NCBI GenBank assembly: GCA_028289405.1
Contig: JANQPP010000072.1
Span: 1 to 64,000, forward strand
Length of the DNA stretch: 64,000 nucleotides
Source of the DNA: Pirellulales bacterium
GTDB taxonomy: Bacteria; Planctomycetota; Planctomycetia; Pirellulales; JANQPP01
Reading direction: 5' to 3'
Position numbers and translations under genes: made by a program. The notes below the pieces were generated by a model, which was given only the letters and a program-made list of their open reading frames with translations, searched no databases and was not told the DNA's origin. Every line of letters starts with the position of its first letter. The first letter of the stretch is position 1. Of this stretch, positions 1 to 64,000 are shown piece by piece.

Positions 1-46
1 TCGGGCTACGCCCTCGCTCCGTCCGCACAGCAAAGATTCCCTGAAC

Positions 47-316
47 CTAACCTTCATACCCAGTGGTACCACTTTTGATGCTGGTCAGCTTGAAATAGCC
101 GTCCCAGATCTGCACGCACAAATCGTCTACGACATAATATGATTTGCCTAGATAGCCGAATAGTTCGGGGTCGGATTGGTCCCACAACGACTTTTTTAAA
201 ACATTCCATATTCGACTGCGCAATTCCAAGTCAATTGAGTCATGTTGCACTGCTTTCTCAAGCGGACGGATTCCGATGCTTTGAGAAAACAGATTTGTCC
301 TATTTCTGGTCGTCAT
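47..316 (-). pseudogene. Truncated AbiJ N-terminal-domain-like (AbiJ_NTD4-like) protein fragment
   Basis: Internal ATG of the listed 136-aa ORF gives MTTRNRTNLFSQSIGIRPLEKAVQHDSIDLELRSRIWNVLKKSLWDQSDPELFGYLGKSYYVVDDLCVQIWDGYF. It resembles the FS.R.G..P....IQ.DSMD..LRN.LWN start of AbiJ-NTD4 proteins and stops after about 90 aa, short of the expected C-terminal domain. Confidence 0.45.
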
Positions 317-547
317 GCGTAATTCGGCCAAGGATGCATGGCGTACATGGAAATTTTTTGTCCTCGTAAAAATGCGATACCGCGAATTGTACGTCCGACG
401 AAATTGACGGCAAGCGAGGCAGTTATTGACATGTATCCATCTCGTGGGGCCCTGCAAAAAGTGGCATGTCAGGTCCTCGCCTGATAAAAACGATGTCTAG
501 AAGCGAGGGAATATGGTCTACTGGGCTGCCTCGATCCTATTCACTCT

Positions 548-2065
548 TTGGCGAAAATGGCCGACCTTATGCGAAATCGATCCTTGCCTTTCTTTTTGGG
601 CATCGCGTTGCTCCAAGCGGTGACTCTACACGTCTCTCCGGCAAAAGCAGCGGAAAACAGCCGTCCGAATGTGTTGTTCATCGCCATTGATGATCTCAAT
701 GATTGGGTTGGCTGCCTGCAAGGGCATCCGCAGGTACGCACGCCGAACATTGATCGCCTCGCGGCGCGGGGCACGCTATTCACCAATGCCCATTGCCAAG
801 CGCCGCTCTGTAATCCCTCGCGCACGAGTTTGCTTACTGGCCTGCGCCCCTCCACGACCGGCATCTATGGCCTTGCACCTTGGATTCGCGACGTAGCGGC
901 GTGGGAAGATGTGGTATCGCTCCCCAGGTATTTCGCGGCGCACGGTTATCGCACGTTGGCCACGGGAAAAATCTGGCATGGCGGATATCCTCGCCCGCCG
1001 CATCGTGAGGAGGAATTCCATGAATGGGGACCTGGGGCAAGCGTTGGAGCACGGCCGGAGCACAAGCTGATCCCGCCCACGCCGGGTGGCAATCATCCGC
1101 TCATGGATTGGGGCACGTTTCCCCACGAAGACGAGGAAAAAGGGGATTGGCAAGTCGCCAGTTGGGCCGTGAACCGGCTCGCCTCGCCGCCGGAGGAGCC
1201 TTTCTTTTTGGGGGTTGGCTTCTTTCTGCCGCATGTCCCCTGCTACGCGACTCCCCGCTGGTTCGAGCTCTATCCCGAGAATCGGCTGTTGCTGCCGACC
1301 ATCATGCCGAGCGACCGGGCCGATACGCCCGATTTTTCCTGGTATCTCCACTGGGACCTGCCGGAACCGAGGCTTTCGTGGCTAAGGAAAAGCGGCACGT
1401 GGCATTCGCTGGTTCGCTCTTATTTGGCATGCATCAGCTTCGTGGATAGCCAGGTGGGCCGAGTGCTCGACGCGCTCGACGAGAGTGGGCTGGCCGAGAA
1501 TACCATCGTGGTGCTCTGGTCCGATCATGGCTATCACTTGGGAGAGAAGGAGATTTCCGGCAAAAACACATTGTGGGAACGCTCGACGCATGTGCCACTG
1601 ATTTTCGCTGGTCCCAGCATTCCGCCGGGCGTCCTCTGCAAGGAGCCGGTGGAGCTGTTGGACATCTATCCGACGTTGATCGATCTCTGCCGTTTGCCTC
1701 AGAAAGCCGGATTGGAAGGGCATAGCCTCCTGCCGCAATTGAAAGACTCCGCCACGTCTCGGGCTTGGCCAGCCATTACGACGCATAACCCGGGAAACCA
1801 CTCGGTGCGAACTTTGCGATGGCGATATATTCGCTACGCGGATGGCTCGGAAGAACTCTACGATATGCAATCCGACCCCGGCGAGTGGCACAATTTGGCC
1901 TCGTCGCCGGAATATGCGGCCACCAAGGCGGAATTGGCGAGATTCTTGCCCGCGGAAAGTGCCGCACCGGCGCCCGGCAGCCGACATCGCGTGCTGGTGA
2001 ATCAAGCCGGCCAATGGCTGTGGGAAGGTAAGCCCATCGACGGTGCCCAAGGAATCCAGCCGTAG
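548..2065 (+). CDS. Type I sulfatase (iduronate-2-sulfatase-like), secreted
   Basis: N-terminal signal-like segment, RPNVLFIAIDDLNDWVG, sulfatase signature CNPSRTSLLTG, and WSDHGYHLGEK. Confidence 0.93.
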   Translation: MAKMADLMRNRSLPFFLGIALLQAVTLHVSPAKAAENSRPNVLFIAIDDLNDWVGCLQGHPQVRTPNIDRLAARGTLFTNAHCQAPLCNPSRTSLLTGLRPSTTGIYGLAPWIRDVAAWEDVVSLPRYFAAHGYRTLATGKIWHGGYPRPPHREEEFHEWGPGASVGARPEHKLIPPTPGGNHPLMDWGTFPHEDEEKGDWQVASWAVNRLASPPEEPFFLGVGFFLPHVPCYATPRWFELYPENRLLLPTIMPSDRADTPDFSWYLHWDLPEPRLSWLRKSGTWHSLVRSYLACISFVDSQVGRVLDALDESGLAENTIVVLWSDHGYHLGEKEISGKNTLWERSTHVPLIFAGPSIPPGVLCKEPVELLDIYPTLIDLCRLPQKAGLEGHSLLPQLKDSATSRAWPAITTHNPGNHSVRTLRWRYIRYADGSEELYDMQSDPGEWHNLASSPEYAATKAELARFLPAESAAPAPGSRHRVLVNQAGQWLWEGKPIDGAQGIQP

Positions 2066-2075
2066 CGGACGCGTC

Positions 2076-5000
2076 TCAGCCGGATGCTGCCGTGCGATGT
2101 TCCGCGTCGAAATAGCTATCGAAGCGTTGGCGAATCTCCCCGCAACATTCGTGTAAGGCCGTTTGGAAATCCTCCGCAGTCTTGTAACCCACCAACGCGG
2201 CAAGCCGCGCCAGTTCATCCGGTTCGCTGGGGAGTTCGTCGCGGGCAATGGCGTTCATCAGCCGCAGCCAGGCCTCGACATTCCGCAGGAATCGATAGGA
2301 TTCGGCAAAAAACTGGGCATCGTCCGCGGGCAGTATGCCTATCTCCTGCAACGCGGCGAGCGCGGCCAGCGTGGAAGGTTCACGAACTTCGGGATATTCT
2401 CGACCGTGCCTCAGTTGCAACATCTGCGCCAAGAATTCGATGTCCACGATGCCTCCGGCGCCACGTTTGAGATCCCCTTGCCCCGCGCTCTGTTCCAGGC
2501 GTCGCCGCATTTGGTAGACTTCGCGCGAGTCGTCGGGCCGCCAATCGGGGCCGAACGCCGCATCGTGTAGGACTTCCCTTACTCGCGGCGTGAGGGCTGG
2601 AGGGGCGTGGACAATTCGCGCTTTGCAGAGGGCTTGCCTTTCCCAAAACTGGGCCGTGCCGGAGGCGAAGTATTTGGCGAAGCCCTCCAACGAGGTAGAA
2701 AGCACCCCGCTACGCCCAGTAGGACGCAACCGCGCATCGACTTCGTACAGGCGGCCGTAAGGTCCCATGTGAGACGAAGCTTTGATGATTCGTTGCCCCA
2801 GTTCGCTGAAAAAATGCTGGTTCGTGGTCGTTTTGCCAGGCCGACTGCCGGCGGCGGGCCGCGTGTGGCCATCTTCGTCATACAGAAACACCAAATCGAG
2901 ATCACTGTGATAGTTGAGCTCCCGGCCTCCGAGTTTCCCCATCGCCAACACGATCAGATTTGCGTCTTCACCCTCAGCCGCGGATTCGCCACGGCGGGGC
3001 TGCCCCAATTTGCGGACGAGTTGCCGCCGTTCATGTTCGATGATTCGGCCCAGGCAGGCTTGGGCGATGTCGGATAACACGCCGGTGATCGACTCGATTT
3101 CCTCCTTGTGCAAGATGTGTCGCACGCCGACGCTCAATTGCTGCGCGTTTTTGAAACTATGCAGGATCGGTTCGATATCCTCCGCGTGCCGGCAGAGATC
3201 TGCCAACCAGCGGTCGAGCGCTTCAAAGCTGGGCAGCTTGTCGAGCAGCAGGCTATCGAGCAGTTCGTCGATCATGCCGGGGTTCGTCGTCAGGATCGAC
3301 GTGAGAAACGGGCTCGATGCACACAGGTCCACGTAGAGCCGCAAGGAAGGCGGGCTCACGCTGAACAGCTCCCACAGCGCGCCCTTGCCGCCCAAGGAAT
3401 CGCTGACTTGGCTCAAATTGTTCAGCGTCAAATCGGGATCCGGCGTTTCGTCGATCGACCCCAGCAGAGAGGGGGCGATGGCCGCCAAGAAATGCCGGCA
3501 GCGACGTGTCGAAAGAAAGCGAATCGTTTCTTGTGACAGAGCCATCAAATTGCGATAGGCCTGGGGAATATCATCAAAGCGATACTTGTCTAGAATTTCG
3601 TGGATGCGTTCCTCGCTGGGGTTGGGATCCAACACCAAATCGACTTCCGGTTCGGTCTCCCGGTCATCCTCGAACGCTTCGTGCAACAAGTGATTGAGCA
3701 CTTTGCGATTGACGCGGGTCACGTTCTCGTAGTCGCGTTGGAAATCTTCCCGGGCTTGCTCCGGCGAGGTTCCCGGATGCCCCATGCGGATGGCGAATCG
3801 GGCCATCTCGTGAGCATTGGCCGGCATACGATGGGTTTGGAGATCGAACATGATTTGCAGGCGATGCTCGATTTTGCGGAGGAAGCCGTAATTCGCCTCC
3901 AAATGCGATGCCTCGTCGGCCGTCAAACAGCCGGCGCTTTGCAGTTCGGCGATCGCCTGAACCGTGTTTCCGGTGCGGACTCGAGGCAGGTCTCCGCCGT
4001 TGAGCAACTGCAGGAACTGGATCACGAATTCGATATCTCGGATACCGCCATGCCCCGTTTTGACGTCGAGCAAATCTCCGCCGTCCCTTAGTGTGGCCTG
4101 TTCGATCCGCCGCTTGAGCGCTTTGATGCCGGTAATGTCCGCCAGGGTCAAAAAACGCCGGTAGATCCAGGGTTCCAAGTAGGCCAGGAATTCGCGGCCG
4201 AATTCGAGGTCCCCCGCCACGGGCCGACATTTGACGAATGCTTGCCGTTCCCAGGTCCGTCCCAAGGTCTCGTAGTATCGCAACGCCGCGTCTTGGCTGA
4301 TGACAATGGATCCTGAACTCCCCTCGGGCCGGAGCCGCAAGTCGACGCGGTACGCGATTCCCAGGCCCGTGCTGACCGTGAGCAATCGTGTGACTTCACG
4401 GCAAAGGCGTTCGAAATATTCTTGGTTGGAGGCATGACGCCGGCCGTCGGTTCGGCCATCCTGGTCGTAAACGAACATCAAGTCGATGTCGCTGGAATAA
4501 TTCAGTTCCGTCCCCCCCAGTTTGCCGAGACCAAGGACGACAAAACGAGCCGGCCGGCCGTCGGGTGTGATGGGCTGCCCCCACTTTTCAGATAGGGTAC
4601 GACGCGCGGCCTGCACCGCGGCCTCAACAATGGCATCCGCGATATACGAAATTTGTCCTGCCACGGTCACGACTTGCTGGCCGCCGATAATGTCCCCGTA
4701 TGCGACGCGGAGAATTTCACGGCGTTTGAAGCGCCGCAGCAGGGCCAATACCGCGTGATCATCCTGCAGCCCTTGTATTTCACTACAAATCTCGTCCACC
4801 AGCGCGTCGCGGGTCACGGGCTGGCCTTCGGTCAATCGCAGCAGGTCAAAGGCTTCGATATCCGAGACAAGCAGATCACTCAAGTACTGACTCATGGAAA
4901 AGATCTGCAAAAGTACCGGCAAGGCCTCCTCGTCCCGTTCAAACAACGAGGCGAGTGACATCGGGCTGCGCTGCGATTCCATGAAGCGGTCGAGATTGAG

Positions 5001-5207
5001 CAGCGCCATTTCCGGATCGCTCAAATGCGGCAGATACGCTTCGAATTGCTGCCACATCGACACGAGCAGATCGAAGGGCACTCCCGATTTGGCGATCTGC
5101 GAGAGACATTGACGTGCCCTGGCGACGTCGTCGACGCCGCGGGAACTCAACCAAGCATCCGCCGTGGTCGGGTCGTCAAGAAACTGGCGGACAAATGCCG
5201 CATCCAT
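2076..5207 (-). CDS. glnE: Bifunctional glutamine synthetase adenylyltransferase/deadenylyltransferase
   Basis: Duplicated nucleotidyltransferase motifs GLGKLGGTELNYSSDIDLMFVYD and AMGKLGGRELNYHSDLDLVFLYD; length 1043 aa. Confidence 0.95.
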   Translation of the reverse strand: MDAAFVRQFLDDPTTADAWLSSRGVDDVARARQCLSQIAKSGVPFDLLVSMWQQFEAYLPHLSDPEMALLNLDRFMESQRSPMSLASLFERDEEALPVLLQIFSMSQYLSDLLVSDIEAFDLLRLTEGQPVTRDALVDEICSEIQGLQDDHAVLALLRRFKRREILRVAYGDIIGGQQVVTVAGQISYIADAIVEAAVQAARRTLSEKWGQPITPDGRPARFVVLGLGKLGGTELNYSSDIDLMFVYDQDGRTDGRRHASNQEYFERLCREVTRLLTVSTGLGIAYRVDLRLRPEGSSGSIVISQDAALRYYETLGRTWERQAFVKCRPVAGDLEFGREFLAYLEPWIYRRFLTLADITGIKALKRRIEQATLRDGGDLLDVKTGHGGIRDIEFVIQFLQLLNGGDLPRVRTGNTVQAIAELQSAGCLTADEASHLEANYGFLRKIEHRLQIMFDLQTHRMPANAHEMARFAIRMGHPGTSPEQAREDFQRDYENVTRVNRKVLNHLLHEAFEDDRETEPEVDLVLDPNPSEERIHEILDKYRFDDIPQAYRNLMALSQETIRFLSTRRCRHFLAAIAPSLLGSIDETPDPDLTLNNLSQVSDSLGGKGALWELFSVSPPSLRLYVDLCASSPFLTSILTTNPGMIDELLDSLLLDKLPSFEALDRWLADLCRHAEDIEPILHSFKNAQQLSVGVRHILHKEEIESITGVLSDIAQACLGRIIEHERRQLVRKLGQPRRGESAAEGEDANLIVLAMGKLGGRELNYHSDLDLVFLYDEDGHTRPAAGSRPGKTTTNQHFFSELGQRIIKASSHMGPYGRLYEVDARLRPTGRSGVLSTSLEGFAKYFASGTAQFWERQALCKARIVHAPPALTPRVREVLHDAAFGPDWRPDDSREVYQMRRRLEQSAGQGDLKRGAGGIVDIEFLAQMLQLRHGREYPEVREPSTLAALAALQEIGILPADDAQFFAESYRFLRNVEAWLRLMNAIARDELPSEPDELARLAALVGYKTAEDFQTALHECCGEIRQRFDSYFDAEHRTAASG

Positions 5208-5334
5208 CGGTGATGCGTACTCCGTTGGCTGGAGCGAGTCACTTCAGCGCATTTCGGTTAATCTTAGTTGCCTTTTCGCTGTTTGGACTCGTGTCTTGCA
5301 GCGCCGCGGACGCGACATTTTCGCGCGACAGGCA

Positions 5335-6753
5335 CTAGGTCCCCAAGCTATAAACCTCGGGACCCACGTGCTGTGTAACGATGGATCCAAATAGTGTAAA
5401 GGCGTTTGCGTCGTAAACGGTGATGGGGAGGATTTGGCCGATTTGGCGTGGAGTGCCGTCGAAGACCACGATGCGGTCGCAAGGGGTCCGTCCGGTGAGT
5501 TGCATTACCGGACCGCCAGCGCTCTTTTTCGCGCTCTTTTTGCTCGGCCCCTCGACGAGCACTTCGACTTCTTGGCCGATGAGAGGTTGGTTGTCTTCTT
5601 CGCTGATCGCGTTTTGGATAGCCAGCAACGTGTTGTTCCGTTCCCGCTTGACCTCTTCGGGCACGTCATCGGGGAGCAGGCCGTAGGCTTTCGTGCCCGG
5701 GCGTTCACTGTATTTGAAGATGAAGCTGTTCTTGAAACGGGATTCGCGCACCAAGTCGACGGTGGCTTGGAAATCAGCCTCCGTTTCGCCACAGAATCCA
5801 ACGATGAAATCGCTCGTGACGGCGGCTCGGGGCAATGTTTCCTGGATGCGGCCCAGCATTTCCCGGTAATCGCTGACCGTATATCCTCGCTTCATTGCGC
5901 GTAGCATGCGGTCCGACCCGCTTTGCGCGGGAACATGCAGATAAGGGCAGCAGCGTGGAAGATCTCTCACGGCTTGGAGTAAATCGTCGGTCATGTCCTT
6001 GGGAAAATTCGTGACGAATTTCAAACGATCGATCCCCTCGATTTCGTGAAGGGCTTCCAACAGATCCGCCAACCGCCATGAGCGGCCATCCTGCTCGTAG
6101 CGATAACTGTTGACCGTTTGTCCCAGCAGCGTCACTTCGCGGCAACCTTCCGAGGCCAATTGCCGCACTTCAGCGAGAATATGCGCGGGAGGTCGGCTCT
6201 GCTCGGGGCCGCGCACCTTCGGTACGACGCAATAGGTGCAAAATTTATCGCAGCCGATCATGATCCGCACATAGGCTTGATACGGCGAAGGACGCATCTC
6301 TGGCGTCCTTAGTGGATCATAGCTTTCGAAGCTCTCGGCGACCCGTTCTCGGCTGCCAGCCGTTCGGTCGAGGCTCACCTCCAAGCGCGGGCCCCGTTTC
6401 GCGGCCACGGATTTCAGCAAATCGGGAACTTGGTGGAGTTGTCCAGGACCGACCACCAGATCGACATAGGGCGCGCGGTCAAAGATGAGTTTTTGGTCCT
6501 TTTGGGCCATGCAGCCCAAGACGCCAATGATCTTGTGAGGGTGGTGAGTCTTGGCGTGTTTGAGGCGCCCCAGGGCGCTGTAGATTTTGTCTTCGGCGTG
6601 CTGCCGGACACTGCACGTGTTGTAGAGAATCGTATCCGCCTCACGAGGCGTGCGGACCAGCTCGTAGCCATCTCGCCGCAAAGCCGCCACGACAAGCTCG
6701 CTGTCGAGCATGTTCATTTGGCAACCGACCGTCTCGATGTACAGCTTTTTCAT
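5335..6753 (-). CDS. miaB: tRNA-2-methylthio-N6-dimethylallyladenosine synthase
   Basis: TVGCQMNMLDSE start, radical-SAM motif CDKFCTYCVVPKVRGPEQSR, C-terminal TRAM-like segment. Confidence 0.95.
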   Translation of the reverse strand: MKKLYIETVGCQMNMLDSELVVAALRRDGYELVRTPREADTILYNTCSVRQHAEDKIYSALGRLKHAKTHHPHKIIGVLGCMAQKDQKLIFDRAPYVDLVVGPGQLHQVPDLLKSVAAKRGPRLEVSLDRTAGSRERVAESFESYDPLRTPEMRPSPYQAYVRIMIGCDKFCTYCVVPKVRGPEQSRPPAHILAEVRQLASEGCREVTLLGQTVNSYRYEQDGRSWRLADLLEALHEIEGIDRLKFVTNFPKDMTDDLLQAVRDLPRCCPYLHVPAQSGSDRMLRAMKRGYTVSDYREMLGRIQETLPRAAVTSDFIVGFCGETEADFQATVDLVRESRFKNSFIFKYSERPGTKAYGLLPDDVPEEVKRERNNTLLAIQNAISEEDNQPLIGQEVEVLVEGPSKKSAKKSAGGPVMQLTGRTPCDRIVVFDGTPRQIGQILPITVYDANAFTLFGSIVTQHVGPEVYSLGT

Positions 6754-6872
6754 GACCCAGGCTGCTGGACACAGGTTCGATTAGCACATGTTTCAGTTAA
6801 AAATGGCAGCATCTTCATCGCTTGGATACATGGATACCAGTGCTCAAATCGCACACCTGCCAGCGGCACGTA

Positions 6873-7052
6873 TCAGGCGGCTTCGCGGTGGTCGGAGGCG
6901 GCAGGTTCAGCCGCCTTTGGCTGACGACGCCGGCGGATCTTTTCTCGGGCTTGCCGCAAAAGCTCCCCACGATAGGAGAGCATGAGGCGAACCAATGCCA
7001 TGCCGCCCAAGTAGGCGACGCTCAGCCACCAAAAGAATTCCCACCGGCTCAT
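6873..7052 (-). CDS. Small membrane protein of unknown function
   Basis: Internal start MSRWEFFWWLSVAYLGGMALVRLMLSYRGELLRQAREKIRRRRQ: one hydrophobic helix then a basic tail. It lies immediately downstream of the EpsI gene. Confidence 0.45.
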   Translation of the reverse strand: MSRWEFFWWLSVAYLGGMALVRLMLSYRGELLRQAREKIRRRRQPKAAEPAASDHREAA

Positions 7053-7183
7053 CCGACCCTCCCTGGTCACGGAGTGCCTCGTAATTCACGCGACTCTATT
7101 GTAATGCGTGGTGGGTGGGAATGGCTAGCCGAAGTGCGCCCAACTCGCGGCGAAGGGGTGAGAGATATGTCTGGCCTTGTGCA

Positions 7184-7969
7184 TCAGGCGGGAGGAAGCT
7201 CCTCGACTGAGGGAATGACCGGCTCTTCTTCGGTTTCCACGGAACTGCCATCTTCGCTAGTCGTGGATTCCCCGGCGGAGGGAAAGAGAGCGGGGGTGGC
7301 GATCGGCATGAACACCTTGGCGAACTTGATAGCCGGAGCTTCTTCCAATTCAAATTCCTGCCCCAGGCCGTGTTCCGGTTCATTGGAGATCAGATAGAGT
7401 TTGTACCAAGCCGGGTCGGTCGAAAGCCCAAAGCGAGGATCGCTGCGCGGAGCCTGCCATTCCGGTTCGCTGGCCCAAGCCCAGAGGATTCGCAGTTCGA
7501 TGGGACGGGTATTGGTCTCCTTTTTGAACCGTGCCGTGAGAAATTCCACCGACTGCTCATTGCCCTCTTTGTCATCCATCATCACGGAATAGGGCTGGGC
7601 GACCGCCGCGCCCATCGTGAAGCCGGCGGCCTTGTAGCAACGCTCCGGGGTATGGGTCGTCATATTTCGGCGATCACCACAAACCAGCATGACGGAGGCG
7701 GACTCCTGCGTTCGCTTGTTGGTGTAGGTGCGAGCGATCCAACCCTCCGCACCGGCCACTTCCATCGTGGCAGTATCGACGTTGTCATCCTCACCTTCCC
7801 AGTCGCCGATCACGATGGGAATCTGGTCGATGCGGCTGGAGAATTCCTTGACTTGCTCCGAGACGGGCCGGGCACCCCAGCGAGCCGTCCATCCTCCTTG
7901 CACGATGGCGACGCCCACGATGGCCACGACGGCCAGCCCAATTGGCAAATATGCAAGAACTCGGTTCAT
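7184..7969 (-). CDS. EpsI-family exosortase-associated protein
   Basis: Pattern IPIVIGDWEGED...VMLVCGDRRNMTTHTPERCYKAAGF is typical of the EpsI domain. N-terminal TM helix; clustered with an exosortase. Confidence 0.85.
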   Translation of the reverse strand: MNRVLAYLPIGLAVVAIVGVAIVQGGWTARWGARPVSEQVKEFSSRIDQIPIVIGDWEGEDDNVDTATMEVAGAEGWIARTYTNKRTQESASVMLVCGDRRNMTTHTPERCYKAAGFTMGAAVAQPYSVMMDDKEGNEQSVEFLTARFKKETNTRPIELRILWAWASEPEWQAPRSDPRFGLSTDPAWYKLYLISNEPEHGLGQEFELEEAPAIKFAKVFMPIATPALFPSAGESTTSEDGSSVETEEEPVIPSVEELPPA

Positions 7970-8048
7970 GTGAGCTACCCGTTGTTAGTCGAGAAGGTTT
8001 GAATCTGATTTTTTTGTTTGGGAGAATCGTTTGGAAGGCCAGCTCGGC

Positions 8049-10316
8049 TCAAGAACCTTGGGCTTGCAATTGATTGCGAGCCCGCCGCCCACGGCGATTC
8101 TCGCCCCCCACCACGGTACCAAGCACTTCGATCCCCACGGAATTCAGTTTTTCGTACGCTTCATAAACTCGGGGAATTTGGCTGTGCTGGCGAAGGACGG
8201 CCAGAATGGCGGCATCCACGAACTGCCCGATTAGCAGCGAATCGGCCAAGGAGAGCACGGGGCTCGAATCGACAATGACGAATTCATACTCCGACCGCAA
8301 GGCGTCGAATAGTTCGTGCGCGGCGTTGCTGGTCAGTGCCTGTACCGACTGCCAGTCGCCACGTCCGGCGGGGAGGAGCGCGAGCCCTTCCCCTTCGATG
8401 GCATGGCAAATGTCGGCCACTTCCGCTTCCCCTCGCAGGTAATCGGCCAAACCGGGCTCGGCATCGAGTCCGAACAGCAGATGCGCCGAGGGATTTCGCA
8501 AATCGCTATCCACGAGCAACGTCTTGCGGCCGCAACGGGCCAGGCTCGCCGCCAGTTGGCTGGCCACCGTCGACTTGCCCTCTTGCTCGACGGCGCTGGT
8601 GACCATGATGACCCGCATCGACTTGCCCCGGTCACTATGCATTAACATGGCGCGGACCGTGTCGATCGATTCGGCCAGCATCTGCCCCACGGGGTGGTTG
8701 GCATCCGCCGCCAGTTGTCGCCGCACGCGGGCATTCAACTCGGGAATCGCGCCCATGACCGGGAGGCCCAGCCCCTCGGACATCTCCGCACAGCAATCGA
8801 CGCGGCGGCGGGTGAATTCCGCGAAGGCAAAGCCGACCAATGCCAGACCGAAGCCGCTGACACCGCAGAAAGCGATCAACACGTAACGCGTGAAGTTGGG
8901 ATTTCCATCCGGAATCGTGGCTTGTTCCAGGCGTTGAATCCGATCCTCCATACCGAGTTCCACGTCCAAAATACCGATTTTGGTGGCCAATTGCGCCGCG
9001 AGCTGTTCCTGGGATACCAATTCCAATTGGAGTTGAGCCAAATCTTTGTCGAACTTGCGGACTTTACTTAACTCTTCGGCTTTTTCCTCGGAATTTTGGA
9101 CCGCTTGCGCTAGATCCTGCTCCAAGATATTCTGTTGCTCATCGAGCATTTTGAGCTGCATGTCCACGGAATCGACATACAGCATCTGGAACCGCTTCAT
9201 GAGCATGGGCTTGTTGGTTGACTTATACTGCTGAACTTTCTCATAAAGGGCTTGTAGCTGCCGTTTCATGCCCAGCATATGCCCCGTCTCCCGACGCGTG
9301 ACCTGGCTCTGCTCGGACATAAAGGCTTCGAGCTGAGAAATGTCCATCATCATCCGCGCGACCGTGCGGTCTTCCTGCATGATCTCTTCGAGATACATGT
9401 CCATCTTTTCGGGGTCTTCATAACTCTGTTTTTGGAAATTCAGAGCCGACACGTCGCTGCGGAGCTTCCGCAACTCGGCGGAGATGCGGTTTTTATTGGC
9501 CTCCAGCGAGGAGAGCTGCATCGTGATCAGCGCTTCCTTGGATTTGGCCGCGTCGTCAATGCTCGTGCCGATTTGCGCGGCAATTCTATTCATCTGTTCT
9601 TTGTTTATACCGATGTCTTGATTGAGGTTGTTGAGCCGGCTTTGAAGATTTTCTCGCTCGACCCGTTTCTTAATATTTTCTTGATCGACGACCTTGTCGA
9701 TATACGCATCCGTGACCGCATTGACGATCTTCACCATCTGATCCGGGTAGTCGTCCCGCATGCGGATGTACATGACTTCAGAATCCTGGTAGTAGTTGAC
9801 CAGCAAGTTTTCTTGCAGCCAGAGGATCTGATCCACTTCATCGCGGATCATGGGGAGTTGGGAAATCCCTGGTTTGGAGCGCGCGGTCCGGAGTACCAGC
9901 GGATTTTTGACCATCACCGGCTGGTTGAGACGGAATTTTTCCGCCGCTTTGGGATCGACCGGGCGGGGACGCTCCATGTTCGCGTCCGGCTCGCTCCACG
10001 CCACCTTGATCAGAGACTGCACTTCCCAGTTCTGCGGCACCATAAACCACGCCAAAACGAGGCAAGCCGCGCCCGTGAAACCGGCGAGAATCAGCCCCAG
10101 CAGCCAATTCTTCTTCAAGGCTTTCATCAAGCCCAGGGGGTCAGGCCGCGCGGACAAGATCTCCGGGCGCATGGGGGGCATGCTGGACCACGCCGGCACT
10201 GCCGGAGTGGCATAGCCGGCCCAAGGCACCATCGCGCCTTCGCCATTGGACGAGGTGCCGTTGGAGGGAGCGGAAGACGGTTCTGTCGGAGCGGGCATGG
10301 ATTGTGGTGGTAGCAC
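8049..10316 (-). CDS. Wzz/Wzc-type polysaccharide biosynthesis protein with BY-kinase-like ATPase domain
   Basis: N-terminal Wzz region with TM (NWLLGLILAGFTGAACLVLAWFMV), long coiled coil, second TM, then Walker motifs SAVEQEGKSTVASQLAASLA, LLVDSDLRNPSAH and FVIVDSSPV. Confidence 0.9.
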   Translation of the reverse strand: MLPPQSMPAPTEPSSAPSNGTSSNGEGAMVPWAGYATPAVPAWSSMPPMRPEILSARPDPLGLMKALKKNWLLGLILAGFTGAACLVLAWFMVPQNWEVQSLIKVAWSEPDANMERPRPVDPKAAEKFRLNQPVMVKNPLVLRTARSKPGISQLPMIRDEVDQILWLQENLLVNYYQDSEVMYIRMRDDYPDQMVKIVNAVTDAYIDKVVDQENIKKRVERENLQSRLNNLNQDIGINKEQMNRIAAQIGTSIDDAAKSKEALITMQLSSLEANKNRISAELRKLRSDVSALNFQKQSYEDPEKMDMYLEEIMQEDRTVARMMMDISQLEAFMSEQSQVTRRETGHMLGMKRQLQALYEKVQQYKSTNKPMLMKRFQMLYVDSVDMQLKMLDEQQNILEQDLAQAVQNSEEKAEELSKVRKFDKDLAQLQLELVSQEQLAAQLATKIGILDVELGMEDRIQRLEQATIPDGNPNFTRYVLIAFCGVSGFGLALVGFAFAEFTRRRVDCCAEMSEGLGLPVMGAIPELNARVRRQLAADANHPVGQMLAESIDTVRAMLMHSDRGKSMRVIMVTSAVEQEGKSTVASQLAASLARCGRKTLLVDSDLRNPSAHLLFGLDAEPGLADYLRGEAEVADICHAIEGEGLALLPAGRGDWQSVQALTSNAAHELFDALRSEYEFVIVDSSPVLSLADSLLIGQFVDAAILAVLRQHSQIPRVYEAYEKLNSVGIEVLGTVVGGENRRGRRARNQLQAQGS

Positions 10317-10774
10317 GGCGATGTCTTTCGCAAACGATGTTGGATCGTGGGCCGCGCCTCCCGGGAATCGGCGAGGCAGCGACGATTACTGCAAACGGGG
10401 TACCGCGGCTCCTGTGCGGGAAAAACCAGGGGGTTGGAGGGGCTGGCCTCCACATCTCACAGCGGTTGTGCCAGCTATTTCCACCTCGGTCCCTCAACGA
10501 ATGTTTCCAAAAAACCACACGATGTTGCTTGGACGCGATGAAGAGCGTTCGAGTTCCCGCCAACTTCAATTTCGAAGTCTTGGAAGCTCCGCCGGCTCGC
10601 GGAAGCACTGTAAATTTGCACGAGTGCATGTCGCACGGACGTAAAGCCCTTCCGGCATTGGAATTCAAATGTCTAATCAGCAAACATGCCGCTATGCAAC
10701 TACCGAACGCACTCTCGACCAGATTGAGGAGACAGATCGACCCAAAACATTCTTTATATCAAAAGCCGAGTTGC

Positions 10775-11734
10775 TCAGCGAATTTTTGGTCCACGCGGCG
10801 GCTTGGGTTGTGGGCCACCGGAAGCGCCGGCAAACGCGAAGGGCATGCCGTCGACCGTCTCGGACTCCTCGATAAACAGGAGCGATAAGACATAAAGCTC
10901 CAGATAGAGCAGAGCGATGGCAATGGGCATCATGATCCAGCCAGCGAAGTCGTGGAACACGGCATCCGCCAACTCCGAGCCCACGAGCACGTGCAGAATT
11001 CCCGTGATGGTGATGCGCGTGATGTTGGAAATCAGCGCGATCGGCACGGCGCTCAAAATGATGATCGCTTGTTCCCACCAAGGCCGCTTCGTGACCAGCG
11101 TGGTGGCCACGGCCAAGGCCATGAAGATCGTCAACATTCGCAGTCCGCTGCACGCCTCCACGACATTCATGTCGATCTCGGAAATGGAGATGCGATTTCC
11201 TTCAGTGTAAACGTCGAACCCCAAGGTTTGCAGCGAATACGCGCTGGCCAACGTGGCCACTTTTTGCAGTGGTGCCAGCAGATTGCGTTGCAAGGGGCCG
11301 GGCAAGGGATACATGAAGATGAGGAAGCCGATCGCGGGCCCTGCCCAACGGAGCGTGGGCCATCCGGCCACGAGCAGTACTACCCCGGCGAGGCAAGGCA
11401 AGAATGTAAGACCATCGACCGGTGCAAAGTTGTAATACGCGGCGGGAAGCCGGATCGACAATCCCAGCGCTATCAAGGCCAAGCCGACCCAGCGGGCACT
11501 GGCGGAAATCTGATCCTGCCCAGGCAATTCCTCCCGCCGCATCCATAATAGGGCCAGCGTGAACATGGGGACGAGATAGCCGTGGGAGTATTCAGGGCTG
11601 TCCCAAAATTGGGCCACGGCCCACAACGAATTAAAATATCCCCACAGGAGCGTCAGCGTGACGACCCCCAATAGGACGGCCGTTTCCGTCTGCTTCTGAT
11701 CCAGCGACGGCATTTGAAATTTTTCCGACTTCAT
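10775..11734 (-). CDS. Exosortase (PEP-CTERM transpeptidase)
   Basis: Multi-TM protein with exosortase catalytic motif NVVEACSGLRMLTIF, conserved Arg in ALISNITRITITGILH, and His in FHDFAGWIMMP. Confidence 0.93.
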   Translation of the reverse strand: MKSEKFQMPSLDQKQTETAVLLGVVTLTLLWGYFNSLWAVAQFWDSPEYSHGYLVPMFTLALLWMRREELPGQDQISASARWVGLALIALGLSIRLPAAYYNFAPVDGLTFLPCLAGVVLLVAGWPTLRWAGPAIGFLIFMYPLPGPLQRNLLAPLQKVATLASAYSLQTLGFDVYTEGNRISISEIDMNVVEACSGLRMLTIFMALAVATTLVTKRPWWEQAIIILSAVPIALISNITRITITGILHVLVGSELADAVFHDFAGWIMMPIAIALLYLELYVLSLLFIEESETVDGMPFAFAGASGGPQPKPPRGPKIR

Positions 11735-12326
11735 GGGGCCTACCTTCGAATATCCAGATCTATGGGTGTGAATCGTCGTCGCGAATTGAGGGAAGGCCTC
11801 ACCAGCTTTGAGTGAGTGAACGTCCCGGTCAGATTTCCTGCACGTACCGTGGTTTTTATGCGATTGCTAATCAGGGCAAATTGCTTCGCCGCGACATCGC
11901 GGGAGCGGCCAAGGAGACTCTACAAATTGCCGCCCTCGTCCGAGAGCCATGATCGAAGCTAGAACGCCTCAACAGGAATGGCGACAGGCCACGCGAGCCT
12001 TTTGCTGCGGTCATATCTTTCGCCAAGCCGCCCGCTTTTCATTTCACGGTAAACGGGTTGCAAAAAATTGTCAATTATCCGGCAAGGAAGAACGTCCGAA
12101 GAGCCAAAAACTCGGACACACCCGCCCGGCGCAACCGCTGCAATCCTGAATGGCCCTAGCGCAATCTGAGAAGAGGAGAGGTAGGCTTCCACCAAGTTTT
12201 CCAGCACAAAGTTGGCCGGCTTTATTGGGGGAACGTTTGAAAGCGCGGTGCACCTCAGGCTTCCCAGCGCATTACGCAGGCGAAGTGCATAGTCACGGGC
12301 TGCATAATCTCTTTGCTGATCGGCGC

Positions 12327-12860
12327 TTATTTCACCCAGCCATGCTCATGGAGCCAGCGGAGAATTCGTGGCCATGTATTGGGGCCGGGATGGCCTAGGA
12401 AATATGCGGAGAGCAACGCAGCAGCAAATAATAGGCAAAACAAAGCCGTTACGAAAGTGATGAGCCAACGCCAGCGCTGACGGCGTTGCCTCAATTGGAC
12501 CATGCGGTCGAGTGGTCTTTGCAACGCTAGGTGCTTGCGCTTGACATCTTCTAGGCGATATTCTTCGCCGTTCTCTTGGATGCTTGTGGCCGCGAAATAG
12601 CCGCTTTCCCGCAATGTCAGCAGTTCCTGGCAGGTTTCGCAAAATAGGCGATCTGCCCGGTACGGCGAAGAGATCAACACCGCACGAGGGCATTCGTCTC
12701 GGTGACAAATGATGGGGGTCTCGTGGCAGACCTGCTCGTTTCTTCGCTCGGATTCGTGCAAATTGCTCGTCCCCATGCTGAATTCGCCAGAATCCTCTTG
12801 GAATTGCCATGCCACAAACTTCGCACACTCTATTTTATTTTCCGTATAGATCCTATTCAA
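12327..12860 (-). CDS. Hypothetical membrane protein with Cys-rich (zinc-ribbon-like) N-terminus
   Basis: CHETPIICHRDECPRA...LFCETCQ cysteine clusters and one TM helix (WLITFVTALFCLLFAAALLSAYFL). Exact start uncertain. Confidence 0.5.
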   Translation of the reverse strand: MNRIYTENKIECAKFVAWQFQEDSGEFSMGTSNLHESERRNEQVCHETPIICHRDECPRAVLISSPYRADRLFCETCQELLTLRESGYFAATSIQENGEEYRLEDVKRKHLALQRPLDRMVQLRQRRQRWRWLITFVTALFCLLFAAALLSAYFLGHPGPNTWPRILRWLHEHGWVK

Positions 12861-12925
12861 ACGACATGGCGCATGTTGTTCATTTTATGTGACCACTAGA
12901 TGCTTTTACGGAGTCCTGGTGGATT

Positions 12926-13234
12926 TCATGAAACGTGATGAAGAAGCTCATCGATGGATCGCTGATCGAGAAAAACCAGCAAAAACGCAACAAATCGACC
13001 TCTGGAGAGGCTCTCCGCTTGCTTCTCGGTGAGCAAATGCGATGCTTTTTCTAAGCGGATGTGCAATGCGGTAAGATGTTGCGCCTTTCGCCGTTTAAAC
13101 TCCCGTTTCTGCGGGCTCGAAACAGCGATATACCATTTCCCAACGCATTCAATCGTCACATGTACGTTGGCGCCCGTTATTCGCACGGCGCGGTCTACAG
13201 GGATCGCGGCGCCTTTTTCGCGTGATGAGGCCAC
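12926..13234 (-). CDS. Hypothetical protein
   Basis: Open 102-aa frame with plausible composition (VDRAVRITGANVHVTIECVGKWYIAVSSPQKREFKRRKAQHLTALHIRLEKA); no family recognised. Confidence 0.4.
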   Translation of the reverse strand: MASSREKGAAIPVDRAVRITGANVHVTIECVGKWYIAVSSPQKREFKRRKAQHLTALHIRLEKASHLLTEKQAESLSRGRFVAFLLVFLDQRSIDELLHHVS

Positions 13235-13270
13235 GACTGAAATCTCCTGTATGTAATATCGAGTGACTGC

Positions 13271-14818
13271 GTGCCTGCGAATTCTCCCATTGGGACCGAC
13301 GACGAGGCATCGACGGGAGATCTCCCGAGCGACGGGGGGAGACTACTTCACCTACGCGACAATTCCGCAGAGAACGCGGTCGGTTTTCTACCACTGGCCG
13401 GATTGCGGGCCGAGATCGTCTCTCTGTTGGGATATGGGTTTCAAGCCTTCGGTATTCTGTTTTGCCTGCAATGGCTGGCGGCGATCGGATACTTCCCTTT
13501 CATGAAGGACCGGCTTCTGGGGCTGGTGCCGGCCTGTCTCGGGTCGGGATGTGGTGCGTGGCTCGCTTGGAAGGGTGTTCCAGGATGGCTTTGGAAAGGG
13601 GTCGTCGAATCTTCTCGAAACAAGTTCTTGACATTGCTCTTTGCGATGGCGGGAATCGCCCGCGTGGCCGCCGTTCTCCATTTCCCATGGGAACCACTCG
13701 TTGATGACGCGCAACTCCACCGTTATGCCGTGAACATGTTGACCGGAGGGGCCTACGGTTCGGAGCTCTATCGGGCCTTCTTTCCGCCTGGCATGTCATT
13801 TCTGTTGACGGCATGGTACTGGCTCACCACGCCGCATCCTTTGGCGGGGAAGATGCTGAATGTGATGGCCGGATTGGCCATGACCTACCTGACTTGGAGG
13901 GTCGGGCGAAGCATGGTCCGTGAAGCCACGGCTCGCTGGGCAGCAGTCTACGTGGCCCTTTCTCCGACGCTGGTTTTTTACACGGCAACCTTGGGCTACG
14001 AGATTGTGTTAGGCGCCCTCCTGCTGGCGATGCTGGCTCTCGTCTTACGGCCCGTTGCCTCGAAGGCGATACAGCTTTTGCAAACGCTGGCGTTGGGCCT
14101 CATGATCGGTGGCGGAATCCTGATCAAACCGATCTGCCTGTTGCTACCGGCTATCTGGGGCGGATGGCAACTGGCCGTGGACCGCCGGTGGCCCGGGGTG
14201 GTAGTCCGTTGGGCCGCCGTGGTCTGCATCGCGGGCCTCGTGGTCGCGCCATGGACGTATCGCAATTATCGCGTATTCGGCGAATGGGTGCTCGTCTCGA
14301 CCAACGGCGGCGTAACGCTTTACACGGCCAATAACCCCGAGTCTCAGGGAATTGCCATGGCCATCCGTCCGGCACGGGGCGAGGTGGACGAGGTGACCCG
14401 CGACCGCATCTGCAAGCAGAAAGCGATCGATTGGATCGTCCAAAATCCACTGGACTGGGCCTGGCTGTCGCTGAGGAAAATGACCTACCTCTGGGGAACT
14501 TCTTCCTCGATCATGTCCGTGATTTCGGTGGACCGGCTGTCGCCGAGGATCGAAGCAATCTGCATGGGTTGGATCAACGTCTTCTGGGCCGCGCTTTGGC
14601 CGTTGTTCGCCGTGGCGACCTTCAAAACCGATATTTGGCGGCGTTGGCAAGCTTGGCCCGCCCTGTTGCTGGTCGCCTACGTGTGGGGCATTCACCTCTT
14701 CTATGAGTCGATGAGTCGGCATCATGTCCCCTTGATCCCCATCCTTGCCCTGGTGGCCGCGGCTGGTTTGCGCGGCGCGCGAACCGAACCAGCTTCATCC
14801 CTTACGTCCGCTGACTAG
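13271..14818 (+). CDS. Glycosyltransferase family 39-like (ArnT/PMT-type) integral membrane protein
   Basis: Multi-TM protein with DDAQLHRYAVNMLTGGAYG, FFPPGMSFLLTAWYWLT and APWTYRNYRVFGEWVLVSTNGG, as in dolichyl-phosphate-sugar-type transferases. Start codon uncertain. Confidence 0.75.
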   Translation: MPANSPIGTDDEASTGDLPSDGGRLLHLRDNSAENAVGFLPLAGLRAEIVSLLGYGFQAFGILFCLQWLAAIGYFPFMKDRLLGLVPACLGSGCGAWLAWKGVPGWLWKGVVESSRNKFLTLLFAMAGIARVAAVLHFPWEPLVDDAQLHRYAVNMLTGGAYGSELYRAFFPPGMSFLLTAWYWLTTPHPLAGKMLNVMAGLAMTYLTWRVGRSMVREATARWAAVYVALSPTLVFYTATLGYEIVLGALLLAMLALVLRPVASKAIQLLQTLALGLMIGGGILIKPICLLLPAIWGGWQLAVDRRWPGVVVRWAAVVCIAGLVVAPWTYRNYRVFGEWVLVSTNGGVTLYTANNPESQGIAMAIRPARGEVDEVTRDRICKQKAIDWIVQNPLDWAWLSLRKMTYLWGTSSSIMSVISVDRLSPRIEAICMGWINVFWAALWPLFAVATFKTDIWRRWQAWPALLLVAYVWGIHLFYESMSRHHVPLIPILALVAAAGLRGARTEPASSLTSAD

Positions 14819-15053
14819 CCCCCCCCAATTTGGCGAATTGGCGAACTGTTGCCCTCGATGCGCAAGGTCCTCAATCCCGCGCATAATCCGGCAAATCGAA
14901 AAATCGTGCAATGTCGTCAGATTTCGTGTGTCGAGATTGCCGTTTGTGCCGATGCAATGGATCGTAGGGAATCATTTCCGCACATACGAAGACCAAGGTC
15001 GGTCCACCGTCGGCCAATTCGAGACACCTCTTGCGATCCATGGAGCTGGGCCC

Positions 15054-16331
15054 ATGCCTCGACGATTCCATTCCTGCTGGATAACTTTGCTCGCGGCGCT
15101 GATACCTTTCGCGGCACATGTGGTCCCTTTCGCGGGAGCACAAACCTCCCAGGACGAATTCGCGGTACAGATCGTACCGCAACAAGGAAGCCCAGCTGAA
15201 CCTGGGCTCCTTGAAAACTTGGGAGCGGGCACGGAAGTACTGTCCGATGACGTGGTGGGCGAATCGGAAACGGTCCGTGAGCGGTATCCCGATACCAAGA
15301 TCAAAATCGAGCGCCAAGTCGCGCTCGACAAAGACCGGAATTACGTCAACCACGGCTCTTGGACGCACTACGACCCGGAAGGGAATGTCCTTGCCCAAGG
15401 CGAATTTCGTCACGGACGGCGTCACGGCCCCTGGATCAAATGGTATGCACCGGGAACAGCCACTCTCTTCGAGGATCCGCTGTATCAAGGATTCGAACAG
15501 CCGTTCCGATCGGAAGTGAATCTGCGAGACGGCAAGCTGGACGGGACCTGGACGATTTTCGATGCCCAAGACCGGATGGCCAGCCAGTGGGAATTCGAGA
15601 ACGGAGTCCGTCACGGCAAATCGATTTGGTGGTTCCCCAATGGAACGATCGCCCGTGAGGTCCTGTTCCAGGACGGGCAATTGGACGGCGAGCTTGTCGA
15701 TTACAACCCGGAGCAGGAAGTCGTCAACCGGATCTCCTTTGCCGCCGGCCTCGAATTGGTAAAGGAGATCAAGTGGCATAACGATGTCCAAAAGAAGTTC
15801 GAGGGCTGGGGGCTACGGTCGCGCGAAATCGTCAATCCCAGCTACGATTGGTGGAATGGCGTCGTCAAGATGCCTGTCGCCAAGTCGTCCACGCCTCTCC
15901 GCCGGCACGGAAAATGGATCTTCTGGCATACCACAGGTGAGGAATTGGCGGACGGTGAATACTTCCTCGGAAATAAGATCGGCAAATGGAAGTGGTCCTT
16001 TTCGAATGGCCAAACTCAAGCCCGAGGCGAATTCATCGAAGGCCTGCCGCATGGCCGCTGGTCTTGGTGGTACGAAAACGGCCACCGGCAATGTGCGGGC
16101 CGCTATGAACGGGGCGAAGAGGTTGGTGTGTGGTCGAGTTGGCGCGATGACGGCAAACTCGTGCAAATCCTCGATTACTCCACCCCGGCTGCTTCCGCCG
16201 AGGAGCCCGACGCGGAGATGGTGCAGGCCGAGCCGGCGACGCCTCCCGAGCCCGTGGAGGAAGTTCCCATGCCTGACCTGCAATCGCTACGCGTGAATCT
16301 GTCTCAACGCGACCATGGCTCGGCCCATTAA
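15054..16331 (+). CDS. Secreted MORN/YwqK-type repeat protein, copy 1
   Basis: Start assigned to internal ATG at a signal peptide (MPRRFHSCWITLLAALIPFAAHV). Repeats such as NHGSWTHYDPEGNVLAQGEFRHGRRHGPWIKWYAPG and ADGEYFLGNKIGKWKWSFSNGQ. Confidence 0.8.
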   Translation: MPRRFHSCWITLLAALIPFAAHVVPFAGAQTSQDEFAVQIVPQQGSPAEPGLLENLGAGTEVLSDDVVGESETVRERYPDTKIKIERQVALDKDRNYVNHGSWTHYDPEGNVLAQGEFRHGRRHGPWIKWYAPGTATLFEDPLYQGFEQPFRSEVNLRDGKLDGTWTIFDAQDRMASQWEFENGVRHGKSIWWFPNGTIAREVLFQDGQLDGELVDYNPEQEVVNRISFAAGLELVKEIKWHNDVQKKFEGWGLRSREIVNPSYDWWNGVVKMPVAKSSTPLRRHGKWIFWHTTGEELADGEYFLGNKIGKWKWSFSNGQTQARGEFIEGLPHGRWSWWYENGHRQCAGRYERGEEVGVWSSWRDDGKLVQILDYSTPAASAEEPDAEMVQAEPATPPEPVEEVPMPDLQSLRVNLSQRDHGSAH

Positions 16332-16421
16332 TGCGTGTCGCACGAACTTGTAGCGTACACGACGTTCCGGGCTGAGATATGTAGGTGGGATTTTAGGCGA
16401 CAAGATCGGAACCCAGCGGTC

Positions 16422-17555
16422 ATGCACGCATTCCACGATTTCGCCGCACGTTTTCGAGGATGGCTCTGCGTGGCTTGCTTGCAGGCGTTGGTTTTCCTCG
16501 CTCCCGCGTCTGGGGCTTCGCCCGACGACCCGCCCGTGCGTTTGAAGATTTCGACGAATGATACCGCTGGGCGGCCCCTGGCCCCTTCGATCGGGACGAA
16601 GACGCCTCAATCCAAGCCATCCCCCGAGTCGCCTCGGCTCTCACTTGTCGAGGTGTATTCACAAAAGCATCCCCGTGTGCGGTTTGATGAACTCGGCCAG
16701 CGTCAAGAATTTCGCCACGGTTCCTGGACCATTTATGACCGTCAAGGCAAAACGCTCGCCCAGGGACGTTATGTGGATGGAAAGAAAAATGGCCAATGGA
16801 CCCGCTGGTATCGCCTAGGCGAAGGGAACTTCTTCGACCATGCCGAGTTCGATGGCTTTCAGCAGCCGTTCTGGGCACGTGCCACGTTACGAGATGGCGA
16901 GTTGGATGGCGTCTGGAGTGTCTTCGATGCCGAAGACCGGCGTGTGTTTCAGTGGGAATTTCGCCACGGCGAGCAGCATGGACTCTCCCGCTGGTGGTAT
17001 CCCGACGGAAAAAAACGCCGTTTTGCCGAGTATGCCGAGGGGAAGTTGGAGGGCTCATTGCGGGAATGGAACCCCCAGGGCGAACAGACCAAGCACCAAC
17101 GCCTCTCCCTTGGGCGCCCCATCGTGAAGGACGTGCAATGGCACGAGAATCAAAAGCCCAGCATTCAGGGTTGGTTTCTACTGCCGGGAGAAGTCGTCGA
17201 AACCGATTGCGATTGGTGGTCAGCCATGGTTCGCATGAAGGTGGTTGCTAAAGAACTGACCCGCGATCCGCATGGCGTCTGGACCTGGTGGTTCCCCAAC
17301 GGCCAAAAGATGAGCCGCGGAGAGTACCGCAACGGTCAGCAAATCGGACACTGGGCGTGGTGGCATTCTCAGGGACAGAAACGGGCCGAAGGCGTTTTTC
17401 ACGACGGTTCGCCGGTGGGTGTATGGCGGACCTGGGACGCGGCCGGCCAACTCGTCGCGTCTGAAAAGTTCCCCTTCGACTTCGATTCCAGCGAAAGCTC
17501 AGGACGGACGGTGCTGGCTCGCCATTCTGAACCTTCCGATTCGGCGGTGAAGTAA
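16422..17555 (+). CDS. Secreted MORN/YwqK-type repeat protein, copy 2
   Basis: Same architecture as the preceding gene: RHGSWTIYDRQGKTLAQGRYVDGKKNGQWTRWYRLGEG, QQPFWARATLRDGELDGVWSVFDAEDRR. Confidence 0.8.
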   Translation: MHAFHDFAARFRGWLCVACLQALVFLAPASGASPDDPPVRLKISTNDTAGRPLAPSIGTKTPQSKPSPESPRLSLVEVYSQKHPRVRFDELGQRQEFRHGSWTIYDRQGKTLAQGRYVDGKKNGQWTRWYRLGEGNFFDHAEFDGFQQPFWARATLRDGELDGVWSVFDAEDRRVFQWEFRHGEQHGLSRWWYPDGKKRRFAEYAEGKLEGSLREWNPQGEQTKHQRLSLGRPIVKDVQWHENQKPSIQGWFLLPGEVVETDCDWWSAMVRMKVVAKELTRDPHGVWTWWFPNGQKMSRGEYRNGQQIGHWAWWHSQGQKRAEGVFHDGSPVGVWRTWDAAGQLVASEKFPFDFDSSESSGRTVLARHSEPSDSAVK

Positions 17556-17582
17556 TCCTTCCTTTTGCTCCCTCCCGCGTTT

Positions 17583-20243
17583 TCAGACTCGCCGGACTCG
17601 GTCTGATTTCAACGGCCGCTTAGCCTTGGACGAAGCTGGACGACCGGTGCCGCGCTGAGGCCGTCGAGTGGCACGAGTCACGTGCGGAGCGGGCAGGTCG
17701 TGGGGTTCGAATTCTTCTTCCTCTTCGTCAGTCTCCTCTTCCTCCCACGATTCATCGTCCACACCTTCTTCGTACTCTTCTTCCAGCTCATCTTCTTCAA
17801 ACGGTGCTTCCTCGAAGTCTTCCTCGTCGTCGAATTCTTCGTCACCTTCGAGTACGTCTTCGTCTACTGGCCACTCCGTTCCCGAATCATCGGTGCTTTG
17901 CAGGTCACGCCATTCATCCCGTGAAATGAGGATTTCACGGGCCTGGGAGCCGTTGTAGGGACCCACCACGCCATCTTCTTCCATGTAGTCGATCAACCGC
18001 GCGGCGCGGCCGTAGCCAATTCCCAAGCTGCGTTGCAAGAGCGAGACACTCCCCCGGTTTTCACGCAGCACGATTTCCACGGCGGAGCCGTACAGTTCGT
18101 CACGCCGGTCACTGGCGGGAGACGCGGCCTTGCTCTCATCTTGGGTCTGGAGCTGCACCAACTCATGCACGTATTGCGGTTCGGAGGTACCGACGAAACT
18201 CACGATGCGGTTGATCTCGTCGTCATCGACAAAGGCGCCTTGCCCACGAATCAGCGTACTGGTGCCGGGCCAAAGGAAGAGCAGGTCTCCGTTGCCCAAG
18301 AGCCGGTCGGCCCCCATCTCATCCAGCACGACGCGGCTATCGGTCCGGCTGGAGACTTGGAACGCAATGCGCGCCGGCAGGTTCGATTTGATTAAACCGG
18401 TGATCACGTCCACGGTCGGCTTTTGCGTGGCCAGGACCAGATGGATGCCGACAGCCCGGCTCTTTTGCGCCAAGCGGATGATATGCTGCTCCACTTCCTT
18501 CGCGGCGGTCATCATCAGGTCCGCCATCTCATCGGCCACGATCACGATGTAGGGCAGGTGCAACGGAATCTGTTCCCGCTCCTCGTCCGTCTCCGGCTGC
18601 AAGCGGTCCATCAGTTCCTCTTCGCCCAGTTGGTTGTAAACGCTCATGTGCCGCACGCCCGCGCGGGCCAACAGGGCGTAACGTTCCTCCATCTTCTCCA
18701 CCGCCCAAGCCAAAATGGCTTCCGCCTTTTTCATGTCCGTCACGACGGGGTGCATCAAGTGCGGCAATTTCTTGTACGGACTTAGCTCCACCATCTTGGG
18801 GTCGATCATCAATAGCCGCACTTCATCCGGCCGGCGGGTCATCAGAATGGAGACAATCAAAGAATTCAAGCACACGCTCTTGCCCGTGCCGGTACGTCCG
18901 GCGATGAGCAGGTGGGGCATCGTCGCCAAATCGACCAGCAGCGGATTGCCCGAGACATCCTTGCCCAAGAAGATCGGAATTTGTGATTCGCGAACCTTGG
19001 TTTGGGTCTGCTCCAACACTTCGCGCAGTCGCACGAGTTGCCGCTCCGGATTGGGGACTTCGATGCCCACGGTATTCTTGCCGGGAATGGGGGCCACGAT
19101 CCGCACGCTCGGAACCCGCAGCGCGATCGCCACATCGTCCGCCAAGCTGGTGATCTTGCTCAACCGCAGCCCGGCTTCGAGTTCGACTTCGTATTGCGAA
19201 ATGACCGGCCCGGTCTCGATCTCCACCACGGAGACTTGAAAGCCGAAGCTGGAGAAGGTCTCTTCCAGCAGTTTCGCGTTGCGGCGGACTTGCCGCTCAT
19301 GTTCCTCGGTGAACCGGGAATCCCCCGGAAGCAACAAGTCCCAGGAGGGAAGTTCGTAGTCCACCTCTTCATCGCCTTGCCCCGCTCCCTCCAGAAGCTC
19401 CACCAAGTTGTCGTTCTTCGAACACTTGCGGGAGTTGATACGAAGCGCCTTGGCCAAACGCCGGCCCACGGAGCGGCGAGCTGGCGCGGGCTCTTCTTCG
19501 TATTCCTCCTCTTCCTCCACATCCGACGCGGCCGTATTCAATCTGGCCTCACGATGCAAATCTTCGTCCGTCAATTCGTCCGCATCTCCCCGACGTTTGC
19601 CGATTTTGATTTTCATGCCGCCGATAGGTGCATCCTCTTCGTCATCGGCATGTTCCTCGTGCGAAACCTTCGAGCCCTTGAAAAGGGCTTTTCTGGAAGC
19701 CATGCCCTCCTTCAGGCCCGACAAGGACCTTCCCGCCCGTGCGAGTCCCGCATCGTCGAATGCCAGGATGAGGCCGCTCAAGAGGAAACCGATGGGCAGG
19801 ATATAAGTCCCTGGTTCGGCGAAATGGCGAGCGAGAAATCCGCCACAGGCCGCGCCCAGGTAACCGCCCGCGCCAATCACGGGACCAGGCGACCAGCCGG
19901 GAAGTAAGAAAGCCGCGAGCGTGCAAAATCCTGCCAGGGAGAGCAGCCAGCCGCCCAATCTGACCAGCGGCTCCTGCCAGATCCGCCGCTGGAACAGTGC
20001 GCGATCCAGGATCAATAAGGAAATGAGCAGATAAAGCGATCCCCAACCGACGCCGTGATAGAGCATGTCGGCGATTCGGGCACCAGGGGTTCCCAAGACA
20101 TTCGTGGGAGAAGCGGCCGTCGGGTAGACCAAGCCGCGCGGGCTGTCCCCCGCATGGTAGGTCAGCAGCGCGGCAGAGAGAAACAGGACCGCCACCAGCA
20201 GCGCGGTCGCGGCGGCAGAATAGTGGAAGCGATTTTCAGGCAT
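17583..20243 (-). CDS. ftsK: DNA translocase FtsK/SpoIIIE
   Basis: Four N-terminal TM helices, LLIAGRTGTGKSVCLNSLI, PYIVIVADEMADLMM, gamma domain SLLQRSLGIGYGRAARLIDYMEEDGVVGP. Start assigned to internal ATG (MPENRFHYSAAATALLV). Confidence 0.95.
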   Translation of the reverse strand: MPENRFHYSAAATALLVAVLFLSAALLTYHAGDSPRGLVYPTAASPTNVLGTPGARIADMLYHGVGWGSLYLLISLLILDRALFQRRIWQEPLVRLGGWLLSLAGFCTLAAFLLPGWSPGPVIGAGGYLGAACGGFLARHFAEPGTYILPIGFLLSGLILAFDDAGLARAGRSLSGLKEGMASRKALFKGSKVSHEEHADDEEDAPIGGMKIKIGKRRGDADELTDEDLHREARLNTAASDVEEEEEYEEEPAPARRSVGRRLAKALRINSRKCSKNDNLVELLEGAGQGDEEVDYELPSWDLLLPGDSRFTEEHERQVRRNAKLLEETFSSFGFQVSVVEIETGPVISQYEVELEAGLRLSKITSLADDVAIALRVPSVRIVAPIPGKNTVGIEVPNPERQLVRLREVLEQTQTKVRESQIPIFLGKDVSGNPLLVDLATMPHLLIAGRTGTGKSVCLNSLIVSILMTRRPDEVRLLMIDPKMVELSPYKKLPHLMHPVVTDMKKAEAILAWAVEKMEERYALLARAGVRHMSVYNQLGEEELMDRLQPETDEEREQIPLHLPYIVIVADEMADLMMTAAKEVEQHIIRLAQKSRAVGIHLVLATQKPTVDVITGLIKSNLPARIAFQVSSRTDSRVVLDEMGADRLLGNGDLLFLWPGTSTLIRGQGAFVDDDEINRIVSFVGTSEPQYVHELVQLQTQDESKAASPASDRRDELYGSAVEIVLRENRGSVSLLQRSLGIGYGRAARLIDYMEEDGVVGPYNGSQAREILISRDEWRDLQSTDDSGTEWPVDEDVLEGDEEFDDEEDFEEAPFEEDELEEEYEEGVDDESWEEEETDEEEEEFEPHDLPAPHVTRATRRPQRGTGRPASSKAKRPLKSDRVRRV

Positions 20244-20523
20244 GGACGCGAGAAGAAAAGCGAAAACCTTCCCACCACACGTGGCGGGACTGCCAGCCAG
20301 GGCGCGTCCATGCCCAGTTGTGCTCCATCCGTTTTCCAAAAGAGGTTATCGGCGAAGCACGGGACGGACGAGAAAGAAATGCGGGCAGGCGGCTCTTCTT
20401 GCCCGAGTGTGCTTCTTTGCTGGGAAAGAACGTCTCCCGGCACCGGCATCGCCGTTACGATCGGCAGATGAAGACGATCCTCAAAATCGACACAGCAGGA
20501 AAAACGGAGCAGGGAGCATCTGG

Positions 20524-21096
20524 TCAGCCCGCTGCGGAGTGCCGCCCTTGCTCCAGATCCAACAGCCGCTGCTTGATGGCCGTCCCGCCATACGCGGAGT
20601 ATCCGCCGAGTTTGCCGCCGGAGCCGACCACGCGGTGGCAGGGAATGATCAGTGGAAGAGGGTTGCGGGCCATGATGTTTCCCACGGCCCGCGCGGCTCG
20701 CGGAGATCCGGCTCGCGCGGCCAAGTCTTGATAAGACAACCGCTGGCCCCAGGGAATATCCCGGCATTGGGCCAACACGCGGCCCGCGAAAGGGCTCCAA
20801 CCGGAGAGATCAATTTCCACATCCGAGAAGTCGGCCCGCTTGCCGCCGCACAATCCGCGAACACGGTCGACCAGAGATCGAAGAAACGCAGGGACTTCTT
20901 CCGTCACCGCTCCGAAATCGTGGATCTTTTTCAGTGCCGTCTTCCGGTCCGGATAGCCAAACGCCAGGCCACGTACCTGTTCACCTTCGGCTAGCAGCGC
21001 GCTCCAACCGAGCGCTGTCTTGAAGGCCACCGCTAGCCCCACTCTCGGTTCTTCCACCGATTCGTTTCTTGGATCTAGCATGCATGAGACAGCCAT
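20524..21096 (-). CDS. ogt: Methylated-DNA--protein-cysteine methyltransferase
   Basis: Active-site motif IIPCHRVVGSGGKLGGYSAYGG with MGT-type wHTH (SYQDLAARAGSPRAARAVGNIMARNP). Confidence 0.9.
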   Translation of the reverse strand: MAVSCMLDPRNESVEEPRVGLAVAFKTALGWSALLAEGEQVRGLAFGYPDRKTALKKIHDFGAVTEEVPAFLRSLVDRVRGLCGGKRADFSDVEIDLSGWSPFAGRVLAQCRDIPWGQRLSYQDLAARAGSPRAARAVGNIMARNPLPLIIPCHRVVGSGGKLGGYSAYGGTAIKQRLLDLEQGRHSAAG

Positions 21097-21121
21097 GGGA
21101 TGGTTTCCTCATGAGCGCGAG

Positions 21122-22342
21122 TTACTGGATTTTGACGACTTCAACCGTCTCGCCCACCGCGTATGTCCGGGCTCCAGCGGGAAAGAAACAAAGCGAGTTC
21201 GCCTTGGTCAATGTTCGCAAGTCCCCCGACCCTTGCCAAGGGAGCGGCTCGACTCGCCAGGCATCGCCGTGGAATGAAAGCAAGGCTGGCCAATAGGTAG
21301 GACGCCCACCGTCATGCGGATGTGCTTGGGACAGCACGGCCGTGAATCGTCGGTTTTCCACGGCAGCCTGGCCAGAAAGCCGCTCGAGTGCCGGGCGCAT
21401 AAACAGTTCAAAACAAACCAAACTGCTCACGGGGTTTCCCGGCAGCCCGAAGACCAGCCGGGGCGGTGCTGCCTGCTGGGCCACTCCGAACCACAGCGGC
21501 TTGCCGGGCTTGAGCTGGACTTTGTGAAAGACCTTCTCGACCCCCAGCTCCGCCAGCATGCCCGGCACCAAATCGAGCACGCCCGCGGAAACGCCGCCGG
21601 AAACGACCAGGACGTCCGCGGACTCCAACCCTGTGCTGAGCCGAGCACGCAAATCGCCGGGTTCGTCACGCCCAATGCCTAGGTCGATCGGTGTGGCACC
21701 GCAGCGCCGCGCATACGCCAGCAACATGGGGCCATTACTGTTGCGAATCTGGCCAGGGCGTAAATCTTCTCCCGCTGGAACCAATTCGTTTCCGGTCGCC
21801 AAAACGGCCACACGGGGTTTTCGCCAGACATTGATCTTTGCATGCCCCAATTCGGCCAAGAGCCCAATCTCAGCGGGGCGGATCCGCTGTCCCGAGGGAA
21901 TCACGACTTCGCCTTCCCGCATACTCTTGCCGCGCGGCAAGATACCCTCTCCTACTTTCGCCTCCGTTTGTAGCAGCTTGACTTGTGTGCCGTCCGCATT
22001 CAGTGTTTCCGTCCGCTCCACCATGACCACCAATTCGGCGCCGCGGGGAATTGGGGCGCCGGTCATAATGCGAATCGCGCAACCCGGTTCGACCCCACGC
22101 GTGGGGGTCTCGCCCGCGGTAACCTCTTCCAGCACACGCAAGGCAGGCCCGTCGGAGCGTACATCCTCTGCCCGCACCGCGTAGCCATCTACCAGCGCCT
22201 TGTCGAAAGGGGGCGAATCCAGACTACAGGCGACGTCTTCCGCCAGGACATGGCCCAAGGCGTCCGCCAGCGCGATGGCTTCTCTGTCGCGGGGTACCGC
22301 GAATTGGGCGATGTGCCGGGTGGCCTCTTCGATGGAAATCAC
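21122..22342 (-). CDS. moeA: Molybdopterin molybdotransferase
   Basis: SPPFDKALVDGYAVRAEDV, RIMTGAPIPRGAELVVMVE, SGGVSAGVLDLV, GLPGNPVSSLVCFELF. Confidence 0.95.
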   Translation of the reverse strand: MISIEEATRHIAQFAVPRDREAIALADALGHVLAEDVACSLDSPPFDKALVDGYAVRAEDVRSDGPALRVLEEVTAGETPTRGVEPGCAIRIMTGAPIPRGAELVVMVERTETLNADGTQVKLLQTEAKVGEGILPRGKSMREGEVVIPSGQRIRPAEIGLLAELGHAKINVWRKPRVAVLATGNELVPAGEDLRPGQIRNSNGPMLLAYARRCGATPIDLGIGRDEPGDLRARLSTGLESADVLVVSGGVSAGVLDLVPGMLAELGVEKVFHKVQLKPGKPLWFGVAQQAAPPRLVFGLPGNPVSSLVCFELFMRPALERLSGQAAVENRRFTAVLSQAHPHDGGRPTYWPALLSFHGDAWRVEPLPWQGSGDLRTLTKANSLCFFPAGARTYAVGETVEVVKIQ

Positions 22343-22527
22343 GGCTTGCGGTGCGTTCGGCTGAGCGTGGTGAGAACAAATACAAAAGCCACGGGAAATT
22401 TCAATTTATCCCGGGCCAAGCGTATTTTCGCTCAGTCGAAGAAACTTGCAAGCACGGCGAGGAGTCCCGCTGCCAGGCTTCGCAAAGTATCGCGGCAAAT
22501 GTTCGCCGCGAGAAGCGGGAGCGGGCT

Positions 22528-22845
22528 TCAGAAGATCCCCAGTTGATCCCGCGCGTCTTCAGTCATGCGGTCCGGAGTCCAGGGAGGATCCAAAACGATT
22601 TTCACTTCGACTTCCTGAACACCGTCCAACTTGCCCACGAAGTCCTTGGTTTGCCCGATCAATTGCGGACCCGCTGGACAAGCCGGGCTGGTCATCGTCA
22701 TGTCAATCTTGACCCGCTGCTGTTCCTCTTCCGCCGGTTCGAAGTTCACGGCGTAGACCAAACCCAGATCCACCACATTGACGAACAATTCTGGGTCGAT
22801 GACTTTCTTCATCTCTTCCAGAACGGCTTCTTCCGTAACGGGCAT
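22528..22845 (-). CDS. SufT/MIP18-type (DUF59) Fe-S assembly protein
   Basis: VIDPELFVNVVDLGLVYAVNF...MTMTSPACPAGPQL matches the DUF59/PaaD-like signature. Last gene of the SUF cluster. Confidence 0.85.
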   Translation of the reverse strand: MPVTEEAVLEEMKKVIDPELFVNVVDLGLVYAVNFEPAEEEQQRVKIDMTMTSPACPAGPQLIGQTKDFVGKLDGVQEVEVKIVLDPPWTPDRMTEDARDQLGIF

Positions 22846-22935
22846 GTCACACCTCTGCTTTATGAAATGCGCGTGTTCGCGAAACGTGCTTCAACGGGTT
22901 CTGTGATTTGCCAACCGACGCCAGTAGCCTTTGGC

Positions 22936-23250
22936 CTAATCACCGAAGTTCACATACAAGTCTTCGCCCTCGACCTTGACCTCGTACGAGCCTGTCGGTT
23001 TCGTGGCGGGCATGGTGAGTGCCCGGCCATCGCGAATGTCGAATTTCGCGCCATGCCTGGGGCAGGCGATCGTATGGTCTTCTAGTGCCCCTTCGCTAAG
23101 AGGTCCGTCGTCGTGCGTGCAGATATCATCGAGAGCGAAAAATTCTCCCTCGACTTGGAAGATGACCACGAGCTGGTCCGCGACCTCCAGGAGTTTCTTT
23201 CCTCCCTCGGGAATTTCGGAGGCTTTGCAGGCGAAAACGAAATCCGGCAT
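22936..23250 (-). CDS. Rieske-type [2Fe-2S] ferredoxin
   Basis: Rieske ligands CTHDDGPLSEG (C-x-H) and CPRHGAKFDIRDGRA (C-x2-H). Start assigned to internal ATG (MPDFVFACKASEIPEG). Confidence 0.9.
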   Translation of the reverse strand: MPDFVFACKASEIPEGGKKLLEVADQLVVIFQVEGEFFALDDICTHDDGPLSEGALEDHTIACPRHGAKFDIRDGRALTMPATKPTGSYEVKVEGEDLYVNFGD

Positions 23251-23314
23251 GTGCGCTACAATTCGAGATGGCGAGAGAGGGAGTTCAAAATGTGCTGCAT
23301 TACACTGTGCAGCG

Positions 23315-24640
23315 TCATACGGCGCGAACCCGTTGCCCGATGGCTTGCGACAAGGCGTCGTGGACATTGCTGATCGTAATGCGGTCGAGCACGCTCTGGA
23401 AGAATCCGGTCACGATCATGCGCGTGGCTTCGTCCCGCGTCAAACCCCGGGATTGGGCGTAGAAGATCAGTTCTTCGTCGACGCGTCCAGATGTGGAACC
23501 ATGCGTGCAGCGCACATCGTCTGCTTCGATTTCCAGGCCAGGGATCGAGTCGGCACGGGAATCGGGCGAGAGCATTAGGTTATCGTTTCGCTGATACCCG
23601 TCGGTCTTTTGAGCCTCATGATCGACCTTGATCATGCCTCGCCACACAATGCGGGAATGGTCCTGAAGAGCGCCCTTATAGAGCAGATCACTGGTGCAAC
23701 CGGTCGCTTCGTGGTGCTGTAACGTATGGTAGGCCAAATGCTGCTTACCTTCGGTGAACATCACGCCGTTGACTTGAGCATGGGCGCCGGTTCCCACGAG
23801 CGCCACATGCTGGTTCACTTTCGCCAACCGGCCCCCCAAGGCGCCCACCGTCCATTGCAGCAGGCCATCGGTATCGACGATGCCCTTTTGGTGGGCAAAG
23901 TGCCAGACCCCAGGTCCCCAATCTTGCAAGCTGACAAAACGCAGCTTCGCGCCTTTGCCCACGAACAATTCCGTGCCGCCGCAATGGAAGCCGGAAGCGG
24001 AATCCCCCAGGCTGGCCGTCTCATAGAGCAGCGTGGCGCTGGCCCCTTCCTCCAAGATGACGAGGATATGCCCCAGATCGGCTTGGCCTTCACTTAATAG
24101 TGACATGACATGCAGCGGTTCGGCGACCTCCACGCCACGCGGCACGTAGAGACATGCTCCGCCCGACCAACAAGCCGCATGCAGTGCGGCAAATTTGTCG
24201 TAACGGATGTCGAAGGCTCTCTGGAACAAATGTTGTTGGACTACATCGCCATGTTCCCGGGCGACTTCCGCTAGTGGCCCGAAAACGACTCCCCGGCGAC
24301 GCAACTCCTCCGACAATTGGCGGTCCAAAGTCTGGCTATTTAGCCCGAGCGATTTTCCTCCAATCTCCACGCCGCGTGTCAGCGCCGGCACATGATCCCG
24401 CGCGGAAGGCTGTCCAGCCAAAGGTTCCACCGGCGGAGAAAAACGGTCCAGATGCAGCAGCCGCAAGTCCGTCCGCATCCACTCTTCCTCATTGCGGCGA
24501 GGAAGCGGCAGTTCCTGGAAGACTCGCCACGCATCTTGCCTGCTAGCCGTGAGCCACTCCGGCTCATTTCTTTCGGCGAGAAATGCGTCGAAGTTGTCTT
24601 GCGTGAAACCAGAAGTAACTTCAGCACTCGTCATGATCAT
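23315..24640 (-). CDS. sufD: Fe-S cluster assembly protein SufD
   Basis: SufBD-family C-terminus ADDVRCTHGSTSGRVDEELIFYAQSRGLTRDEATRMIVTGFFQSVLDRI. Confidence 0.95.
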   Translation of the reverse strand: MIMTSAEVTSGFTQDNFDAFLAERNEPEWLTASRQDAWRVFQELPLPRRNEEEWMRTDLRLLHLDRFSPPVEPLAGQPSARDHVPALTRGVEIGGKSLGLNSQTLDRQLSEELRRRGVVFGPLAEVAREHGDVVQQHLFQRAFDIRYDKFAALHAACWSGGACLYVPRGVEVAEPLHVMSLLSEGQADLGHILVILEEGASATLLYETASLGDSASGFHCGGTELFVGKGAKLRFVSLQDWGPGVWHFAHQKGIVDTDGLLQWTVGALGGRLAKVNQHVALVGTGAHAQVNGVMFTEGKQHLAYHTLQHHEATGCTSDLLYKGALQDHSRIVWRGMIKVDHEAQKTDGYQRNDNLMLSPDSRADSIPGLEIEADDVRCTHGSTSGRVDEELIFYAQSRGLTRDEATRMIVTGFFQSVLDRITISNVHDALSQAIGQRVRAV

Positions 24641-24772
24641 TGCTTAAACTAATCAGCGAAAAAGTCGGGGATCCAATCGAATGCGAGGGAAGCACCTCAC
24701 GATGCAGACTCGCTCCAGCACCGAGAGATACTTCGGTGGATGAGGAACAAACCCCATGTGCTCGGAAAGGTC

Positions 24773-26191
24773 CTAACCCACCGTGCCTTCCATCTGCAAT
24801 TCGATCAGTCGGTTCATCTCGACCGCGTATTCCATGGGCAATTCCTTGACCAGCGGCTCGATGAAACCGCTCACGATCATCGTGCTGGCTTCCGCTTCGG
24901 TGAGGCCACGGCTCATGAGGTAGAACAACTGTTCTTCACCGATGCGGGAGACACTTGCCTCGTGCCCAATGGAGACATCCTGTTCTTCGATTTCAATGTA
25001 GGGATAGGTATCGCTGCGGCTTTGGGGGTCGAGGATCAAGGCATCGCAGACGACGTTGGAGCGTGACTTCACGGCATCTTTTTCCACGCGTGCCAGGCCA
25101 CGATAGCTGGAACGGCCTCCATTTTTCGAAATCGACTTGGAGACGATCCGGCTCGATGTGTGTGGAGCGCAGTGCACCACCTTGGCGCCGGCGTCCTGGT
25201 GCTGGCCCGCCGAGGCGAAGGCGATGGAAAGGATTTCGCCACGCGCCCCCGGCTCCATCATGTAAACCGCCGGATACTTCATGGTGAGCCGGCTGCCCAG
25301 GTTGCCGTCGATCCACTCCATGAGCGAATCTCCATAGGCCAGGGCCCGTTTCGTGACGAGATTGTATATGTTGTTGGCCCAGTTTTGGATCGTCGTGTAG
25401 CGGCAACGCGCGTTCCGCTTCACGATGATTTCCACCACCGCCGAGTGCAGGCTTTCGGTGGAATACATGGGGGCCGTGCAGCCTTCCACATAATGCACTT
25501 CCGCCCCTTCGTCGACGATGATCAGCGTACGTTCGAATTGGCCCATACTTTCCGCATTAATGCGGAAATAGGTTTGCAGGGGGAACTCAATTTTCACCCC
25601 CTTGGGCACGTAAATAAAGGAACCGCCCGACCATACGGCGGAATTGAGCGCCGCGAACTTGTTATCCGAAGGCGGGATCACCGTGCCGAAATACTCCCGC
25701 AACAAGTCCGGATGCTCACGGAGCGCGGTATCGGTGTCGGTAAAGATCACACCCTTCTTGGCCAGATCCTCTTGAAGCGAGCCGTAAACCACTTCGCTTT
25801 CGAACTGAGCCTTCACGCCGGCCAGATACTTCTTTTCGGCCTCCGGAATGCCCAAACGGTCAAAGGTGTCCTTGATCTCTTGCGGGACATCGTCCCAGCT
25901 CTTCTGCTGATGATCGGCTGGCTTGAGGTAGTAATAAATGTCCTGAAAATCGAGGTCGATGTTGCCACCCCAGCGCGGCATCGGCTTGGATTCGAAGATC
26001 TCCAAACTCTTCAGGCGGAAGTCCCGCATCCACTCGGGCTCCTGCTTAATCTCCGAAATCTGGGAGACAATTTCGGGATTGAGCCCCCGCCGAGCGCGAA
26101 AGACGGGGACATTCTTCGTCCGAAAATCGAACTTACGGATGTCGCCAACGGGGTTGGCACGACTTTTATCGAGAGCCGCATCGGTAGCCAT
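24773..26191 (-). CDS. sufB: Fe-S cluster assembly protein SufB
   Basis: [87 protein letters not shown]. Confidence 0.97.
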
Positions 26192-26276
26192 TTGTTTTTG
26201 CTTTCTCGGAAATCATCCTGAAAGGAGTGTTTAAAAATATCGCCATGCAACGTCGTCGGACGGTGGAGAAAGCGCG

Positions 26277-27107
26277 CTACAAATCCGCGCCCGCTGTCTC
26301 CGCCTCGGACATTTCTTTCTCCGCCTCTGCCGCTGCCGGGTACTTGGCCCGAATGCGGTCGTAGCCTTGGCCGTGCAGTTCCTCGGCCAAGCTGGCATCC
26401 CCGGTCTCCACGATGCGGCCTCCGAGCATGACATGCGTGAAATCGGGGCGATTGTGTTCCAGCAATTTGTCGTGGTGCGTGATAATCAAAATGCCCATGT
26501 CGCTTCCGCCGATCTCCGCGATACTCTGGCTCGCGAGCTTCACGGCATCCACGTCGAGCCCGCTATCGGTCTCATCGAGAATGGCGAACCCAGGACGCAA
26601 CATGGCCATTTGCAAAATTTCGGCCCGCTTCATCTCGCCACCGGAGAAACCGTCATTGACGTACCGCCGGGCGAACTCCACGTCCATCTTCAACTGCGAC
26701 ATCTTTTCGCGAAGTTCCTTGCGAAATTCCCGCATGGGAATCAATTCTTCCCCTTCCTTGCGGTCGGGGCGGCGGACATTGGTGGCGGCGTGCCGCAGGA
26801 AGTCGGCCATCTTTACACCGGGGATGGCAACAGGACGCTGAAACGCCATGAACAGGCCCAATCGCGCCCGCTCATCCGGATCAAGCTCCAGAAGTTCGGT
26901 ATTGCCCAAGCGGATGCTGCCCGAAGTCACTTCGTAGGCGGGATGGCCCACGATTGCCAAACCCAAGGTGCTCTTGCCGGACCCATTAGGACCCATCAGG
27001 GCATGCACTTCGCCCCTCCGGATTTGCAGATTGACCCCGCGCAAGATCTCCTTGCCGGCAACCTCCACGTGCAGATCGCTAATTTGTAAAGATTCGCTGG
27101 TCACCAT
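26277..27107 (-). CDS. sufC: Fe-S cluster assembly ATPase SufC
   Basis: HALMGPNGSGKSTLGLAIVGHPAYEV (Walker A), FSGGEMKRAEILQMAMLRPGFAILDETDSGLDVDAVK. Confidence 0.97.
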   Translation of the reverse strand: MVTSESLQISDLHVEVAGKEILRGVNLQIRRGEVHALMGPNGSGKSTLGLAIVGHPAYEVTSGSIRLGNTELLELDPDERARLGLFMAFQRPVAIPGVKMADFLRHAATNVRRPDRKEGEELIPMREFRKELREKMSQLKMDVEFARRYVNDGFSGGEMKRAEILQMAMLRPGFAILDETDSGLDVDAVKLASQSIAEIGGSDMGILIITHHDKLLEHNRPDFTHVMLGGRIVETGDASLAEELHGQGYDRIRAKYPAAAEAEKEMSEAETAGADL

Positions 27108-27142
27108 GTTCGTTTTCCTTCAATTCACGCTGGCGAAGGCCG

Positions 27143-27760
27143 TTAACCCGTGATTTTCTGATGATGGAATACCAATTCTTCCTCTTCCGCGGCGACATAT
27201 CCCGAATGATGCGGCACGGGCAGCTCATCGACGAGCTTTTCCCCTTCGGCGATGAAGCCTTGGCCGTCTTTTTCCCGGGCGATACGGTGCGCCTTGATTT
27301 TGTCTTGGATTCGCATGAGCCCTTCCAAGAGAGCTTCCGGACGCGGAGGGCAACCGGGCACATAGACATCCACGGGAACCACGAGATCCACGCCCTTCAC
27401 TACGTGATAACCCCATTTGAAATAGGGGCCGCCACCAATCGTGCAAGCGCCCATGGCGATCACGAACTTGGGATCGGGCATGAGGTTGTACAATCGCCGT
27501 ACGCGGCTCGCCATTTTATAAGTCACCGTGCCGGCCACGATCATCAGATCCGCTTGCCGAGGGGTCGCCCGAAACGCGCCCGCTCCGAAGCGGTCGATGT
27601 CAAAGCGGCTCGCGCCCGTGGCCATCATTTCAATCGCGCAACAAGCCAGCCCAAAAGTCATGGGCCACACGCTCGACTGCCGCGCCCAATTGATGGCCTG
27701 CTCCAAAGACGTGGTAATCACGCCTTCCTCGAATCGCCCTTCGATCCAGGGTTGTGTCAT
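27143..27760 (-). CDS. nuoB: NADH-quinone oxidoreductase subunit B-like protein
   Basis: [55 protein letters not shown]...[14 protein letters not shown]...[16 protein letters not shown]; the CC, C and C [4Fe-4S] ligands are retained. Confidence 0.93.
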
Positions 27761-27871
27761 AATCGCTTCTTTCCAAACGCCTTATCTGGACTGTATGAGT
27801 TCTGCCGGAGGCGGACACTTCGAAACCACCTGGCCGTTATACTAACGCACGAACCTCAAGTCCGCACCTGC

Positions 27872-28486
27872 TTACTTTGTCTCGAAGGTACAGCAAGATT
27901 CGCCGTCCAGCCGGCAATTGGTGAGTGCTAAATCGTCTTGCAACAAATCCCGAAAGAGCATCCTTTCCATCGCGCAAATGCCACGATCTTGCTCGGCCAA
28001 TCCCGGATAAGGGCAGGCCAGCATGGTCAACACGGGCAAGCCCTCCTTCTGCTCCACGTGCGTCGGAATCCCCTGTTTTTGGAAATACTCCGCCAATGAG
28101 GCCAGCTTTTGCTCTCGGGTGTGTCCCTGGACGTGGTTTCGATACCTTCCCGACAGATGCTGGGCAATTCGGCTGAGCAGGCCACGCCGTACTTCAGGAT
28201 CCGACACGGCCCGGACCTCTTGCCACAAGACGGCCGCCAGATCGGCGAAATTGTTGCCCGCCTCGCAACGCCCTTTATCCGTCAACGCGTAGCGATGGCT
28301 AGGACGTCCTCGCGCTCCACGCTCGATTTCACGCTCCACGAGGCCCTCCGCCATCAAGCGATTCAGCCGCTGGCGTACGGCAGTGGCGGTGACCTGAAGG
28401 GCTTCCCCCAATTGTGTCACCGTCAAAGCGCCCCGCAAACGGAGCAAATCGAGCAGAGGTTCGTCCGAAGTCGTCGTGGTACTCAT
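27872..28486 (-). CDS. SufR-like Fe-S-binding wHTH transcriptional regulator
   Basis: N-terminal wHTH (LRGALTVTQLGEALQVTATAVRQRLNRLMAEGLVEREIERGARGRPSHRYALTDKG), C-terminal Cys motif LACPYPGLAEQDRGICAMERMLF...CRLDGESCCTF. Alternative start at 28498. Confidence 0.85.
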   Translation of the reverse strand: MSTTTTSDEPLLDLLRLRGALTVTQLGEALQVTATAVRQRLNRLMAEGLVEREIERGARGRPSHRYALTDKGRCEAGNNFADLAAVLWQEVRAVSDPEVRRGLLSRIAQHLSGRYRNHVQGHTREQKLASLAEYFQKQGIPTHVEQKEGLPVLTMLACPYPGLAEQDRGICAMERMLFRDLLQDDLALTNCRLDGESCCTFETK

Positions 28487-28498
28487 GAGGTATCTCAT
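28485..28498. promoter_or_regulatory. Candidate operator palindrome overlapping the sufR-like start codons
   Basis: ATGAG-GTAT-CTCAT inverted repeat on the + strand, spanning the two candidate start codons of the regulator. Confidence 0.25.
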
Positions 28499-28768
28499 TT
28501 TGCTCCGACGGTCATTCTTTCACTGATCTGATTCTAGGCTTTTTCACATTTTCGGCAACCCTATGTTTGAAAAATAGTTATTTCCGCGACGCGTCCCTGA
28601 AAATTCTTCATAACTTATTGACAAATATGGGCTTTGTGATCTAGAAGTTTGGTCGGGGGCGGACAGCGGGAACTGCGGCTATCGTGTGGTATTGATATCA
28701 GGCGAACCATCCGCCTCGCCTGAAATACCTGGGAGGGGTGCTTCCGAGGTGACACCAGAGGACACTGC

Positions 28769-30436
28769 ATGTTGCAAATCCAACACATTCCCAAGAATCC
28801 GTACGCGAACGGTCTGATTTGCTTGGCATTCTTGATGGCCATGCCGCTGGGGAGTTCCCAGGCATACGCACAATCGAATGCCTCCGATGAGCCTGGTGCG
28901 GAAACCGTGGAGAACGCAACTTCCGCCGAGCCGGACGGCGAGGAGGTGGATAGCGCTCCACCGACCGAGGATTGGTCGAACCAAGTTGACCAGTTTTTCG
29001 GTGACTATCTTGTGGCTCCACTGAATACGGTACTGTTCTACGATTTCGGCACGGGTGAGCGATGGGGAGACCGCATGTCGATCCCCTTCGTGGTCGTGTG
29101 GCTGTTTTTGGGTTCCATCTTCTTCACGATACGGATGGGCTTTATCAACGTCCGTGCCTTCAAACATGCCATCTTGGTGACGATGGGGAGGTACGACGAC
29201 CCAAACGACGAAGGCGAGGTGTCCCATTTTCAGGCCTTATCGTCCGCCTTGTCCGCTACCGTAGGATTGGGAAATATCGCGGGCGTGGCCATTGCCGTGG
29301 GCTTGGGAGGCCCCGGGGCGATCGTGTGGATGGTGCTCACGGGCCTGATCGGGATGAGCAGCAAGTTCACCGAATGTTCCCTAGGCCAGATGTATCGTCA
29401 CGTTGCTCTCGACGGGACAGTATCCGGGGGGCCGATGCATTACCTCCGCAAAGGGCTCACGGAGATGAGCATGCAGCCCTTGGGGGTATTTTTGGCGGGA
29501 CTGTTCACCCTCCTTTGCATCGGTGCCTCCTTCGGCGGCGGGTGTACGTTCCAAGTGGTGCAGTCCTTGGGGGCGATTCGCGAGGAAGTCCTCATTTTGA
29601 AGGATTATGGCTGGATTTACGGCATTGTGATGGTGATCCTCTGCGGCCTGGTGATTATTGGAGGAATTCGACGGATCGCCGCCACCGCCGAAAAAATCGT
29701 GCCGCTTATGTGTGGGATTTACGTGTTGATGGCGCTGTACGTGATATTTTCCAACTACCAGCAGATCGTGCCAGCGTTCCAAGCCATGCTCTTCAACGCC
29801 TTCACGCCCGAGGCGACCTACGGCGGATTTATCGGGGTGCTGGTAACCGGCATCCAGCGGGCCGCTTTCTCGAACGAAGCGGGCATCGGATCCGCCGCGA
29901 TCGCCCACTCCGCTGCCAAGACGGACGAACCCATCCGCGAAGGGATCGTGGCTTTACTGGAACCCTTCATCGATACAGTCGTAATCTGCACGATCACCGG
30001 ATTGGTGATCGTGATCACGGGTGTTTACAACGACCCTCAATATGCCGAACTAGTTGCTGAGGAAGAGGGTGCCGCGTTAACTTCCGCGGCAGTGGGGTCC
30101 GTGTCAGCTTTCTTTCCTAAGTTGCTGGCCTTTATCGTTTTCATGTTCGCCTTTTCCACGTTGATTTCTTGGTCTTATTATGGCGAACGTTGCAGTACGC
30201 ACTTGTTCGGGCCTCGCGCGTCGCTGCCATACAAATTGTTGTTTCTTACGTTCGTGATGTTGGGCTCAATTGTCTCCGCCGGAAATATCTTGGCGTTTAG
30301 CGATTTGATGTTGCTGTCAATGGCGCTTCCCAACATCTTAGGGGCCGCACTGCTCAGTGGAAAAGTCCGCCGTCGGCTCGATCAGTATTGGGAACAATAT
30401 CGCTCCGGCGCCATGGAAACCACGGGCAGATCCTGA
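28769..30436 (+). CDS. Alanine/glycine:cation symporter family (AGCS) transporter
   Basis: Pattern ALSSALSATVGLGNIAGVAIAVGLGGPGAIVWMVLTGLIGMSSKFTECSLGQMYR, RAAFSNEAGIGSAAIAHSAAKTDEPIREG. Confidence 0.95.
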   Translation: MLQIQHIPKNPYANGLICLAFLMAMPLGSSQAYAQSNASDEPGAETVENATSAEPDGEEVDSAPPTEDWSNQVDQFFGDYLVAPLNTVLFYDFGTGERWGDRMSIPFVVVWLFLGSIFFTIRMGFINVRAFKHAILVTMGRYDDPNDEGEVSHFQALSSALSATVGLGNIAGVAIAVGLGGPGAIVWMVLTGLIGMSSKFTECSLGQMYRHVALDGTVSGGPMHYLRKGLTEMSMQPLGVFLAGLFTLLCIGASFGGGCTFQVVQSLGAIREEVLILKDYGWIYGIVMVILCGLVIIGGIRRIAATAEKIVPLMCGIYVLMALYVIFSNYQQIVPAFQAMLFNAFTPEATYGGFIGVLVTGIQRAAFSNEAGIGSAAIAHSAAKTDEPIREGIVALLEPFIDTVVICTITGLVIVITGVYNDPQYAELVAEEEGAALTSAAVGSVSAFFPKLLAFIVFMFAFSTLISWSYYGERCSTHLFGPRASLPYKLLFLTFVMLGSIVSAGNILAFSDLMLLSMALPNILGAALLSGKVRRRLDQYWEQYRSGAMETTGRS

Positions 30437-30512
30437 CGGTTTGGAAGTCATATGCCAGTCGCTTGAGGCCCCGTCAGAGCGACTCGGCTGCCATTGAAAA
30501 GGAAGACCGCTG

Positions 30513-30953
30513 ATGTCCGCCGATCTTCACCAATGCGTCGTTGTGCCGCTTGACTTTTCCGAGCCATCCCTGGCCGCTTTGGAGGCCGCATTGCGCTACG
30601 TTTCAGGGCCGGAACAGTTGCACGTGATTCATGTCCTGCATCCGCTCTCGGCGGCTGAACCGGGAGTTATCTGGGAGACGGTCAGTGATGCGTCCCGCTG
30701 CCAGCACGTGAGGGAAGCACTGGGCGAGCTATTGGAAGGGGACCGCTTTCAAGGCATCCAGTTTCACGTGGTCATCGGAGACGAGGGGGGAGAAATCTGC
30801 AAATTGGCCCGCAAGCTTAGTGCGGATCTGATCGTCATCTCGTCTCATGGGAAGAACCGCTGGGAGCGAATCATGCTCGGCTCCGTGGCGGAGCGGGTCG
30901 TAAGGTTGTCACCTTGCGATGTCCTGGTCCACAAGGTTCAAGTGCCCAAATAG
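30513..30953 (+). CDS. Universal stress protein UspA family
   Basis: VVPLDFSEPSLAALEAALRY...ADLIVISSHGKNRWERIMLGSVAERVVRLSPCDVLVHK. Confidence 0.93.
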   Translation: MSADLHQCVVVPLDFSEPSLAALEAALRYVSGPEQLHVIHVLHPLSAAEPGVIWETVSDASRCQHVREALGELLEGDRFQGIQFHVVIGDEGGEICKLARKLSADLIVISSHGKNRWERIMLGSVAERVVRLSPCDVLVHKVQVPK

Positions 30954-30961
30954 CGAAGAGC

Positions 30962-31132
30962 TTACGAAGCCTTCCATTGCTCGATATCGCGCTCCAGCCC
31001 CGCGATTTCTTGCTCCAGCCGCGACACTTCCTCCGGTTCGTCCATCTGCGCCCTGGCGCCGGCCAACTGGCGGCGGAGATTCGTAAGCTTTTGCCGGGCC
31101 ACTTCGATCTTCTTTTTCGCCTTCTTGTCCAT
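30962..31132 (-). CDS. Small coiled-coil hypothetical protein
   Basis: MDKKAKKKIEVARQKLTNLRRQLAGARAQMDEPEEVSRLEQEIAGLERDIEQWKAS; abuts the upstream hypothetical gene. Confidence 0.6.
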   Translation of the reverse strand: MDKKAKKKIEVARQKLTNLRRQLAGARAQMDEPEEVSRLEQEIAGLERDIEQWKAS

Positions 31133-31173
31133 GAAACGCGCTTTCAAGCCTGTGGGTAGGGTGTGTCGGGGAA

Positions 31174-31875
31174 TCAATCGAATTGGAGATGCCGGCGCAG
31201 CGACTTGAGGACCGCCAAAGCTTCAGGACCTCGCAGGTCGAAGCATTTGGATAGTAGCCGCAACACGTGGGGATAACGCTGGCTTTCCAAGGCGTTGCGG
31301 ATTTCCATGGCCTCTTGCAAGATTTCCGGGGTTTCGCTGAAGCGGTTTTGAAAATATTGCGCGCAAGTCCAGGCCCGCTTCTCATCCAACCCAAAGTATT
31401 TCTGTAAAGCGTGGGCCGCCGCCTCCAAATCGTTGACCTGAGTATGGATCGCAAGCGCATGGAAGTTGAGCGGAGGCGAAACCTCGGCGGAGTATTCTCC
31501 CTCGGGTGGGCTGACGGTCCACGTCGCCGAAGCGGCCGCCGACTCATCGAGAATTGCGATCTCCTGGTGCCCGTCTTCGGAAGATTCCGCGTTCCCGACA
31601 TGGATGGAAACGGCTTCGTCCGTGGAAGCCGCCTCCGAATTTTTGGTTTCCGTATGGGGCATCTGTGAGAGCATGGAATTGACGTGAGCCAGCTTGATCC
31701 CGACCTGTTCGTAGATGTGGTCGATCTCACTGGTATAGCTCATGCCCAGCGCGTCTTCCAAAATCGCGTCTTGATCTTCGACCACGCGCTCGGTCAAGCG
31801 TTCCAGCAGAAGGTCTCTTGCCCGTTTCAAAATGGCCGCGGCTCGTGCTTGTTCTTCCATCGGGTATTTGGACAA
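31174..31875 (-). CDS. Hypothetical protein
   Basis: Long open frame, coding-like composition (MEEQARAAAILKRARDLLLERLTERVVEDQDAILEDALGMSYTSEIDHIYEQ); no family recognised. Confidence 0.75.
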   Translation of the reverse strand: MSKYPMEEQARAAAILKRARDLLLERLTERVVEDQDAILEDALGMSYTSEIDHIYEQVGIKLAHVNSMLSQMPHTETKNSEAASTDEAVSIHVGNAESSEDGHQEIAILDESAAASATWTVSPPEGEYSAEVSPPLNFHALAIHTQVNDLEAAAHALQKYFGLDEKRAWTCAQYFQNRFSETPEILQEAMEIRNALESQRYPHVLRLLSKCFDLRGPEALAVLKSLRRHLQFD

Positions 31876-32260
31876 CTGTTTTGGTGTTCTGGTGAGATAA
31901 AGCTAGGTCTGTTTTGGCCGTTTCCCACATGCGGCCCGGCTGTCTTTCCTCGAAGAGAGTGGCTATCAATCCGTCAACTCCAGCTTATTTGAAGAGCGGG
32001 CGACCCGCAAAGCAAAATCGCCCTGGCGGAGAGCCTACATTCCCAGCGTTGGGAGATGGATTCTATTGTATGGATTGGGGAAAAATCCGAATGGGGCGAG
32101 GTATGGAATAGCCCGCGTGCTGAGCTTTGGTGGCCAGTGGAATGGCTGCTCGCGAAGGCTTTATGAATCCCGTAGACTGTTTGCTAGGCGCAAATCTGTC
32201 GCGTTTTTCGGGTTTGGTGGTACTTCTTGGATCTCGTGTGTTTCGAATAGGAATTTGATC

Positions 32261-33157
32261 ATGGAGAAATTCGTCCGAGTTCCCCCCTTCATGTTGCCGG
32301 TTGGAGTCCTCCTGTTGGTGACTTTGTCTGGACTCTCCCGAGATTCCCTAGCCCAAGTCCCGGACACCGTGCAGTTCGAGGAAGAGATTGTCTACGGCAC
32401 CGTGGGCGAGGAAGAGTTGACGCTCAACTTGGCGCGTCCTCAGCAGGCAAACGGGGAAAAACTGCCCTGCGTGTTGGTCATTCACGGAGGCGCGTGGCGT
32501 AGCGGCAACAAAAGAGTGCACAACAATATTACGTGGGAATTCGCCAAGCGCGGGTACGTCGCGGCGACGGTCGGCTACCGGTTATGTCCCCAGCATATCT
32601 TTCCCGCGCAGGTCCAGGACGTGAAATGCGCGGCGCGATATCTGCGAGCCCACGCCGAGAAATATGGTCTGGATCCGACACGCTTCGGCGCGGTCGGCTT
32701 CTCCGCCGGTGCCCACTTGGCGATGATGCTCGGAGTCATGAACGGCGATGACGGGCTCGACGAATCGGGCGGCTGGACGGATCAAGATAGCCAAGTACAG
32801 GCGGTAGTGGCCTTTTTCGGGCCCACGGAACTCGGCGCCGACGATATCCCGCAAAGGAGCGTCCCCTTGGTGCGTGATTTCCTTGGCGGCAGCAAGGAAG
32901 AGAAGGCCGACGCGTATAAAAACGCTTCGCCCATTTCGTATGTCACCTCGGATGATGCCACGATGCTGTTGTTTCAAGGCACCAAGGATCCGCTGGTGCC
33001 ACATACGCAGGCGTTCAAGATGATCGAAGCATTGACCAAGGCAGGCATCTCCGGGCGCGCTGAACTTTTGATCGGAGCCGGTCATGGCTGGGGCGGCGAG
33101 GACCTTGAGCGGACCATTTCCGAGACATATCGATTCTTTGAAGTCAATTTGAAGTGA
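32261..33157 (+). CDS. Secreted alpha/beta hydrolase (BD-FAE/esterase-lipase type)
   Basis: Signal peptide at internal ATG (MEKFVRVPPFMLPVGVLLLVTLSGLS), oxyanion motif VIHGGAWRSG, nucleophile elbow GFSAGAHLA, C-terminal GAGHGWGG. Confidence 0.9.
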   Translation: MEKFVRVPPFMLPVGVLLLVTLSGLSRDSLAQVPDTVQFEEEIVYGTVGEEELTLNLARPQQANGEKLPCVLVIHGGAWRSGNKRVHNNITWEFAKRGYVAATVGYRLCPQHIFPAQVQDVKCAARYLRAHAEKYGLDPTRFGAVGFSAGAHLAMMLGVMNGDDGLDESGGWTDQDSQVQAVVAFFGPTELGADDIPQRSVPLVRDFLGGSKEEKADAYKNASPISYVTSDDATMLLFQGTKDPLVPHTQAFKMIEALTKAGISGRAELLIGAGHGWGGEDLERTISETYRFFEVNLK

Positions 33158-33232
33158 TCCGTCACAGCAGTTCGCGGAACGAGAAACGGTTGTTTTACCC
33201 CCTTGATTCAATGGGAGAGGAGAGGTTTGTTG

Positions 33233-34711
33233 ATGCGCGACTTGCGAAGAGGATTGCGAAGTTTCGCGCTGGCCGTGGTAATAAGCCATGCCTGCGCGAT
33301 CACTTCACCAGCGGAACCGCTGCTAACCACCCGCCGCGTGGCTAGTGGATTGAATCGTCCTTTGTATGTCACCGCGCCGCCTGGTGACACCGAGCGGCTG
33401 TTTATTGTGGAGCAACATTCCGGCGACATCAAAATCATGGACCTGGAATCGGGAAACGTTCATGAGACACCGTTCCTGAATATTTCCACTTTGAGCCGGC
33501 AAAATGAACAAGGACTTCTGGGATTGGCCTTTCATCCCAATTACCAGGAAAACGGCCTGTTCTACGTCAATTTTACTGGCCCGTCCGGCACGACCGCTGT
33601 CCGCCGCTTTCAAGTCTCGGCGGACAATCCGGATGTCGCGGATCCCGATTCGTCGGAAAATGTGATCAGCTACACTCAGCCGTTCCCCAACCACAATGGT
33701 GGCTGGATAGGTTTTGGCCCCAATGACGGGTATCTCTACATCAGTTCGGGGGACGGCGGGTCTGGAAACGACCCGGACAATCGTGCACAAGACATTACAA
33801 ACCAACCGCTGGGCAAGGTTCTTCGCCTCGATGTGGATGGCGACGATTTCACGGATGCACGCCGCAATTTTGCCATTCCGCCCACCAATCCATTCGTGGG
33901 AACCGACGGAGACGATGAGATTTGGGCCTACGGGCTACGGAATCCATGGCGGATGAGTTTCGATCGAGAGACGGGTGACCTCTACATCGCCGACGTCGGA
34001 CAAGGGCAGATCGAGGAAATCAACTTCCAACCTGCCGACAGCACGGGCGGAGAAAACTACGGCTGGCGGGTCAAAGAAGGGACGAGGCTGACCGGGCTGG
34101 ATGACCTAGACGGCCTGGATGTCGTCGATCCGATCCATGAATACACCCACAGCGTCGGCTTCTCGATAACGGGAGGCTATGTCTATCGGGGCGAAGGCAT
34201 TGGCGGCGAGTTGGAAGGCACGTATTTCTTCGCGGATTTCGTGTCGGAGCGTATCTGGTCCTTGCGGTTTGAAAATGGAGAAGTCAGCGACTTCACCGAA
34301 CGTACTCAAGAATTGCGTCCGCCACGCGGACAAGGTTCCGTCGACCAGATTGCTTCGTTTGGAGAGGATGCCCTGGGAAATCTGTACATCGTGGATCTGG
34401 GGGGAGAGATATTCCGCATTGAAGCCGTACCCGCCACCGGAGACGTGGACCTCGACGGAGACGTGGACCTGGTGGACTTCAACTTGCTCCGCGAAGCGTT
34501 CGGCCAAACGGGCCAAGAATTGAATTCTGATTTGGATGGTGATGAAAACGTGGGGCTAGGCGATTTCATCCTGCTCAAGGAGTTCTTCGGCACCGATTCC
34601 CGTAGCCAAGCAATGGTGGGCGTACCGGAGCCCGCCTCGATCACCATGACCGTGGTTGCCATATTGCTTGGGGCCTCATTCCAACTTCTTCGTCAACGAA
34701 GAAAGTCGTGA
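33233..34711 (+). CDS. PQQ-dependent sugar dehydrogenase-like beta-propeller with dockerin-like repeats and PEP-CTERM anchor
   Basis: GLNRPLYVTAPPGDTERLFIVEQHSGDIKI, GLLGLAFHPNYQENGLFYVNF, dockerin-like GDVDLDGDVDLVDFNLLREAFGQ / SDLDGDENVGLGDFILLKEFFG, C-terminus VPEPASITMTVVAILLGASFQLLRQRRKS. Confidence 0.9.
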   Translation: MRDLRRGLRSFALAVVISHACAITSPAEPLLTTRRVASGLNRPLYVTAPPGDTERLFIVEQHSGDIKIMDLESGNVHETPFLNISTLSRQNEQGLLGLAFHPNYQENGLFYVNFTGPSGTTAVRRFQVSADNPDVADPDSSENVISYTQPFPNHNGGWIGFGPNDGYLYISSGDGGSGNDPDNRAQDITNQPLGKVLRLDVDGDDFTDARRNFAIPPTNPFVGTDGDDEIWAYGLRNPWRMSFDRETGDLYIADVGQGQIEEINFQPADSTGGENYGWRVKEGTRLTGLDDLDGLDVVDPIHEYTHSVGFSITGGYVYRGEGIGGELEGTYFFADFVSERIWSLRFENGEVSDFTERTQELRPPRGQGSVDQIASFGEDALGNLYIVDLGGEIFRIEAVPATGDVDLDGDVDLVDFNLLREAFGQTGQELNSDLDGDENVGLGDFILLKEFFGTDSRSQAMVGVPEPASITMTVVAILLGASFQLLRQRRKS

Positions 34712-34754
34712 ATGTATTATTGCTTCCTGGCCATACTCTCCCGTCCACGCCTTA

Positions 34755-34794
34755 TGAGAATGCCTCGTGCTGTATTTGCACGTAAGGATTCTCA
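34755..34794. repeat. Imperfect inverted repeat (hairpin) between the PEP-CTERM gene and uvrA
   Basis: TGAGAATGCCTCGTGC-tgtattt-GCACGTAAGGATTCTCA; long near-complementary arms, no T-tract following. Confidence 0.6.
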
Positions 34795-34903
34795 TCAGCC
34801 GAACTCTTGTGCCATCACCTTGCCGGGTTACCACGGCGTCTCCTAAAATTCAGGATTCACTTCGCGCGACAACGCTTAGCTTTTGGGAACTTGAGATTCC
34901 GCC

Positions 34904-37900
34904 ATGACGGCTTCTGATATCGTGATCAAGGGCGCCCGCGAGCATAATTTGCGGGACGTCGACGTGGTGATTCCGCGCAACCGGCTGGTCTGCCTGACCG
35001 GCGTCAGCGGTTCGGGAAAAAGCTCTCTGGCCTTTGATACGCTCTACTCCGAGGGGCAGCGGCGTTACATCGAAAGCCTGTCGAGCTTCGCGCGACAGTT
35101 TCTAGGGCAGATGCCGAAGCCGGACGTCGATTTTATCGGCGGCCTTAGCCCCTCCATTTCCATTTCACAAAAAACGGGCGGACAAAACCCCCGTTCCACG
35201 GTGGGAACCATCACGGAGATCCACGACTATCTCCGCGTCCTGTTCGCGCGTTGCGGTCAAGGCCATTGTCCCCGCTGCCACCGCCCCGTCACGGCACAAA
35301 CCAAGGAACAAATCCTGCAGCGCATTCGAGGTCTTGAGAAGGGCACGCGGTATCAAGTGCTCGCTCCGTTGGTGCGCGGCCAGAAGGGAGAGTTCCGCGA
35401 TCTCTGCGTGGACTTGCTCAAGCAGGGGTTTGTGCGGGCCCGCGTGGATGGTGAATTCGTCGCCTTGAGCGACAAACTCCAACTTGACCGGCAGATGCGG
35501 CACTACATCGAAGTGGTCATCGATCGGCTGGAAGCGGGCGCGGAAGGCCAGGGCCGCCTTTCCGAGGCGGTTGAGTTGGCACTCAAGATGGGGGAAGGCA
35601 GTCTCATCGTAGCCGCTGAGAAAACGAAGCCTCGCTCAGGCCCGCGTGGGAAAAAGACCACCACCAAGACGGCAAGCGAAGACTTGCAGCTTTCGGCCCA
35701 TTATGCCTGCACTTCCTGCGGCATCAGCTTCGAGCCTCCCAGCCCGCAGCTCTTTAGCTTCAACAGCCCTCAGGGAATGTGCCTGACCTGCGCCGGGCTC
35801 GGCGAGGTATATGGCTTCGTCCAGGAGCGGCTGATCACGCACCCCTCCAAGTCGCTCAAGCAGGGCTGCATCGAATTGCTCGGATCTTGGAAAGACCTTG
35901 GCCGCTGGCGGCGGCATATTTATCAAGGCGTGGCGGACACCTGGGAACGTCTGCAAAATCTTCCCGAAGGAACCATGCTGGAGACGGCTTGGGAAGAACT
36001 CGCGCCCGAATTGCAAGAGGCTTGGCTCTGGGGCACTGGGGACGAACACATCACTTTTACCTGGAAGCAAGGTTCCCATGTCCACAAATACGGAGGCAAC
36101 TTCGAAGGGCTCATTCCCGCCTTCATGTCGAAACATCGCAACAGCCGAAGTAAAATCCAGCGCCGCAAGCTGGAAGAATACATGAGCGTGGTCGCCTGCC
36201 AGGCCTGCCAAGGAGCCCGGCTGAATCCCCAAGCCACGGCAGTGACTTTGTCTAGTCGCGCCGAGAAATTCGAAAGTCAGCCGCGCCGCTCCTTGCCCGA
36301 GCTTTGCCAGCTATCGATCGCCGAAGCGGCTCGATTTTTTTCCGACCTGGACCTCAGCGGAGCCGCGGAGACGATCGCCGAAGAACCGCTCAAGGAGATC
36401 CGCGGCCGCCTAAAGTTTTTGGAAAACGTGGGACTTGATTATCTCACGCTGGACCGCTCCGCGCCCACGCTCTCCGGCGGTGAGGCACAGCGGATTCGGC
36501 TGGCGGGGCAAATCGGTTCCGGGCTGGTGGGCGTCCTCTATATTTTGGACGAACCCTCCATCGGGCTGCATCCCCGGGACAATGACCGCCTGCTCGACAC
36601 ACTCCGGCACCTGCGCGACATGGGGAACACCGTTGTCGTCGTGGAGCATGACGAAGATACGATGCTCGCCGCGGACCATATCATCGATTTTGGCCCTGGA
36701 CCGGGCACGCGGGGCGGTAAGGTCGTGGTCAGCGGAGACGTGGAGAAAGTTGCCACCCATCGCCGCAGCCTGACGGGGCAATATCTTTCCGGCAAACGCG
36801 CCATTCCGCTGCCAGCACAGCGCCGAGACGACGACGGCCCCAAGTTGGGGATTTGCGGTGCGCGGCATAACAATTTGCGCGGCGTCGACGTGGAGATTCC
36901 GCTCGGCAAGTTCGTCTGCGTGACTGGCGTCTCCGGTTCGGGAAAAAGCTCTTTAGTTAACGGAATCCTCGTCGAGGCCCTGCGGCGGGACCTCAACCGT
37001 GGCGAGGGAAAGCCTGGAGAGCACGACCGCATCGAAGGGCTGGACAACCTCGATAAGCTGATCGCCATCGACCAATCCCCCATTGGCCGGACTCCACGGT
37101 CCAATCCGGCAACCTATATCAAGGTTTTCGACGACATCCGTAAACTTTATGCCCAGCTTCAGGAGGCGAAAACGCGAGGCTTCGCGCCGGGACGGTTCAG
37201 CTTCAACGTCGTCGGCGGTCGTTGCGAGGCGTGCCAAGGGAACGGCTCGAATCGGCTAGAGATGGATTTCCTGGCGGATGTCTGGGTTACCTGCCCCGTC
37301 TGCCGTGGCCAGCGTTTCAATCACGAAACTTTGCAGGTTTGCTTCAAGGGAAAGTCGATCGCCGAAGTGCTGGAGATGGATGTCGCCGCCGCGCTCGAAC
37401 ATTTCCAAAACCTGCCGGCCATCCACCACAAGTTGCAAACGTTGCACAACGTGGGACTGGATTACCTGCAATTGGGACAGCCTTCTCCCACGCTTTCGGG
37501 AGGCGAAGCCCAACGTATCAAATTGGCACGCGAATTGGTGAAAAAGAGTACGGGACGCACTCTCTATCTGCTCGACGAACCGACGACCGGCTTGCACTTC
37601 GCCGACATCGAAAAACTGCTCTCGGTATTGGCGCAATTCGTCGAGGCGGGAAACACCGTGCTGGTCATCGAACACAATTTGGACGTGATCAAGACCGCGG
37701 ATTGGGTAATCGACTTGGGACCAGAAGGCGGAGATGCCGGCGGACGGATCGTGGCCACGGGTACGCCCGAGCAGGTTGCTCAGGTTTCCGAATCCTACAC
37801 GGGCAAGGCGCTGGCCAAGATTCTAAATTCAAAGAAGCAGGAAAGCATCACATCTTCCAAGAAAACCACGAAGCAAACCGCGCCGACGAACGGAGAGGGA

Positions 37901-40900
37901 AATGATCTCGTCCGAGATATATTCGTACGCGGTGCGCGGCAGCACAATTTGAAGGAGATCGATGTCTCCATCCCTCGCGACCAGATGACCGTTTGTTGCG
38001 GCCCCAGCGGCTCGGGGAAAACCTCTCTGGCCATGGACACGATTTATGCCGAGGGACAGCGGCGGTATGTGGAAAGCCTGAGCTCGTACGCCCGCCAATT
38101 CGTGGGTCAAATGCAGAAGCCGCGCTACGAACACATCGAAGGATTGTCTCCCGCGATCGCCATTGAGCAGAAACATTTGGGGCATACTCCCCGCTCCACC
38201 GTCGGTACGGTCACGGAGATCTACGACTATCTCCGCATTTTGATGGCGCGGCTCGGCGTACCTTATTGCCCCGAGTGTGATATTCCCATCGGCACGCAGA
38301 CGACGGACGAAATCATCGACAAAGTCCTCACGGAGCCGGAAGGGACGCGCCTGTATCTCATGGCTCCGATCCAAGAGGACGTGCTCCGCAGCGGCAATTT
38401 TTCTTGGGAGGAATTGCGTTCCGCCGGCTACATTCGTGCCCGAGTGAATGGCCGCACCTACTCCCTGGATGAAGATCCTCCCACGTTGGACCGCCGGCGG
38501 CGGCACGTGGTGGAGGTGATTGTCGATCGTGTCACCGTGAGGAAGGATGCCCGGTCCCGCATTGCCGACAGCGTGGAAAACAGCCTGGCTCTCGGACATG
38601 GCGTGATGCATGTCGCCCAAGCGGTGGAAGACACGCCCGAAGAGCGTTGGCCACATCGCGTGCATAGCCTGCATTATGCCTGCGAGGAATGTGGCCGCAG
38701 CTTCGAACCCCTTTCGCCGCATAATTTTTCCTTCAATAGCTCACTGGGTTGGTGTGAATCGTGCCAAGGGCTGGGGACTCAGACCGGCACGAACCAGTCC
38801 GCGCTCTTCCGTGACCCACAACGGTCATTGATCGAAGGTGCTTTGCGCGTCTGGCCGGAGAAAGCTGAAGGCCTGTTTCTACGGATGTTGACCGCGCTTT
38901 CGAGGCACACTGGCGTGCCGATTGACGTGCCGTTCCAGCAATTGAGCCCACGCCAGCGGCGGACCATTCTGCAAGGCACCGGGGATGAGTGGATCGACAT
39001 GGCCCCGGAGGGTAAGAAAGGGCCTGCGGCGAAAACGCCAGAATTCCGTTTTCAATACAAGGGAGTCTATCCCGCGCTCGAGGAAGCGTCCCGGCTGTCC
39101 CCTGGTTTCCGTGCCCGCTTGGAAAACTTCGTGGGCGATGTGCAGTGCATGGAATGTGGAGGGAGCCGGCTCCGGGAAGATGCCGCCGCCGTGCGGTTTC
39201 ATGGCCAAACGATCCAGCAGCTTTGCCATAAACCGCTGGGGGAGTTGGCACGAGAAATCAAACAAATCAAGTTGGATACCCGGGAACGACGCATCGCCGG
39301 CGAATTGTTGCGTGAAGTCCGTCAACGGCTCGAATTCCTGGTGCAGGTCGGCTTGGAATATCTCACGCTGCACCGGGGCGCGGCCACGCTTTCTGGAGGT
39401 GAGTCGCAGCGCATCCGTTTGGCGAGCCAAGTCGGCAGCGGGCTCTCCGGCGTGCTCTACGTTTTGGATGAACCGACGATCGGCCTGCATCCACGGGACA
39501 ATCTTCGCCTGCTCGATGCCATCCGCCGGCTCCGCGATCTGGGAAATACCTTGCTGGTCGTGGAGCATGACCGGGAAGTCGTCGCGGGAGCCGATCAGCT
39601 TCTGGACTTCGGACCAGCGGCGGGAGACGGAGGAGGGCGGATCGTGGCCCGGGGCACGCCAGAAACCGTGCAACAGGATAAATCCTCCGTCACCGGACCA
39701 TTTCTATCCGGCGAAAAGGCGATTCCCGTACCCACCAGCCGCCGCATGCTGGATACTTCCAGCAAAGCGAAAACGGGACGTCGCAAGAAGAGCGCGAAAC
39801 TGCCGGACCTGTCGCAACTGGAGCCGCCCCAAGGCTGGCTAGAGATCGTGGCGGCCCGCCACAACAACCTCAAAAACATCGACATTCACATTCCGCTGGG
39901 CACGTTCACGGTGATCACCGGCGTCAGCGGCAGCGGCAAAAGCTCGCTAGCGAACGACGTGCTGTACGCCGCGCTCGCGCGGACCCTGCACCGCGCGCAG
40001 GTGATTCCTGGCGATCACGACCAGATTCGTGGTTTGGAATTCGTGAACAAGGTGATCCGCGTCGATCAGCGGCCCTTGGGGCAGTCGCCGACCTCAAATC
40101 CTGCGACGTACACGGGCGTATTCGATCTGATCCGTGCCTTGTTCGCCCAAATGCCAGAATCCAAGATTCGCGGCTTCACGCAGCGGCGCTTTAGCTTCAA
40201 CGTGCCTGGCGGGCGTTGCGAAGCGTGCGAGGGGAATGGGCAGCGGAAAATTGAAATGCATTTCCTGCCCGACGTGTGGGTCGAATGCGAAGCGTGCCAA
40301 GGGAAGCGATACGACGCGGAGACCTTGGCCGTGAAGTTTCACGGACACTCCATCGCGGACGTGCTGGAATTGACTTGCGGCAAGGCGCGGCAATTGTTCG
40401 ACAACATTCCCAAGATCCGCCGTATCTTGCAGACGCTCTGCGATGTGGGCCTGGATTATGTCAAACTGGGTCAGGCCGCTCCCACGCTCTCCGGAGGAGA
40501 AGCCCAGCGTGTGAAACTTGCCACGGAATTGTCTCGACCCGACACGGGCCGCACTATCTATTTACTGGACGAACCGACAACCGGTTTGCACTTCGAGGAT
40601 TTGGTGAAATTGCTCGACGTGCTCAATCGGTTGGTGGACCTTGGCAACACGGTCGTGGTGATTGAACACAATCTCGACGTGATCAAAACGGCCGACTGGA
40701 TGATCGATTTGGGCCCCGAAGCCGGCGCGCAAGGAGGGAAGATCGTGGCGGCGGGACCGCCGGAACACGTCGTCGCCCAAGCGAAGAGCGCGGCCCGCGC
40801 CAAAAGATCGCGTGCAAAGAACAAGGACACCGCCATTCCAGAGAGGTCCGTCACCGGAGAGATTCTGGAGGCAGTCTTGGCGCAAGGCCCTCACGCGGAA

Positions 40901-41950
40901 CGCTCCATTTATGATTTCTCCACGGAGAACAAAAAACGGAAAGGGGATCTGGAAATCAATGAAGTGGGGCAGACCACGAAGATGCCGTGGGAAACGAATG
41001 GCCGGCAGTGGCACACGCAAAGCCGTGTGAGCCGTAACGGACAGTCTTGCCGCTGGGACGGCAAAGTTTTGGATGAAGTCGTGCGGTATGTGGAGACTCA
41101 TGGCGATTTCGCGCCCACCGAGTGGGGCCAGCGGAGCGTGGTGGAAATCCACGATGGCAAAGCCGGGGATGGCTGGTTCTTTCACGCCCTGACAGGCGAG
41201 GAATGGCTCCTGCGGCTGAAATTCCGCGTGGCGAAAAACACCTTCAACCGGCATGAATTGGTGGAGCGCCTACAGCTTGTCCCTCTGGACGACATGCCAG
41301 AACTGCCCATCTATGGAGGCGATCCCCGCGTCCGCTGTAAAAACCTCCAAGGGCCTTGGCAAGAAGTGCGTTTGGCCGTGCATTCTTGGGAAGAGACCAA
41401 CCGGCCCGAGTTTTGGCAGTTCCTGGACCAAGCCATCGCCGGATATCAAAAACTCCGCGACAAGGCCCGTGAAAATCCGGAAGACCTGATGCCCTGGAAG
41501 AAGTTGGGCCGCAAGTGGCATTTCTCGCGCAAAGGTTTTCCGCCAGGAAGGAAAGTCGCCTGGGACATGGAAGTTCTGGAGGAACTTTGCGAAATGCTTA
41601 CCGAGGCCGCGCCGCGCGGTCAATTCCTGTGGAACAGCCAGCAAGTCGTGCATTATCTGGCACCCAAGTGTCCCGAACCGTGGGCCACGATCCATACGAA
41701 GCGATCCGCCTCCGTCGAGGTCCAGCTTCACGGACCGGCTGGGAAATTCGCCCTCGGGCAGGTGGCGGATTTGGCGCGGGAACGCGAGATTTCGACGACC
41801 GGCAGCGGGCGGGAAGACGTGCGGTTAAAATTCACCACGATCGATGACCTGGGCCGTGGAGAACTGGCCGAATTTCTGACCTTTCACAGGAAGGTCGTGG
41901 CGAAGCACCATTCCCGCGCGGAGGTTCCGCTCGGCAGTTCTCGGTCGTGA
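34904..41950 (+). CDS. uvrA: Tandem-duplicated excinuclease ABC subunit A (UvrA-UvrA fusion) with C-terminal extension
   Basis: Four Walker A motifs (GVSGSGKSS, GVSGSGKSS, GPSGSGKTS, GVSGSGKSS) and four LSGGE[AS]QR signatures. Two UvrA units, at aa 1 to about 950 and from about aa 1000, each with its Zn-binding CxxC elements. Confidence 0.95.
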   Translation: MTASDIVIKGAREHNLRDVDVVIPRNRLVCLTGVSGSGKSSLAFDTLYSEGQRRYIESLSSFARQFLGQMPKPDVDFIGGLSPSISISQKTGGQNPRSTVGTITEIHDYLRVLFARCGQGHCPRCHRPVTAQTKEQILQRIRGLEKGTRYQVLAPLVRGQKGEFRDLCVDLLKQGFVRARVDGEFVALSDKLQLDRQMRHYIEVVIDRLEAGAEGQGRLSEAVELALKMGEGSLIVAAEKTKPRSGPRGKKTTTKTASEDLQLSAHYACTSCGISFEPPSPQLFSFNSPQGMCLTCAGLGEVYGFVQERLITHPSKSLKQGCIELLGSWKDLGRWRRHIYQGVADTWERLQNLPEGTMLETAWEELAPELQEAWLWGTGDEHITFTWKQGSHVHKYGGNFEGLIPAFMSKHRNSRSKIQRRKLEEYMSVVACQACQGARLNPQATAVTLSSRAEKFESQPRRSLPELCQLSIAEAARFFSDLDLSGAAETIAEEPLKEIRGRLKFLENVGLDYLTLDRSAPTLSGGEAQRIRLAGQIGSGLVGVLYILDEPSIGLHPRDNDRLLDTLRHLRDMGNTVVVVEHDEDTMLAADHIIDFGPGPGTRGGKVVVSGDVEKVATHRRSLTGQYLSGKRAIPLPAQRRDDDGPKLGICGARHNNLRGVDVEIPLGKFVCVTGVSGSGKSSLVNGILVEALRRDLNRGEGKPGEHDRIEGLDNLDKLIAIDQSPIGRTPRSNPATYIKVFDDIRKLYAQLQEAKTRGFAPGRFSFNVVGGRCEACQGNGSNRLEMDFLADVWVTCPVCRGQRFNHETLQVCFKGKSIAEVLEMDVAAALEHFQNLPAIHHKLQTLHNVGLDYLQLGQPSPTLSGGEAQRIKLARELVKKSTGRTLYLLDEPTTGLHFADIEKLLSVLAQFVEAGNTVLVIEHNLDVIKTADWVIDLGPEGGDAGGRIVATGTPEQVAQVSESYTGKALAKILNSKKQESITSSKKTTKQTAPTNGEGNDLVRDIFVRGARQHNLKEIDVSIPRDQMTVCCGPSGSGKTSLAMDTIYAEGQRRYVESLSSYARQFVGQMQKPRYEHIEGLSPAIAIEQKHLGHTPRSTVGTVTEIYDYLRILMARLGVPYCPECDIPIGTQTTDEIIDKVLTEPEGTRLYLMAPIQEDVLRSGNFSWEELRSAGYIRARVNGRTYSLDEDPPTLDRRRRHVVEVIVDRVTVRKDARSRIADSVENSLALGHGVMHVAQAVEDTPEERWPHRVHSLHYACEECGRSFEPLSPHNFSFNSSLGWCESCQGLGTQTGTNQSALFRDPQRSLIEGALRVWPEKAEGLFLRMLTALSRHTGVPIDVPFQQLSPRQRRTILQGTGDEWIDMAPEGKKGPAAKTPEFRFQYKGVYPALEEASRLSPGFRARLENFVGDVQCMECGGSRLREDAAAVRFHGQTIQQLCHKPLGELAREIKQIKLDTRERRIAGELLREVRQRLEFLVQVGLEYLTLHRGAATLSGGESQRIRLASQVGSGLSGVLYVLDEPTIGLHPRDNLRLLDAIRRLRDLGNTLLVVEHDREVVAGADQLLDFGPAAGDGGGRIVARGTPETVQQDKSSVTGPFLSGEKAIPVPTSRRMLDTSSKAKTGRRKKSAKLPDLSQLEPPQGWLEIVAARHNNLKNIDIHIPLGTFTVITGVSGSGKSSLANDVLYAALARTLHRAQVIPGDHDQIRGLEFVNKVIRVDQRPLGQSPTSNPATYTGVFDLIRALFAQMPESKIRGFTQRRFSFNVPGGRCEACEGNGQRKIEMHFLPDVWVECEACQGKRYDAETLAVKFHGHSIADVLELTCGKARQLFDNIPKIRRILQTLCDVGLDYVKLGQAAPTLSGGEAQRVKLATELSRPDTGRTIYLLDEPTTGLHFEDLVKLLDVLNRLVDLGNTVVVIEHNLDVIKTADWMIDLGPEAGAQGGKIVAAGPPEHVVAQAKSAARAKRSRAKNKDTAIPERSVTGEILEAVLAQGPHAERSIYDFSTENKKRKGDLEINEVGQTTKMPWETNGRQWHTQSRVSRNGQSCRWDGKVLDEVVRYVETHGDFAPTEWGQRSVVEIHDGKAGDGWFFHALTGEEWLLRLKFRVAKNTFNRHELVERLQLVPLDDMPELPIYGGDPRVRCKNLQGPWQEVRLAVHSWEETNRPEFWQFLDQAIAGYQKLRDKARENPEDLMPWKKLGRKWHFSRKGFPPGRKVAWDMEVLEELCEMLTEAAPRGQFLWNSQQVVHYLAPKCPEPWATIHTKRSASVEVQLHGPAGKFALGQVADLAREREISTTGSGREDVRLKFTTIDDLGRGELAEFLTFHRKVVAKHHSRAEVPLGSSRS

Positions 41951-42155
41951 TCAGGCCAGGGTGATATGGCTGACCCACCAGAGCAGGGCGGTATACCAGG
42001 TTGGCCCTCGCTGGTGGAGCGATTCTCGTAAGCCGCACCGCATCGATCCCCGGCGTAACGTGTTGGATATTTACGCCGGACGATAGTTGACACATCTCAC
42101 GCCAAGCGTTCTGATGCGCCGGCTGCTTTTCTCGACCTTCAGGCCAGTAGATTGC

Positions 42156-43295
42156 ATGGATACGCCTTTCTGGAAGTCCTTCCGTGACCAAATGCCCGTG
42201 GCCCGCAAATGGGCCTACTTCGACCATGCCTCCGTTTCCCCACTCTCTCAACGGGTACACGTCGCGCTGGCCAAATGGCTCATGGAAGCGACACAAGAGG
42301 GAAATACTGTCTGGTCCGACTGGAAGCGGCGTGTGGAACATGCTCGGGATGTTGGGGCCCGCCTGCTCGGTGCCGATCGGGGCGAAATCGCGCTCGTCAA
42401 CAACACCACTTGGGGCATCAGCGCCGTGGCGGAGGGTTTCCCCTGGAAATCTGGCGAAAACGTTGTCTTGCTGGACAATGAATTCCCTTCCAATCAGTAT
42501 CCCTGGTTGAACCTGCGGAGCCGGGGAGTGGAGATTCGCCGGATCCCCACGGACCAAGGCCGCCTTTCGTTGTCACGGCTACGGGAAGCCTGCGACAGCG
42601 GCACGCGAATCGTGGCCCTGAGCTGGGTCGGCTTCTCCAGCGGTTATCGCGTGGATCCGGGCGAAGTCGCGGAATTGGTGCATCGGCAGGGAGCTTTGTT
42701 CCTCATGGACGCGATCCAAGGCCTGGGGGCGTTCCCCTTGGACGTGCATGCCACGGGAATCGATTTCCTTGCCGCGGACGGACACAAATGGCTGCTCGGG
42801 CCGGAAGGAGCTGGTTATTTGTACATTCGCCGGGAACACCTAGATCTGCTCAGGCCCATTGGTGTGGGCTGGAACAGCGTCCGCCACGCACACGATTTTG
42901 CCCACATCGAACTCGACATGCGCGATTCGGCGGAGCGGTACGAAGGAGGTTCTCAGAATATGGCCGGCTTCATCGGTTTGGCCGCCAGCGTGGAGCACTT
43001 GTTGGAAATCGGCCCAGCACGGATCGCCGAGCGAATACTGTTCATCTCGGAGGAAGCCTGCCGCCGGCTCCGCGAAATCGGCGCGAACATTGTCAGTTGC
43101 CGGGACGAACAACATGCCTCGGGAATCGTTTCATTTGACTTGCCGAGACAAGACCCGGTCGCCTTGCGACAAAACGCCTTGAACCGTGGCGTGGCGCTTA
43201 GCGCCCGTAACGGACATTTGCGAATCAGCCCTCATTTTTATAACGATGATTCGGACATTGACCGTTTGATAGAAGTGCTGCGTGAAGCGGCCTAA
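42156..43295 (+). CDS. PLP-dependent aminotransferase class V
   Basis: ALVNNTTWGISAVAEGFPWKSGENVVLLDNEFPSNQYPW; Schiff-base motif FLAADGHKWLLGPEGAGYLYI. Start assigned to internal ATG (MDTPFWKSFRDQMPVARKWAYFD). Confidence 0.93.
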   Translation: MDTPFWKSFRDQMPVARKWAYFDHASVSPLSQRVHVALAKWLMEATQEGNTVWSDWKRRVEHARDVGARLLGADRGEIALVNNTTWGISAVAEGFPWKSGENVVLLDNEFPSNQYPWLNLRSRGVEIRRIPTDQGRLSLSRLREACDSGTRIVALSWVGFSSGYRVDPGEVAELVHRQGALFLMDAIQGLGAFPLDVHATGIDFLAADGHKWLLGPEGAGYLYIRREHLDLLRPIGVGWNSVRHAHDFAHIELDMRDSAERYEGGSQNMAGFIGLAASVEHLLEIGPARIAERILFISEEACRRLREIGANIVSCRDEQHASGIVSFDLPRQDPVALRQNALNRGVALSARNGHLRISPHFYNDDSDIDRLIEVLREAA

Positions 43296-43321
43296 ATAAC
43301 ACACTTGTCCGAAAGGTCCAC

Positions 43322-43831
43322 ATGGCCAACTCACGTGATCTCGAATTGGCGGTCTATACTGGGTCGTTCGATCCGGTGACGCTGGGACATCTCAACGTGA
43401 TCGAACGGGGCAGCCGGCTTGTCGGAAAGCTCATCGTGGGGATTGGCATCAACATCGAAAAACCGCCCCTATTCACTCCGGAAGAGCGGGTCCGTCTCGT
43501 GGAACAAGCCACGGCGGAGTTACCGAACGTGGAAGTACGGCAGTTTCGCGGCTTGGCGGTGGCTTTCGTGCGGGAATGCGGTGCCCGGATCATGTTACGG
43601 GGCGTGCGTTCTCTCACCGATATCGAACATGAATTCACGATGACCTTGGCCAACCGCAAGCTCGATCCGGAGATTGATACGATCTGGCTCACCGCCGATG
43701 AGCAGTATTCGCATATCTCGAGTTCGTTGATCCGACAAATTGCCCCCTTGGCGGACGACGGCCAACTCTCCCGCTTCGTCCCTCCGCAAGTGATTCCGTT
43801 GCTGAGAGAAAAGTTGGACTCGAAATCGTAA
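43322..43831 (+). CDS. coaD: Phosphopantetheine adenylyltransferase
   Basis: AVYTGSFDPVTLGHLNVIERGS, RGVRSLTDIEHEFTMTLANRKLDPEIDTIWL, SSSLIRQIA. Confidence 0.96.
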   Translation: MANSRDLELAVYTGSFDPVTLGHLNVIERGSRLVGKLIVGIGINIEKPPLFTPEERVRLVEQATAELPNVEVRQFRGLAVAFVRECGARIMLRGVRSLTDIEHEFTMTLANRKLDPEIDTIWLTADEQYSHISSSLIRQIAPLADDGQLSRFVPPQVIPLLREKLDSKS

Positions 43832-43861
43832 GCACCGCCGGCGTCGCGGCGAAGCTTGCGG

Positions 43862-44551
43862 TCATTGGGTTCGTCGACGGCGTAATTGCGTCACCAGCCA
43901 GGCTCCACCGCAAGCTGCCAGCACCCAGGCCGCAGGTTCTGGAACGACATTATGCAGAAAAACATTGTCCGCCAAGATGTCGTCGGCGAAGGCGCGAATC
44001 GGGATGTCGATAGGAGTGCCATCGGCAAGCGTGCCCACCAACTGTTTCGCGCCGTCCAGCGGAATGTCCGGCGCGGCGAAAATGGTTTCCAGCCGAAGAT
44101 CCTGGCCGAAGACATGGATCGTGCCTGGCTGGGCTCCGGAGAGAAACATTTGGGCCGTCGGGGCAAAGACTCCGCCCGAGATAACAAATGTGCCATTGTC
44201 ATCCGCGCGAAGGTCCTGGGTGAACGTCCCTCCAGAGATATTCACCTTCCCTCCGCTCTTCGACACGGCTCGTGGCTCGAACAGGATTCCGCCCACCGTG
44301 CCTCCCACGATGTCCACGATGCCGAAGTCTTCCACGGTGATCAGGTCGAGTTCCGCACCATCGACCACTCGGAGCAGCGGGACGAATTCATCACTGACGA
44401 GCCCTTGGACCACCGCGCGGTCACCGGCGGCCGTATTGCTACCGTCCAAGGTCATGTTGTCGCGGACGAAGATGGTCTCTCCTGACGCCGAAACTCCGAG
44501 CATGTGGATTGCAAGTGTCACGCCGGCCAACCAACCAAGCTGTTTCATCAT
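43862..44551 (-). CDS. PEP-CTERM sorting domain protein
   Basis: Start at internal ATG with signal peptide (MMKQLGWLAGVTLAIHMLGVSASGE); C-terminus VVPEPAAWVLAACGGAWLVTQLRRRRTQ. Confidence 0.85.
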   Translation of the reverse strand: MMKQLGWLAGVTLAIHMLGVSASGETIFVRDNMTLDGSNTAAGDRAVVQGLVSDEFVPLLRVVDGAELDLITVEDFGIVDIVGGTVGGILFEPRAVSKSGGKVNISGGTFTQDLRADDNGTFVISGGVFAPTAQMFLSGAQPGTIHVFGQDLRLETIFAAPDIPLDGAKQLVGTLADGTPIDIPIRAFADDILADNVFLHNVVPEPAAWVLAACGGAWLVTQLRRRRTQ

Positions 44552-44693
44552 GGAACTCCGAAATGAGACGAATGCGCCCCCGGGGACCCCCTTCACACGC
44601 AGTGCGCCATCTAGTTCACCCATTGGTGTGTTTCCTACGTCACCAGCCTCGCTTTGCCGCTGAATCCTGGCAGTTCCTCCTGGAGATGACCTT

Positions 44694-45662
44694 TTACTGA
44701 ACCACGACGTTGAGCGTCTCTTGTCCGCCGGTGATCGTTTCAATCGCGTCTCGGATCGCATCCACGTGGTAGAACAGGGCGTTGGCTGAGCTATGCGGAT
44801 AAGGGAGCGTCTGCTTTTCCGTGCCGCAGGCACCGTTGTACGAAGTGGAGACATTGGTTCCGACGAGGAGTGGCTCGACAAATCCTGAGGCGGTCGCGAA
44901 ACACGGTCCGCCCGAATCCCCCCATTTTAATTGACATTCATCCCGTCCGATGGTGGAGCTGCTGCCAGCGGGGTCCATATTGAATTGAATCCGGCGGAAT
45001 CCGGCCCAGTAGCCCTCAATCACACGGTTGACTCGGTTTCGGCCCAGCCGAACACTCTGCTGTCGTTGGGTCGGCGTAAAATAGGCACCATTGGAGGTAT
45101 GCCGTCCCCAAATCAACAGTGGGCGTCCAAAATATCGATCCGGATCCAGCTCTCCCGCTCCGTTACTCAGCACCAAGATCGAATATGTCGCCACCCCATA
45201 AGGAACGACCGACGAATCGAGTTGGACCAAGGCCACGTCAGACCACGGGCCACCAATTTCGCGGCCCAGGCCGTGAGGATCTCCTCCATCCCCGGTGCGA
45301 TACATCACCCGAAACGGTCCCACACGTTCCGCATCCGGTCCATGGCCAAGGAAAAAGTAGGCATCATCACCGACCAAAGGCCGTTGATGGTGGGCCGTGA
45401 CACCCACTGTGGGCGAGAGCATCGTGACCCATTTGACATCGTTCGTGAATCGGCCTATGCCGGACCAGTCCCACCTTTTCCCTAAAAATCGACTGCTAGC
45501 TGCTCCATTGGCGTCATGAAAACGGTGGTGCCTTTCGGGATCAAACTGTTGGATGCAAATCTGAGCCTGAAGGCGGGCCCCACCTACCAGAACGATGCCG
45601 CAGAGAAAGGCAAACCATAGGGTGCAACGGTGGAGATAGCGCGCCGACGGAAGTTGGTACAT
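44694..45662 (-). CDS. Secreted trypsin-like (S1 family) serine protease
   Basis: Signal peptide (LHRCTLWFAFLCGIVLVGGARLQA); GVTAHH, SDVALVQL and WGDSGGPCFA resemble the His/Asp/Ser triad motifs. Confidence 0.75.
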   Translation of the reverse strand: MYQLPSARYLHRCTLWFAFLCGIVLVGGARLQAQICIQQFDPERHHRFHDANGAASSRFLGKRWDWSGIGRFTNDVKWVTMLSPTVGVTAHHQRPLVGDDAYFFLGHGPDAERVGPFRVMYRTGDGGDPHGLGREIGGPWSDVALVQLDSSVVPYGVATYSILVLSNGAGELDPDRYFGRPLLIWGRHTSNGAYFTPTQRQQSVRLGRNRVNRVIEGYWAGFRRIQFNMDPAGSSSTIGRDECQLKWGDSGGPCFATASGFVEPLLVGTNVSTSYNGACGTEKQTLPYPHSSANALFYHVDAIRDAIETITGGQETLNVVVQ

Positions 45663-45791
45663 GATGTCTCCTCGGATCAAGCGGGAAGCAAGTTCAGTCG
45701 CTAGAAAGCGAGCCCGTTAGGCACCCCTTCAACGACATTCCTTTTACCGTAGCGAAGGGTTACGGCAGACGCCAGGAAATGGCGCGCGATC

Positions 45792-45834
45792 CAAAAAAAT
45801 ACGCAACATGTGTTGGGAGCATTTTACCCAACAC
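45792..45834 (-). terminator. Candidate Rho-independent terminator for the 45874-46809 gene
   Basis: Perfect 8-bp stem GTGTTGGG-agcatttta-CCCAACAC; on the minus strand a run of seven T follows after a short spacer. Confidence 0.45.
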
Positions 45835-45873
45835 CGTGCTAGAAGAGACAAGATACCCGTTTTGGTAGAGTTT

Positions 45874-46809
45874 TTAACGCCTCCAGCGTCGCCACGCGAC
45901 CGGGAGCACCAATAGAATCCCCCAAATCAGCAGCGATGACGGCTCGGGGTTCTGATGCGTGGAAACTGCTGATGTGACCACCACTTGTGGAGGTAAAGCC
46001 GATTGCCCGTCGCGAAAACTCCTTCCGCGAATGAATACGGCGGAATCCAGGTTACCATCGGAAGTGTCGGCGATGGCGATCTTAATGCGGTGGGTTCCAG
46101 CGCCGAGCCCAAGGCGCTGCGCGGTTAGCACTTGGGTCATGCCATCGAATTCCGTACCAATCGTGGCCGGATTGACGTTTCCGCGATAAAGGTCAGCGTT
46201 CACATTAGGATTGATCGTATTTACCGTGATCGGGATATCCGTGCCGGGCACGAGCGCGATATTTTCCTGAGCGCCCCCTTCCGGGGTGATGAAAAAGCCG
46301 AACACGTCATTGAACTGGCTGCCCACGAAGTCAATGTATTCCTCGGAAGCGAATACAAAATCGAAAAACAAATCGCCGCCATCGGTGATGAAATCGAATT
46401 CGAGGATCGCGGCATCAAGGGTAAAGCCAGTCGTCAGTCCTTCCAGATCGGAGTCACCACTGGATCCGAAATCATACGAGGAATCGTCAAACGGGTCGCC
46501 TACGCCGAGAACTTCTCCGACCCCCCCATTGCCATTGGGGCCGTTGGCCTGCTCCGCTTTGCCGGTGGAGAGGATGATCCCGGAATTGAAGCCCAATCCA
46601 TCGGCGACTCCGCCGGTGAAGACGCCAGACGAACCGGAGGCGCCCGTATAGCTTGCTTGTCCGGAAAGCGTGATCCCTGGGCCAAGAATGGTATTGGCTA
46701 GTTCAGACGCGTCCCCAGTCGATTGGATCACAGCAGCCGATAAGGACGCCGCTGAGACACTGAACGCGCAGACAGTCGCAGAAACAAAGCCCCATGTTCT
46801 CCCGAACAT
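45874..46809 (-). CDS. Choice-of-anchor-L domain protein with PEP-CTERM anchor
   Basis: ASELANTILGPGITLSGQASYTGASGSSGVFTGG...GFNSGIILSTGKA...FDFVFASEEYIDFVGSQFNDVFGFFI; C-terminus NPEPSSLLIWGILLVLPVAWRRWRR. Start at internal ATG (MFGRTWGFVSATVCAFSV). Confidence 0.88.
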   Translation of the reverse strand: MFGRTWGFVSATVCAFSVSAASLSAAVIQSTGDASELANTILGPGITLSGQASYTGASGSSGVFTGGVADGLGFNSGIILSTGKAEQANGPNGNGGVGEVLGVGDPFDDSSYDFGSSGDSDLEGLTTGFTLDAAILEFDFITDGGDLFFDFVFASEEYIDFVGSQFNDVFGFFITPEGGAQENIALVPGTDIPITVNTINPNVNADLYRGNVNPATIGTEFDGMTQVLTAQRLGLGAGTHRIKIAIADTSDGNLDSAVFIRGRSFRDGQSALPPQVVVTSAVSTHQNPEPSSLLIWGILLVLPVAWRRWRR

Positions 46810-47178
46810 GATTAGAACTCCCTTGATTTGGGGCTGGCCCGCGCCCCCGTGCGCGCCTGCCGTCTGGGTGGAGCCATCCCATTTTTGAAAATGGGGATTT
46901 GCCCACCTGCCCGACATCTTAACGGATTTTGCGAATGAGGCAAGCTATGCGCGGATTGACATTGGCAAAATTTCGTCGGAATGCTATTGGGCTCTTTGCG
47001 GAATATCGGTCATCCGCACGCGCAGTGCAACTTCGAGCATGCATCCGACGCCGATCAAGCGGTTACGTGATGGTTGGGTCGTTCCGTATGTTTCCGGCTT
47101 CATAAGTTACGGCGCCGAAAAAGCGGTACGTCCGCGCGGAGTTGCATCCGCGGCAAGCGAAGGGAACGGATTCCCAGA

Positions 47179-48186
47179 ATGCGGCAATTCGCGGAGGCAA
47201 TTTGGCTCACGCTCGCCATGGGCATGCTCATTTGCGGCATGGCCGGTTGCCGTGCGCGAGGGAATAGCCTTGAACTTCTGGAACAAGAAAACCTGCGGCT
47301 AGAGGACCGTATCTATGAATTAGAATACGACTTAGAGCAAGCCCAGGCGGAATTGGAAGCGATTCGCGAGCAGAATGACGACAATTCCAACACAAGCCGG
47401 CCCCCGCTATTTCGAAACCTAGACCCGGGCAAGCCATTGCGTGAACGTGACCTCGATCAAGATGGCATGGATCCTCCAACCACGAGAGACGACGGCCTGG
47501 ACCTCGAGCCTCCTGGTGTCGATTTGGGGCCGCCGGCAGCCAGCCAAGACGATGCTTCCGGACCTTTGATGCCCGAAGAAATCGGAACCGGCCAGCTATC
47601 ACGAAAGACGGACTCAGGACGCGGAGTACGATTCGCGAGAAACCGATCGCAAGAGAGTGGCTCCGAAGTCGGCAGAATTTCCATCAACCGGCTGCTCACC
47701 GGGGGGTATGACGCGGATGGCAAACCTGGGGATGATGGCTTATTGCTCGTGATCGAACAGTACAATCCGCGAGGGGAGCTGGTGCATGTGCGCGGTGAGT
47801 TGCATATCGCCCTCCGGGACCCGTCAAAGTTTGGAAAATCGGCGGAGCTTGCGCGATGGCAATTCGCTCCACATGAGTTGCCACGACATTTCCAACGCGA
47901 CGCGCTCGGTGACACGCTACACTTCAAGCTGCCCTGGCCAGGGCCCGCTCCCACGAAGCAGCGTTTGAGCCTGGAAGCCCGTTTCACGACGCTGACGGGA
48001 GAGGAATTCGAGGCCCAAGGCATCGTCATGCTCGACCCGACGATCCGTTGGGCTCCGAGAGCCGCCGACAATTTGGTCCGTACGCCACGCCGGCAGCCAG
48101 CCTCGCGACGTCACCCGCCAAGAGCAACCCTTGAACAGCGGATTGAGGAAGCCACGCGGTTGCCCACGTGGTCCCCTTACCGTTAG
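47179..48186 (+). CDS. Hypothetical lipoprotein with N-terminal coiled coil
   Basis: Internal ATG gives lipobox-like start MRQFAEAIWLTLAMGMLICGMAGC followed by LELLEQENLRLEDRIYELEYDLEQAQAELEAI. Confidence 0.7.
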   Translation: MRQFAEAIWLTLAMGMLICGMAGCRARGNSLELLEQENLRLEDRIYELEYDLEQAQAELEAIREQNDDNSNTSRPPLFRNLDPGKPLRERDLDQDGMDPPTTRDDGLDLEPPGVDLGPPAASQDDASGPLMPEEIGTGQLSRKTDSGRGVRFARNRSQESGSEVGRISINRLLTGGYDADGKPGDDGLLLVIEQYNPRGELVHVRGELHIALRDPSKFGKSAELARWQFAPHELPRHFQRDALGDTLHFKLPWPGPAPTKQRLSLEARFTTLTGEEFEAQGIVMLDPTIRWAPRAADNLVRTPRRQPASRRHPPRATLEQRIEEATRLPTWSPYR

Positions 48187-48217
48187 GCATCACCCAAGGT
48201 AACTTGCAAGGGAAGCG

Positions 48218-49252
<1,035 letters not shown>

Positions 49253-49579
49253 TCAATTTCCGGCACACCGCCACCTGCGGCCCCGAATACACAAACCTCG
49301 TTCTTGGATCGTTGGAGGCGTGATTATAATGATCGCCCCAGGAGCCAACAACCACCGGGATTGCTGGCATGAATGACTCGCCATTCCAACCTGCCGGGGA
49401 TGGCAACTCGCTCGGCAAGCAGGACTTTCTTGCCATCCTTCGCCCCAGCCCATGCTCGTCTCGACGCTTTCCTAACGTCCGTAGGCATTGCGCGGATTGT
49501 GAAGGAAAGTGATGCTCAACAAGCTCGCGGCGGAAGGGCGTGAAGGGGCAACCGCCACCGAGGGGAATAAAAGAGTCCG

Positions 49580-50431
49580 TCAACGCGGCGGCGGCAGGAT
49601 GGCCATGAGCCGCAGTGGCGCGCCGCTACCACCGCCGATTTTCATCGGCAAGGCAATGACCGTGGCGCCCAACTCGGGCAGTTTTTCCAGATGGGCGACG
49701 TTTTCAAACGCCGGCACGTCGTGGCTGAACAAGGTGACGTGGCTTTGGAATCGTGAAGATTGGCCGTAATCGATACTAGGAGTGTCGATCCCAATCGCTT
49801 TGATCGATCGTTGTTCGACAAGCCACTTCGCGGCCAATGGATCGAGACCGGGAAAGTGCAAATCCGTGACCGCCTCGGGGCCCGTTTTATTGGTGCCAAG
49901 GTACCTCTCTCGGTCATGCCAGTGACGTCCGTGGCCGGTCCTCAAGAGGACGATGACATCGATGAGTTGCCGGCCATGTTGCGTTTCCCACCTTCGCAAG
50001 TTGGCTACGCGGACCTGGTAATCACGGTTTTCCTCGCAGGACTTGGTCACGTCGATCACCGCCGTGGCTCCCACGAGCCGGTGCAACGGAATTTCGTCGA
50101 CCGTTTGTCCGGTCTCGAAGAAATGAATGGGAGCGTCGATATGCGTGCCCCCATGCTCGGCGGACTTGAAGCGATTCGCAGCGTAGTAGTACCCCTTGGG
50201 CGTGATGCCCGCCGGTCCCCGAATGAGTTGAAATCCATCCTCGGTGGGCCAATAGACAGTGCTGCGATCGAATGGATGCGTCAAATCCACGAGCTGAACC
50301 GAGCTGCTGTTGGCAAATGAGGGAAAGGTAGCGGGCTGATTTTCGGAGTCTGGTTGAGCCGACTGCGCCGCCACAGGATCAAGAGTGAGGCAAAAGCATG
50401 CCAGCCAAAATAATTTGCGCGAAGGATACAT
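49580..50431 (-). CDS. Secreted cyclase-family (kynurenine formamidase-like) protein
   Basis: VDLTHPFDRSTVYWPTE, HGGTHIDAPIHFFETGQTVDEIPLHRL, RTGHGRHW. Signal peptide at internal ATG (MYPSRKLFWLACFCLTLDPVAAQS). Confidence 0.9.
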   Translation of the reverse strand: MYPSRKLFWLACFCLTLDPVAAQSAQPDSENQPATFPSFANSSSVQLVDLTHPFDRSTVYWPTEDGFQLIRGPAGITPKGYYYAANRFKSAEHGGTHIDAPIHFFETGQTVDEIPLHRLVGATAVIDVTKSCEENRDYQVRVANLRRWETQHGRQLIDVIVLLRTGHGRHWHDRERYLGTNKTGPEAVTDLHFPGLDPLAAKWLVEQRSIKAIGIDTPSIDYGQSSRFQSHVTLFSHDVPAFENVAHLEKLPELGATVIALPMKIGGGSGAPLRLMAILPPPR

Positions 50432-50878
50432 GCGTACTCTTTTCCTGCTTAATAGTTGGGTCGCTGGAAACGCTGGCACTGTGAATAATAGGCGTGCCAG
50501 CGTTTCGATGCCAACAGACGCGGCCCCCTGGCATCTGGCCCGCCGCATGTCGATGAATCAGAGCCATACAATCACTTTCCTCGCCTATCGCACAAGCCCC
50601 AGTGGCGTTGAGATGGTTTTCTTCGATTGTTTAATCTGTGCAAGCGTATAGTACTTGCGGTGATTGACCGCCCTCTCGCGGCGGCTTAAAGTAGAAAAAA
50701 TTAAGTCTCGTTGCGGCAAATAATGTGTTCCACCCGCCGTGTTTCGTTGTGAATGGCTTCACTTCGAAGGTGGCGAAGCGCCCTGAAAAGCCGGCGAGAT
50801 CCTGTCTTGATGCCATCGTGAATGTTCGAAAGATTCCCTCCCAAGCCGTCTTGCGTGGCACGAACCGATCGGAATCGC

Positions 50879-51664
50879 ATGCTTGCCAATCGAGTCATCC
50901 CTTGTTTGGACGTCGATCGCGGCCGCGTCGTGAAAGGGACGAATTTCCTGAATTTGCGCGATGCGGGGGATCCTGTGGAAGTCGCCCAACGGTACGAACG
51001 GGAAGGTGCCGACGAGCTGGTCTTCTTGGATATCACGGCCAGCCATGAGCAGCGGGACATCATGTTGGATGTCGTCCGGCGCACGGCGGAAGTAATTTTC
51101 ATGCCGCTCACCGTGGGTGGGGGTATCCGCACATTGGAAGACATTCGCAATCTGCTGAGGGCGGGATGCGACAAAGTCTCACTCAACTCCGCCGCTGTGT
51201 TGGATCCGGAATTCGTCTCGCGGGCGGCAGAGCGGTTCGGCAGCCAATGCATTGTCGTGAACATCGACCCCAAGCGCGTGGACCGTGACGGGGATGAAAT
51301 TTGGGAAGTCCACACACATGGTGGGCGAAAGGGTACCGGGCTGGAGGCGGTCGCCTGGGCCCGGGAAGCGGAACGACTGGGGGCGGGAGAAATCGTGCTG
51401 ACATCCATGGATGCGGATGGCACCAAGGACGGCTACGATTTGGAGATGACCGCGGCGGTCAGCTCCGCGGTCACCGTGCCGGTGGTGGCGAGCGGGGGCG
51501 CGGGTTGTCCCCAACACTTGGCCGATGCGATACAATTAGGGAAGGCGGATGCGGCACTCGCCGCTAGCATTTTCCACTTCGGCGAATATTCGATCGAAGA
51601 AACCAAGGAAATCATGGCGCGGCGGGGCATTCCCGTGCGGCATAGCTCCGTTCCAAGCGGGTGA
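50879..51664 (+). CDS. hisF: Imidazole glycerol phosphate synthase subunit HisF
   Basis: [84 protein letters not shown]. Confidence 0.96.
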
Positions 51665-51715
51665 CTCACTGATCACGAGCCTTTAACGGTTCAGGACGAC
51701 AGAGGAGGATCTTCC

Positions 51716-52894
51716 ATGGCGACAATTGAAGACGTCAAACCTGATGCGTCCGCGAATCCCGTAAAAGTGCCGGAGCGTTTCATCAAGAAACGCGAGCCCA
51801 AGGAGGTCGATAAGCTTTTTAGAGCCCTCGTGCGGCTGCAAGGAAGCGACCTGCATCTCAAGGTGGAACGTCCGCCCATCGTGCGCGTCAACGGCACGCT
51901 CCGTCCGCTGGACCACCCGCCGATTGGCGATGAGGAAATGGTGCGATTGCTGTTTCCTCTCATGGATGAACGTAATCGCCGCATCTTCGACGAGACAGGA
52001 GGCGCGGACTTCGCGCACGTCGTGGAGGTCGATGGAATCAATTGGCGGTTTCGTGTCAATTTGTTGCAGCAGATGGGCAAAGTGGGCCTGGTCGCCCGGC
52101 GAGTGAACAATTTCATCCCCAATTTCGAGGGATTGTACCTTCCCGATTCCATGGAAAAGTTGTGCCACTATGACCAAGGCATGGTGCTGCTGGCGGGCGT
52201 GACCGGCTCGGGAAAAAGTACGACGATCGCCTCGATGCTAAATTTCATCAACCGCCACTATCGAAAACACATCCTCACCTTGGAAGACCCCATTGAATTT
52301 GTCTTCACGGAAGAAAAAAGCCTGATCAACCAACGCGAGATCGGCATGGATGTGGTGGATTTCGAAATTGGCATGAAGCACGCCGTCCGTGAAGACCCCG
52401 ATGTGATGCTCGTCGGTGAAATGCGTGATGAGGAAACCTTCATGACGGCGATCCACGCCGCCGAAACGGGCCACTTGGTCTACGGGACGATTCACGCCTC
52501 GAGCGCGCCGTCCACCATCGGCCGTATTTTGGACCTTTTTCCCGAGAGCATGCATCCGGCCTTGCGCTCGGCGATGGCCATGAACATGAAGGGGATCGTG
52601 GCACAAAAGCTGCTCCCCTCGATCAAGGAGGGCGTAGGCCGCGTACCGACGTGCGAAATCATGTATTTCAACCCCACCGTCCGGAAGTTGATTCTCGAAG
52701 AAAAAGACGAAAAGCTTTCCGACGCGATCCGCATGAGTGCCTCCGAAGGCATGCAAGATTTCACCATGAGCCTGAAATCCTTGATCGATAGGGAATTGAT
52801 CGACCGTCAAACGGCATTTGAAGTGGCTCCCAACGTGGAAGCCCTCAAAATGGCCCTCAAAGGCATCGACGTGGCTGCACCTGGGATTCTTTGA
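51716..52894 (+). CDS. PilT-like twitching motility / secretion ATPase
   Basis: GVTGSGKSTTIASMLNFIN (Walker A), PDVMLVGEMRDEETFMTAIHAAETGHLVYGTIHASSAPSTIGRILDLFP. Confidence 0.92.
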   Translation: MATIEDVKPDASANPVKVPERFIKKREPKEVDKLFRALVRLQGSDLHLKVERPPIVRVNGTLRPLDHPPIGDEEMVRLLFPLMDERNRRIFDETGGADFAHVVEVDGINWRFRVNLLQQMGKVGLVARRVNNFIPNFEGLYLPDSMEKLCHYDQGMVLLAGVTGSGKSTTIASMLNFINRHYRKHILTLEDPIEFVFTEEKSLINQREIGMDVVDFEIGMKHAVREDPDVMLVGEMRDEETFMTAIHAAETGHLVYGTIHASSAPSTIGRILDLFPESMHPALRSAMAMNMKGIVAQKLLPSIKEGVGRVPTCEIMYFNPTVRKLILEEKDEKLSDAIRMSASEGMQDFTMSLKSLIDRELIDRQTAFEVAPNVEALKMALKGIDVAAPGIL

Positions 52895-54654
52895 TGCTGT
52901 GGTTTTTTCGCGTAATATCTTTCTTCGCCGCCCTCGTCGTGTTCTTCGGCTGGGGTGCCGCGCCGGCCTGGGCTCAAGCTCCGGTCGAATTCCCTCCATA
53001 TCCGCTCGATCCGGGCAACTTTCGCGGCCCCGGATTCTATTTCAGTCTGCCCAAGATCGTCGTATTGCTGGTCACGTTTTGGCTGTGGACCATCACCACG
53101 GATTGGGCTAGCCGGGACTGCCTTCGGCTAAAGTTGAATTACGCGCTGTGGAATCCTCTGCACACGTTCCTCTTCCTGGGCGCGTTCGGCTTGCTCGTGT
53201 TTCTGCTCCCGACGTTCGTGGTCGGCTACCCGCTCTTGTTGCTGTCTTACGTAGGGCCGCTGATTGCCTACGTGGTGTACCGCAATGGCAAGGTGCAGAT
53301 GCACGAAAAGGTGCTCACGAAGGCCCATCTGCGGCATGTGCTGGCCATGGGGCTGAGTAAGGTGGGCATCAAAATTTCCGGCGAAATCGTGGACCCCTTT
53401 GAAAAGGGAACCGCTGCCCGGCTTACCGCTCGGGGCGGTGCCGACTCCAGAGAAAACAATGTGAACCTGCTCACGGCGCGGCAGTCCCCCGGTTTCTTGG
53501 GCGCGAGCGAAATGATGGCCGATGCCATCGAACAACGCGCTTCGGCGGTGATGCTCGATTTCAACAGCGAAGCAGTCGCGATCAAATACCAAATCGATGG
53601 CATGTGGCATGACAGCGATCCCCATGACCGCGAAAGCGGCGATGCCATGCTGGAAGTTTACAAGCGGCTCGCGAACCTGGATCCGGCCCAAAGGACGGCA
53701 CGACAAGCCGGCCGCTTGGGCATCGAATACCAGGGCGAGAAGATGGAGGGTCGCTTCAACAGCCAAGGCACCAAAACTGGCGAACGAGCGATCATTCAGT
53801 TCGAGAAGAAGGGTTTCGAGTTTCGCACGCTGGACGAAATCGGCATGCGTCCCAAGCTGCAAGAGCCGTTTCGAGAATTGCTCCGCACGCCTTCCGGTTT
53901 CGTGCTACTCTCGGCCCTGCCGGGAGGGGGGATGACCACGCTGTTCGACGTCGCCCTGCTGACCATGGACCGGTACATGCGGAACGTCGTGGCGATCGAG
54001 GACAAACACCATCCGGATAAGGAGATCGAAAACGTGGAGCCGCACCGCTATGACGGTCGCGCCGATGAAGACCCTGCCACGATTCTTCCCAAAGTCGTCC
54101 GGCTCTATCCCGACGTCATTATTTGCCGGGACTTGGTGGATCAGCCGAGTGTGGAATTTCTTTGCGAACAGGTCAAGGAAAAGCGCCTCGTCGTGGGCGG
54201 TGTCCGGGCGAAGGAAGCGTCCGAAACCCTGATTCGCGTACTGCATATGAAGGTTCCGGCGGCGAAATTCGCCGAGGCGATCTCGGCCGTGGTCAATGTG
54301 CGGCTCGTCCGAAAACTGTGCGAAGAATGCAAGGAGCCCTATCCGCCCTCTCCCGAACTGCTCAAAAAGCTGGGAATTCCCGCCGGGCGTATCGAGGCGC
54401 TCTACCGGCCCCCGCAAGAACCGGAGTCTGTTTGCCAAGCTTGCCATGGCATCGGCTACCAGGGCCGCACGCCCCTGTTTGAAATCTTGAACGTTGATGA
54501 CCAAATACGGCAGTTGTTGGTGAAAAGCCCTAAGCTTGAACTGCTCCGTACCGCGGCCCGCAAAGCCGGCATGAGGACCTTCCAGGAGGAGGGCATCCTG
54601 TTGGTGGCCCAGGGTGTCACCTCATTGCAAGAGTTGTCCCGCGCTTTGAAGTAG
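52891..54654 (+). CDS. GspE/PilB-like protein with N-terminal TM helices and degenerate Walker A
   Basis: GspE/PilB-like C-terminus (LCEECKEPYPPSPELL...CQACHGIGYQGRTPLFEILNVDDQIRQL) and SAVVNVRLVRKLC; P-loop reads ALPGGGMTTLFD. Overlaps the upstream pilT-like gene by 4 nt. Confidence 0.85.
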   Translation: MMLWFFRVISFFAALVVFFGWGAAPAWAQAPVEFPPYPLDPGNFRGPGFYFSLPKIVVLLVTFWLWTITTDWASRDCLRLKLNYALWNPLHTFLFLGAFGLLVFLLPTFVVGYPLLLLSYVGPLIAYVVYRNGKVQMHEKVLTKAHLRHVLAMGLSKVGIKISGEIVDPFEKGTAARLTARGGADSRENNVNLLTARQSPGFLGASEMMADAIEQRASAVMLDFNSEAVAIKYQIDGMWHDSDPHDRESGDAMLEVYKRLANLDPAQRTARQAGRLGIEYQGEKMEGRFNSQGTKTGERAIIQFEKKGFEFRTLDEIGMRPKLQEPFRELLRTPSGFVLLSALPGGGMTTLFDVALLTMDRYMRNVVAIEDKHHPDKEIENVEPHRYDGRADEDPATILPKVVRLYPDVIICRDLVDQPSVEFLCEQVKEKRLVVGGVRAKEASETLIRVLHMKVPAAKFAEAISAVVNVRLVRKLCEECKEPYPPSPELLKKLGIPAGRIEALYRPPQEPESVCQACHGIGYQGRTPLFEILNVDDQIRQLLVKSPKLELLRTAARKAGMRTFQEEGILLVAQGVTSLQELSRALK

Positions 54655-54693
54655 ACCGAACTGGCGAAACGCTCTATTCCAGGAAATTTCACC

Positions 54694-55326
54694 ATGGCCA
54701 TTTTGATGGGAGCCATTGTCCTCGTCATCGTCGTGATGTGCGTGGTATTCCTGCGTGACGAAGGGTTCTGGGGCGCGGCAATCGTCTGGGTGAATACTTT
54801 TTTTTCCGCGTTGTTGGCCATCAATTTTTTCGAACCGCTGGCGAAGGCCCTAGAGACCCAGACCGGAGGGTTCGTGGCCAGCTTCACCTATTTCCTGGAC
54901 TTTCTGTCGCTGTGGATCGTGTTCTTGGCATCCTATTGGATCCTGCGGACCGTGACCGGGTTTCTCTCCCGGGTGCGCGTCCGGTTCCGTTTGCCCGTGG
55001 AGGCCGCTGGCAAATACCTCATCTCCGCGCTGGTGGGCTGGGAGATCGCGTGTTTCGCCATGATGACTCTGCACACGGCGCCCCTGCCTCGAAATTTTCT
55101 CAAAGGCGCGTTTCAGCCCGAACAGCGAATGGCATTCGGCCAAGCGCCCGATCGGAAATGGCTCGGATTCATGCAAAAGCTCTCCCTCGGTCCCTTGAGC
55201 CGGTCCACTGGTGAGGGAGGATCCGTGGAACCGTTTGACCCCGATGGCGAATTCCTCATGAAATACGCGGCCCGCCGCGAAGCATTGGAAGAAGAATCTT
55301 CTTTCCGGGTGAAGTCGTCCGATTGA
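54694..55326 (+). CDS. CvpA-family-like membrane protein
   Basis: Multiple TM helices, WGAAIVWVNTFFSALLAINFFEPLAKAL, WIVFLASYWILRTVTGFLSRVRVRFRLPVEAAGKYLISALVGW. Confidence 0.65.
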   Translation: MAILMGAIVLVIVVMCVVFLRDEGFWGAAIVWVNTFFSALLAINFFEPLAKALETQTGGFVASFTYFLDFLSLWIVFLASYWILRTVTGFLSRVRVRFRLPVEAAGKYLISALVGWEIACFAMMTLHTAPLPRNFLKGAFQPEQRMAFGQAPDRKWLGFMQKLSLGPLSRSTGEGGSVEPFDPDGEFLMKYAARREALEEESSFRVKSSD

Positions 55327-55590
55327 GCTTCAGCGCGGCTCGGTGGTTTCCCAACCACGACGCCGGCCATGCTTTTCATGGCCAATTTCGATCGGTGTAT
55401 TCCGCTGATTCGCTGCAGGCGTTCTGGCGCGCAAGTCAAATTTGGATCGCCCCGAGTCGCGCGAGCTTCCTCCGCCTTGACGTGCGATCAAGGTTTTTCG
55501 ATTCGCTTTAGCTCGCACGGCCATTTCGCCTGACTTATAACAGTCGAAATCCGTCTTGAAGAGTTCGCTGGGCCAAAGGAGGTCGATGTC

Positions 55591-57939
55591 GTGGCGCTGG
55601 TTAAAAACTTCTCACTCGTCGTTAGTTGGTTGGTGCTGACGGGGATCGCCCATGAGTGCTCCGCCATCGAGTTCCCGGAAGTGCTGCCGAAAACCGAGCG
55701 GCTGGAGATGGAAGGGGACATCGCCTCCCACATGGTGGCGGGGATCGACCGTTTTCTGCTACAGGAACTGGCCGCCTCGCGAGACCTCCACGAAGGGCTT
55801 GGGCCGCGAGATTTCTCTTCACCGGCTAGATATAGTGCTTCCCTCGCGCCGAGGCGTGAACGCCTGGCCCATATCTTGGGCGCGGTGGATGAACGTCTGC
55901 CTTTGCAGGCTCTAGAGTACGTGGCCACGACGGCGCAATCCGCACGGATAGGACGCGGCCGAGGGTACGAAATCTTCCAAGTACGTTGGCCAGTATTCAC
56001 CGACGTGTGGGGCGAAGGGCTACTGCTGGTGCCGGACCATCGCCCGCACTTGGCGAATGTGATTGCCATCCCCGATGCGGACCATACTCCGGAGATGCTC
56101 GTCGGCTTGGTGCCCGGCGTACCCCATAAATCTCAGTTCGCGCGGCATCTCGCCGAGCGAGGATGCCGTGTGGTCGTACCCTTGCTCATCGACCGGGCTC
56201 ACGAATTCTCCACGACCGTAGCCGGGACCCGGCCAACCGGCCAGCCGCATCGCGAATTCCTGTATCGCCCCGCCTTCGAGCTTGGCCGGCACATCATCGG
56301 CTATGAAGTCAACAAGATCCGCTCGCTGGTGGATTGGTTTACGCACGAAGCGAAGGGAGCTGATCCCACGATTGGCGTGTATGGCTATGGCGAAGGGGGA
56401 TTGCTGGCTCTGCATGTCGCCGCGCTCGATCCGCGCGTGGATGTGACCTGTTGCAGCGGCTATTTCGGCCCACGCGAGGGCGTGTGGCGGGAACCGATCT
56501 ACCGCAACGTTTTCGGACTGCTACAGGACTTCGGAGATGCGGAACTGGCCAGCATGGTTCCGCCTAGCAAACTTGTCGTGGAAGCCTGTGCGGCACCCAA
56601 CCACCCACAGAGCGCCACACCGGGCACCATCGACACTCCCTCCTTGGAAGATGTAACGGCCGAGTTTCACCGGGCTGTCTCGCTTTGTTCTGCCGCGCCG
56701 TGGGCTACCGATCACTTGCAATTGGTGGTCAGTGACGCAGGCCATGGGCCATTTGGCAGTGAAAAAACCCGCGATCTATTTCTAGAGCTGTTGCGAGACG
56801 ATGCTCCGACAGCCGACGACAGCACATCCACTTCGCAAACCAAACAGGAAAACCACTCCACCCCGCCGGAAGCCTTGGTTGTCTTGCCCTCTCCCCAAGA
56901 GCGCATGCGGCGGCAGGTGGGGCAGCTCGACCGGCATACGCAGCGGCTGCTGCACGAAGCCGAGTACACGCGGACCGAGTTCTGGGCAAAAACCGACCGA
57001 AGTTCGCTCGAACGTTGGCGGGAAACGACCGCACCCTACCGGGAATATTTTCGCGACGAGATCATTGGGCGTTTCGAGCGGGAATTGCTGCCGCCATGTA
57101 CGCGTACGCGAAAAGTCTACGATCAACCGAAATATGTGGGCTACGAAGTCGTGCTGGATGTGTTTCCCGACGTGATCGCCTACGGCATCTTGCTGTTGCC
57201 AAAAGACCTGCAACCGGGTGAAAGGCGGCCTGTCGTGGTGTGCCAACATGGGCTGGAAGGTCGGCCGCAAGACGTGGCGGACCCGGACCAGGACCATCCA
57301 GCCTACCATCGCTATGCTTGCCGGCTGGCGGAACGCGGTTTCATCACCTATGCCCCGCAGAATATCTACATCTTTCAAGATCGCTTCCGCACCTTGCAGC
57401 GGAAGGCCAACCCGCTGGGCAAGACGCTCTTCTCCATCATGGTGCCGCAGCACCGGCAGGCCACCGATTGGCTGGCGGGTCTCCCCTGGGTCGATCCGGA
57501 GCGGATCGCTTTTTACGGACTCTCCTACGGCGGCAAAACGGCGATGCGCGTGCCTCCCTTGGTCGACCGCTATTGTCTCTCGATCTGCTCGGCCGATTTC
57601 AATGAATGGATCTGGAAGAACGCCTCGACACGCAGCCCCTACAGCTACGTCAGTTCTGGCGAATACGAAATCTTCGAGTTCAATCTAGGCAACACGTTCA
57701 ACTACGCGGAAATGGCCGGGCTCATCGCGCCTCGCCCCTTCATGGTGGAACGCGGGCATCGCGACGGCGTAGCACCCGACCACCGCGTGGCCCAGGAATA
57801 CGCCAAAATTCGCCTGCTATATGCCGACTTGGGCATCCCGAAAAAAACCACGATCGAATTCTTCGACGGTCCCCACACGATCCACGGCGAAGGCACGTTC
57901 GACTTCCTGCATGAGCAACTGGACTGGCCAAAACCGTGA
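55591..57939 (+). CDS. Two-domain alpha/beta hydrolase (acetyl xylan esterase/dienelactone-hydrolase-like)
   Basis: N-terminal domain has GVYGYGEGGLLAL; C-terminal domain has VVVCQHGLEG and nucleophile elbow FYGLSYGGKTAMRVP. Signal peptide-like N-terminus; GTG start. Confidence 0.85.
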   Translation: MALVKNFSLVVSWLVLTGIAHECSAIEFPEVLPKTERLEMEGDIASHMVAGIDRFLLQELAASRDLHEGLGPRDFSSPARYSASLAPRRERLAHILGAVDERLPLQALEYVATTAQSARIGRGRGYEIFQVRWPVFTDVWGEGLLLVPDHRPHLANVIAIPDADHTPEMLVGLVPGVPHKSQFARHLAERGCRVVVPLLIDRAHEFSTTVAGTRPTGQPHREFLYRPAFELGRHIIGYEVNKIRSLVDWFTHEAKGADPTIGVYGYGEGGLLALHVAALDPRVDVTCCSGYFGPREGVWREPIYRNVFGLLQDFGDAELASMVPPSKLVVEACAAPNHPQSATPGTIDTPSLEDVTAEFHRAVSLCSAAPWATDHLQLVVSDAGHGPFGSEKTRDLFLELLRDDAPTADDSTSTSQTKQENHSTPPEALVVLPSPQERMRRQVGQLDRHTQRLLHEAEYTRTEFWAKTDRSSLERWRETTAPYREYFRDEIIGRFERELLPPCTRTRKVYDQPKYVGYEVVLDVFPDVIAYGILLLPKDLQPGERRPVVVCQHGLEGRPQDVADPDQDHPAYHRYACRLAERGFITYAPQNIYIFQDRFRTLQRKANPLGKTLFSIMVPQHRQATDWLAGLPWVDPERIAFYGLSYGGKTAMRVPPLVDRYCLSICSADFNEWIWKNASTRSPYSYVSSGEYEIFEFNLGNTFNYAEMAGLIAPRPFMVERGHRDGVAPDHRVAQEYAKIRLLYADLGIPKKTTIEFFDGPHTIHGEGTFDFLHEQLDWPKP

Positions 57940-58029
57940 GTAGCCTGGCCTGCACCCCTCAACACTGACAGCTAAGGCAGAGTCACTAAGAGTCCGCTGC
58001 GGTTTCAGTTGACCTAAGGGGTTCACTCC

Positions 58030-58105
58030 ACCAGCGTAGCTTCAATCGACAGAACGCTGCATTTGTGATGCGGGGGTTGCCGGTTCGACTCCCACCGTTG
58101 GCACC
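58030..58105 (+). pseudogene. Degenerate tRNA-Thr(TGT)-like sequence (pseudo-tRNA)
   Basis: Folds by eye as a cloverleaf: acceptor CCAGCG/CGTTGG, T8 A9, anticodon arm CTGCA-TTTGTGA-TGCGG, T-loop G-TTCGACT-C, discriminator A then CCG. Mismatches in the D-stem, T-stem and first acceptor pair argue it is degenerate. Confidence 0.5.
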
Positions 58106-58450
58106 GTGGAGCATGATGTACTGGTTGTTCGTCATGCCGTTTTACTGGATCACGGAAGCATCGTGTTGGTTTCGAATTGATTCGTTGCCAATTCCCCCGA
58201 ATTGAAAACCAGGTCTTCCGGATGGGTAGAACGCCCCACATCACGATGCCCCTGGAGTCAATATGCCCACCATCACCTGGCCGGCGTCAGGGCTCCGATC
58301 CGTGCACTTATTTCTCCGCGTGTTTGCTTGGCCGGTCTTCAGCGCTGAGCGATGCCCCGACTCCCGCGTCAACCGCGAGAAGACGGCTTCACGACAAAGC
58401 GAATAGACGAGGGTCTTGTTGTGTCAGAATTGCGTGCATATGATTCGCTA

Positions 58451-58488
58451 TTGCATTGCATTGCATTGTATTGCATTGTATTGCATTG
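58451..58488. repeat. TTGCA/TTGTA pentanucleotide tandem repeat
   Basis: TTGCA TTGCA TTGCA TTGTA TTGCA TTGTA TTGCA TTG: seven full units plus a partial unit. Confidence 0.97.
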
Positions 58489-58518
58489 GCATTCTCGATC
58501 TCAAAGTGGAGGAACACC

Positions 58519-59010
58519 GTGACGACCAGCAAGATCCGAATAAAAATGGGGCAGATCGAGGTGGAATGCGAAGGGTCGGAACAGTTTCTCAAGAAAGAAT
58601 TGCCCGACTTGTTGGAATCGGTGACTCGGCTCTACGAGCAAAGCGGGGGCGGCATCGCAGCCGATGGCGGCAACGGCGGAGGAACTAACAACTCGTCGGG
58701 AGCGACGGGCAAGATTGTCGGAACAACTGCGACGCTTGCCGGAAAGCTAGGTGCCAAAACTGCGAAAGACTTGATCATCGCGGCGGCAGCCCAATTGACG
58801 CTCGTTGGAGGCAAGGCTGAGTTTTCTCGCCAGGAACTGCTTACCAGTGTCAAGTCAGCATCGGGATATTACAAAGAAAGTTACAGCAAGAACTTCACAA
58901 ATTACCTGAACGTGAGAGTGAAGGCTGGACAACTCGTTGAGCCGCGGAGCGGCCACTATGCGTTGAGCGCAAAAGAAAAGAAGGAATTGGAGACAACACT
59001 TGTTACCTAA
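58519..59010 (+). CDS. Hypothetical protein with winged-helix-like C-terminus (gene 1 of two-gene cassette)
   Basis: GGAGG ribosome-binding site upstream of GTG start VTTSKIRIKMGQIEVECEGSEQFLKKELPDLLESV; C-terminus EFSRQELLTSVKSASGYYKESYSKNFTNYLNVRVKAGQLVEPRSGHYALSAKEKKELE looks wHTH-like. Confidence 0.75.
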   Translation: MTTSKIRIKMGQIEVECEGSEQFLKKELPDLLESVTRLYEQSGGGIAADGGNGGGTNNSSGATGKIVGTTATLAGKLGAKTAKDLIIAAAAQLTLVGGKAEFSRQELLTSVKSASGYYKESYSKNFTNYLNVRVKAGQLVEPRSGHYALSAKEKKELETTLVT

Positions 59011-59728
59011 AGAATCTCTAAAAGATCTTTTGTCTCAGAAATCGTTAAGCAACAGCGAGAAATTGCTGATTTGTTTGGCGGTTGATACAGGCGGACCAAA
59101 AGCCGTGAAGGAAATCCGTGAAATGGCCGTCGCGAGTGGATTGCGCGCCGCCAAGAAATGGAATGTTTCGGCACAATTGGGGCGGGAAACTGAGTTGGCC
59201 GTTCGCGCAGTAGGCGGGTGGGAGTTGACCGCAAAGGGTAGCCATTTCGTCGCGAAAGTTGCCGGCCCTCTGATGAACTCACCGATCCTCAAAGTTGCAT
59301 CATCGCTACGAGTTCATCTTGTCAAGATCACGAGTGCGGACTCGCAGTCATTTATTGAGGAGGCGATTGGTTGTTTCGAGTCGCGGCAATATCGTGCAGC
59401 CGTCGTGCTTTCGTGGGTCGGCGCAGTTTCCGTGCTCCAAAGCCACGTCGTGAATCACTGTCTTGCGAGTTTCAATGCTGAAGCGCAAAAGCGCTACCCA
59501 AAGTGGAAAACAGCCAGAACCACAGACGACCTTGGGCTAATCAAAGAAGACACCTTCTTGGACATCCTGCAGGCGATCTCCGTAATCGGAAAAAACGTAA
59601 AGCAAGAGTTGAAGAAGGGATTGACCCTGCGGAACGGATGCGGCCACCCAAACTCTCTTAAGATCGCCGAGCACAAAGCGTCTTCACACATTGAGGACTT
59701 GATGCTGAACGTCTTTGCAGTTTTCTAG
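59000..59728 (+). CDS. HEPN-like protein (gene 2 of two-gene cassette)
   Basis: TTG start preceded by GGAG and overlapping the upstream stop. C-terminal helical region with R-x4-H motif LTLRNGCGHPNSLKIAEHKASSHIEDLMLNVF, typical of HEPN-fold proteins. Confidence 0.65.
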   Translation: MLPKESLKDLLSQKSLSNSEKLLICLAVDTGGPKAVKEIREMAVASGLRAAKKWNVSAQLGRETELAVRAVGGWELTAKGSHFVAKVAGPLMNSPILKVASSLRVHLVKITSADSQSFIEEAIGCFESRQYRAAVVLSWVGAVSVLQSHVVNHCLASFNAEAQKRYPKWKTARTTDDLGLIKEDTFLDILQAISVIGKNVKQELKKGLTLRNGCGHPNSLKIAEHKASSHIEDLMLNVFAVF

Positions 59729-60019
59729 GCCGTTAAGCCTCGCGACCGCCCAGCATCCATCTTTCTTCACCCGGCTGACGATCGGCCCTGCCGAATTCCA
59801 TCGCCATTAGCGGAGCGGGGACTTGGCTGGCCGCGAGAAATCCGGCCCTCGACTTTTTCGCGCCAAGTTCGGTCAAAAACGGCTTGCGTAAAGAGCCGCT
59901 GGCGATCAAACTAACAAGGATGAGACGTGCATTTTGGGCCAGCTTCCGGTTTTACTTTACCCCCTCGCGGAGTCGGGCGGTGGGAGGTCGTTGACCCCAG
60001 CACGAAATGTGAAGCACCC

Positions 60020-60057
60020 AGCCCCGAGATCCGCGAAAGGTTCTCGGGGCTTTTTTT
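60020..60057 (+). terminator. Strong Rho-independent terminator in the intergenic region immediately upstream of the DAHP synthase gene
   Basis: AGCCCCGAGA-tccgcgaaaggt-TCTCGGGGCT followed by a run of T (ctttttttatt). Confidence 0.85.
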
Positions 60058-60084
60058 ATTCCCTTCCACTGGAGGCAGCCGAAA

Positions 60085-61140
60085 GTGATCGTCGTCATGA
60101 AACCCAACGCCACGCAAGAAGAAGTTGACCACATCGTGGACCGTGTTAACGGCCACGGACTCAAACCCCATGTCATCAAGGGAACCGAGCGGACCGTGAT
60201 CGCCGCGGTCGGAGACGATCGGAAACTGGACGTCGCCGCGCTGGAAACCGCGCCGGGTGTCTCGCGGGTCGTGCCCGTATTGGCTCCCTACAAACGGGCT
60301 AGCCGGGAAGTGCAAAACGAACCGACGGTCGTGAGCCGGGGTAGTCTCACGTTGGGCGGCAACCACCTTGGCGTGATCGCGGGGCCCTGCTCGGTCGAAA
60401 GCGAAGAGCAGATCATGCAATCCGCCCGGGCTGTGAAAGCGGCTGGCGGCACGGCGCTGCGTGGTGGCGCGTTCAAACCCCGCACGAGCCCTTACAGTTT
60501 CCAGGGCCTCAAAGAGGAAGGTTTGAAACTCCTGGCCGTGGCGCGGGAAGAGACCGGTTTGGCCGTGGTGACGGAAGTCATGGCGAGCGAGGATATTGGG
60601 TTGGTGAGCGAATACGCCGACGTGCTCCAAATCGGGGCCCGCAACATGCAAAACTACCGGCTACTCGCCGCTGTGGGAGAAGCGGAACGGCCCGTGTTGC
60701 TGAAACGTGGGCCGAGCGCGACGCTGGATGAACTTTTGCTGGCCGCCGAATACATTTTGGACGCCGGCAATAACGATGTGATCCTTTGCGAGCGGGGGAT
60801 CCGCACCTTCGAATCCCACACGCGGTTCACCTTGCCGCTGGCTTCAGTCACCTATCTGCGGGCCAAGACGCACCTGCCGATCGTGGTCGATCCCAGCCAT
60901 GGGACAGGGCATGCCTGGATGGTGCCCGACATGGCCGCGGCCAGCGTGGCGATCGGCGCCGATGGCTTGATCATCGAAATGCACCCCGATCCGGAAAATG
61001 CCCTCAGTGATGGCTATCAGTCGCTGGACTTCGCCCAGTTCGCCACCACCATGGAACGCTGTCGCGTGATCGCCGAGGCGATTGGCAAGGAGATGCCAAG
61101 GGTTGCATCGTCAAAAGAAAAAGCTCCCGTGGCGACGTAG
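60085..61140 (+). CDS. aroF: 3-deoxy-7-phosphoheptulonate synthase (DAHP synthase, AroA_I-beta/type with N-terminal FeeS/ACT-like domain)
   Basis: [45 protein letters not shown]-terminal domain; [58 protein letters not shown]. Confidence 0.95.
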
Positions 61141-61322
61141 CTGGAGCATTAGCAATTTTTGATTGACATGGTCCGATAACCGTAAAGCATTCCCGGTCGA
61201 CGGCGGGCGATCGGTTCTTTCATTCCAATCGTTTGATTGGGTGGAAAGGACCATGCATGCTGTCTAGGATAAGAGCGGTACGTTTCCGCAACTCTGAATT
61301 CCGGGAAAACAAGGTCGGGCCC

Positions 61323-64000
61323 ATGAGGAACATTCTTTGCGTCACCTTGATCATGATGAGCATGGTCACCTGGCGCGTGCATGCCGAGACGAATCCATCG
61401 ACGCAGCCTGTGCAGGGATTGCGAGAAAATACTCCGCGCGTCTTCGCGCTCGTGGGCGGAAAGATCGTGGATCGTCCGGGGCACGTCTGGAATGACGCGA
61501 CCCTAGTGATTCGAGATGGCCTTGTGGAGGCAGTGGGTGAGAATATCCAAGCCCCGCCGGAAGCCACGGTATACGACATCACGGGAAAAACCGTCTATCC
61601 GGGACTCATCGACGCCTACGCTGAAGCGGCCCCGCCCAGCGATGGAGTCGCCACCGCGTTGCGGGAACAAGGCGCGCCGTACTGGAACTCGCTGATCATA
61701 CCGCAGTATTCGGTGGCTCAGTATTATCGGCCGAGTGCCTCGCAGGACGAAAAACTCCGCAGCCAGGGGATCGTGGCTCGTCTCGTCGCTCCCGGTTCGG
61801 GAATCCTGCGGGGCACCAGCGCGCTCGTTTCGACGGGGGCTGCTTCCTCGGAGCGGGCGATCCTCAACCCTGATGTGTTTTTGCACGGCGAGCTTACAGC
61901 ACCTCGCCGAGGACGCCGCCAATATCCGAATTCCCCGATGGGGGCCGTGGCTCTCGTGCGGCAGGCATTTTACGACGCGCAGTGGTACGAGCAGACTTGG
62001 CAAGCCTACGACAACGATTCGCGTCTTCCTCTGCCGGAACGAAATGATGCCTTGCAAGCCTTGCAGTCTCTGCGGGGCGAAGCCACGCCGCTGGTATTAT
62101 CGGCGAGCAACGAACTGCAATTCCTCCGCGCGGACCGTTTCGCGCGGGAGTTCGGTCTGCCGTTGATCCTCGTCGGTTCGGGACACGAATATCGCCGGCT
62201 GGACGCCATCGCGGGCACGCAACGGCACGTGATCGTTCCTTTGGATTTCCCACAGGCACCCAACGTCGGCACGCCGGAAGCGGCAGCCAACGTGACTTTG
62301 GAACGCCTCATGCATTGGGACCTGGCTCCCGAGAATCCTAAGAAGCTTGTCGAAGCCGGTGTGTCGATTGCCTTCACGAGTTATGGGTTGAAAAGTCCTG
62401 GCGATTTCTTGCAAAAAATTCGCGAGGCAGTGCAACGAGGTTTGGATAAGGACGCGGCCCTACGCGCCTTGACCGAGACTCCGGCGGAAATGGCTGGTGT
62501 GTCGCGTCGGCTGGGGAGCCTGGCTCCGGGAAAGCTCGCCTCATTCCTGGTGACCGATGGTGGACTATTCGAAAAAGAGACCAAAGTGCTGGAGACTTGG
62601 GTCCAAGGGGAACGTTACCTCCATAACCGGACACCAGAAGCGGACATTAGCGGAGCGTGGAAATGGAACTTCACTGTGGGTGCTCCCGAGCCGGCGAGCT
62701 TGAAGATTGACATTCGTGGAAGTGCACCCGATTTGAAGGGCGAGCTTCAATTTGCCGAGAAAAAGCTGCCACTCACCAAGCTGCGGCTGGACGGGCTGCG
62801 TATTGCCGGCATGTTTCGTGGAGAACTTCTCAAAAAGCCTGGCGTGGCTCGCTTCACCGCTGTAATCGAACAAGCTGAAGAATCGACGCTCACCTTGAAT
62901 GGCTCGGGCGAGTGGGGTGACGGCACAACGTTTCGTTTCACGGCCACTCAAGAAGGTCAAACCGATGAAGCGGCCTCAGAAGAGGAAGCGGAAGAGAAGG
63001 AAGATGAGGCCAAACTAGAAGACCGTGCGGCCAGCTTCGCCGTGAACTATCCGCTAGGAGCCTATGGCCGCGAAGCTCCGCCCGAGCGGAGCGCCCTTGT
63101 GGCTTTTGAACATGCTACCGTCTGGGCTCTCGACGGTACTGGAAAGTACGAAGACGCAACGGTGCTCGTGCGCGACGGGAAGATCGTGGCCGTCGGAAAA
63201 GACGTGCAAATACCTGACGGTGCCACCGTCATCGACGCGAACGGCAAGCACATCACGCCGGGCATCATCGATTGCCATTCGCATATTGCCACCGATGGCG
63301 GTGTGAATGAGTCGGGCCAGGCCATTACGGCGGAAGTAAGGATCGGCGACTTCATCGACTGCAACGATATCCACATCTACCGGCAATTGGCGGGCGGCGT
63401 CACTTCGTCGAACATTTTGCATGGCTCGGCCAACCCGATTGGCGGCCAGAACCAGGTGATCAAGATGCGCTGGGGATCCCTTTCCGAGGAGATGAAATTC
63501 GGGAAAGCCCCCGCCGGGATCAAATTCGCCTTGGGGGAAAATGTCAAGCAAAGCAACTGGGGCGACAACTTCACTTCGCGATATCCGCAGTCCCGCATGG
63601 GCGTGGAACAAATCATCGATGACGCCTTTCATGCCGCCGCTGACTACCGAAAGCGCTGGGACGAGTGGGAAACGCGGCACGAAGGCTTGCCTCCTCGCCG
63701 CGATTTGGAACTGGATGCTCTGGTCGAAATCCTGAAAGGCGAACGCCTAATCCACTGCCATTCCTATCGGCAAGATGAAATCTTGGCATTGTTGCGAACC
63801 TTAGAAAGCCACGACGTGCGGATCGCCACGCTCCAGCATATTTTGGAGGGCTACAAGGTCGCGGAGGTGCTCGCGCAACATGGGGCGATGGGCTCCGCCT
63901 TCTCCGATTGGTGGGCTTACAAATTCGAGGTCTACGATGCGATCCCCTACAACGGAGCCTTGATGTACCGCTCCGGGGTCGTGGTCTCCTTCAACTCGGA
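61323..64000 (+). CDS. Two-domain amidohydrolase, partial (runs off window)
   Basis: My own translation of this frame shows no stop to the window edge. Signal peptide-like MRNILCVTLIMMSMVTWRVHA; second domain ALDGTGKYEDATVLVRDGKIVAVGKDV...ITPGIIDCHSHIATDG. Confidence 0.85.
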   Translation, partial: MRNILCVTLIMMSMVTWRVHAETNPSTQPVQGLRENTPRVFALVGGKIVDRPGHVWNDATLVIRDGLVEAVGENIQAPPEATVYDITGKTVYPGLIDAYAEAAPPSDGVATALREQGAPYWNSLIIPQYSVAQYYRPSASQDEKLRSQGIVARLVAPGSGILRGTSALVSTGAASSERAILNPDVFLHGELTAPRRGRRQYPNSPMGAVALVRQAFYDAQWYEQTWQAYDNDSRLPLPERNDALQALQSLRGEATPLVLSASNELQFLRADRFAREFGLPLILVGSGHEYRRLDAIAGTQRHVIVPLDFPQAPNVGTPEAAANVTLERLMHWDLAPENPKKLVEAGVSIAFTSYGLKSPGDFLQKIREAVQRGLDKDAALRALTETPAEMAGVSRRLGSLAPGKLASFLVTDGGLFEKETKVLETWVQGERYLHNRTPEADISGAWKWNFTVGAPEPASLKIDIRGSAPDLKGELQFAEKKLPLTKLRLDGLRIAGMFRGELLKKPGVARFTAVIEQAEESTLTLNGSGEWGDGTTFRFTATQEGQTDEAASEEEAEEKEDEAKLEDRAASFAVNYPLGAYGREAPPERSALVAFEHATVWALDGTGKYEDATVLVRDGKIVAVGKDVQIPDGATVIDANGKHITPGIIDCHSHIATDGGVNESGQAITAEVRIGDFIDCNDIHIYRQLAGGVTSSNILHGSANPIGGQNQVIKMRWGSLSEEMKFGKAPAGIKFALGENVKQSNWGDNFTSRYPQSRMGVEQIIDDAFHAAADYRKRWDEWETRHEGLPPRRDLELDALVEILKGERLIHCHSYRQDEILALLRTLESHDVRIATLQHILEGYKVAEVLAQHGAMGSAFSDWWAYKFEVYDAIPYNGALMYRSGVVVSFNS

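Follow-up and report, generated by a model that had tools for sequence, protein, structure and literature searches.

A candidate two-gene conflict module of a winged-helix partner and a predicted HEPN ribonuclease in a Pirellulales bacterium

HEPN ribonucleases are among the commonest effectors of bacterial immunity and are mostly found singly. PD-T7-3, an anti-phage protein of E. coli (Vassallo et al. 2022, PMC9519451), is named among the HEPN-bearing systems (PMC10952713) and resembles the DUF4145 protein BxaP in structure (PMC10799925). It consists of one protein, with its HEPN domain at the N terminus ahead of a long C-terminal region (profile of 432 positions), and has no separate partner. 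Dandelion (PDB entries 9wx2 and 9wxf), of which no description was found in the open-access literature, is likewise one chain, of 460 aa, whose HEPN is N-terminal. Two-gene arrangements, namely, MNT-HEPN and ParA-HEPN pairs, as well as HEPN-winged helix fusions in giant proteins, appear in the available part of the 2013 HEPN survey (PMC3710099), and that part describes no pair of the type presented here. Type IX retrons (retron-Kva2) encode a HEPN effector and a winged-helix protein within the same operon; they depend on a reverse transcriptase and msDNA, and their HEPN is without the R-x4-H motif (PMC13405049).

The locus compared with these systems lies in the window, the whole 64,000-nucleotide stretch of DNA that was analyzed (contig JANQPP010000072.1 of a Pirellulales bacterium). 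Its two genes and their ribosome-binding sites are as follows.

58519..59010, + strand: gene 1, partner protein, 163 aa, GTG start (from the sequence and the relative in locus L054)
59000..59728, + strand: gene 2, winged helix plus HEPN protein, 242 aa, TTG start
58508..58512, + strand: GGAGG, ribosome-binding site of gene 1
58989..58992, + strand: GGAG, ribosome-binding site of gene 2, within gene 1

Gene 1 reads from GTG at 58519 to TAA at 59010 and gene 2 from TTG at 59000 to TAG at 59728. The first-pass annotation had claimed two co-directional genes sharing 11 nt, with the TTG start of the second and its GGAG site within the first, and exactly this overlap was recovered at the same coordinates, with a purine-rich ribosome site ahead of each gene. 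Both are real genes, as indicated by the pair in L054 (Nitrospirota), which repeats the 11-nt overlap and the TTG start, and by the differences between gene 2 and its relative in L006, which concentrate at the third codon position (28/16/66% at positions 1/2/3) and thus reflect selection at the protein level. Gene 2 is a single copy in the host genome. A short ATTGC/ATTGT pentamer tandem repeat (58449-58488) lies immediately upstream of the ribosome site of gene 1.

In comparison to PD-T7-3 and Dandelion, gene 2 is shorter, carries its HEPN domain last, behind a winged helix, and has a separate partner gene. The order of partner gene first and HEPN RNase second is that of MNT-HEPN (MntA-HepT), but the MNT-HEPN partner is a nucleotidyltransferase, whereas gene 1 matched no nucleotidyltransferase family in Pfam and was modelled as a hairpin plus winged helix. 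Neither a reverse transcriptase nor an msr-msd RNA was found at the operon (contig search, Rfam), and identity with a retron was dropped because no reverse transcriptase lies nearby. Identity with AbiE was rejected, too, as the winged helix only weakly matched AbiEi (0.0054) and the neighbor is a HEPN protein, not an AbiEii nucleotidyltransferase. DUF4145 HEPN proteins, the group that includes BxaP, were found paired with gene-1-like partners in the size and order of gene 2 (L058 and L012). No match over the cut-off was obtained for gene 1 or gene 2 in Pfam and PADLOC, nor for gene 2 and its relatives in NCBIfam, and no description of the pair was found among open-access papers or family models, so that the label "undescribed" given to the cassette at first holds for the libraries searched.

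The domains of both proteins were delimited by AlphaFold2 models and profile comparisons.

58525..58641, + strand: N-terminal domain of gene 1, residues 3-41, beta-hairpin plus helix (KIRIKMGQIEVECEGSEQFLKKELP...), AlphaFold2, low to medium confidence
58642..58722, + strand: Gly/Ser-rich linker of gene 1, residues 42-68, predicted disordered (pLDDT <50 at 41-67)
58723..59004, + strand: C-terminal winged helix of gene 1, residues 69-162 (model pLDDT mostly about 80; hhalign)
59000..59275, + strand: N-terminal winged helix of gene 2, residues 1-92 (model pLDDT about 55-70; homology to that of gene 1)
59282..59716, + strand: HEPN domain of gene 2, residues 95-239 (pLDDT mostly 80-95; PD-T7-3 and Dandelion-HEPN matches)
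59630..59647, + strand: HEPN catalytic motif RNGCGH, residues 211-216 of 242 (R211, N212, and H216), from conservation

Gene 2 was aligned with 11 relatives from whole genomes, genome contigs, and plasmids, 20-67% identical to it, and a narrower alignment, used as a pattern on genome contigs, gave four loci. R211, N212, and H216 were invariant in all 12 sequences, as were E121, C125, R132, W139, and E183. The PADLOC model PD-T7-3 matched 8 of the 12 sequences over its N-terminal part (best E 2.7e-6; gene 2 of the window alone only weakly, E 0.014), which marks the two HEPN domains as homologous, and the unnamed phage family phrog_27609 matched 11 of them (best E 1e-12). Against PDB, the family profile found the HEPN domain of the two Dandelion entries (9wx2, E 6e-5; 9wxf, 5e-4). 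The AlphaFold2 model, built from 4 sequences (pLDDT 75.5), folds residues 95-239 into a confident helical bundle, and its closest Foldseek matches, none of them significant, included HepT/HEPN toxins and winged helices. No sequence match to the Pfam HEPN family (PF05168) or to DUF4145 was obtained. The HEPN nature of gene 2 and its R-x4-6-H motif, both read from the letters alone in the first-pass annotation, were thus borne out by the profile links, the model, and the alignment, and gene 2 is very probably a catalytically competent HEPN RNase. In L060 (7904-9355), a 483-aa protein has a HEPN of this family at its N terminus; no partner was noticed nearby, and PADLOC gave no match.

The first-pass annotation had also placed a winged-helix-like segment at the end of gene 1, which the model predicts, but it had overlooked the N-terminal winged helix of gene 2 itself. 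By profile comparison the two winged helices are homologous: hhalign placed that of gene 1 on residues 1-88 of gene 2 (probability 95%, E 2.8e-8), compared to a lowest E of 0.074 among 40 column-shuffled controls, and a whole-genome search with the gene 2 profile independently matched partner genes in two further genomes. Foldseek with the gene 1 model returned many winged helices among its matches, suggestive and none significant. Local matches to the N-terminal domain of gene 1 were seen in L054, L008, L058, and L059.

A partner gene adjoins gene 2 in all 12 judgeable loci of the 13 in the HEPN tree (Planctomycetota, Pseudomonadota, and Nitrospirota; L010, at a contig edge, was excluded), lying upstream in the same direction in 11 of them and divergently in L052, in agreement with the early claim of a two-gene cassette. 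A second pair in L012, whose HEPN gene carries a stop, is one further judgeable locus. The closest complete counterpart, in L054, was 39% identical to gene 1 over its whole length and 50% identical to gene 2. Gene 2 is rare, being present in 6 of 394 planctomycete genomes including the host, in 3 of 399 Pseudomonadota genomes and in 3 of 148 Nitrospirota genomes at full length, with one stop-broken copy in addition in the latter. HEPN genes were broken in two relatives, L011 at the 3' end and L012 by an internal stop, as expected if the gene is accessory or costly. A tblastn search of phage records gave no match. Among plasmids, gene 2 had only distant matches, with no close full-length relative, and gene 1 had none.

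The partners vary at the N terminus. The beta-hairpin type was found in the window, L054, and L008, a shorter, related-looking type in L002, L053, L055, and one of the two partners of L011, and helical-hairpin types in L006, L009, L011, L013, L014, and L052; two or three partners occur in L011 and L058. The profiles of partner groups A11 (9e-8), A12 (8e-10), and A14 (3e-9) aligned with the winged helix of gene 1. The profile of the L006/L011/L058-type partners did not align with it, and the winged helix of these partners is our own reading. BLASTP found no match between gene 1 and the Ochrobactrum partner, the kinship being visible by profiles only. In the HEPN tree, the window falls inside a clade of five (support 98/99) with mixed partner types, and for each of the two labels, beta-hairpin and helical-hairpin, the well-supported branches require three changes or more, a count that is approximate as the N termini were typed by eye. 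The N-terminal domain of the partner is repeatedly exchanged along the HEPN tree while the winged helix persists.

The two genes very likely act together, and a function in conflict is probable for the pair. On balance we favor a two-gene conflict module, serving anti-phage defense or as a toxin-antitoxin (TA) system, in which the partner would control the HEPN effector; a role in anti-phage defense in particular is held with similarly moderate confidence. This reading draws on the invariant active-site residues, the HEPN homology, the conserved pairing, the two homologous winged helices, and the defense genes near some relatives. Against it count the housekeeping surroundings of the cassette and of most relatives the lack of a clear defense island, the weak direct match of gene 2 to PD-T7-3, and the failure to find a close full-length relative in phage records or plasmids. 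In the mechanism that we infer, from RNase activity and complex formation through the direction of control, the trigger, and the RNA target to the defense outcome, gene 2 would be the effector, a HEPN endoribonuclease with an intact R-N-x3-H motif fused behind a winged helix, and gene 1 the partner, in which a flexible linker joins a small exchangeable N-terminal domain to a second winged helix, homologous to the first. Translated first from the coupled message, the partner would in the resting cell bind gene 2, most likely winged helix to winged helix, and keep the HEPN dimer off; it would restrain, or else license, the RNase. A trigger such as infection may act on the N-terminal domain of the partner or on a nucleic acid to which the winged helices bind, and would release or rearrange the complex so that the HEPN cuts host or phage RNA and growth or infection stops.

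Its main rival, a plain type II TA system, is unlikely, though clearly ahead of the other alternatives. There a labile gene 1 product would neutralize the HEPN toxin and its winged helix would repress its own promoter, the outcome being addiction, not defense. The cassette has the small size, the partner-first order, and the overlapping start (11 nt) of such pairs, its partner is small with a DNA-binding-type fold, MNT-HEPN and ParA-HEPN pairs share the gene order in the part of the survey available (Anantharaman et al. 2013, PMC3710099), a HepT toxin was among the structure matches of gene 2, without significance, and the effector gene is broken in L011 and L012. Against it stand the partner N terminus that varies between close HEPN relatives although the winged helix stays, the two or three partners in L011 and L058, and the apparently solitary gene-1-like genes of many planctomycetes, which exceed the needs of a dedicated antitoxin. 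Antitoxin swapping is known, and hence type II TA is still compatible with exchanged N termini.

An improbable alternative is a pair of transcription regulators, in which the HEPN would be a non-catalytic ligand-binding or dimerization domain, as in MtlR. Two winged helices in one operon would suit it, and HEPN domains without RNase activity exist according to the part of the survey consulted (PMC3710099); yet a non-catalytic role does not demand the invariance of R-N-x3-H in 12 divergent sequences, and the HEPN relative PD-T7-3 is a defense protein.

The surroundings of the cassette bear on the remaining alternatives. The pair sits among housekeeping genes, outside any defense island, between a hydrolase (55591-57939) and a DAHP synthase (60085-61140); a T2SSE-type ATPase lies further upstream. 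The first-pass annotation had put a pseudo-tRNA and a terminator on its two sides, and both were located. The former is a degenerate tRNA-Thr (58030-58103) with an Rfam score just under the threshold (28.8 bits, the gathering score being 29), missed by ARAGORN, 86% identical to the intact tRNA-Thr(CGT) at G000:C189:40892, and with its own anticodon region reading TGT. It is possibly an old integration scar, or a divergent tRNA. G+C was 50-53% in the cassette compared to about 57-63% around it, and this, together with the possible tRNA scar, is compatible with horizontal arrival. About 300 nt past gene 2 lies the following feature.

60021..60057, + strand: probable intrinsic terminator (GCCCCGAGA...TCTCGGGGC plus T run), from the sequence

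The hairpin was seen by eye and missed by the terminator scan because its loop is long; it may serve the cassette or belong to the DAHP synthase leader.

The 580 nt ahead of gene 1 hold no evident gene and could house an element of a type IX retron-like ribonucleoprotein, in which an unrecognized nucleic acid would hold the HEPN and winged-helix proteins together, as type IX retrons combine such proteins (PMC13405049). This explanation is very improbable, as no reverse transcriptase was found on the contig (the five of the genome are all on other contigs), Rfam gave no RNA family upstream of gene 1 apart from the degenerate tRNA, and the retron HEPN lacks the R-x4-H motif (PMC13405049). That the pair is the inactive leftover of a formerly functional module, for which the degenerate tRNA, the lower G+C, and the broken copies elsewhere could be cited, is extremely improbable given two open frames, a complete active site, intact starts and ribosome sites, and the codon-position signature of protein-level selection against L006.

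Most neighborhoods of the relatives showed no clear defense island, too. Among the exceptions, the relative in L061 adjoins HsdM, HsdS, HsdR, and GmrSD, that in the plasmid locus L002 lies near VapC and an antitoxin, and that in L012 has nearby a protein with hits to HEPN as well as nucleotidyltransferase models, and the second pair beside it.

The gene 1 profile detected relatives in 28 of 326 genomes of planctomycetes and in 5 of 148 of Nitrospirota, some of them with other neighbors. Besides the DUF4145-HEPN proteins that they adjoin in L058 and L012, gene-1-like genes stand next to an unnamed HEPN-like protein of 250 aa with an RNNRxVGH motif (L059:7985-9201 and L095:1501-2683), 55% identical between two phyla. 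It would be a third HEPN-like type, assigned by its motif only, and its C-terminal region we read as a winged helix. Weaker profile matches of the helical-hairpin kind were found in two Nitrospirota genomes (L097:1297-3275 and L098:1-1968), where the helical-hairpin plus winged-helix gene lies ahead of genes for a ParA-type ATPase and for a RelA/SpoT-type protein (RelA_SpoT match slightly below the Pfam cut-off), possibly a further conflict operon.

These neighborhoods allow a larger, tentative and rather doubtful reading as an "adaptor" architecture, in which the common winged helix would dock partner and effector while sensors (beta-hairpin or helical-hairpin) and effectors (three or more HEPN families, and perhaps the ParA plus RelA/SpoT-type operons) are plugged in and exchanged. 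Effector-associated domains, reportedly described by Aravind and colleagues, are comparable in logic.

In the pair, a HEPN homologous to that of a tested defense protein is combined with a separate regulator in a two-gene unit spread over three phyla, and the docking-type domain stays constant while the front ends are exchanged. If the proposed reading is true, the pair would be a compact system in which to study the rewiring of a single effector to respond to different triggers, and would help in searching for a class of modules overlooked by defense finders.

In many deep planctomycetes, the gene-1-like gene is apparently solitary, without an adjacent HEPN gene, and is perhaps vertically inherited with a non-conflict role. 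Apparently solitary beta-hairpin plus winged-helix genes were noted in L072, L077, L078, L088, and L089, some beside a hemN-like gene. In L096 (630-2025), the protein encoded after a gene-1-like gene has 281 aa and matched no family; a TIR-like domain suspected beside the gene-1-like gene was unsupported on checking and is not claimed. One planctomycete carries a four-gene cluster of three partner-type genes and a DUF4145-HEPN gene (L058:5877-8277), which adjoins a 1874-aa protein resembling a protein kinase.
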